A stretch of 42,212 nt of DNA from Pseudomonadota bacterium (GTDB taxonomy: Bacteria; Pseudomonadota; Alphaproteobacteria; Acetobacterales; Acetobacteraceae), in NCBI GenBank assembly GCA_021782435.1, contig JAJXVA010000003.1, positions 1 through 42,212 of the forward strand, read 5' to 3'. Below the pieces are notes generated by a model. It saw only the letters and a program-made list of their open reading frames with translations. It made no database searches and was not told where the DNA came from. Positions within the stretch are counted from its first letter, which is position 1; the number at the start of each line of letters is the position of its first letter. Shown piece after piece: positions 1 to 42,212 of this stretch. A program made the translations under genes and the position numbers.

Positions 1-630
1 TCTCTCCGGGCCCGCGCGCAGCGCCTCGTCACGTTCGACCGTCATCACTTCTTCGGACGGTAAAATCTCCGCCGGTGGCGGTTGCCGTACCGCCAAAGCC
101 TGCAAACGCCCCCCACCCGCGTGCGCCATCAGCCGCGTGCCGGCCACCAGAAGGCCGTGCGCGTCCCACGGCCGGTCCAGCACCGCCACCACCACCGTGC
201 CCATGCCCTTCTCCGCCGTCTTCGCCGCCGCCGCGCGCGGACCATGCAGCCTTGCCGCGCTCAAATGCCCCGCCGTCACCGCCATCAGGCACAGCACGAG
301 CGAAAGCCCGACATTACCCGCCGCCTGAGCCACCCGCCCATCACGCGCAAGATCCAGTGTTTGCAGACTGAACGATGAAAATGTGGTGAAGCCGCCACAT
401 ACCCCGATCATCACGAAGGCGCGCAGATCCGTGGGCACAGCGAAGCGCCCGTCGCTGGTGGTCAGGGTTCCGAAAAACCCGATCACGAACGAACCGACGA
501 CATTGATCAGGATCGTACCCCAGGGAAATTCCGGCCCGGTCAGCCGCGCGACCGCGATCCCGACCCAGGCCCGGGCCACACTGCCCAACGCCCCCCCCAA
601 GGCCACCACCAGATAGAACAGCACCCTCAC
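1..630 (-). CDS. crcB: Fluoride ion transporter CrcB fused to a C-terminal universal-stress-protein-like domain (partial, runs off the window start)
   Basis: Hand translation of the reverse strand from GTG at 630 (alternative GTG at 624, better spaced from AAGGGG) stays open to base 1: VRVLFYLVVALGGALGSVARAWVGIAVARLTGPEFPWGTILINVVGSFVIGFFGTLTTSDGRF...LRAFVMIGVCGGFTTFSSFSLQTLDLARDG...ARLHGPRAAAAKTAEKGMGTVVVAVLDRPWDAHGLLVAGTRLMAHAGGGRLQALAVRQPPPAEILPSEEVMTV. GxxGSxxR, GTxxxNxxGSFxxG and GxCGGFTTFSxFS are CrcB hallmarks. Not in the supplied ORF track (GTG start, no stop in window). Confidence 0.92.
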   Translation of the reverse strand, partial: MRVLFYLVVALGGALGSVARAWVGIAVARLTGPEFPWGTILINVVGSFVIGFFGTLTTSDGRFAVPTDLRAFVMIGVCGGFTTFSSFSLQTLDLARDGRVAQAAGNVGLSLVLCLMAVTAGHLSAARLHGPRAAAAKTAEKGMGTVVVAVLDRPWDAHGLLVAGTRLMAHAGGGRLQALAVRQPPPAEILPSEEVMTVERDEALRAGPER

Positions 631-707
631 CCCCTTCTTCCGGTCGGACACAGCCGCAACAATTCCCGGGCAAGGGCGCGCAGCTCCCACCGCGGGCCGC
701 AGCCGCG

Positions 708-778
708 CACGGCAGGAGTCATCAGCCTGCCAGACTAAGAGCTCCGGTCAGGCGGTTTCGGGGGACTCCATCCCCATC
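708..778 (-). promoter_or_regulatory. Fluoride riboswitch (crcB RNA motif) aptamer
   Basis: Reverse strand: GGGGATGGAGTCCCCCGAAACCGCCTGACCGGAGCTCTTAGTCTGGCAGGCTGATGACTCCTGCC. P1 GGGG/CCCC enclosing ATGGAGT, AAACCGCC, P3 GCCTGaCC...GGCAGGC, conserved CTGATGACTCCT; loop GGAGTC can pair with GACTCC (pseudoknot). Followed about 80 nt later by crcB. Confidence 0.9.
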
Positions 779-1521
779 ACGCCGGTCATACCGCTTCGTA
801 ATCCGCCGAGCAAATGCCCGAGCAGTGCCAGATCCTCGGGGCGGGATAGCCGATGGTCGGCGTCCTTGATCAGGGTCAGGCGGACATCCTCGCTGGTCAG
901 CCGCTCGGCCAGGGTCAGGCTGCGCTGCCAAGGCACGTCGGGGTCGCGCTGACCGTGCAGAATGCGCACGGGCACGCCCACTCCGATGGGCGCGCGCAGG
1001 AGTAGGTGTTGCCGGCCTTCCTCGATCAGGGTCCGGGTGATCGGCGTTGGCGGACCATAGGCGCTAGGCACGCGCAGCACGCCGGCGCGCAGCAGCATGG
1101 CGCGCTCGTCCGGCATCATCGCGTCCCACATCAGATCCTCGGTGAAGTCCGGCGCGGGGGCCAGCAGCACCAGCCCGGCGATGCGCGCCGGCGCGGCGAG
1201 CGCGAGGTTCAACGCAATCCAGCCGCCCATGGAACTGCCGACCAGCACCACGCGCGCCGCCGGCATGGCGTGCAACACCGCGCGCGCGTCGTCGGTCCAG
1301 CGGCCGATCGTGCCCTGTTCAAACGCGCCGCCACTTTCGCCATGGCCGGAATAGTCGAAGCGGGTGAAGCCGCCCCCGCGCGATGCGCACCAATCGGCCA
1401 GGAATTCGGCCTTGGTACCGCGCATGTCGCTGGCGAAGCCGGGCAGGAACAGCACCGCCGGGTCTGACCCCGCCATGGCCTCCACCGCAAGCCGTACTCC
1501 GTGGCTGATCACCGCGACCAT
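748..1521 (-). CDS. Alpha/beta hydrolase
   Basis: ORF from ATG 1521 (MVAVISHGVRLAVEAMAGSDPAVLFLPGFASDMRGTKA...); GHGES, nucleophile elbow GSSMGG, C-terminal DADH. Ends in the riboswitch (GMESPETA*). Confidence 0.88.
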   Translation of the reverse strand: MVAVISHGVRLAVEAMAGSDPAVLFLPGFASDMRGTKAEFLADWCASRGGGFTRFDYSGHGESGGAFEQGTIGRWTDDARAVLHAMPAARVVLVGSSMGGWIALNLALAAPARIAGLVLLAPAPDFTEDLMWDAMMPDERAMLLRAGVLRVPSAYGPPTPITRTLIEEGRQHLLLRAPIGVGVPVRILHGQRDPDVPWQRSLTLAERLTSEDVRLTLIKDADHRLSRPEDLALLGHLLGGLRSGMTGVMGMESPETA

Positions 1522-1568
1522 GGATGCCCCTTTTTCTTCCTGCGCGCGGCGCGCCATAAGGGCGCGCC

Positions 1569-2720
1569 ATGCCACCCGATCCCGCGCGATTCCCGACCAT
1601 TCTGCAAGTCCTGCCGGCATTGAACGCGGGTGGCGTGGAACGTGGCACGGTGGAAATGGTCCAGGCGATCGTCGGCGCCGGCGGCACCGCGCTGGTGGCG
1701 AGCCAGGGCGGGCGGCTGGTTCCGGCCCTGACCCGCGCCGGGGGCACGCATTTTCTGCTGCCGCTGGCCAGCCGCAACCCGCTCCGGGTGCTGCGCAACG
1801 CTGCGTCGGTTCACGGCATCATCACCGCGCACCATGTCGGCATCGTCCATGCCCGTTCCCGTGCGCCAGCCTGGGCCGCCTATCGTGCCAGCCGCCACGC
1901 CGGGGTGCGCTTCGTCACCACCTGGCACGGGACCTATCGGGAAAACCTGCCTTTCAAGCGCCACTACAATGCGGTGATGGCGAAGGGCGACCTCGTGATC
2001 GCCATTAGCCACTTCCTCGCCGAGGAACTGAAGCGCCGCCACGCGGTGCCGGAAAGCCGGGTCCGCGTCATCCCTCGCGGGGTCGACCCCGCCGTTTTCG
2101 ACCCCGGCGCGGTCAGCGGCGAGCGGGTGGCGAGGCTCGCCGCTGCCTGGCGCCTGCCGGAAGGCGCGCCGGTTCTGCTCCTGGCGGGACGGCTGACGCG
2201 CTGGAAGGGCCAGGAAATCGCGATCCGGGCGCTGGCCAACCTCGCCAACAAGCAGGCTTGCCTGGTGCTGGCCGGCCCCGCTCAGAAAAACGGCGATTTT
2301 GCCCGCCACCTGGGCGAACTCGCGACCAGACTCGGCCTCGGCGGACGGGTTCGGATTGTGGGTGACTGCACGGACATGCCGGCGGCGCTGGCGCTGGCCG
2401 ATGTCGCGCTGAATCTTTCCACCGTGCCCGAAGGCTTCGGCCGCACCGTGATCGAGGCCCAGTCGATGGCCCGGCCCCTGATCGCCACCAACCATGGCGG
2501 CGCGGCCGAGACGGTGCAGCACAACGAAACCGGCTATCTGGTGCCGCCCGATGATGTGGAGTCCGTGGTGGCGGCGCTGGACGTGGCGCTGGCTCTGACG
2601 CCCGAGCAACGCTGGACGCTGGGCTATCAGGCCCGCGCGCATGTCTGTGCCGCCTATACCACCGCCGCCATGCAGGCGGCGACGCTGGCGGTTTATGCCG
2701 AACTGGCCGGCATGGCATGA
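1569..2720 (+). CDS. Glycosyltransferase, GT4/group 1 type
   Basis: 383 aa; LNAGGVERGTVEMVQAI, RVIPRGVDPAVF, LLLAGRLTRWKGQE, PEGFGRTVIEAQSMARPLIATNHGGAAE. Confidence 0.92.
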   Translation: MPPDPARFPTILQVLPALNAGGVERGTVEMVQAIVGAGGTALVASQGGRLVPALTRAGGTHFLLPLASRNPLRVLRNAASVHGIITAHHVGIVHARSRAPAWAAYRASRHAGVRFVTTWHGTYRENLPFKRHYNAVMAKGDLVIAISHFLAEELKRRHAVPESRVRVIPRGVDPAVFDPGAVSGERVARLAAAWRLPEGAPVLLLAGRLTRWKGQEIAIRALANLANKQACLVLAGPAQKNGDFARHLGELATRLGLGGRVRIVGDCTDMPAALALADVALNLSTVPEGFGRTVIEAQSMARPLIATNHGGAAETVQHNETGYLVPPDDVESVVAALDVALALTPEQRWTLGYQARAHVCAAYTTAAMQAATLAVYAELAGMA

Positions 2721-3649
2721 ATCAACCGCGCATTCTCGTCATCCGCCATTCGGCGCTGGGTGATATCGTGCAATCCTTCGCGCCTTTCGCGGCGATCCGG
2801 GCGCATCATCGCGATGCCCGGGTAACATTGCTGACGACCGCTACCTATGCCGCCTGGCTGGGTCGGGCGCCGTGGTTCGATGCGGTAGAGGTGGATACGC
2901 GGCCGGGACTGCTCGATCCGGCTGGGCTTGCGCGGCTGCGGCAGCGGCTCATCGGCCATGACCGGGTTTATGATTTGCAGACCTCGACCCGCTCGACCCG
3001 GTATCGATGGCTGGCGGGGCACGCGGAATGGTCAGGCATCGGGCGTTTCGCCTCCCATCCGCATCGCAACCCTGAGCGCGACCACATCCACACCTATGAG
3101 CGCCAGCGCGAACAATTGCGCGATGCGGGGATAGGGGTGGTGCCGGCGCTCGCGCCCGAGGCGCTGGCGCCGTTGACCGCGCCACCTGGGTTTGCGTTGC
3201 CGCCAGGGCCGTACGCCGTGCTGGTGCCGGGGGCCGCGCCGCACCGACCCGAGAAACGCTGGCCGGACGCGCATTTCGTGGCACTGGCCGCCAGCCTGGC
3301 GGCGCGCGGCCTGGCGGTGGTGATCGTCGGCACCACAGCTGAGGCACCACTCGGCACCGCCATACGCCAGGCCAAACCGCGGGTGATGGACCTGACCGGG
3401 CGCACCTCGCTGCCGGAACTGGCCCATGTGCTGGGCCAGGCCGCACTGGTCGTGGGCAATGACACCGGGCCGATGCACCTGGCTACCGCCTTTGCCCGCA
3501 AGGCGGTGGTGCTGTTCGGCGGCGCGTCCAACCCCTCGCTGACCGCCCCGCGCTACCCGGATGGCGGCTGGCCCATTATTGCCTCCGCGCCGCATCTGGC
3601 CGACTTGCCGCCCGAGAGGGTTGCGGCCGCCCTGGACTTGACGCCATAG
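2717..3649 (+). CDS. Glycosyltransferase family 9 (heptosyltransferase-like)
   Basis: 310 aa; ILVIRHSALGDIVQSF, LVPGAAPHRPEKRWP, VVGNDTGPMHLATA; ATGA overlap with upstream gene. Confidence 0.92.
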   Translation: MNQPRILVIRHSALGDIVQSFAPFAAIRAHHRDARVTLLTTATYAAWLGRAPWFDAVEVDTRPGLLDPAGLARLRQRLIGHDRVYDLQTSTRSTRYRWLAGHAEWSGIGRFASHPHRNPERDHIHTYERQREQLRDAGIGVVPALAPEALAPLTAPPGFALPPGPYAVLVPGAAPHRPEKRWPDAHFVALAASLAARGLAVVIVGTTAEAPLGTAIRQAKPRVMDLTGRTSLPELAHVLGQAALVVGNDTGPMHLATAFARKAVVLFGGASNPSLTAPRYPDGGWPIIASAPHLADLPPERVAAALDLTP

Positions 3650-3682
3650 ACCCGCACACCCTGCCGGATAGCCAAACCGCCC

Positions 3683-5620
3683 ATGCCCGAAATCACGTTG
3701 CCCGACGGCGCCAAGCGCCACTTCCCGACGCCAGTCAGCGGCGCTGAAATCGCCGCCAGCATCGGTCCGGGCCTGGCCCGCGCCGCCCTGGCCATGCGCG
3801 TCGATGGCGAGTTGCAGGACCTCTCACGCTTGATCGAGCAGGATGCGGCGGTGACGTTCATTACCCGCAGGGACGAGGCCGCGCTGGAAATGATCCGGCA
3901 TGATTGCGCGCATGTGCTGGCGGAGGCGGTGCAGGCGTTGTTTCCCGGCACGCAGGTTACGATCGGGCCCGCGATCGAGAACGGGTTTTACTACGACTTT
4001 GCCCGCAACGCGCCGTTCACCCCCGAGGATTTCCCCGCGATCGAGGCGAAGATGCGCGAGATCATTGCCCGCAACGCGCCGTTCGCGCGCAGCGTGCGAC
4101 CGCGTGACGAGGCCATCGCGTTTTTCGAGGCGAAGGGGGAACGCTTCAAGGCCGAGCTGATCCGCGATCTGCCCGAGAGCGAGACCATTACGTTCTACAG
4201 CCAAGGGGACTGGGTGGATTTGTGCCGCGGTCCGCACATGCGCGGCACTGGGGATGTAGGCCCCGCATTCAAGCTGATGCGGGTTGCCGGCGCCTATTGG
4301 CGGGGCGACCACCGCAATCCCATGCTGAGCCGCATTTATGGCACCGCCTGGCGCGACACAGCGGAATTGACCGCCTATCTGCACCAGCTCGAGGAGGCCG
4401 AGAAGCGCGACCACCGCCGCATCGGCCGCGAGATGAACTTGTTTCATATCCAGGAAGAAGCGGTTGGCAGCATATTCTGGCACCCGCATGGCTGGACCCT
4501 ATACCGCGCGGTCGAGGCATATATGCGCCGCCGGCTGGACGCCGCCGCCTACCAGGAAGTGCGCACGCCGCAGCTGGTGGACCGGAGCTTGTGGGAACGC
4601 TCCGGACATTGGGAGAAATTCCGGGAGCATATGTTCATCGCGATCGTCGAGGATGAAGACAAGACTCTGGCGCTCAAGCCGATGAATTGCCCGTGCCATG
4701 TGCAGATATTCAATCACGGTATCCGCAGCTACCGCGACCTGCCGCTGCGCATGGCCGAATTCGGCGCCTGCCACCGGTATGAACCGTCCGGCGCGCTGCA
4801 CGGCATCATGCGGGTGCGGGCCTTCACCCAGGATGACGCCCATATTTTTTGTACACAGGACCAGGTAGCCACCGAAACGGCGCAGTTCGTGGCGTTGCTC
4901 GCGGATATCTACCGGGATTTCGGGTTTGAGAGTTTCCGGGTGAAGTTCTCCGACCGGCCTGAAAGGCGGGCAGGTTCGGACGAAACCTGGGACCGCGCCG
5001 AGGGCTCGCTGCGCGAGGCCTGCGCGATGGCAGGGGTTGATTATGAGCTGAACCCCGGTGAGGGCGCGTTTTATGGCCCGAAGCTGGAATTCGTGCTGCG
5101 CGATGCGATCGGACGGGACTGGCAATGCGGCACGTTGCAGGTGGATTTCATTCTGCCCGAGCGGTTGGACGCGCTTTACACCGCTGAGGATGGCACGCGC
5201 CGCCGACCGGTGATGCTGCATCGCGCGATACTGGGCAGTTTCGAGCGCTTCCTGGGCATATTGATCGAGCAATATGCCGGGCGCTTTCCGCTGTGGCTGG
5301 CACCGGTGCAGGTTGTGGTGGCAACCATCGTCTCGGACGCCGATACCTATGCTGAAACCGTGGCGGCGGCACTGCGGCGGGCCGGACTGAGAGCCGAGAC
5401 CGATACCGGTCGGGAGAAAATCAACGCCAAGATCCGCACCCACAGCCTGCGCCACGTTCCGGTGCTGCTGGTGGTGGGCCGGCGCGAGGCGGAAGCCGGC
5501 CTGGTTGCGGTGCGGCGGCTAGGCGTGGAGGCTCAGCCTATCATTTCCCTTGACGAAGCGGTGCAAACCCTTGCAACCGAGGCGACACCGCCCGACCTCA
5601 GAAGCCCATCGATCGGCTGA
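3683..5620 (+). CDS. thrS: Threonyl-tRNA synthetase
   Basis: 645 aa; TGS domain, [11 protein letters not shown], class II motifs, [10 protein letters not shown], anticodon-binding C-terminus. Confidence 0.98.
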
Positions 5621-5667
5621 GGCCGGAACAGCCAAACTCACTTTCGCAACAACCACAGGAGAGCCAC

Positions 5668-6204
5668 ATAGCCAGAGGACCCTTGCCCACCCCACCCAGC
5701 CGCGAAGGGCCGCGCGTCAACGAGGAAATCCGGTCACCGCAGGTGCGCTTGATCGACGAGGAAGGGGAAATGCTTGGCGTCATGACCGCGCGGGAAGCCC
5801 ATCAGCGCGCGATGGCGGCTGGCTTCGACCTGGTTGAGATCAGCCCCAACGCAACGCCGCCCGTATGCAAGATACTCGACTACGGCAAGTTCAAATACGA
5901 GCAGCAGAAAAAGAAAAACGAGGCACGCAAACGCCAGCGGGTGATCGAGATCAAGGAAGTCAAGGTTCGTCCGAACATCGACGAAAACGACTACCAGGTG
6001 AAGTTGCGCGCCATGCGCTCGTTCATCGAGGAGGGCGACAAGGTCAAGGTGACGCTGCGCTTCCGCGGCCGCGAGATGGCGCACCAGGACCTGGGCATCA
6101 AGGTGCTCGAGCGCATCCGCATCGACATGGACGAGGAAAGCAAGGTCGAGCAGATGCCAAAAATGGAAAACCGCCAGATGGTCATGGTGCTGGCACCACG
6201 CTGA
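5668..6204 (+). CDS. infC: Translation initiation factor IF-3, probable ATA start (alternative TTG at 5683)
   Basis: [26 protein letters not shown]...[27 protein letters not shown]...; ATA at 5668 is in frame, 6 nt after AGGAG; no in-frame ATG at the N-terminus. Confidence 0.95.
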
Positions 6205-6235
6205 GCCCGGCGTTTTCCGTGTGACGGCCCCGCAT

Positions 6236-6257
6236 GCCCGGCCGGTTACGGCCGGGC
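6236..6257. terminator. Terminator-like perfect hairpin between infC and cox11-cytc (no T tract)
   Basis: GCCCGGCCG-GTTA-CGGCCGGGC, 9-bp perfect stem. Confidence 0.45.
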
Positions 6258-6302
6258 GGCTCCGGAGCCAGATCGCCAGTGGCAATTCAGGAGGAGCGCA
6301 GC

Positions 6303-7196
6303 GTGACACGTGAGCGGCAGCGTGTGCTGATTGTTTCGGGTCTTCTGGCCGCGATCGGTGTGATGGTGACGCTGGTGTCCTACTCAGTGCCGCTCTACCG
6401 GCTGTTCTGCGCGGCAACCGGGGCGCTGGGCACCACCCAGCGCGTGGCCGCGGACACGGCGCGCGTCAGCGACCGAAAAGTGACTGTTTATTTCAACACC
6501 GACGTAGCCCCGGACATGCCTTGGCGCTTCGTGCCTCTGCAACGCTCGGTGACGGTTGCGTTGGGACAGCAGGTGCCGGTTTTTTTTGAGGCCACCAACA
6601 ATTCCGCGACCGCCCTGGTGGGCCATGCCACGTTCAACGTGACACCCGCGAAATCCGCAATTTATTTCAAAAAGATCCAGTGCTTCTGCTTCACCGAGGA
6701 ACGCCTGGGGGCACATCAGACGGTGCAGATGCCGGTGCAATTCTATGTCGACCCCCGGCTGGCGGACGATCCTTCGACGCGGGATGTGAAGGATATCACA
6801 TTATCCTATGAGTTCTTCCCTTCACGTAAGCCCGAGGGCGCGACCGATCTGGCGCGGTTCGTGGTGGCGGGCCCGCCCGATGCCTCGCGCGGGGCAAAAC
6901 TGTTCGCCGCGAATTGTGGAGCCTGCCATGCGCTGGCGGCGGCGAAGGTGGGGCCACCGCTGGGTGGTGTGGTCGGGCGGTTAGCCGGCAGCGAGGCCGG
7001 CTACCCCTATACCGCGGCACTGGCCGGGTTTCATCAAGCCTGGACTCCGGCGGAACTGACGAAATGGCTCACCAACCCGCAAGGCCTTGTGCCGGGCACA
7101 GCCATGCCAATGGCCGTAGCCGACGCGCAGGACAGGGTGGATATCATCGCCTATCTGGCGACCACGGGCGGGAAAGGCGCTATACCGCCTCGCTGA
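6303..7196 (+). CDS. Cytochrome c oxidase assembly protein CtaG/Cox11 fused to a C-terminal class I cytochrome c domain
   Basis: GTG start after GGAGGAG; N-terminal TM; PLYRLFCAATG, QCFCFTEERLGAHQTVQMPVQFYVDP (Cox11); then RGAKLFAANCGACHALAAAKVGPPLGGVVGR...GTAMP...DIIAYLAT (CxxCH haem site plus distal Met). Confidence 0.93.
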   Translation: MTRERQRVLIVSGLLAAIGVMVTLVSYSVPLYRLFCAATGALGTTQRVAADTARVSDRKVTVYFNTDVAPDMPWRFVPLQRSVTVALGQQVPVFFEATNNSATALVGHATFNVTPAKSAIYFKKIQCFCFTEERLGAHQTVQMPVQFYVDPRLADDPSTRDVKDITLSYEFFPSRKPEGATDLARFVVAGPPDASRGAKLFAANCGACHALAAAKVGPPLGGVVGRLAGSEAGYPYTAALAGFHQAWTPAELTKWLTNPQGLVPGTAMPMAVADAQDRVDIIAYLATTGGKGAIPPR

Positions 7197-7722
7197 CGGC
7201 GATGGCGACCCGGCAGGCGGATTTGATGGCGCGCGACAGCAAGCTGTAAAGCGGCGCCTGTTTCGCGCCGTGGGCGAGCCCGGTATCGCGATGTTCCAGT
7301 TCCTCGGCGCGGAAGGTCTCGATCGTTGCGGCCAGCGCGGCCTCGCTTTCGGGCAGGGCCTCGCGCTGGGCGCGGTAATGCGCATCGATCGCTTCCTCGA
7401 CCGCGACGGTGCAGGCCATGGCGGCTTTCGTGCCCAGCGCGGCGGTAGCGGCACCGAGCACATACCCCGCGACGTGCCAGAACGGCAGCAATACCGTCGG
7501 ACGCACGCCGCGTTCAGCAACCATTGCCGAAAACGTAGCCAGGTGCGCCTGCTCCTGCGCCAGCATGTGACGCAACAGGGGAGCGTTTTCCCCACGCCCC
7601 AGCACCGCCAACTGACCGGCATAAATCCGGGTCGCGCCATATTCGCCGGCATGATCGACACGGATCATGGCGGCGGTGCGGCGGTCGGCTTCAGGCGGGG
7701 CGGGATAGATCGGGTCGGTCAT
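7180..7722 (-). CDS. coq7: Demethoxyubiquinone hydroxylase Coq7
   Basis: 180 aa; MIRVDHAGEYGATRIYAGQ, EQAHLATF, VEEAID, EELEHRDTG di-iron motifs. Confidence 0.95.
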   Translation of the reverse strand: MTDPIYPAPPEADRRTAAMIRVDHAGEYGATRIYAGQLAVLGRGENAPLLRHMLAQEQAHLATFSAMVAERGVRPTVLLPFWHVAGYVLGAATAALGTKAAMACTVAVEEAIDAHYRAQREALPESEAALAATIETFRAEELEHRDTGLAHGAKQAPLYSLLSRAIKSACRVAIAVSEAV

Positions 7723-8219
7723 GTGCGGCGCTCCTTGCCTACCAAGATGGCCAGCGAAACGCTCCCGAAAAGAGCATAGAGCAGGTTCATCTGCGCCATC
7801 GAAAGCGGCAGGCCGGGCACGAGATAGGTAGGGTCATCACAGGGCTTGGACGGATGCGAAGGCATGGAGGCCAGCAGGTCGTGCACCGAACCGGTATTGA
7901 GAACCGGTGCGGCACATTCCGGCAGCGGGCTTTTCCACCAGCCGAACTCCACCCCGACATGGGTGAAGGCAAGGCTCAGGGCCGCCAGAAAGGCCAGCGG
8001 TAGCAACAAGCGCAGCTGGTGGCGCAGCACCGGCAGCAGCCAGGCCAGCACGCCAAGCCCGATGGCGGCGCGATAGGGCCAGCGTTCCAGATAACAAAGC
8101 GCACAGGGTACGTTGCCAGCCAGTTGCGCCGCGTGGGCGATTACCAGCGCCGCTACGCCAAGCCCGATGGCGGCGGTTTCAGGGGCCAGGCGGTTTCGGC
8201 TGAGCCAGGCGTCGAGCAT
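7719..8219 (-). CDS. Disulfide bond formation protein B family
   Basis: 166 aa; NVPCALCYLERWPYRAAIGLG, multiple TM segments, periplasmic Cys pair. Confidence 0.85.
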   Translation of the reverse strand: MLDAWLSRNRLAPETAAIGLGVAALVIAHAAQLAGNVPCALCYLERWPYRAAIGLGVLAWLLPVLRHQLRLLLPLAFLAALSLAFTHVGVEFGWWKSPLPECAAPVLNTGSVHDLLASMPSHPSKPCDDPTYLVPGLPLSMAQMNLLYALFGSVSLAILVGKERRT

Positions 8220-8233
8220 GGTGACGAAAGCTT

Positions 8234-8920
8234 TCAGGTGCAGGCGGTAACCCGCAGGTCATAAACCGGGTCGGATACCATGGCGGCGGTCGGCTCTGCC
8301 TCCAGCAGCCATCCGGTATAGATCGGCGCAGCCGCGCCGTCACGCCGGGCGACGATAAGAGCGGTGGCATCCGGCGGCTGGTCGGGTGGGCGCGCATCAC
8401 AGGCCCGCACCGTAACAGTCAGGGTACGATACTGGCCGGTGGCGCCTACCGCTATGGCCAGGGTTTCAGCCCGGCCATTGACCTTGTCCAATATCTGGAT
8501 GTGGGCGGTGTAAGCGGGCTGCCAGCTTGGCGCCGGCGGGGCCGGGGTAGGCGACGGCAAGGGATGACCGGAGGCGGAAACCCCCGGCGTGAGGCCGCCT
8601 TGTGACGCACCGGCCCCCGGGGTGCCGGCAGCCGCCGTACTCGCGGATGGGCCGACACCCGGCATAGTGGTGACGACGGGTGGTGGCACGCTTGAGGGCG
8701 GCGGCGTGATTGCCGGGGCCGCACCGGGCACCGGAGACGCCGGCGTCACCGCCGGCGGCGGGGCGGCGTTTGGCGGCAACGGTGGGGGTAGCAACGGGGT
8801 AGGGGCCTGCGCCCGCGCGCCAGCCATAAAACCAAGCCCGAACAACAAAACCAGGCCTAGCGATCCCGGGATCCACACCCGGAGCAGATATCGGGGCCAG
8901 GCAGCCAGGCGGTGGGTCAC
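8234..8920 (-). CDS. DUF2155-type protein with long Pro/Ala-rich N-terminal region
   Basis: 228 aa; N-terminal TM, Pro-rich linker, then HIQILDKVNGRAETLAIAVG...LTVTVRACDARPPDQPPDATALIVARR...IYTGWLLE. Confidence 0.78.
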   Translation of the reverse strand: MTHRLAAWPRYLLRVWIPGSLGLVLLFGLGFMAGARAQAPTPLLPPPLPPNAAPPPAVTPASPVPGAAPAITPPPSSVPPPVVTTMPGVGPSASTAAAGTPGAGASQGGLTPGVSASGHPLPSPTPAPPAPSWQPAYTAHIQILDKVNGRAETLAIAVGATGQYRTLTVTVRACDARPPDQPPDATALIVARRDGAAAPIYTGWLLEAEPTAAMVSDPVYDLRVTACT

Positions 8921-9168
8921 GTCGCGCCCCGACGGGGGCCGGCGAGCCCATCCACGACGCGGTGCAGGAGGGCACGAAACCAGGCCTCATCAACCCCCAT
9001 CAGGGCGGCGTCATCGAAACTGTCACGCAGAATGGCAACGATTTCGGCATGGTTCTCGGCAAGCACGGCGAGTTTCTCGCGGCAGGCGATAGGCATGCCG
9101 TCCCGACCCGGCCACAGATCGGGCGCGGAGAGCAAGCCGGCCAACGGGGCGGCCGGCGGCGCGGTCAA
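8917..9168 (-). CDS. Hypothetical protein
   Basis: 83 aa ORF in a tightly spaced operon, overlapping neighbours at both ends. Confidence 0.7.
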   Translation of the reverse strand: MTAPPAAPLAGLLSAPDLWPGRDGMPIACREKLAVLAENHAEIVAILRDSFDDAALMGVDEAWFRALLHRVVDGLAGPRRGAT

Positions 9169-9671
9169 GGCGTAAGCCCGTCCCCAGGCTTGGCCGCGGC
9201 GGCGCCAGGCTTCTGCCCACCCGAGGATTGGGACGCCCCATTGAAAATGAACTTACCGAGCAGCGATTGCAGGTTTATGGCGCTCTGGGTGGCCGTAATC
9301 TGCCCGCCCGAAGACAGCATGACCGTATCCCCTCCAGGCTGCAGGGCAATGTAATTGCCGCCCAGTAGCCCTTCGGTGGCCACTACGGCGCTGGTATCTT
9401 TCGGGACCTTCACGTCATTGGCCACCGTGAATTTCACGATCGCCTGATAGGTGTTGGGGTCCAGCATTTCCTGGGTCACCGTGCCCACCTTCACACCGCC
9501 GATACGAACATCGGCGCCGAGACCAAGGCCAGTGATATCATTGAACCGGGCCGTCAGATCATACCCGCCAGCGGCTACCCCCGTATGCGCAACCGCATAG
9601 GCAAGAAACCCACCCGCCAGGGCAATGACGATCGCGCCGGTGGCGATCTCGGCGAAACTGGTTTTGGCCAT
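9165..9671 (-). CDS. mlaD: MlaD-type MCE-domain protein
   Basis: 168 aa; N-terminal TM, YDLTARFNDITGLGLGADVRIGGVKVGTV, GLLGGNYIALQPGG. Confidence 0.92.
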   Translation of the reverse strand: MAKTSFAEIATGAIVIALAGGFLAYAVAHTGVAAGGYDLTARFNDITGLGLGADVRIGGVKVGTVTQEMLDPNTYQAIVKFTVANDVKVPKDTSAVVATEGLLGGNYIALQPGGDTVMLSSGGQITATQSAINLQSLLGKFIFNGASQSSGGQKPGAAAAKPGDGLTP

Positions 9672-10024
9672 CAGCTTTCCGGCGTCCAGGCCTGATAATC
9701 AGCACGCGAGGCGGGACGATTGCCGCCGGCGTAGTCATGCCCCGGGGGGCGATATGCCGCGGCGGTGCCGGTGACATTGGGTAAATGGGGCTTCTGCCAC
9801 GGCCGGCGATTGGCTTCCGGCAAAGGCGCATCGAGCGTGTAGTGCATCCAGCCATACCATTCCGGTGGAATACGCGTGGGTTCGTTGCTGCCCGCATAGC
9901 GCACCCACCTTCGAGCGCGGCGGCCGGCGACGGCGCGTTTTTCCTCGAAATACCGATTGCCGGCGGAATCGGATCCGACTTCACGGCCTCGGAACCAGGT
10001 GAACAGACGCGTGCCCAGATTCAT
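9671..10024 (-). CDS. NADH:ubiquinone oxidoreductase NDUFA12-family protein
   Basis: From ATG 10024: MNLGTRLFTWFRGREVGSDSAGNRYFEEKR...RRWVRYAG...EPTRIPPEWYGWMHYTLDAPLP. Confidence 0.9.
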   Translation of the reverse strand: MNLGTRLFTWFRGREVGSDSAGNRYFEEKRAVAGRRARRWVRYAGSNEPTRIPPEWYGWMHYTLDAPLPEANRRPWQKPHLPNVTGTAAAYRPPGHDYAGGNRPASRADYQAWTPES

Positions 10025-10319
10025 GAGGGTGGGTATAGCCGCCGCCCCGCGACCGGTCCAGGCCCGGACGGGATTCCAACGGTTCGCAACGAGACCAAGG
10101 CTTTCGTCAACGAAAAGAACCAAACGAACTCCAGCAAGCCGGGCGAAGCGAGCGATGGGCCTCGGTCGTGTCCCGATGCTGAGCCGGTTAGGATGGGCCA
10201 CTCGAGGGGTGGCACGCCTTCGCAGACGGCGGGCAAGTTAGGGGGTCTGAGTTTCTCGGCCGGCTTTTTTCGCGGCAGAGCCATAGCTTGGCTTGCCCGC
10301 CGATCAACGCCGAACGGTC

Positions 10320-10916
10320 TCAGGGCACCAGCCCGGCCAATGCCGCATCGATCACAGCGGCGGGACTGACGTCGGTCATGCCGCCATCCAGCCAAAGCAG
10401 TGTGAAGCCAGTCAACAGCGACCAGAAGGCGGCGCTGGCGCAACCATCGGCGGAAATGTCATTCAGTGCCGGCTGTAACAGGTGGCGCGGCGCCTGCATC
10501 GCGCCGGGCGCGGCGAACTCAGCGCAGGGATTGGCCCCGCACAGCAACCGAAACGGCACAGGCTGGGCTTGCGCGAACATCAGGAAGGCTTCAGCCAAGG
10601 CATGGGCGTTTTCGCGCGGGGTGGCACCCAAGCTTGGCGCTGATGCCAGCGCGGCCTCGAGCCGCTCGCGGATTTCAGCAATGACCGCCGCGATCAGCGC
10701 GGATTTGCCCGCGAAATGCTTGTAGGGCGCAGCCGGGCTGACCCCCACGCGCGCCGCGATGTCACGCAGATTGACGTTCCCATCCCCGGCCTCCGCCATC
10801 GCCTCGATCGCGGCCACGACCAAGGCTTGCGGCAGGTTGCCGTGATGATACGTTCGCGGCGGTGGCGCCATCACTCTCCCCCCTTCTCGACGCGATAACG
10901 TGGCTTGCGAGCTCAT
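10320..10916 (-). CDS. TetR/AcrR family transcriptional regulator
   Basis: 198 aa; YHHGNLPQALVVAAIEAMAEAG...NLRDIAARVGVSPAAPYKHFAGKSALIAAV HTH. Confidence 0.93.
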   Translation of the reverse strand: MSSQATLSRREGGRVMAPPPRTYHHGNLPQALVVAAIEAMAEAGDGNVNLRDIAARVGVSPAAPYKHFAGKSALIAAVIAEIRERLEAALASAPSLGATPRENAHALAEAFLMFAQAQPVPFRLLCGANPCAEFAAPGAMQAPRHLLQPALNDISADGCASAAFWSLLTGFTLLWLDGGMTDVSPAAVIDAALAGLVP

Positions 10917-10963
10917 AGCGTTATGGTTGAGTTGTAATTTGTGTTTTTCAATCAGGGTTAAGC

Positions 10964-12373
10964 ATGACAGGGTCGCATGAATTGACCACCGGCGATGCTA
11001 TCGCAACGCGGTTCCGCGCCCAGCGCGACGGCTTTCTGGCAGATGGCGCGCCAGACCTGAAGCAACGGCGCCTACGGCTGGACGGGCTGGCGTTGGGTTT
11101 GCGCGCCTGGCGTGGCCGGTTCGCCCAAGCGGTGATGGAGGATTTCGGTCATCGCCCGGTGGCCGAAACCGCCGCCCTTGAAATTCTGCCGACGCTGCGC
11201 GGCATTTCCTATCTGCGGTTCGTACTGCCTGATTTCCTGCGCAAGCAAGAACGCAACGTGCCTCTTCTCCTGCAACCCGGCCTTGCCTACGTTCTGTATC
11301 AGCCGCTCGGCGTGGTGGGCATCGTTTCGCCATGGAATTACCCGCTGGCGCTGTCCTTGATGCCCCTAGCAACGGCGCTTGCCGCTGGCAACCGGGTGAT
11401 GCTGAAACCGAGCGAACTGACGCCACGGACAAATGCCTTGCTGGCAGCATTCCTTGGAGAATTATTCCCACCAACCCAGGTCTCGGTGGTGACCGGAGAT
11501 GCCACGGTGGGAGCGGAGTTCTCGGCACTACCATTCGATCATCTGTTTTTCACCGGCAGCCCCGCGGTGGGGCGGTTGGTCATGCGCGCGGCAGCGGAAA
11601 GCCTGACGCCTGTGACACTTGAACTGGGCGGCAAGTCACCGGCTATCATCGCGCCTGGCGGCATGACCGCGCGCGCCGTGACCTCGATTGCCCATGGCAA
11701 GCTGGCCAATGCCGGCCAAACCTGTATTGCCCCCGATTACGCGCTGGTGCCCGAGGCCGAGCGCGACCGCTTCGTTGACCTCTTCACGGCGTCATACCGG
11801 AAACTCTATCCGGCCGGCCCCGCCGGGCCGGACATGACCGCGATCATAAGCGATCATCACAAGGCCAGGTTGCTGGCCCTGCTGGACGAAGCCACCGCCC
11901 AAGGCGGACGGATCGTGGCACTGGGCACCGACCATGGACGGCGCTTGGCGCCGCGGCTGGTACTGGATACGCGGCCCGGCATGGCCATCATGCGCGAGGA
12001 AATTTTCGGACCGGTCCTGCCGGTGGTAACCTATGCCGGACTGGATGAGGCACTCGCGCACATCAACGCGGGAGAACGGCCGCTAGCACTTTATTACTTT
12101 GGTGGCGCCTCCGGCCGGCGCAAGGTGCTGAGCGCAACCACCAGCGGCAACGTCACCTTGGGCAACACGCTGCTGCACTACGCCGTCAACGACATGCCTT
12201 TCGGCGGCATTGGTGAAAGCGGCATGGGGGCCTATCACGGACTCGAGGGACTTCAACGCCTGAGCCATGCCAAGGGCGTGTTCCATCCGGCGCCCTGGCA
12301 CCCGACGGCGCTACTGCGCCCGCCCTTCGGCAAGCTGCCCCGCCGACTCCTGAAATTGCTTATTGGCCGTTAG
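10964..12373 (+). CDS. Aldehyde dehydrogenase, coniferyl-aldehyde dehydrogenase type
   Basis: 469 aa; GVVGIVSPWNYPL, ELGGKSPAII, NAGQTCIAPDY, REEIFGPVLP. Confidence 0.92.
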   Translation: MTGSHELTTGDAIATRFRAQRDGFLADGAPDLKQRRLRLDGLALGLRAWRGRFAQAVMEDFGHRPVAETAALEILPTLRGISYLRFVLPDFLRKQERNVPLLLQPGLAYVLYQPLGVVGIVSPWNYPLALSLMPLATALAAGNRVMLKPSELTPRTNALLAAFLGELFPPTQVSVVTGDATVGAEFSALPFDHLFFTGSPAVGRLVMRAAAESLTPVTLELGGKSPAIIAPGGMTARAVTSIAHGKLANAGQTCIAPDYALVPEAERDRFVDLFTASYRKLYPAGPAGPDMTAIISDHHKARLLALLDEATAQGGRIVALGTDHGRRLAPRLVLDTRPGMAIMREEIFGPVLPVVTYAGLDEALAHINAGERPLALYYFGGASGRRKVLSATTSGNVTLGNTLLHYAVNDMPFGGIGESGMGAYHGLEGLQRLSHAKGVFHPAPWHPTALLRPPFGKLPRRLLKLLIGR

Positions 12374-12695
12374 ACCAGATCGCGGCCCAATGGCATAACC
12401 TAGCGCCGGGACTTCGCCCTCCAGAAAATAATCAATCCGGTGCCAGTCTGGCTGGAACTAGGCCGGCAAACGGTTGGTATGGACGGCATCATCGCGGCCC
12501 TTCCTCACACGAGACCACAGGTGGACGGTGCCCGCTGGGCATACTTACGAACGCGAGGAATGGCCCGGACGCGCTCAGTTTGACGCAACTCGGAATGATC
12601 GGCCTACGATGCCGTAGCGCGACGGGGAAAGCCGGCTCAATTCTAGACGGAAACGCATTTCCCGCATGTGCCAGCAGAACTCACGGTCCGTGGTG

Positions 12696-12908
12696 TCATG
12701 CCGCGGATTGGCTGGCACCCAATGCCTCGCGCACCAGGGGGTCGAGCTTCGGCGCCCGGAGGTCCAGGCTGGCACGCATTTTGGGGGTCCAGAAATCCTC
12801 AATATGTTTGGCAATCCCCGCCAGAGCCCGCTCTTTCGGATAGGGGTGGAAATAAGCAGCAATCTGATTTGCCATCATCACCAGCTTATCGGAACCGGGC
12901 GCGCTCAT
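12696..12908 (-). CDS. fdsD: NAD-dependent formate dehydrogenase delta subunit
   Basis: 70 aa; DKLVMMANQIAAYFHPYPKERALAGIAKHIEDFWTPKMRASL; overlaps fdsA. Confidence 0.88.
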   Translation of the reverse strand: MSAPGSDKLVMMANQIAAYFHPYPKERALAGIAKHIEDFWTPKMRASLDLRAPKLDPLVREALGASQSAA

Positions 12909-15751
12909 TCCGCCGCCACCTGGTTTGCCGGCAAAATGCGCGTCAGGGCCTCATCTTCCTCGTAGAAACGGGCCTGCCAGTCGCTTTCGCGATTGGTGCG
13001 GCGTACCTGCACCGCGGTCACCTTGTATTCCGGGCAATTGGTTGCCCAATCCGAGAAGTCCGTGGTGATGACATTGGCGCCGGTTTTCGCGTGATGGAAT
13101 GTCGTGTAAACGATCCCCGGCTGCATCCGATCAGTGATGCGTGCCCGCAGCGCAATATCGCCAGACCGGCTTTCCACCGCCACTAAGTCACCGTCCTTGA
13201 TGCCGCGATGTTCGGCATCGAAGGGATGAATCTCAAGCACATCCTCTTCGTGCCAGCGGGAATTCTCGGTTCGCCGCGTCTGGGCACCCACATTATACTG
13301 GGAAAGAATACGCCCAGTGGTCAGGATAAGCGGGAAGCGCGCACCGGTGCGTTCCTCGGTCGGCACATATTCGGTCAATAAAAACTCACCCTTGCCCCGA
13401 ACGAACTTGTCAACGTGCATGATTGGTGTGCCGTTCGGTGCCGCTTCATTGCATGGCCACTGAATCGAACCCAATTCATCAAGCCGCGCAAAACTCACTC
13501 CAGAAAAGCTTGGCGTCAGCCGGGCAACCTCATCCATGATCTCGCTTGGATGATTATAGTGCATCGGAAAGCCCATCGCATTGGACAGCATGCAGGTCAC
13601 TTCCCAATCGGCGTAGTCACAGAGAGGCACCATCACCTTTCGCACACGGTTGATGCGCCGCTCCGCGTTGGTGAACGTGCCGTCCTTCTCCAGGAAGGTG
13701 GTGCCCGGGAGGAACACATGCGCATATTTTGCGGTCTCGTTAAGAAACAGATCCTGTACCACCACGCATTCCATCGCCCGCAACCCGCCGGTGATGTGCT
13801 GCACATCCGGATCGGACTGTGCTATATCCTCGCCCTGAACATACAAGCCCTTGAAGCCGCCACCCAACGCATCGTCGATCATGTTCGGGATGCGCAAGCC
13901 TGGCTCGCCTTGCAGTGCGACGCCCCACACCTGCTCGAACATTTCGCGCACCGAATTGTCCGAAACATGCCGATATCCGGGGAATTCATGTGGGAAGCTG
14001 CCCATATCGCAACTGCCCTGCACGTTATTCTGGCCGCGCAGAGGGTTTACCCCCACCCCTTCGCGGCCGATGTTGCCGGTTGCCATTGCAAGATTGGCCA
14101 GCGCAATAACCGTCGTGCTGCCCTGGCTGTGTTCGGTCACGCCCAGCCCATAATAGATCGCGGCATTGCCACCGGTGGCATAAAGCCGGGCAGCGGCGCG
14201 AAGTTCGTCGGCCGGGACGCCGGTCACGCTCGCCATCGTCTCCGGCGCGTTGCGCGGGTCAGCCACGAACTTTGCCCAGATTTGGAACGCCTCCATGTCG
14301 CAGCGTTCGCGCACGAATTCCTCGGCCACCAGCCCCTCGGTCACGATCACATGGGCCAGTGCGTTCAACAGCGCCACGTTGCTGCCAGGCTTCAATGGCA
14401 GGTGGTAATCAGCCTTGATATGCGGCGATTTCACCAGATCAATTCGCCGCGGATCAGCGACAATCAGTTTCGCTCCCTCGCGCAGACGCTTTTTCATGCG
14501 CGAAGCAAATACCGGATGCCCGTCGGTCGGGTTGGCACCGATCACCAGAATGACGTCCGCCTGCGCAACCGAGGCAAATTCCTGCGTCCCGGCGGATGTT
14601 CCAAGCGTCGCCTTCAAGCCATAGCCGGTGGGGGAATGGCAAACCCGCGCGCAGGTATCGACGTTGTTGTTGCCGAAGCCGGCCCGAACAAGCTTTTGCA
14701 CCAGATAGGTTTCCTCGTTGGTGCAGCGCGACGAGGTGATGCCGCCGATCGCATCGCGCCCGTATTTCGCCTGGATACGCTTGAATTCCGATGCCGCGTG
14801 CCCGATCGCCTCTTCCCAGCTGACCTCGCGCCAGGGGTCGGTGATTTTCGCGCGAATCATCGGCTTCAGCTTGCGGTCCTTGTGCGTCGCATAGCCGAAA
14901 GCAAAGCGGCCCTTCACGCAGGAATGACCTTCATTGGCGCGGCCATCCTTGTATGGCACCATCCGCACCACGGTCTCACCCTTCATTTCCGCCTTGAAGG
15001 AGCAACCCACCCCGCAATAGGCGCAGGTGGTGACCACGGAATGTTCCGGCGTGCCGAGCGCGATGACTGATTTCTCGTTCAGCGTCGCGGTCGGGCAGGC
15101 CTGCACGCAGGCGCCACAGGCAACGCATTCCGAGTTAAAGAAGTCCGGCCCGCCGGTTGCCACCTTGCTGGCAAAACCACGCCCGTCGATGGTCAGCGCA
15201 AATGTTCCCTGGGTTTCCTCGCAGGCCCGCACGCAGCGCGAGCAGACGATGCACTTGCTGGCCTCGAAGGTGAAATAAGGATTGCTTTCGTCGCTCGGTG
15301 CGTGGGTATGGTTCACCCCGTCATAGCCATAGCGCACCTCGCGCAGGCCAACCTTGCCCGACATGTCCTGCAATTCGCAATCGCCATTGGCCGAGCAGGT
15401 CAGGCAATCCAGCGGGTGATCGGAAATATAAAGTTCCATCACGTTGCGGCGGCGCTTGGCGATGGCTTCGTTCTGGGTGTGCACTACCATGCCAGCCTCG
15501 GCCGGGGTGGTGCAGGAAGCCGGGTAGCCACGCCGCCCCTCGATCTGAACGAGGCAGAGGCGGCACGAGCCAAAAGGCTCGAGGCTGTCCGTGGCGCATA
15601 GTTTCGGAATTTGCGTCCCCAGTGTCATGGCCGCGGCCATGACCGACGTCCCCTTCGGCACGGTCACGCTCTGCCCATCGATGGTCAGCGTCACGGTTTC
15701 ATCCGCCACGCGGATCGGGGTGCCGTAGTCCAGTTCGCGGATCAGTGCCAT
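12905..15751 (-). CDS. fdsA: NAD-dependent formate dehydrogenase alpha subunit
   Basis: From ATG 15751 (MALIRELDYGTPIRVADETVTLTIDGQSVTVPKG); 2Fe-2S and 4Fe-4S motifs, CAYCGVGCSFKAE, VDTCARVCHSPTGYGL (Cys, not Sec). Confidence 0.95.
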   Translation of the reverse strand: MALIRELDYGTPIRVADETVTLTIDGQSVTVPKGTSVMAAAMTLGTQIPKLCATDSLEPFGSCRLCLVQIEGRRGYPASCTTPAEAGMVVHTQNEAIAKRRRNVMELYISDHPLDCLTCSANGDCELQDMSGKVGLREVRYGYDGVNHTHAPSDESNPYFTFEASKCIVCSRCVRACEETQGTFALTIDGRGFASKVATGGPDFFNSECVACGACVQACPTATLNEKSVIALGTPEHSVVTTCAYCGVGCSFKAEMKGETVVRMVPYKDGRANEGHSCVKGRFAFGYATHKDRKLKPMIRAKITDPWREVSWEEAIGHAASEFKRIQAKYGRDAIGGITSSRCTNEETYLVQKLVRAGFGNNNVDTCARVCHSPTGYGLKATLGTSAGTQEFASVAQADVILVIGANPTDGHPVFASRMKKRLREGAKLIVADPRRIDLVKSPHIKADYHLPLKPGSNVALLNALAHVIVTEGLVAEEFVRERCDMEAFQIWAKFVADPRNAPETMASVTGVPADELRAAARLYATGGNAAIYYGLGVTEHSQGSTTVIALANLAMATGNIGREGVGVNPLRGQNNVQGSCDMGSFPHEFPGYRHVSDNSVREMFEQVWGVALQGEPGLRIPNMIDDALGGGFKGLYVQGEDIAQSDPDVQHITGGLRAMECVVVQDLFLNETAKYAHVFLPGTTFLEKDGTFTNAERRINRVRKVMVPLCDYADWEVTCMLSNAMGFPMHYNHPSEIMDEVARLTPSFSGVSFARLDELGSIQWPCNEAAPNGTPIMHVDKFVRGKGEFLLTEYVPTEERTGARFPLILTTGRILSQYNVGAQTRRTENSRWHEEDVLEIHPFDAEHRGIKDGDLVAVESRSGDIALRARITDRMQPGIVYTTFHHAKTGANVITTDFSDWATNCPEYKVTAVQVRRTNRESDWQARFYEEDEALTRILPANQVAAE

Positions 15752-15762
15752 CGTCGGCTCCT

Positions 15763-17313
15763 TCAGTCGGCGGCCAGCTTGCGGCCGGCGCGGTCGAAAT
15801 CCTCGGGGAAGTTGCGCAGTGCCGTCTGCACCGGTACCGGTGTCAAGCCGCCCATGGCGCACAGGCTCCCGTCGGTCATGGTCTCGCACAAATCATCGAG
15901 CAGGCTAAAATTGCGGTCGGTGTCCCGGCCGGCGGCGATTTTATCGATCACTTCCATGCCGCGCACCGCGCCAACGCGGCAGGGCGTGCATTTGCCGCAG
16001 CTTTCCGTTGCACAGAACTCGAAGGCGAACCGCGCCTGCGCCAGCAAATCGACGTTATCATCGAACACCACCACCCCGCCGTGGCCCAGTAAGCCGCCGG
16101 CGGCGGCCATGGCCTCGTAGTCCAGCGCGGTATCCAGCAGCCGGTCGGGGAAATATCCGCCGAGCGGACCACCCACTTGCACGGCGCGGAATTTCCGACC
16201 GGTGGCGGTGCCGTGGCCCCAATCCTCGATCAGGCGACGCAAGGATAGCCCGAACGGCACCTCGATCAGGCCGCCGCGCTTGACATTACCCGCCAGTTGC
16301 ACTGGCAGCGTGCCGAGCGAGCGGCCCTGGCCGTAATCGGCATAGGCCTTGCCTCCATGCGCAAGAATCCAGGGGACGCTGGCGAGCGAAAGCACGTTGT
16401 TGACCACGGTGGGTTTGCCGAACAGGCCGGCCAGCGCCGGCAGCGGCGGCTTAGCGCGGACCATGCCGCGCTTGCCTTCCAGGCTGTCGAGCAGGCTGGT
16501 TTCCTCGCCGCAGATATAGGCGCCGGCCCCCACCCGCACGTCCATATCGTAAGCGATACCGCTGCCCAGAATATCATGCCCTAGCAGCCCGGCCCGGCGC
16601 GCGGCCACAATGGCCGCACGCATGGTGGCCACCGCATGCGGATATTCGGAGCGGATATAGACATAGCCTTTGGTCGCACCTACCGCGATGCCGGCAATGG
16701 CCATGCCCTCGATCAGGCAGAGCGGGTCGCCTTCCATCAGCATGCGGTCGGCAAAAGTGCCGCTATCGCCCTCATCGGCATTGCAAACAATGTATTTCTG
16801 GTCAGCCGCCGCGCCGCGGACCGTGTTCCATTTAATACCGGTGGGAAAGCCGGCGCCGCCGCGCCCGCGCAGGCCGGAGGTTTTGACCTCCTCGACGATC
16901 GCCGCGCTCCCTAATTCCAGCGCACGCCGCAGCCCAGCCAGGCCACCATGCGCCTCGTAATCGGCCACTGAAACCGGGTCGATCACGCCGCAGCGGGCAA
17001 AGGTCAGGCGGGTCTGGTTGGCAAACCAGGGATGCGCCTCGACCGGCCCGATATTCAGCGCATGCGCGCCATCCCCGGTAATCGCGTCCAGTATACTGGG
17101 TACATCGGCCAGACGCAGCTGACCATACCCTACCCGACCTCGCGGGGTCGCCACTTCCAGCAACGGCTCGAGCCACACCGCGCCGCGCGTGCCGGTGCGG
17201 ATCAGTTGAATGTCGAGCCCGTGGGTTGCGGCATCACGCAGAAGGGCGGCCGCCACGCGGTCCGCACCGAGCGCCAAGGAGGCCGCGTCACGCGACAGGT
17301 AAAGCGTGATCAT
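15763..17313 (-). CDS. fdsB: NAD-dependent formate dehydrogenase beta subunit (NuoF-like)
   Basis: 516 aa; SGLRGRGGAGFPTGIKW, VCNADEGDSGTFADR, GAGAYICGEETSLLDSLEGKRG, ESCGKCTPCRVG. Confidence 0.95.
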   Translation of the reverse strand: MITLYLSRDAASLALGADRVAAALLRDAATHGLDIQLIRTGTRGAVWLEPLLEVATPRGRVGYGQLRLADVPSILDAITGDGAHALNIGPVEAHPWFANQTRLTFARCGVIDPVSVADYEAHGGLAGLRRALELGSAAIVEEVKTSGLRGRGGAGFPTGIKWNTVRGAAADQKYIVCNADEGDSGTFADRMLMEGDPLCLIEGMAIAGIAVGATKGYVYIRSEYPHAVATMRAAIVAARRAGLLGHDILGSGIAYDMDVRVGAGAYICGEETSLLDSLEGKRGMVRAKPPLPALAGLFGKPTVVNNVLSLASVPWILAHGGKAYADYGQGRSLGTLPVQLAGNVKRGGLIEVPFGLSLRRLIEDWGHGTATGRKFRAVQVGGPLGGYFPDRLLDTALDYEAMAAAGGLLGHGGVVVFDDNVDLLAQARFAFEFCATESCGKCTPCRVGAVRGMEVIDKIAAGRDTDRNFSLLDDLCETMTDGSLCAMGGLTPVPVQTALRNFPEDFDRAGRKLAAD

Positions 17314-17816
17314 GTCATCCCCCCCGCCGCCTCTGCGGCCAGCAAGGTTGCCGTATCGTCATCCAAGCGGCCAACCGGCACATCGTCCAGAAGGGCCGCA
17401 GGCGCACAGGCGCACAGCCCCAGGCAGTATACCTTCTCGACCGTCAGGCTGCCATCGGTCGTAGTTTCACCCCAGCCGATACCCAGGCGGGTCAAAAGCC
17501 GCTCAGCCACCCCCGGCCCACCCATCGACTGGCAGGCCTCCGCCACACACAGTTTCATTACATGGCGCCCGGCGGGCGCCTGGCGAAAATCATGGTAGAA
17601 GCTGATGATGCCGCGAATTTCGGCACGCGAAAGGTTCAGCGCCTCAGCCATCATGGCCTCCGCCGGATGCGGCACGTAACCAAACGCTTCCTGCAACGCG
17701 TGCAGCATGGGCAGTGCCGCGCCCTCGGTCGCTTTCATCCCGTCGATAATGGCGTGGGCCCGAGCCTTGTCCCAGCCCGGCGGGGTGGCTTCATTCGTCG
17801 CAGGCGCAGTCTGCAC
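17310..17816 (-). CDS. fdsG: NAD-dependent formate dehydrogenase gamma subunit (NuoE-like)
   Basis: GTG 17816 preceded by GGAGG at 6 nt; LCVAEACQSMGG, KVYCLGLCACAPA thioredoxin-like 2Fe-2S motifs. Confidence 0.93.
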   Translation of the reverse strand: MQTAPATNEATPPGWDKARAHAIIDGMKATEGAALPMLHALQEAFGYVPHPAEAMMAEALNLSRAEIRGIISFYHDFRQAPAGRHVMKLCVAEACQSMGGPGVAERLLTRLGIGWGETTTDGSLTVEKVYCLGLCACAPAALLDDVPVGRLDDDTATLLAAEAAGGMT

Positions 17817-18103
17817 GCTAACCTCCAGCTTTATGGCTCCGGCCCAGGGCAAAAAAATCGACCCGTCCGCCGACGTCGCCCTACCCATCATGTCCCGGCA
17901 GGGCAGGCCTTTCGCGAAACGCCACTCTCGGAACACTATGGCGTGCGGACCCTACCCGAAAGTCAACGTGGTTCATGTTTCCGCGAGCAACGATTGCCTC
18001 GCACATGCAACCAATCCGTGTGCCGGCTGCCGGAACCCCAGTCTTGTTTAACTGGGCACATACCTGGCTGGTGGCCAGGGGGCGTTGCCGCTAAACTTGA
18101 GTC

Positions 18104-18472
18104 GTGCGCGGATTTTTCGTTCCCCTCGCCGTGGCCGTCGGCCTCGGCACCGCCCAGGCCCAGCCATACAGCACTCTGCTCGGCCAGTATCGGACCGCGC
18201 CCGGCTGCCAAGGCCACGCCTACGAGGCCGTCAACCGGTCGATCACCCGGGCCTATACCGCCTACCAGCGCGCGCCCCTCACCCCGGCCTCAGTGGCGCT
18301 CGGCCGGGTCGCCGCTACGCGGGTTTATGGCCTGGCCGCGGTGGCGGCGGCCAAAGGCTGCAAACCCCTGGCCAATGAGATTTATTGGTTTCTGTTACGC
18401 AGGTTCGACGGGCCGGCCTTCGCGCCCTGGAAAACCCGCGCCGTGCGAGATATCGCTGCGCTGCGCCGCTGA
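18104..18472 (+). CDS. Small secreted hypothetical protein
   Basis: 122 aa; signal peptide MRGFFVPLAVAVGLGTAQAQ; AT-rich tracts absent but GC-codon periodic. Confidence 0.6.
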   Translation: MRGFFVPLAVAVGLGTAQAQPYSTLLGQYRTAPGCQGHAYEAVNRSITRAYTAYQRAPLTPASVALGRVAATRVYGLAAVAAAKGCKPLANEIYWFLLRRFDGPAFAPWKTRAVRDIAALRR

Positions 18473-18488
18473 AACACCCGGTGCCGGA

Positions 18489-19310
18489 TCACACGCCGTG
18501 TTGGCGAAACCAAGCCAGGGCCCGCGCCCAGCCATCCTGGGCCGCATGGGCGTCGTAGCTCGGCCGGTAATCGGCATGAAACCCGTGCCCGGCCTCGGGG
18601 TATACCACAACCGCCACCGTTCTGCCCGCGGCGCGCGCCCGCGCCCGCATCTCCGCCCGGTCTGAGGCGGGAATGCCACTATCCTGGCCGCCGTAAAGCG
18701 CCAGCAGTGGGCAATTAATCCGCCCCACCACATCCAGCGCAGTGTGCGGCTGAATGGCGCTGCGCTGTCCGGATAATGGGCCGTAAAAGGCCACTGCCGC
18801 GCGCAACCGCTTCTGGTGCGCCGCGTAAAGCCAAACCTGCCGCCCGCCCCGGCAGAACCCGATGATGCCGAGGCGCGCCAGATCGCCGCCATGTCGCCCG
18901 GCCCAGGTCACCACATGGTCCATATCGTCCATCATCTGAGCATCGGGGGTCTTCAGAATCACCTCGCTGATGATGCGGTGCACGTCGGTCATTTTCGCTA
19001 GGTCACCGATGCGTGCGTAATATTCGGCCGCGACCGCGAAAAACCCCTGATGGGCCAGCCGCCGGCAGATATCCCGGATATATTCGTGCACCCCGAATAT
19101 TTCCTCAGTGACCAGAATCACAGGGAAAGGTCCGGCCCCAACCGGCCGCGCGAAATACGCCGGCAGGCTGCCCAGTGCGGTCGGAATTTTCGTCTCGCCC
19201 GTTGCCAGCCCGGTCGCAGGTGTTTCAATCGGCGCCGCCTCGGCCCTCGGGCAGGCCAGGGTGAAGCCCGCCACCAGTGTGGTCATCAGCATTTCCCGCC
19301 GCTGCATCAC
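18489..19310 (-). CDS. Dienelactone hydrolase family protein, exported
   Basis: 273 aa; signal peptide; GIIGFCRGGRQVWLYAA, EIFGVHEYIRD, PEAGHGFHADYR. Confidence 0.92.
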   Translation of the reverse strand: MMQRREMLMTTLVAGFTLACPRAEAAPIETPATGLATGETKIPTALGSLPAYFARPVGAGPFPVILVTEEIFGVHEYIRDICRRLAHQGFFAVAAEYYARIGDLAKMTDVHRIISEVILKTPDAQMMDDMDHVVTWAGRHGGDLARLGIIGFCRGGRQVWLYAAHQKRLRAAVAFYGPLSGQRSAIQPHTALDVVGRINCPLLALYGGQDSGIPASDRAEMRARARAAGRTVAVVVYPEAGHGFHADYRPSYDAHAAQDGWARALAWFRQHGV

Positions 19311-20737
19311 ACCGCTCCATCGGCCTGCAATTCGGCCGCACTGTTAACGCTGGCCGTATCCCCGCGCGGCGCCAGAAATTCATGGAACAGCCGCGCGCAG
19401 ATCATCAGCACCACCGCCGCCCCGGCAATCAAGCCCGCGTGCAGCAGCCAGAACGCGGGCGCTGACATCGTTTCCAGAAAGCCGGCGAGATAGCCCACCA
19501 TCAGATTGGCCAGAAAAATATGCAGCACGAAGGCATTCACCACGGTTGCGCCCAGCCTTGGTGGCGCCGCGCGCGAATACAACGAAAGCCCGATCGCGTA
19601 GATGTTGGAAAACCCGATGTCATTGACCGTGTGAAACGCAACACCCCAGACCAGCCCGACCTTGTGATGGCCCTGGTCGGCCAGAAATGACGCAGCAGCC
19701 AGCGTCAGCGGCGCCAGCGCGCTGATACCGGCACCAATGGCTACTTTCACGATCTCAGCCACATTGCCGCGGCGCTTCTCGTACCAGCGCCAGAACATCA
19801 GTACCAGAAACATCATGATCGAGCTGATGACCGCATCCAGCGACATCAGCCACGCCACCGGCATGGTGCGACCGAAAAACCGTAACTGGTAGTATTCCTT
19901 GCCCCAAATCATGTAGCCATTGAAAATTTCCTGGTTGCCGAGCGCCGCCACCGCCAGCACCGGCAGCAGAAGCCCCAGCAGGATGAGGCTTTTGCGCTCG
20001 CGCATAGTCAGCGCTGGGCGACGAGGTCCCCCGCCTTCCGGCCGCGCCACCCGTCGTGGCTCCGGCGGCAGGGTCTTCATACCCACCAAATACGCCGTCA
20101 GCCCCAGCGCCATACCGACGCCGGCGGCCAGAAACCCCCAACTCCAGGTATAGCCCTCGCCCAACGTGCCGCACACCAGCGGCGCAACGATCACCGCCAT
20201 GTTGAAAATCAGCATGAAGACCTGAAACCCATCGGCGCGGCGGTTATCGCCGGGGGCATACAATCCTCCCACCTGCGCCTTGATGGCGCCGCAGCACCCC
20301 ATGCCGATGCTGACACACCCCAGCGCAATCAGGAATGTGCGGTCATAGGCCATCAGAAACATGCCCAATGTCACGAAGGCCGCGCCGAGCATGATGGTCC
20401 GGGTGCGGCCGAGAAATTTATCCGCCAACATACCGCCGACGATCGGCAGACCATAGGCCAGGGCCGAGAACAGCCCGGTGATGGCCGAGGCCAGCGCCTT
20501 GCCTTCCCGCGGGCCATACACCCCGTTCAGAAACGCATGGAACGGGCCAAACAGCAGAATGCGCCCTTGGTGCTGACCGGTCAGCAGGTAGCTGGTCATG
20601 TAGAGCGTCAGCAGCGACAACATGCCGTAATAGGCAAAGCCGACCCAGGCCTCGGTGAGGCTTATGGTGAACAAACCGGTCGAATGACCCAGAAACCAGG
20701 TCTCACGGCGCGGACGGTTCTCGGTCGGGGCGTGCAT
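19307..20737 (-). CDS. POT/PTR-family oligopeptide transporter
   Basis: From MHAPTENRPRRETWFLGHSTGL; FAYYGMLSLLTLYMTSYLL, GGMLADKFLGRTRTIMLGA, multiple TM segments. Confidence 0.92.
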   Translation of the reverse strand: MHAPTENRPRRETWFLGHSTGLFTISLTEAWVGFAYYGMLSLLTLYMTSYLLTGQHQGRILLFGPFHAFLNGVYGPREGKALASAITGLFSALAYGLPIVGGMLADKFLGRTRTIMLGAAFVTLGMFLMAYDRTFLIALGCVSIGMGCCGAIKAQVGGLYAPGDNRRADGFQVFMLIFNMAVIVAPLVCGTLGEGYTWSWGFLAAGVGMALGLTAYLVGMKTLPPEPRRVARPEGGGPRRPALTMRERKSLILLGLLLPVLAVAALGNQEIFNGYMIWGKEYYQLRFFGRTMPVAWLMSLDAVISSIMMFLVLMFWRWYEKRRGNVAEIVKVAIGAGISALAPLTLAAASFLADQGHHKVGLVWGVAFHTVNDIGFSNIYAIGLSLYSRAAPPRLGATVVNAFVLHIFLANLMVGYLAGFLETMSAPAFWLLHAGLIAGAAVVLMICARLFHEFLAPRGDTASVNSAAELQADGAV

Positions 20738-21402
20738 GGCGTGCGGCGTCTCCAGACGGTTTGGCGCATACACGCCAAGCCATGCCAATCTGGCAAGCCG
20801 ACAAAGGCATCTGCCGCAAATAGGCGGCCCCGGCCCGGCGTGGACCGCGCATCTCCATCAGACAGCGTGCGTTGTTTGCATAATGGGTAGGTTCCCGAAC
20901 ATAACGGGCGCGGTAGACGGGGTGGTGACACCTGGAGCGGCAGCCGCCACCTCTGGGCAGAGAGTCTGGCTGCCCGGGCTGATCCCCTCGCTAACCCCGG
21001 TCCCTATCGCGCCCGGGAGGTCAGTCACAGCACCTGTGCCAACTCGAGTGGAAAACGTCACCTTCGAAATTGTTTCCCGGCTGAGCGTCGTCTCGTTCTG
21101 ACGTTTGGCCACGCGACGGGCGCCCGCCAGGGTCACCGGCGCGTCACCCGATACACCTTGCAAAGTTTCGCGTCTTGAATTCCTGAAGTAAGGAATAATA
21201 CTCGTCAGATACGTCAGTCCATAACATCCCCGCCATGGCTCATACCTCGGCAGTCGCTACAGGTTCCGGGCCAGACTTTGGGTCGTCTCCTACACGTAAC
21301 CCAGCGGTCAATCGAGAATAGTAGAGAGGTGGGTCCGCCCGTCATGAAAGAAGCCGGGCAGACCCTGGCGAGGGACGCCCGGCCATGGCGGAGACGCAGA
21401 AT

Positions 21403-22293
21403 TTACGGGCTGGTGAAATTACCCGTACCGCAGGCTCCGGTGCTGTTCAGGAAGACCTCCTGCACGGTGTAGGACATATTGGTTGTGGTATCGTTCAAGC
21501 TGCCGTTATAGCCTTCACACAGATCTCCGACCTCACTGCCATTTGAGGTATTCCAGGCCTGAGGATAAGCAGGGTTGGACCCGGGAGTCGGAATATTGTC
21601 AGTTATCGCCTCGGCAAATTCATGGCTGGTAACGTCGGTTATGCTGGTGAAGCCGCCGCCGCAATCCGGCATCACGCCGTAAAATATGTTGTTCTTGTTC
21701 GGCTTGCCCGACACAGCTTCATGATAGGCGCCGAAACTCACGCACGACCGGCTGCCGCCAAGCGTGATCACGACATTCTGCGGAAAATAGACCATATAAA
21801 GCAGGTTGGCACTAGGCCGCGGCAGGTTGCCGGCACGAATCTGCCCCACAAGCTCCTTCCGGATCGCGATGTCACTGAGGTGCGTCGACGTATTGACCGG
21901 GGTAATGGTAATCGTGCCGCTGAACGTGCCCCGGCCGATGGTCTGGTTGGTACCAGGCTTGCCGTTGACGCCAGTGATACCCACGGTGGAATACTGAGTC
22001 AGTTGATCGACGTAGGTGCTGTTAACCAACGCCTGAAAGAAGCCGCCAATCCCTTTCACCGTGCTGGACGGCACATTCGCCCCCCACATCACGGCGACGA
22101 CGTTGACACTACTGGTCACTGAGCCACCGAAATATTCCATGGTCTGGCCTGCCGCCAAAGGCACAACCGATTTGTGGAACTGATAGAGATGGTAGTGGCC
22201 CTGTGGCTGCGGCGCAGCGGCCAGGGCCGGCAGAGCGATAGCCGTCAGCAGACTGGCCAGCGTCAGACGAAAACGCATACGGAATTCCCCCAA
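21403..22293 (-). CDS. Secreted protein with HEFAEAITD motif (EXORDIUM-like or metallopeptidase-like)
   Basis: 296 aa; signal peptide FRLTLASLLTAIALPALAAA; SITDVTSHEFAEAITDNIPTPGSNPAYPQAWNTSNGSEVGDLCEGY. Confidence 0.72.
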   Translation of the reverse strand: MGEFRMRFRLTLASLLTAIALPALAAAPQPQGHYHLYQFHKSVVPLAAGQTMEYFGGSVTSSVNVVAVMWGANVPSSTVKGIGGFFQALVNSTYVDQLTQYSTVGITGVNGKPGTNQTIGRGTFSGTITITPVNTSTHLSDIAIRKELVGQIRAGNLPRPSANLLYMVYFPQNVVITLGGSRSCVSFGAYHEAVSGKPNKNNIFYGVMPDCGGGFTSITDVTSHEFAEAITDNIPTPGSNPAYPQAWNTSNGSEVGDLCEGYNGSLNDTTTNMSYTVQEVFLNSTGACGTGNFTSP

Positions 22294-22536
22294 ATTGAAC
22301 CGGGCGGCGCCCGGCAGCTATTTCGCACCCCACCAAGCTGACCGGGGCCGGTCAAGCCGGAACCCGGAATACGCATCACCAATGTTCCGGGATCGCATGG
22401 CTCAGGATGCTTCCATGCGCCGATCAGTCGGCAACAATGGCTGGCGCTCTCGCCATAACGCACGGTCACGATCCCTTGGGGCGTCAGCGAGGGGCTTTCG
22501 GGCAGGCTTCTTCCTCCGCCCCGCGCTGCGCGGGCT

Positions 22537-24702
22537 TCAGAATTTCTGCGTCAATCCGACCAGCAATGTCCGCCGCAGCCCGTATTGGGGGGCGCCAACC
22601 CCCACACCTGTCCCGTTGCGTATGACATAAGCCCGGTCCAGAAGATTCAATACATCAAAACGCCCCGTGAGCCCGGGCCAGGGCACGAACCCCAGCCCCT
22701 GCACATAGGAAAGATTGATGACGTAATAACCGGGCAATTCCAGCCCGTTCGGTATGGTGCCGCTGGCCCGCAGCCCGCTGCCTACGACCAGATTGGTCGA
22801 AACCATCGCCTGGTTTGGACTTCCCGGCATGATCGTATAGGAGGCGCCACCCGACCCCGCCCAACGCTCGTCATGGTCGAGGTAGATCCAGTGCTGACTG
22901 ATATAGGCAAGCTCGGCCGGCAGAAAGTTGAACTGCGAGGTTATGATATCCTTCCCGATAGCTCGGGAATAGGCCACATTGGCATACAGGCTCCATGGAC
23001 CACGGTTGTAATCAGTCGTCACCTCGACGCCACCCACCTGACCATAACGATAGTTGAATGCAGACAGAATAATTGGCGCGCCGAACTGACCCTCGTCGAT
23101 CAGGTTGCGCGATTGCTTGAAATATGTATCAATACCTATATGCCATCCGGGCAGAATATTGTGATCGATACCGGCATCAAAGTAATTATCTCGCTCGCTT
23201 TTCACGGTCGCGTCCTGCTGCACGGCGGCGGCGGCGCTTGTATGGTTGAAGGCACTGACCGCCGCACCACTGATATCCTCAAACGGAGGCGGAGTAAAAT
23301 AGCGGGAATATCCGGCGTGCAGCGTGGTGCCAGGCAACGCTTTCCAAATTAGATTAATTCGAGGACTTAGCTGCTCCCCATGGGTATATTCATTCACCGC
23401 ATCAAAGCGTGCGCCATAATTCAAAGTGAGTTTCGAAGTAATGTGCCATTCGTCCTGCACATAGGCGCCATAAACTGTGCCAGTGCGCGAAAACCCCTGG
23501 TTCACCGTAATCGGCATGCCGCCGATCTGCTGGCCATAGGGATCCAGCACAAACACCTGCGAGGACGTGCTAGAAATTCCTCGCTCTACGGTGAAAGATA
23601 GGCCGAAGCGGATCGTATGGTTGGTGCTGGCATACCAGGTGGAATCACTTTGCACGCCATTCGACCAGACCGATCGCGCAGCCTGCTGCCCGATACCGGT
23701 AAACAATACATCTCCCGGCAGGCTCGGGGTAAAATAAAGTGAACTGTATCGGCTGAACAGAGAATTCTCGGTGCTCAGTGTACCAAAGTCATTTTGCAAC
23801 GATAATATACCGAAGTCAGTTATCTCGCGCTGATGTTCGGTCAGGCTGTTGCTGTTCACTGTAGTCAGCCCGTTATAATTGTAGCCTAACCCGGGCACCT
23901 GACCCGGATTATTGGGAATCTGGAACTCTGCGCTCGAAACCCCCGCGATCAGGCTTATTCGCGTATCCGGGCTGGCGATATAGGACAGATTGAGCAGACC
24001 ATGATACTGATTGCTGAGATCGTGCTGGGCATTGAAGGAGGGGGTGGGGTTTTCGATGCCCACTCGCGTATGCAGAAAATCCCCGGTGACGTATAGATCC
24101 CACGCGCCTTCGTGCTTGCCGTAATCGATCGCGGTGTCCAGATAATCCCGCGAGCCGCCATAGACCGAAATCTCGCCACCCGGGTTGGTCGTGCCGCTAC
24201 GCGCGGTAATATTCACCACTGCCGCCTGCTGAAATCCATACTGCGCGGGTAATGCCCCGTCTATCAGCTCCAGAGACCGCGCGAACCGGCTTTCCAGCAC
24301 CTGCCCGAACACCGCAAGGCCTTCGGGCAGTTCAACCCCGTTTATACGGTATTGCACGTCATTGTGGTCGCCGCGCACATGGATCTGGCCAAAACTATCC
24401 TCGGCAACACCCGGCACTTGCAACAAAACCGTGTTCAGCGGCGCATCCTCGCCCTGCGCCACCTGGCTCAGAGCCTTGGCGTCGAGCAGATGCACCGTCG
24501 CCCCCAGGCCCGGTTGCAGTCTGGATCGTGCAAGGTCCAGCCGTTTCGCCGTCACCACCACGGTTTCCGTGCCGTTCTTGACGGCGGCTTTTGCCGGTTT
24601 TGACGCGGGGTCCGCCAGACTCACCTGCGCCAATGTCGGCACGAGGCAACAGGCAATGACGGCAATCCGGCGGTCGGCAAGGGTCATGGCGTCTCGGTAC
24701 AT
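22537..24702 (-). CDS. TonB-dependent outer-membrane receptor
   Basis: Signal peptide, plug domain (VLLQVPGVAEDSFGQIHVRGDHNDVQYRINGVELPEG), C-terminal beta-barrel ending ...LVGLTQKF; start chosen at internal ATG 24702 (24687 also possible). Confidence 0.93.
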   Translation of the reverse strand: MYRDAMTLADRRIAVIACCLVPTLAQVSLADPASKPAKAAVKNGTETVVVTAKRLDLARSRLQPGLGATVHLLDAKALSQVAQGEDAPLNTVLLQVPGVAEDSFGQIHVRGDHNDVQYRINGVELPEGLAVFGQVLESRFARSLELIDGALPAQYGFQQAAVVNITARSGTTNPGGEISVYGGSRDYLDTAIDYGKHEGAWDLYVTGDFLHTRVGIENPTPSFNAQHDLSNQYHGLLNLSYIASPDTRISLIAGVSSAEFQIPNNPGQVPGLGYNYNGLTTVNSNSLTEHQREITDFGILSLQNDFGTLSTENSLFSRYSSLYFTPSLPGDVLFTGIGQQAARSVWSNGVQSDSTWYASTNHTIRFGLSFTVERGISSTSSQVFVLDPYGQQIGGMPITVNQGFSRTGTVYGAYVQDEWHITSKLTLNYGARFDAVNEYTHGEQLSPRINLIWKALPGTTLHAGYSRYFTPPPFEDISGAAVSAFNHTSAAAAVQQDATVKSERDNYFDAGIDHNILPGWHIGIDTYFKQSRNLIDEGQFGAPIILSAFNYRYGQVGGVEVTTDYNRGPWSLYANVAYSRAIGKDIITSQFNFLPAELAYISQHWIYLDHDERWAGSGGASYTIMPGSPNQAMVSTNLVVGSGLRASGTIPNGLELPGYYVINLSYVQGLGFVPWPGLTGRFDVLNLLDRAYVIRNGTGVGVGAPQYGLRRTLLVGLTQKF

Positions 24703-24826
24703 CGCGTTGGGTGGCGACCGTATGATATAACATAACAAATACTGTCAACGGTCCACGCGCGCGATCTTGCGGTATTTGCCCCCGAGATTACCGCAGCGGT
24801 CGCCCCGCCGGAGCGACCGGGCGACC

Positions 24827-24861
24827 GGCCTTCAGGCGCGGCGCATGGTCGCCTGAAGGCC
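24827..24861. terminator. Perfect 12-bp inverted repeat spanning the 3' end of icd (terminator-like)
   Basis: GGCCTTCAGGCG-(11 nt)-CGCCTGAAGGCC; contains the icd stop codon. Confidence 0.5.
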
Positions 24862-26055
24862 GTCATCGATCTTGGCCAGAAAATCCTGGGTATTCAGCCA
24901 GTGCTGCTGCGGCCCTATCAGCATCGCCAGGTCTTTGGTCATGAACCCTGCCTCCACCGTCTCCACGCAGACCCGCTCCAATGTTTCGGCAAACGCAGTG
25001 ACATCCGGCGTGTGGTCGAACCGGCCGCGATAGGCGAGCCCGCGAGTCCAGGCGAAAATCGAAGCAATCGGATTGGTCGAGGTCTCGCGCCCCTTCTGGT
25101 GCTCGCGGTAATGCCGCGTGACCGTGCCATGCGCCGCCTCGCTCTCCACCACACTGCCATCCGGACTCAACAGAACCGAAGTCATCAGCCCCAGGCTGCC
25201 AAAGCCCTGGGCCACAATATCGCTCTCCACATCGCCGTCGTAATTCTTGCAGGCCCACACATAGCCACCGTTCCACTTCAGCGCAGTGGCCACCATGTCA
25301 TCGATCAACCGATGTTCGTAGGTCAGCCGCTCGGCAACGAAGCGTTCCTTGAATTCGGCATCGAAAATCTCCTGAAATACATCCTTGAACATGCCGTCAT
25401 AGGCCTTCAGGATAGTATTCTTGGTAGAAAGATAAACGGGGTATTTCCGGGTCAGCCCGTAATTGAAGCTGGCACGCGCAAAACCCTCGATCGAGGCGCG
25501 AACATTGTGCATGCCGAGCGTGACCCCCGGTCCGCTGAAATCATGCACCTCCAGCACCGTCGGCACGGTTCCGTCCGCCGGCTGATAGGTCAGCGTGACC
25601 TTGCCCGGCCCCGGCACTTTCATCTCGACGGCACGATAGATATCACCATAGGCGTGGCGCCCGATCACGATCGGCTGGTCCCAATGCGGGACAAGTCGAG
25701 GCACATTACGGCAAATGATCGGTTCGCGAAAAATCGTACCGTCCAAAATATTCCGGATCGTGCCGTTCGGGCTGCGCCACATTTTCTTGAGGCCGAATTC
25801 ACGCACCCGTGCCTCGTCCGGGGTTATGGTCGCGCATTTCACCCCCACCCCGTACTGCCGGGTCGCGTTGGCCGCATCTACCGTTACCCGATCATCGGTA
25901 GCGTCGCGGTGCTCCAGCCCCAGGTCGAAATATTTCAGATCGATATCCAGATAAGGCAGAATAAGCCTGTTTTTGATGAACCCCCAAATGATCCGGGTCA
26001 TCTCGTCCCCGTCCATTTCCACAACCGGGGTCTTCACGGAGATTTTCGCTATCAT
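24832..26055 (-). CDS. icd: NADP-dependent isocitrate dehydrogenase (eukaryote-like homodimeric type)
   Basis: 407 aa; [65 protein letters not shown]. Confidence 0.97.
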
Positions 26056-26156
26056 ATCATCCTGCGTCGCATGAATGCGTCACTTTCTGGCAAGTCGGCG
26101 CGGTCCTGACCAGGGGCATTCACGTCGCGCGCCGCCGGGCGCGCGCATGCCAGACG

Positions 26157-27287
26157 TTACATCTCGGCGAGGCCCGCCAGCGCCGCCGCAATGCCCATGT
26201 CGCCCGGCAGCGCGCCCTTGCCGAACAGCCGCGTCACATGTCCCATCTTGCGCCCCGGCCGCGCCTCGGTCTTACCGTATAAATGCGGAATCAATCCGGG
26301 CGTCGCCAGAATAGCCGGCCATTGCGCCATCGCCGCCGGCCCGACCAAGTTCTTCATCACCGCGTCCGAATGGCGGCTCGCTGGCGGCAGCGTCAGGCCA
26401 GCCACGGCACGCATATGCAGTTCGAACTGGCTGGCTGGGCAAGCATCCAGTGTCCAGTGGCCGGAATTATGCGGGCGTGGCGCCAGTTCATTCACCAGAA
26501 TCCGCCCCTCGGCGTCGATGAACATCTCCACCGCCAGCACCCCCACCAGATCCAGGTGCTTCGCCACCTCCAGGGCAATCGCCCGCGCCGTCTCCGCCAG
26601 GTCGGGGTCGATCGGCGCCGGCGCTAGCGTCAGGTCCAGGATATGATCGCGGTGCCGGTTCAGCACCGCATCGAAGGCACTGGCCTCCCCGCCCACACCG
26701 CGCGCCACCACCACCGAAATTTCGGCCGCGAAATCAATGAACCCCTCCAGAATCAGTGGTTTAGGGGTCAGTCGACCAAAGGCGGCGCCTGTCTCCGCCG
26801 CGGCCGTCAGCAAAACCTGGCCCTTGCCATCATAGCCGAGTCGGGTGGTTTTCAGCACGGCCGGCAGGCCGAGTTCGGCGACCGCCGCTTCCAACTCGGC
26901 TTCGCTGTCCACCGCGCGCCAAGGCGCCGTCCTGATGCCATGCCGGTTCAGAAAGGATTTTTCCGCCACACGGTCCTGGCTGATGCGCAAAATCGCTGGT
27001 GCCGGCCGCACCGGCCGCAGGCTGGCCAGCAAGTCCAGCCCTGCCGCGCTGACATTCTCGAACTCGAACGTCACGACATCCACCGCCTCGGCAAAGCGGC
27101 GCAGCGTCGCCGGGTCCTCGAAATCGCCCAGGGTTACGCCATACGCCACCTGCGCCGCCGGGCTGTCCAAAGCATCTGTCAGCACATGGCAGCGGAACCC
27201 CAGCCGCGCCGCCGCCATAGCGGACATACGCCCCAGTTGTCCGCCGCCGATTATCCCGATCGTCGCGTTCGGTGGCAGGGGGCTCAC
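26157..27287 (-). CDS. purK: 5-(carboxyamino)imidazole ribonucleotide synthase
   Basis: [47 protein letters not shown] 27287 overlaps purE stop. Confidence 0.95.
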
Positions 27288-27799
27288 TCGGCCGCTCCAG
27301 TCTCCGGGCTGTGCGCCACCGCGTCGGTACGGGCCTGGCGCCATGCCGCCAGCCTCCCCGCCAGCGCCGCGTCGGCGAGACTCAATATGGATACCGCCAG
27401 CAGCCCCGCATTCACCGCTCCGGCACGCCCGATTGCCAGCGTGCCCACCGGCACCCCGGCCGGCATCTGCACGATCGAAAGCAAACTATCCACACCCGCC
27501 AGCGCCGCGCTCGGCATTGGCACGCCAAGTACCGGCAGGGTAGTCCAGGCCGCGCACATCCCGGGCAAATGCGCCGCTCCACCCGCCGCGGCAATGATCA
27601 CGTGCAGGCCACGGTCGCGCGCGGTGCGGGCATACTCCGCCAGGCGATCCGGCGTTCGATGCGCGGAAACTATCCGGCATTCATGTGCCACGCCCAGTTC
27701 GGTCAGTATTTCTGAGGCCGGGCACAGCGCCGCCCAGTCAGACTGGCTGCCCATGATCACGCCCACTTTCGGGGCCACGGTGGGATGTGTTGCGGTCAT
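27284..27799 (-). CDS. purE: 5-(carboxyamino)imidazole ribonucleotide mutase
   Basis: From [50 protein letters not shown]. Confidence 0.96.
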
Positions 27800-27801
27800 G
27801 A

Positions 27802-28005
27802 TCAGGCGATATCGTCCGGTATCAACCGGCTCTCCAGCCAAGCCACTTCATCTTTGAGCAGCAGCTTGCGCTTTTTCAGCCGTTGCAGGTGTAACTGGTC
27901 CACCGGGCCGGTATCGACCAGGCGGGCAATCACCGTATCCAGGTCGCGGTGTTCGCTGCGCAACTGGTGCAGCTTCCGCAGCAGCGCATCGCGATCGGTC
28001 AGCAT
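27802..28005 (-). CDS. YdcH/DUF465 small coiled-coil protein
   Basis: 67 aa; [21 protein letters not shown]...[24 protein letters not shown]. Confidence 0.85.
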
Positions 28006-28204
28006 GGCGCGGCCATAGCACTTCGCTCAGCCCGGCGCCAACGCACATGACAAGTTTTCAATCCACTTTTCATCGCTTTAGGGTTGGAATTTTTAACCCG
28101 GACGGGCGTAGACTTGCCTCTCCGGTGCTAGCCGCCCCATGCGGTGCAGTCACTGGTCTCGCGTTTGCCTGTCGTTTATTTTTCACAGACGAGGTACCGC
28201 ACAC

Positions 28205-28384
28205 ATGAGCTTGCAGACCCGCTTGGCCAGCCTCAAAACACGTCACGCCACCCTTGAAATCCGCCTCGCGGACGAAGACCATCGCCCCCGGCCGGACAGT
28301 CACACGGTGGACCAGCTCAAACGGGAAAAACTGCGGCTCAAGGACGAAATGGAGCGACTCCAGCGTAATCTCGTCCCTAACTGA
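28205..28384 (+). CDS. YdcH/DUF465 small coiled-coil protein (second copy)
   Basis: 59 aa from ATG 28205; MSLQTRLASLKTRHATLEIRLADED...VDQLKREKLRLKDEMERLQRNLVPN. Confidence 0.82.
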   Translation: MSLQTRLASLKTRHATLEIRLADEDHRPRPDSHTVDQLKREKLRLKDEMERLQRNLVPN

Positions 28385-28442
28385 GCCCCGCGCGCTCGCC
28401 ATGGCCGCGCCCTGTCGGGGGCTCGGTCGTGGCGCCGCCGCC

Positions 28443-29018
28443 TCACGCGGCTTCGATGGTCGGCGCTGGTGGTGGCGGAACGGCATGACCTTCACGGGCC
28501 AAGCGCTCGTTGGATGCGGTCACCATGGCGTGCAAATCCGCTTGGGTGCAGAGGCCCAAAATCACCGGATCGCGCGGCTTGATGTTATTCGCGTTCCAGT
28601 GCGTACGGTCCCGCACTTTCTGGATCGTCTCCTTGGTCGTGCCCAACAGCTTGCTGATCTGGGCCTCGGTCAGTTGCGGATAGTTACGCAGCAAAAACAC
28701 AATGCCGTCCGGGCGGTCGTTACGCTTCGCCACCGGCGTGTATCGTGCACCGCGGCTGCGCTTCTGCACTGGCAACACTGTTTTTACCAGCGTCAGCCGC
28801 GCCGCCGGGTCAGCCTCGCAACGCTTGATCTCGTCCGCGGTCAACTGGTTGTTCGCCACCGGGTCGTAACCCACAATGCCCTGCGCCACCTCGCCATCCG
28901 CGATCGCCTGAACCTCGAGTGGGTGCAGACCGCAGAACTCGGCTATCTGAGTGAAGGTCAGGGCGGTTTTTTCGATCAGCCAAACGGCGGTCGCCTTCGG
29001 CATCAGCGGCAATGTCAT
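28443..29018 (-). CDS. trcR: DUF1013-family cell-cycle transcriptional regulator (TrcR-like)
   Basis: From MTLPLMPKATAVWLIEKTALTFTQIAEFCGLHPLEVQAIADGEVAQGIVGYDPVANNQL...ITKLLGTTKETIQ-like region present as ISKLLGTTKETIQKVRDRTHWN. Confidence 0.9.
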   Translation of the reverse strand: MTLPLMPKATAVWLIEKTALTFTQIAEFCGLHPLEVQAIADGEVAQGIVGYDPVANNQLTADEIKRCEADPAARLTLVKTVLPVQKRSRGARYTPVAKRNDRPDGIVFLLRNYPQLTEAQISKLLGTTKETIQKVRDRTHWNANNIKPRDPVILGLCTQADLHAMVTASNERLAREGHAVPPPPAPTIEAA

Positions 29019-29179
29019 GGTCTCAATCCTCGTTCCGGCGGCGCGGGCGGCAATCAAGCCGCACCCGGCCCGGTTCCAGCCTGCGGCATCCTGTCGGAAG
29101 ACGCTGGATATGGACGTCGCATCCCCAGCCGGTCAAGGCTGGCAGCCACGAAATCTCCATGCCAAAGGGAAGATCAGAC

Positions 29180-29371
29180 ATGATCGAAGAAGAGCCGACC
29201 TCGCGCCACAAACCCGCACTGGAGCATCCCGTGCTCGATAGCTGGGGGGTCGCCGAGTTGAGCGCCTACATCGCGGCACTCAGCCAGGAGATCGCCCGAG
29301 CCGAAGCCGAAATCGCCCGCAAATCCAGCCATCGTTCAGCAGCGGAGGCGGTGTTCGGAAGAACGTCCTAG
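29180..29371 (+). CDS. DUF1192-family small protein
   Basis: 63 aa from ATG 29180; LDSWGVAELSAYIAALSQEIARAEAEIARKSSHRSAAEAVFG. Confidence 0.82.
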   Translation: MIEEEPTSRHKPALEHPVLDSWGVAELSAYIAALSQEIARAEAEIARKSSHRSAAEAVFGRTS

Positions 29372-29587
29372 AGTCTCCGCGCGCCCGCCTCAGGCCGATA
29401 TGGACCTGGGGAAGACCGTGACAGAGGCCAGCCTCCCCGCCGGGAATACGGGTCTTTACGAACGGTGATTGCCGCGAATACCAGAAGTTGCGTTTTTTCG
29501 TGCGCGTATTCGGCAAAAAAGTCACGAGCGGCTGCGGGATCGCAGCCAGCCTGACGATGTGAACCGGCGCCACGGCGGGCACCAATG

Positions 29588-29614
29588 AAAAAGGGGGCGC
29601 GCCTGCGCCCCCTT
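29588..29614 (-). terminator. Intrinsic terminator of hsp20
   Basis: Reverse strand GGGGGCGC-AGGC-GCGCCCCC followed by TTTTT, just downstream of the hsp20 stop. Confidence 0.88.
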
Positions 29615-29631
29615 CGCCAGATACGCCCGGC

Positions 29632-30108
29632 TTAGGCCGCCTGCGCGCCCAACCGCGTGGTCTGCGCCGCATCGTTCGCCAAGCTCGGCTTACCAGTGCC
29701 AATCACAATCCGGCGCGGTTTCAGCGCTTCCGGCACCACACGCTTGAGCGAAACGTGCAGAAGCCCGTTCTGCAAATCGGCACCATCCACCACGATGTGG
29801 TCGGCCAGCACGAAGCGCCGCTCGAAGGCGCGGGTTGCGATCCCCCGATAGAGCATCTCAGCGCCGCCGGCCGGGTTGGCCAGCTTTCCGGCCACGACCA
29901 GGGTGTTTTCCTTGACCGTGAGTTCGACGTCCTCCGGCCCGAATCCGGCCACCGCCATAGTCAGGCTGTAGCTGTCTTCGCCGGTACGCTCGATATTATA
30001 GGGTGGGTACCCATTTCCCTCGCTGGTCAGCGCGCTGTCGGCCAAGCGGGCCAACCGGTCGAAGCCGATCGCGGTACGGAAAAGGGGCGAGAAATCAAAC
30101 GTGGTCAT
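29632..30108 (-). CDS. Small heat-shock protein Hsp20/IbpA family
   Basis: MTTFDFSPLFRTAIGFDRLARLAD...YPPYNIERTGEDSYSLTMAVAGFGPEDVELTVKENTLVVAGK. Confidence 0.95.
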   Translation of the reverse strand: MTTFDFSPLFRTAIGFDRLARLADSALTSEGNGYPPYNIERTGEDSYSLTMAVAGFGPEDVELTVKENTLVVAGKLANPAGGAEMLYRGIATRAFERRFVLADHIVVDGADLQNGLLHVSLKRVVPEALKPRRIVIGTGKPSLANDAAQTTRLGAQAA

Positions 30109-30178
30109 GACCATCCTCCTGAGGAGCAAAGGTTGCGTGATGGACCCCCGAATGGGCCGGTCCCAGCCTTTAAGCCCA
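30109..30178 (-). promoter_or_regulatory. ROSE-type RNA thermometer in hsp20 5' UTR
   Basis: Reverse strand ...GGGACCGGCCCATTCGGGGGTCCATCACGCAACCTTTGCTCCTCAGGAGGATGGTC-ATG: upstream hairpin GGACC/GGTCC, then CCTTTGCTCCT pairing with SD AGGAGGATGG, including the typical UUGCU element opposite the SD. Confidence 0.87.
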
Positions 30179-30276
30179 GGAACCCCGCGCGGGCATTCCT
30201 GACGCCGCCCAATTGGTCACGAAAAAACCGGGAATCAAGACCCCAGCTAAGCCGGAGGCGACAGCCTCCGCCCCGC

Positions 30277-30504
30277 TCAGCCCTTTTTCAGGCCCAGACC
30301 CGCGAACTTTTTGTTGAACTTCGCCACCTGGCCACCCGTATCCATGATGCGCTGCACCCCAGTCCAGGCCGGATGCGATTTCGGGTCCACGTCGAGCCTA
30401 AGGATATCCCCTTCCTTGCCGTAGCACGAACGGGTCTGAAACTCGGTCCCATCGGTCATGATGACAGTGATGGTATGGTAGTCGGGATGTCCGGTATCTT
30501 TCAC
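30277..30504 (-). CDS. rpmE: 50S ribosomal protein L31 (form lacking the CxxC zinc site)
   Basis: 75 aa from GTG 30504; [48 protein letters not shown]...FNKKFAGL. Confidence 0.93.
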
Positions 30505-30612
30505 AGCACAGCTCCTTAACGCCACCGATGCCGACCGGCGGCAGGCCCGGCGCCATACCAGCCACCACCCCCTGGCGCAAGCCAGACCCATCTCAACCCA
30601 GGAGACCCCGCA

Positions 30613-31080
30613 ATGCGCACCCGCCTCTGGCCCCTTCTGGCCGCCCTCACCGCCCTGCCGCTGCTGGCAACCGGCGCTGCCGCGCAAACCCGCATCGGCT
30701 CGTTCGCCACCAGTTTCCGTTGGTTCGGCCCCGATGACCGGGTGGTGGTGGAACGCTACGACGACCCGGAAATACCCAACGTCTCGTGTTACTTGTCGCG
30801 CGCGGCCACCGGCGGTATCAAGGGCGGGCTGGGGTTCGCCGAGGATCCGTCGCGTTTCTCCATCGCCTGCCGTGCCACCGGCCCGGTCACGATTCCGCCC
30901 AACCTCCCGCGCAAGGAGGTAGTGGCTTTCGCGTCGGCCAGCCTGTTTTTCAAAACCTTCCAGATCCACCGTATGGTCGATCGCCAGCGCGGCGTGCTGC
31001 TTTACGTCGTCATCAGCACCAAACTCATCAAAGGCTCGCCTTACAACGCCATCAGCGCCATCGCCACCAGCACCAAATGA
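30613..31080 (+). CDS. CreA-family periplasmic protein
   Basis: 155 aa; signal peptide; [61 protein letters not shown]. Confidence 0.9.
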
Positions 31081-31712
31081 TGCCCCCGGCGCGACCCGAC
31101 CCGGCCGCAACCCTCTGTCGTCTCGACCCGCGCTTCAGGCCGACGGTCAAAGCCGCCGGCCCCTGCGCCCTGTGCCCGGACCCGCGCGAACCATACGAGG
31201 CCCTGGTTCGCGCCATCGCCAGCCAGCAGGTGCATGGCAACGCCGCCCGCGCCATGCTTGGTCGGCTCATCGCCCTGTTTCCCGGCCAGCCCTTTCCCAA
31301 CCCCACGCAGCTACGCGCGCTGACCTCGGATCAGCTCCGCGGCTGCGGCTTCTCGGCCGCCAAATCCACCGCCATTCTGGGCATCGCCGACGCCGTCCTG
31401 ACCCACCTCATTCCTACCCGCGCCGAGGCCGAGGCCTTCGACGATGCCACCCTCATCGCCCACCTCACCTCGCTGCGCGGCATCGGGCGCTGGACCGTCG
31501 AAATGTTGCTGATCTTCACCCTGCACCGGCCGGACGTGCTACCTGTCGATGATTTTGGCATCCGCGAGGGGTACCGCCGGCTCGTTGGCGAAGAAACCCA
31601 GCCGAGACCCCGCCAGCTGGCCGAAATCGGCCAGGCCTGGGCGCCGGTCCGCTCCACTGCCTCCTGGTATTTGTGGCGCATCGCCGATAGCGGCAAGCAG
31701 AAATCCGCATAA
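31077..31712 (+). CDS. DNA-3-methyladenine glycosylase II (AlkA-like, HhH-GPD)
   Basis: 211 aa from ATG 31077 (ATGA overlap); [47 protein letters not shown]. Confidence 0.92.
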
Positions 31713-32048
31713 TGGCTGCGCCGCCGGGACAGCGCGATATCGTCTTAGCGGGTCATCGGTATCGCCCAGCGATGAAATTTGGAAAATCAGGACATTTCTC
31801 CGGCCTGTGGATAAATCCAAATCGGTGAAAACCGTCTTGTCATTTTCGCCATTCCAAAGCACCAAGACACGTCCAAGACACCGGCACCACGGACCCGGGA
31901 GGCAAGCGAGCGCGTGGCTTTCGCGCCGCAAATCCCGAAAGGCCGCGGCGATCCAAGCCATTTTTCGCAGTTGCGAGACGCCAAGAATTGTCGCAATCCT
32001 GCACCGGGGCGTGCTTATGCGCTCCCGCCAACACCCGGAGTTTCAACC

Positions 32049-32270
32049 ATGAGTCTACGTCACCAGGCCGGCGCCGCCGCTGTGCTGTTGCTGATGACCA
32101 GCGCTGTTGCCCTGGCGCAAACGGCACCCGCCGCCCCGGCCGCCGCTCCGGCTGCAGCCAGCCCGGCCGCGACCGCCACCAAGACCAGCACCAAGTCGCA
32201 CCATCATCACAGGCACCATCACCATCATCACCACCACCACAAGAAGGCCAGCAAGCCCACGGGTAACTGA
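32049..32270 (+). CDS. Small secreted histidine-rich peptide
   Basis: 73 aa; MSLRHQAGAAAVLLLMTSAVALAQ signal, Ala/Pro linker, KSHHHHRHHHHHHHHHKKASK. Confidence 0.7.
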   Translation: MSLRHQAGAAAVLLLMTSAVALAQTAPAAPAAAPAAASPAATATKTSTKSHHHHRHHHHHHHHHKKASKPTGN

Positions 32271-32280
32271 GACCCCGGGC

Positions 32281-32320
32281 GCCATGGGTTGGGCCGCGAG
32301 CCGGCGGCGCCACCCATGGC
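32281..32320. terminator. Bidirectional terminator-like inverted repeat between convergent genes
   Basis: GCCATGGGT-(22 nt)-ACCCATGGC, perfect arms; no T tract. Confidence 0.35.
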
Positions 32321-32335
32321 TTACCCGGTTCGCGG

Positions 32336-33484
<1,149 letters not shown>

Positions 33485-33920
33485 TTATCCGCAGCGCTCC
33501 TCCTGCCGCGTGACCGAGACAACGCCAGGATCGGCCACCCTTTTGGTTTTCGTCTACGGGCACGGGCGTCGCCGGCACTTGGCATCCTGGCTGATAAATA
33601 GCGCCGCGGCTCCAGGCCGCCCCGCGATCGTCCGTACCCTTACCCGCCGCCAGCGCGGCTCCGCGAATACCCTCGCCCGCGCTACCACCGCCGCCTGTGT
33701 CAACCGCAAAACACCGGCACCCGCCCCTCACCCGAACCCGTCATGCAACGCGACCTGACCACGCGCCGCGCCCGGCAGATAGTCGCGGGTCACACCGCGC
33801 CCGTCGTATCATAACATCCGGACCCGCCGATCGAACATACTGCATTGGTAGTAGAAAGAAGGTTTTCGGTGAAAATTAATTCCTGATCTACTTCAAAATT
33901 ATTATTGACTAAACCTGTAT

Positions 33921-33936
33921 TATTATCGTGATAATA
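33921..33936. promoter_or_regulatory. Operator-like AT-rich palindrome upstream of the beta-propeller gene
   Basis: TATTATC-GT-GATAATA, perfect dyad in an AT-rich stretch next to TTGACT. Confidence 0.5.
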
Positions 33937-34013
33937 CTAGCGGGATGCCGTGTCCATTTGCCGCATTCCCGCGTCCGTCACAAATCAACCCAATGGGCTG
34001 AGGGGTCCCAAAC

Positions 34014-35636
34014 ATGTCAATACATCAGGTAACGCTCGGCGCAACCGCGCTGGCGCTTTGGGCCGGCACCGCGCTCGCCGCGCCCGCCATTTCACTGCAC
34101 CCTAACAAGGCGCATCCCGGCGGCACCGTGGTGGTCGATGGCAGCGGCTTCGCCGCCTCGGAACCGGTTGATATCTACCTCGACACGACCGACCTGCAAC
34201 TTACCGCCAGCAATGCCAGCGGCAGCTTCAAGCAGAAAATTACCGTGCCAACCACTTTGCAGCCCGGCAAGCACAACGTCACCGCCGTCGGCCAGGTCAG
34301 CAACACCGCCGCGACCGCCGTGCTGCTGAATTTGTGGGATTGGGGGATGGCAGGGTTCAACGGCCAGGAGACCTATAACAACCCGAATGAAACCGCGATC
34401 ACCGACGCAACGGTCCCCCAGCTCGCGCAATTATGGCATGTAGACATCCCACTTAACCCCTATGAAAAGGAAGCCGACTGGGGCTCACCGGTTGTCTCTC
34501 GCGGCAAGCTGTATATACCGCTCAACAATGGCTCAGCGCAGGGCACCTCGGGCGGCGGTGAAATCGTGGCCTTAGACGCATTGACCGGGGCACAACGCTG
34601 GCAGGCGACCCTTTCCGGGCTGATCTACACGAGCCTGGCGGCGGCAAAGGGCATCGTTTACGCTGCCAGCAGCAATATGTTGACCGCGCTGAGCGGCAGG
34701 GACGGTAAAATTCTCTGGCAGCAACCCGTGGCTACCCCAACCACGGCACCCGGATATGGTGCCGCCTGTGGCATCACGCTTGACAGCGGCACGCTGTATT
34801 TCCCCGGTACCGATGGTACCTTATCGGCTTTCTCCGCCGATACAGGTTCGCTTCTGTGGTCCGCCACCGCGGATTCCGCCCTCTGCGCGCCGCCTTCCGT
34901 CGCGAACGGTCAGGTCTATGTCGCATCAGCCACGGGCACGATAGACCAGTTCAACGCGACGACTGGTGTGCTCGTCAACAGCGTCGCCGGCCCCGGCAAT
35001 GGCGATCAATTCTCTACGGCCATCGCGAACAACGAACTGATAGACTTCGAATATTCTTTTGCATCTAATAGTTACCTTTCGACTTACGGACTGGGAACTC
35101 TGGTCCCGATTTTACCTTTGTCAAGTAACAACACCGCCGGTGCTGTTTTTCCTATTCAGGGAACATCAGGCGTGTCTGTAAACTACAACGTCACGCAAAT
35201 GTTCGATCTCACGACTGGTGCCATAACAAACTCAGGCAAATGCGCCAACGCCACGGGAGCAACTGGGGGACTCATCAGTGATAGCGCCATTTCCGGTACG
35301 ATCGCGTGGGCGCGCTACGAGTCAGGAAACACTGACCCCTTTCCGGTGGTTTTAACGGCGTGCGATGCCAACACGGGGAACCAGCTGTGGCAGGGTATGG
35401 AGTGGACGGCGAACGATCCTAATTTAACTGGTCAGGGGGATTATAGTCGCGGCCCGGTCATCGCAAACGGCATCGTCTATGATATCGTCGCCAGTGATAG
35501 CACTGCCGCGCCGACGGCTTATGCCCATGTCAGCGCGTTTTCGGTCAACGGTATCGCGCCATACAGCATGGCAACCCCACCCGCACCCAACCTCGCCGAT
35601 CTCCACCCCGATCCTCACCTGCGCATGACCAACTAA
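34014..35636 (+). CDS. Secreted PQQ-like beta-propeller protein with N-terminal Ig-like domain
   Basis: 540 aa; signal peptide; HPGGTVVVDGSGFAASEPVDIYLD; GEIVALDALTGAQRWQATL, MLTALSGRDGKILWQQPV, GTLSAFSADTGSLLWSA repeats. Confidence 0.85.
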   Translation: MSIHQVTLGATALALWAGTALAAPAISLHPNKAHPGGTVVVDGSGFAASEPVDIYLDTTDLQLTASNASGSFKQKITVPTTLQPGKHNVTAVGQVSNTAATAVLLNLWDWGMAGFNGQETYNNPNETAITDATVPQLAQLWHVDIPLNPYEKEADWGSPVVSRGKLYIPLNNGSAQGTSGGGEIVALDALTGAQRWQATLSGLIYTSLAAAKGIVYAASSNMLTALSGRDGKILWQQPVATPTTAPGYGAACGITLDSGTLYFPGTDGTLSAFSADTGSLLWSATADSALCAPPSVANGQVYVASATGTIDQFNATTGVLVNSVAGPGNGDQFSTAIANNELIDFEYSFASNSYLSTYGLGTLVPILPLSSNNTAGAVFPIQGTSGVSVNYNVTQMFDLTTGAITNSGKCANATGATGGLISDSAISGTIAWARYESGNTDPFPVVLTACDANTGNQLWQGMEWTANDPNLTGQGDYSRGPVIANGIVYDIVASDSTAAPTAYAHVSAFSVNGIAPYSMATPPAPNLADLHPDPHLRMTN

Positions 35637-35921
35637 GCGGTGTCGCGCCAACCCGGCATCGGAAAATTCCGATGCCGGGTCCGCCCGTGCCTTTTCATGG
35701 CGGCGGCCGTCGCGTGGCAACGCCATCCCCGTTCGCGCCGGGCGGCTTCGGCCCCAAGGCGCGGTGGTGCGCAGCATCGGCCGATGCCCCGCACGGGCAC
35801 CCTTGCCGGGCTGCAAGCACTATATTAGGCTCAGAACGGGGAATTCAGGCTCCCCATCAGACGCAATGTCCAAGCCCTGTTGGTCCGTCGCGCCCGCGAC
35901 GGTTTGCGGAAGGTTTCGACA

Positions 35922-36626
35922 GTGAAGCGTCCACGTCATCGTTTTCTGGTTGCGGTCACAATCGGCGCCATGGTCGCCGCGCCGCCCCCCGCCCGCGCCT
36001 TCTGGCTGTTGGGCTTCTCGACCGCCGATACGGTGCCCACCGGGCAGTTCGCCGCCATTGCCGGTACTGGCGGGCAATACAGCTCGGTCGGTAGTCCCGC
36101 CTATGGCAGTTTCACGCCGTTTCTGGCGCACGCCGGCATCCGCTACGGTCTGACTGATAATTTCGACATCGGCTACAGGCTCACCACCCTGCCGTTGCCG
36201 TTCAGTTCCGTCGGGCCGACTTTGGGTGGGGAAATCGACGGTAAACTGCGCCTGACGCCGCGCGGCAACCCGTTTCAGGCGGCCATTATCGCGGGCATGG
36301 GCTATGCCTATCTGCAACTGCAGGGCGCGCAGCGTAACGCCTACAGCCCCGGCGTGGACCTGACATTGAGCCGGCGCCTCGGCAGTGGCATCACCGGCAT
36401 CGCCGAACTGCGCTACGTCTACACCGCCATTCCGAGCGCCGTGGGCGGTGCCACGGCCAATGCGGTCAGCGCCGCGGGCGTCGATCTGGGTAGCCGCATC
36501 GCCATCAACCAGCGCGTGGGCCTGGTGCCGGAACTGGGGCTGTTCCGCCTGAACGGCGCCATCGGTGGGCGCGACCAGCGCGGCTATGGGCTGCAATACG
36601 GTGTGGTGCTCAGTTTCAAAATCTGA
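35922..36626 (+). CDS. Predicted outer-membrane beta-barrel protein, unknown function
   Basis: GTG start; signal peptide VKRPRHRFLVAVTIGAMVAAPPPARA; amphipathic strands; terminal LQYGVVLSFKI. Confidence 0.7.
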   Translation: MKRPRHRFLVAVTIGAMVAAPPPARAFWLLGFSTADTVPTGQFAAIAGTGGQYSSVGSPAYGSFTPFLAHAGIRYGLTDNFDIGYRLTTLPLPFSSVGPTLGGEIDGKLRLTPRGNPFQAAIIAGMGYAYLQLQGAQRNAYSPGVDLTLSRRLGSGITGIAELRYVYTAIPSAVGGATANAVSAAGVDLGSRIAINQRVGLVPELGLFRLNGAIGGRDQRGYGLQYGVVLSFKI

Positions 36627-36746
36627 CGGCATGCGCCGCCGGCCGACGAAATGCCATACGCCCTCACCCGCCGGTGGCGAAGCCAGGGCGCCCCCGGTCT
36701 ATGCCCGAAAGTCGGAACATATCCCCCCAAAGGGGGAAAAACTACG

Positions 36747-37523
36747 TCAGCCCCCCGCCATCGCCTTGCGCACCGCCGGGGCGATCCGCGCGGCAATTTC
36801 AGCGGCCGCGGTGGCATCGGGGTGCAGGGGCGGGTCGGGCGGCGTGAGATGCGGGTCTATGAACCGCGAATCATCGATACGACCGTCATGCACGAAAACC
36901 GACGTGACATCGACATAACTGACATAAGGCACCGCGCCGCCGCCATAGCGCGCGGCGAGGCCAGCATTGATTTCGCGTGTGTTCGCGGCAACCCATGTCC
37001 CCCGATCCGCCGGCAGAACGCTGAGCAGAATGACCGGCGTGAGCGGCATATGCTGGTGAATGGCCTCGAGATCGGCGCGAATGCCGGCCAGGGTTTCGGC
37101 GGCGCCCCAATGTGGCCGACCCAGATTATTGGCGCCGATCAGCAGAATCGCCGCTTTCGGGTCGCCCGCCGTGCCGCGCACGGCGCCCTCGCCATGGTCC
37201 AACCGCCACAACAGGCTGGCCGTGGTATCGCCCTTGAAGCCGAGATTGAGCGGGTGATAGCGGCCGTAAAACCGCTGCCAGACCGCGGGCCAGTTGGAGT
37301 CCGGCGTGGTGCCGACGCGCTCGAAATTCTGCGTGATCGAATCGCCGTAATATACGAGGTCGAACCGCCCATGCCTGATCTCGGCCTGTTTGGCCGCGAA
37401 CCGCGCCCGCCACCAGGGCAGATCCATGCGCCCTATCGGCACCGCCGCCAGCACCACGGCCGCGGCCAGCGCCGCCCCCCCAAGGCCAAGCCAGGTCGCC
37501 GCCACCAGTAACGCTCTGCGCAT
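36747..37523 (-). CDS. SGNH/GDSL hydrolase
   Basis: From MRRALLVAATWLGLGGAALAAA; FDLVYYGDSITQNFE, NLGFKGDTTASLLWRL, LLIGANN, DPPLHPD. Confidence 0.9.
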   Translation of the reverse strand: MRRALLVAATWLGLGGAALAAAVVLAAVPIGRMDLPWWRARFAAKQAEIRHGRFDLVYYGDSITQNFERVGTTPDSNWPAVWQRFYGRYHPLNLGFKGDTTASLLWRLDHGEGAVRGTAGDPKAAILLIGANNLGRPHWGAAETLAGIRADLEAIHQHMPLTPVILLSVLPADRGTWVAANTREINAGLAARYGGGAVPYVSYVDVTSVFVHDGRIDDSRFIDPHLTPPDPPLHPDATAAAEIAARIAPAVRKAMAGG

Positions 37524-37534
37524 GCTATGCCCCT

Positions 37535-38371
37535 TCACCGTGCCATCAAAAAGCCAAACGCGCCCAGCCCGAACACCACGCAATACAGCGCGAACGGGCT
37601 TAGCCGGGTGGCATCGTCGCGCTGGAACCAGCGCATCAGAAACGCCGTGCTGAACCACGCCACCACCCCGGCCACCACAGCGCCCAGCCAAGCCACGTGC
37701 CACATGCCCGGTACCGCGCCGTGGCGTAGCAGCTTGGGCACCTCCAGCACCGTCGCGCCCAAAATGATCGGGGTCGCGATCAGAAACGAAAAATGCGCCG
37801 ATCCTTCATGATCCACGCCGCGCAGCAACCCCCCGGCAATGGTTGCCCCCGAGCGGGAAAACCCCGGCACAAGCGCCAGGCACTGCCACAGGCCAATCAC
37901 CAGCGCATCCACCGGCGTCAGTGCCGCCAGCGTCTTGTGCGGCCGGCGCGCCCTTAGCCGTTCCACCCCCGCCAGCAGCACGCCATTTCCCACCAGCATC
38001 AGCGCCACCAGCGTTGGCGCGCCAAACAGGCGCCGCAGCGCGTGTTCCAGCACAAACCCCACCACCACCGCCGGCAGGGTTGCCACTATCACCAGCCACA
38101 ATACCCGCCGCGCCTCAGCCACCGCATGCGCGCCGCCCAGCCCCACGACGCCGCGCGCCAGGGCCCACCAATCCCGCCAGAAAAACGTCAGCAGCGCCGT
38201 GGCCGTACCCAGGTGCAACATCACCAGAAAGGGCAGAAAGGCCGGGCCATGCTGGTCCAGCCGCCAACCCAGCAAAGCCGGCCATACCACCGCGTGGCCC
38301 AGGCTGCTGACCGGAAACAACTCGCTCGCCCCCTGCAGCACCGCCAGGGCCAAGGCTTGCAACAAATGCAT
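37535..38371 (-). CDS. Undecaprenyl-diphosphatase (UppP/BacA family)
   Basis: From MHLLQALALAVLQGASELFPVSSLGHAVVWP; ALVPGFSRSGATIAGGLLRG. Confidence 0.93.
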   Translation of the reverse strand: MHLLQALALAVLQGASELFPVSSLGHAVVWPALLGWRLDQHGPAFLPFLVMLHLGTATALLTFFWRDWWALARGVVGLGGAHAVAEARRVLWLVIVATLPAVVVGFVLEHALRRLFGAPTLVALMLVGNGVLLAGVERLRARRPHKTLAALTPVDALVIGLWQCLALVPGFSRSGATIAGGLLRGVDHEGSAHFSFLIATPIILGATVLEVPKLLRHGAVPGMWHVAWLGAVVAGVVAWFSTAFLMRWFQRDDATRLSPFALYCVVFGLGAFGFLMAR

Positions 38372-38496
38372 GGGGTTTCGCTCATCGTCCGCTATCGTCC
38401 GCCCCTCCTCGCGCAATCCGCGCGCCTCATCAACCCGCCCATGGTCAGACGCGCCATTCCGCGCTACGCGAAACACCCCCGCAATTCCGATCCGCC

Positions 38497-39408
38497 ATGG
38501 ACCAACCCATCAACTTCGTGCTGCACAGCCTGGTCAAACATGCCGGCAGGCCGGGATATGCGGTCGCCACCGGCCACGGTCCGGTCGCGGTTTTCCAGGA
38601 CGTGTCCGACCTTTCCCGCCCCGGCGCGGATTACCGGCTGGAAAGCGCCAGGGTCCGCCTGCACGAGCGCCTGCTGTTTCGCGGTCCCGCGCTCCACGAA
38701 AACCAAGGAATCGGCTTCATCCTCGCCACGCCGGCCGGCGCGGCCCTGCTGCTGCTCCCGCCGTCATCGCCACCGCCGCCGGACACCATTCTGCTCGGCT
38801 CCCGTCAGGAAAGCTGGTTCGGATTTTCTCCCGAAACCCGCATCGCCGCACAGCCCGCGCCCATGGCACTCCACGCGCTCACCCCGGAAACCTGCCTCAT
38901 CATCGCCTCGGGCAATCCGGCGGGTCTCGCGGCCCTGGTGCGCCGCCAGGCCCATGGCCTGTTCCATCCGCCGCAACACGCCGCGCCGATCTCCATCCAA
39001 CCCGGCGCGCTCGGAGACGGCCTGCCGGACCAGCCACTCATCCTCTCCCCGGATCAGCCGATCCTCATCGACAATGTTTTCGTTCGCGCCGGCGTCCTGC
39101 TTGGTGCCCCCGGCATCGCGCGCGCTCCGGTTACTGATCCGCTCATTACGTATCTGCGTCCCGAACTCACCCAGGAAGCCTGCCTGGTTGCCAACGGAAC
39201 CACCGTTCTCGTCTCCCGCGCCACCCTGCCGGCCAGCAACGCCGCCCCACCCGACCCTGCCGCCCCCATCGCTCCGGATCCGAACATGCCCGAACCACCG
39301 CTGGCCAAACCCATCCGGCCGGTGATGCTCGATCTCCCTCAGGTCTATGCCTACCGCCAATTGCCGCGCACCCTCCGAGAGCGCTTCCGGCTCGCTCCCG
39401 TGGCGTGA
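38497..39408 (+). CDS. Degenerate Hint-domain-like protein
   Basis: 303 aa; ESWFGFSPETRIA and PISIQPGALGDGLPDQPLILSPDQPILIDNVFVRAGVLLG resemble Hint modules of alphaproteobacteria. Confidence 0.55.
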   Translation: MDQPINFVLHSLVKHAGRPGYAVATGHGPVAVFQDVSDLSRPGADYRLESARVRLHERLLFRGPALHENQGIGFILATPAGAALLLLPPSSPPPPDTILLGSRQESWFGFSPETRIAAQPAPMALHALTPETCLIIASGNPAGLAALVRRQAHGLFHPPQHAAPISIQPGALGDGLPDQPLILSPDQPILIDNVFVRAGVLLGAPGIARAPVTDPLITYLRPELTQEACLVANGTTVLVSRATLPASNAAPPDPAAPIAPDPNMPEPPLAKPIRPVMLDLPQVYAYRQLPRTLRERFRLAPVA

Positions 39409-39582
39409 AACGCGGCGATGTGGAACCATACGGCAGGGAATTAAATAAACGGGAGAAACAAGGCGCTTCAGCGAACGGGCAAAACCTGAGGACGCCACAT
39501 TCCGGGCATCTCGCGTGGTGTATGCTTCTGGTTCCGGTGCGGCCGACGGCAGCGCAACGCGCCATGCCATCCGAAAGCGCGC

Positions 39583-41631
39583 TCAGAAACTCGGCTTTGG
39601 ATCGGCACGGCTCAGCGCCTCCCAATTGGCCAAAATCAGAGAAATTTTCGCGAGAACCGAAATGGCGTCCCGAATCTCCCGCAGCAGGCGGGCATCCTCA
39701 TCGAGGTCGTGGTGGGAAGGCTCACCGCTGACCAGCCGGGCGCCGGCGGAAATGCGCAGCACCCCCATCATGCCGCCGCGCGCGGGCAGTGCCACTGGCT
39801 GGCCGATATGGCAGCGCAGACACGCGAGGCGCTCCTGTTCAGCCGAAAGGGTCGGCGACAGCGCAGGACGAAGGTCCGCATTGAGCCATACATACACGCG
39901 GCGGGCGTCTTCCGGGGATAAGGGATCCTCAGGGCGAAGACAGAAGCCGATTATGGTTTGTTCGGCGTCCCAGGCGTGCGACGCCCTGGCGGGGGGCGGG
40001 GTTTCCACCAGGGCAATATCCGGGTTGGCCTCGATCGCCTCGCGGACATGGGCGCGGAACCGGCCGAGAATTTCGGCGGTGCGCGCCTCGGGCACAGCGG
40101 CAAGCGCCTGCCACTCGGCCAGCGCTGCGTGCCAGCGCAGCAGCAGGCCGTAATTGGCGCCCTCGGGCAGGGTCTGGGCGCGGGCGACCTCCGGCCATTC
40201 GCCTCGGAAAGAATATTCGGCAAGCCCGGCCGGCAGTGCGTGGTTCAGCCGCGGCGCACGGCCGGGCGGCACCAGCACCGCGCCGGCGAAGGGTGGACCA
40301 GTCAGGAACTTCGAGCCGGTGATCAGCACGAGCCAGTCCCGCGCGAGATACGCCGCGAGCCGTGCGGCCGTCAGCCGCAGCTGGCAGGCATCCACCACCA
40401 CAGTCAGCTGGCCGGGGTAACGGTTGGCCAGCTGGCCAACCGTCTCGATAGAGGGCGCCAGGTAACCGGTCTTGGAAATATCCAGCACATGCAGAATAAC
40501 CTGGTGGCCGGCGGCAACGGCCCGCACCACGGCCCGCGCGCAATCAGCGTCGATCGCGGATAAGGGGCGCATGGCGCCAGACGCCTCCCGCGCGGCGATC
40601 GGCACCAGGGTCACGGCCTCGGGCTGACCGTCGATACGCGCACCCTTGGTAACTGGCGTGCCGCGGGCAGTATCGGCCGCGAAATGGCGACCGGTCGCCG
40701 CCAGCGGCACGCCGGAGCCGGTTTCCTCGGGCGCGACCAGTATGTTAGTCACGGGGGCAGCTGGGTCGGCAACACCCAGCGTCAGCGCCAGCAGTTCGCA
40801 ATCCGTGCCGGACGCGGCCAGCACCACCTGGCCGGGCGGCGCGAGGCCGGCATGGGCGGCAATTTCGGCGCGGATGGCGCGGGCTTCGGCCAGCAGGGCC
40901 GGGGTAGGGTCGGCGGTCAAGGCCGCCAGGGTCACGCGGGCGCGCGCCGCCTCGGCCGCGGCAAACCCGCGTTCCGAGCTCGACGAGGCGGTGGAACTGG
41001 CAAACGTTACCGACCAAGGGCGGGGCCGGTGCGAGCAGCCATACCCGTTGAGCCCGGTTGCGGGATCGATGCGTAGGCGTTGGTCCCCGCCCGATTGCAG
41101 CAGCGCCTCGGCCGGGCCGAGCAGCGGCCAGAGCCGCGCGAGCCGATCGAGTTCCGCCGCGTCGGGAGTGGCGGGCGCGCCCTGTTGCAACAGGCGCAAA
41201 GCCGGCCAGGCGGCGCGCAGGGCGGCATGACCGGGCGGAGTGGCGCTGGCGAACGGGGCCAGCAGGACGTCAAGCGGCATGTCCGCGCCCACACCATGGA
41301 TCCGGGCAAAAACCGCGGCAACCCGGGCGGCAGCCAGGCCCGCCAGCGACGGCGACACTCCGGCGCGCAGCAGCAGCGCAAGCTCCAACCCATGGCGCAG
41401 CCGGGTAGCCGCCACCTCGTTTCGGGCCAGGCAGTCCGGGCCAAGCCGGATCTGCCCCAAAGGATCGACCACGAAAGCCTGCGCCAGATCTGGCACGAAG
41501 GTCAGCGACCGATGATGCGGGGCGATCAACAGGTCGGGTCGGGCGAGCAGGCGGGCGATGGCATCCGGCAACAGGGCGCCAGTGGCGGGAGGGGTGGCGA
41601 GGGTGGTGGCGGCGCTATCCAGTCCGGACAT
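39583..41631 (-). CDS. Large PLP-dependent (fold type I-like) protein of unknown function
   Basis: 682 aa from MSGLDSAATTLATPPATG; VVLAASGTDCELLALTLG, HVLDISKTGYLAPS, LTVVVDACQLRLT, WLVLITGSKFLTGPPFAGAVLVP. Confidence 0.75.
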   Translation of the reverse strand: MSGLDSAATTLATPPATGALLPDAIARLLARPDLLIAPHHRSLTFVPDLAQAFVVDPLGQIRLGPDCLARNEVAATRLRHGLELALLLRAGVSPSLAGLAAARVAAVFARIHGVGADMPLDVLLAPFASATPPGHAALRAAWPALRLLQQGAPATPDAAELDRLARLWPLLGPAEALLQSGGDQRLRIDPATGLNGYGCSHRPRPWSVTFASSTASSSSERGFAAAEAARARVTLAALTADPTPALLAEARAIRAEIAAHAGLAPPGQVVLAASGTDCELLALTLGVADPAAPVTNILVAPEETGSGVPLAATGRHFAADTARGTPVTKGARIDGQPEAVTLVPIAAREASGAMRPLSAIDADCARAVVRAVAAGHQVILHVLDISKTGYLAPSIETVGQLANRYPGQLTVVVDACQLRLTAARLAAYLARDWLVLITGSKFLTGPPFAGAVLVPPGRAPRLNHALPAGLAEYSFRGEWPEVARAQTLPEGANYGLLLRWHAALAEWQALAAVPEARTAEILGRFRAHVREAIEANPDIALVETPPPARASHAWDAEQTIIGFCLRPEDPLSPEDARRVYVWLNADLRPALSPTLSAEQERLACLRCHIGQPVALPARGGMMGVLRISAGARLVSGEPSHHDLDEDARLLREIRDAISVLAKISLILANWEALSRADPKPSF

Positions 41632-41736
41632 GGGGGGGTTGTACACAACCGGGACGTGGGCGGCAAAGCGGCGCGGGTTGCTTTGCATACGGCACGACAC
41701 TGGCTACATAACCGGCCAGACCAACAGGATCAGACG

Positions 41737-42212
41737 ATGGCGGCTTATCAATACGTTTATGTGATGAAGGACCTGACCAAGTCCTTTCCGGGCGGGCGTG
41801 AGGTGTTCAAGGGCATCACGCTTTCCTTTCTGCCCGGGGTCAAGATCGGCGTGCTGGGCGTGAACGGCGCCGGCAAATCGACCCTGATGAAAATCATGGC
41901 CGGGATCGAGACCGAATATGGCGGCGAGGCCTGGGCGGCGGAAGGCGCGCGGGTGGGCTATCTGTCGCAGGAACCAAAGCTGGATGCGGGGGCCACCGTC
42001 GGCGAAAACGTGCAGGCCGCTTTCGGCAACCTCAAGGCGACACTGGAACGGTTCCACGAAATTTCCGCTAAATTCGCCGAGCCAATGGACGAAGGCGAAA
42101 TGGACGCGCTGCTCACCGAGCAGGCCGAATTGCAGGAAAAAATCGACGCCGAGGATGGCTGGGACCTCGAGCGGCGCATAGACATCGCACTGGATGCGCT
42201 GCGCTGCCCGCC
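41737..42212 (+). CDS. ettA: Energy-dependent translational throttle protein EttA, ABC-F family (partial, runs off window end)
   Basis: MAAYQYVYVMKDLTKSFPGGREVFKGITLSFLPGVKIGVLGVNGAGKSTLMKIMAGIE...GYLSQEPKLD; Walker A; open to base 42212, so absent from the ORF track. Confidence 0.94.
   Translation, partial: MAAYQYVYVMKDLTKSFPGGREVFKGITLSFLPGVKIGVLGVNGAGKSTLMKIMAGIETEYGGEAWAAEGARVGYLSQEPKLDAGATVGENVQAAFGNLKATLERFHEISAKFAEPMDEGEMDALLTEQAELQEKIDAEDGWDLERRIDIALDALRCP

Follow-up and report, generated by a model that had tools for sequence, protein, structure and literature searches.

The window (the whole 42,212-nt stretch of DNA that was analysed) carries at one end a hydrolase gene whose last codons run into a fluoride riboswitch aptamer, which is followed by crcB. 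These genes and features, all on the reverse strand, are as follows.

1..624 (−): crcB (fluoride exporter), likely start GTG 624–622, runs off the contig end; PF02537 and same-genus copy
625..705 (−): leader, from the aptamer to the crcB start, with a predicted stem over the ribosome-binding site; predicted folds
706..784 (−): fluoride riboswitch aptamer (RF01734); full-length covariance-model match
715..723 (−): GATGACTCC, 3′ pseudoknot strand; covariance-model match and element positions
725..753 (−): P3 hairpin (GCCTGACCGG...TCTGGCAGGC); arms 753–744 and 734–725
748..750 (−): hydrolase stop TGA, its T the fourth base of the P3 5′ arm; ORF and element positions
748..1521 (−): serine alpha/beta hydrolase, 257 aa from ATG 1521, like ABHD10 and 3llc; Pfam, orthologue and structural relatives
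751..758 (−): conserved AAACCGCC segment; covariance-model match and element positions
760..775 (−): P1 stem-loop GGGGATGGAGTCCCCC, its loop bearing the pseudoknot strand GGAGTC; encodes part of the hydrolase tail
785..813 (−): promoter-like TTGCTC-17-TATGAC, in the last hydrolase codons; −35 at 813–808, −10 at 790–785

A complete fluoride aptamer upstream of crcB

The aptamer matches RF01734 over the full length of the model (window 784–706 (−), model 1–64, 49.6 bits, E = 6.5e-11; cmscan), above the gathering threshold of 34 bits, and is the single match across the window's genome, a fragmented, 82% complete assembly. The original prediction had placed a fluoride riboswitch at 708–778, the core of this match, and the Infernal search that it proposed as a check thus returned a significant hit. 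The set of RF01734 elements is complete, comprising the P1 stem-loop, ACCGCC, P3, GATGACTCC and the pseudoknot that joins the P1 loop to the 3′ strand, in which, as predicted, GGAGTC is exactly complementary to GACTCC (by inspection of the sequence). Chance occurrences of the P1 stem-loop expected in the window number 0. Downstream on the same strand lies the fluoride-resistance gene that accompanies this riboswitch, crcB, which had also been anticipated: its frame matches PF02537 at 2.5e-28, and comparison with the same-genus copy places its start at about 624 (−).

Read from its sequence, the aptamer is predicted to be a standard crcB-type fluoride riboswitch. Like other RF01734 riboswitches, it has all aptamer elements, crcB directly downstream and, as in its relatives, a promoter-like element just upstream. 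It differs from them in lying over the 3′ end of a protein-coding gene upstream of it and in a P3 loop arm that is longer than in most related aptamers.

The hydrolase ends inside P3

The upstream frame is a real gene, because it matches Pfam Hydrolase_4 at 1.1e-20, has a same-genus orthologue that is 79% identical and has solved relatives, the closest being 3llc, 8trf and the mitochondrial acyl-glucuronide esterase 6ny9. We considered a dehalogenase, which would release fluoride, and set this reading aside: the nucleophile motif, read from the sequence, is GSSMGG, with a serine, and the solved relatives include esterases.

The 3′ end of the frame, 777–748 (−), reads ATG GGG ATG GAG TCC CCC GAA ACC GCC TGA, exactly as first described, so that P1 and AAACCGCC are coding and the 5′ arm of P3 contains the TGA at 750–748. 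ATGGGGATGGAGTCCCCCGAAACCGCC encodes the last nine residues, MGMESPETA, and the hydrolase tail GMTGVMGMESPETA, of about 14 residues, is a private extension into the aptamer; the same-genus hydrolase stops earlier.

This arrangement had led to the proposal of a possible coupling between hydrolase translation and fluoride sensing. Under such coupling, hydrolase and crcB would share a transcript, ribosomes ending at the P3 TGA would block aptamer folding, and induction of crcB would need both fluoride and low hydrolase translation. The geometry is compatible with this, since a ribosome terminating within P3 would cover P1 and the P3 5′ arm, and the two genes share a strand, a search of the sequence between them having found no terminator. 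There is also a precedent in the metE leader of M. tuberculosis, in which translation within a B12 aptamer affects downstream expression: removing the start of a uORF increased expression by over tenfold and left B12 sensing in place (PMC11260477). There, as here, a single sequence serves as aptamer and as translated frame, but the metE frame is a short leader uORF with a shown lowering effect (PMC11260477), whereas the frame in the window is the end of a full gene and is not known to affect expression.

Conservation of the junction

Three comparisons bear on whether the overlap is maintained. First, the match to 29 hydrolase loci of other genomes ends at about query residue 230–250, beyond which these loci have varied, unrelated ends. 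Hydrolase relatives from named genomes point to Acetobacteraceae. Second, a search for crcB in the examined flanks of the same 29 loci gave no match. Third, in G081, the sole other genome of the genus that was compared, the hydrolase (C267:6710–7435) and crcB (3106–3483) are on the same strand but separated by 3.2 kb and by other genes, and the hydrolase C-terminus, LVAELMGS*, is about 14 residues short of the window's. Because the other orthologues have neither the overlap nor a crcB nearby and the G081 genes are 3.2 kb apart, the hydrolase–crcB junction is, on these sequences, private to the window's genome among the genomes compared. The window's genome (an 82% complete assembly) gave no close orthologues of two tested intervening G081 genes, and in it the SDR gene found beyond crcB in G081 is located elsewhere; the junction may have arisen either by loss of a block in the window's genome or by gain of one in G081.

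In G081, crcB is preceded by GGGGATGGGGTTCCCC, a P1 stem-loop that has no expected chance match and lies at 3534–3549 (−) of locus L070. A search for RF01734 upstream of this crcB gave no match even at E = 5, the rest of the aptamer beyond P1 being missing. The reduction of the aptamer to P1 suggests loss of the switch in that genome.

A junction seen once could also be an artefact of assembly or base calling, in which the real hydrolase stop is earlier and a one-base shift near the end brings a TGA into frame before the aptamer core, leaving no overlap. The window's junction does rest on one contig of a fragmented, 82% complete assembly, and a TGA is present just before P1 in another frame. 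The frame is clean, however, the protein can be aligned with its family almost to the C-terminus and the aptamer is intact, and we consider such an error very unlikely.

The privacy of the layout to one genome also weighs against the aptamer acting on the hydrolase itself. Fluoride-bound RNA at the 3′ end of the hydrolase mRNA could stabilize that mRNA or impede its last codons or termination, making the hydrolase level responsive to fluoride, and the aptamer would indeed be part of that mRNA if transcription passes the stop. A translating ribosome would unwind the aptamer, however, and, to our knowledge, known fluoride riboswitches act on downstream genes; an effect of this kind appears highly improbable.

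A promoter-like element at the aptamer

A promoter-like element lies at −29/−6 relative to the start of the aptamer match, where related aptamers typically have one. Among 91 family aptamers, TTG[ACG][CG] clusters at −27 to −31 from the match start, with 45 occurrences. A two-box model fitted by expectation maximization (EM) to the 90 other family aptamers, with the window sequence held out, gave TTG(A/C)C, 17 nt, TANNNT; 86% of these 90 score above the 95th percentile of control segments, a figure that is optimistic since the model was fitted on the same sequences. The score of the window at −31..−27 is reached by 57% of family aptamers versus about 2.3% of control segments. The window's copy is weak, an element as good being found anywhere in 51 nt in about 11% of control segments.

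This moderate evidence predicts a crcB transcription start at about 779–777, at the 5′ end of the aptamer, and such a start would leave the hydrolase off the crcB mRNA. Most likely, crcB has its own promoter inside the last hydrolase codons. The proposed coupling is thus unsupported: neither the same-genus relative nor any other orthologue examined has the overlap, the protein tail is private, and the promoter-like element at the aptamer suggests crcB transcripts free of the hydrolase. The serine motif GSSMGG and the esterases among the solved relatives suggest no fluoride-releasing role. We regard a translation-coupled riboswitch as unlikely, and there is only a slim chance that aptamer folding is gated by ribosomes finishing this unrelated upstream gene, such that crcB output would depend on fluoride and on hydrolase translation alike. 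Ribosome interference with the aptamer on read-through transcripts is possible.

The crcB leader

Between the aptamer and crcB (625..705), a search for an intrinsic terminator found none, and in predicted folds a stem covers the ribosome-binding site of crcB. Translational or Rho-type control therefore appears more likely than intrinsic attenuation. Constrained folding, with a model that does not handle pseudoknots, gave no clear ligand-dependent change, the ribosome-binding site being unpaired at 0.22 versus 0.25.

The CrcB frame of the window extends beyond the CrcB domain until cut by the contig end, and the same-genus crcB has no such extension. Homologous sequence is found in the extension of a CrcB–UspA fusion in G002, where Pfam recognizes CRCB plus Usp, and in UspA-like proteins encoded by G014 about 2 kb away from a fluoride riboswitch.

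Tail codons and the aptamer subtype

Frames near-identical to the MGMESPETA stretch are present in relatives, and the subtypes of the aptamer offer an account of them. Among the 67 family aptamers parsable by a pattern, 20 have AT before P1, and in 17 of those 20 a (G/A)A linker follows P1. The AT prefix and the (G/A)A linker look like one extra P1 pair, and the hydrolase tail codons would therefore follow RNA structure; the stretch coding for MGMESPETA is the consensus of the aptamer subtype, apparently translated in a chance frame. CA-prefixed aptamers have TT after P1 in 8 of 10 cases, and the two bases 5′ of P1 thus covary with the post-P1 linker across the family's fluoride aptamers (AT with GA/AA, CA with TT).

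The same prefix places an AUG two bases 5′ of P1 in 22 of 84 relatives versus 0–2 at other offsets. We considered that this might mark a leaderless mini-frame beginning at the 5′ end predicted for the mRNA, and rejected it: the frames range from 8 to 189 codons in length, and AT tracks the post-P1 linker as an extra P1 pair would.

A probable standard switch with a probably incidental overlap

We consider it probable that crcB is controlled by a standard fluoride ON-switch that has its own promoter, and that the hydrolase overlap is incidental, the product of a private rearrangement and not a novel mode of regulation. That rearrangement would have made the crcB control region directly adjoin the hydrolase 3′ end; with the ancestral hydrolase stop lost, the frame would have run on for about 14 codons to the first stop, which by chance lies in P3. 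From a promoter buried in the last hydrolase codons, the crcB mRNA would begin at the aptamer 5′ end, and rising fluoride would turn on the downstream CrcB exporter through a translational or Rho-type expression platform.

Bacterial genomes contain neighbouring genes that overlap and have internal promoters. The window resembles them in having the control region of one gene inside the end of another, and differs in that the overlapped element is a structured, ligand-binding RNA. Here a full protein-coding gene ends in such an RNA, which makes the locus a clean, small example and would make it a natural construct for asking if ribosomes traversing an aptamer spoil its sensing. It also illustrates that gene rearrangement can superimpose coding sequence on RNA structure with no demonstrated function.

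Rarity among fluoride aptamers

Frames of at least 70 codons that end within the aptamer are present in 21 of 90 other family aptamers and 8 of 30 phylum-wide. A Pfam search of 25 such frames gave 0 matches; it left out L091, L106 and the frames of L242, and would miss genes without a Pfam match. These frames look like chance frames of G+C-rich DNA. Among 121 fluoride aptamers, a survey of better-scoring loci in which gene overlap was counted by Pfam support, the window is the one clear case of overlap with a recognizable gene, and 0 of the 120 others were shown to overlap one. In the titles and abstracts of the open-access literature, we recognized no report of a fluoride riboswitch overlapping an upstream gene, and a plasmid search returned only crcB and hydrolase relatives at 60–80% identity.

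Fluoride riboswitches are numerous in several genomes of the family (G094, G182, G253 and others), at 7 to 14 per genome, and some genomes carry them as close divergent pairs, for example at 472–532 (−) and 710–775 (+) of G168:C4.
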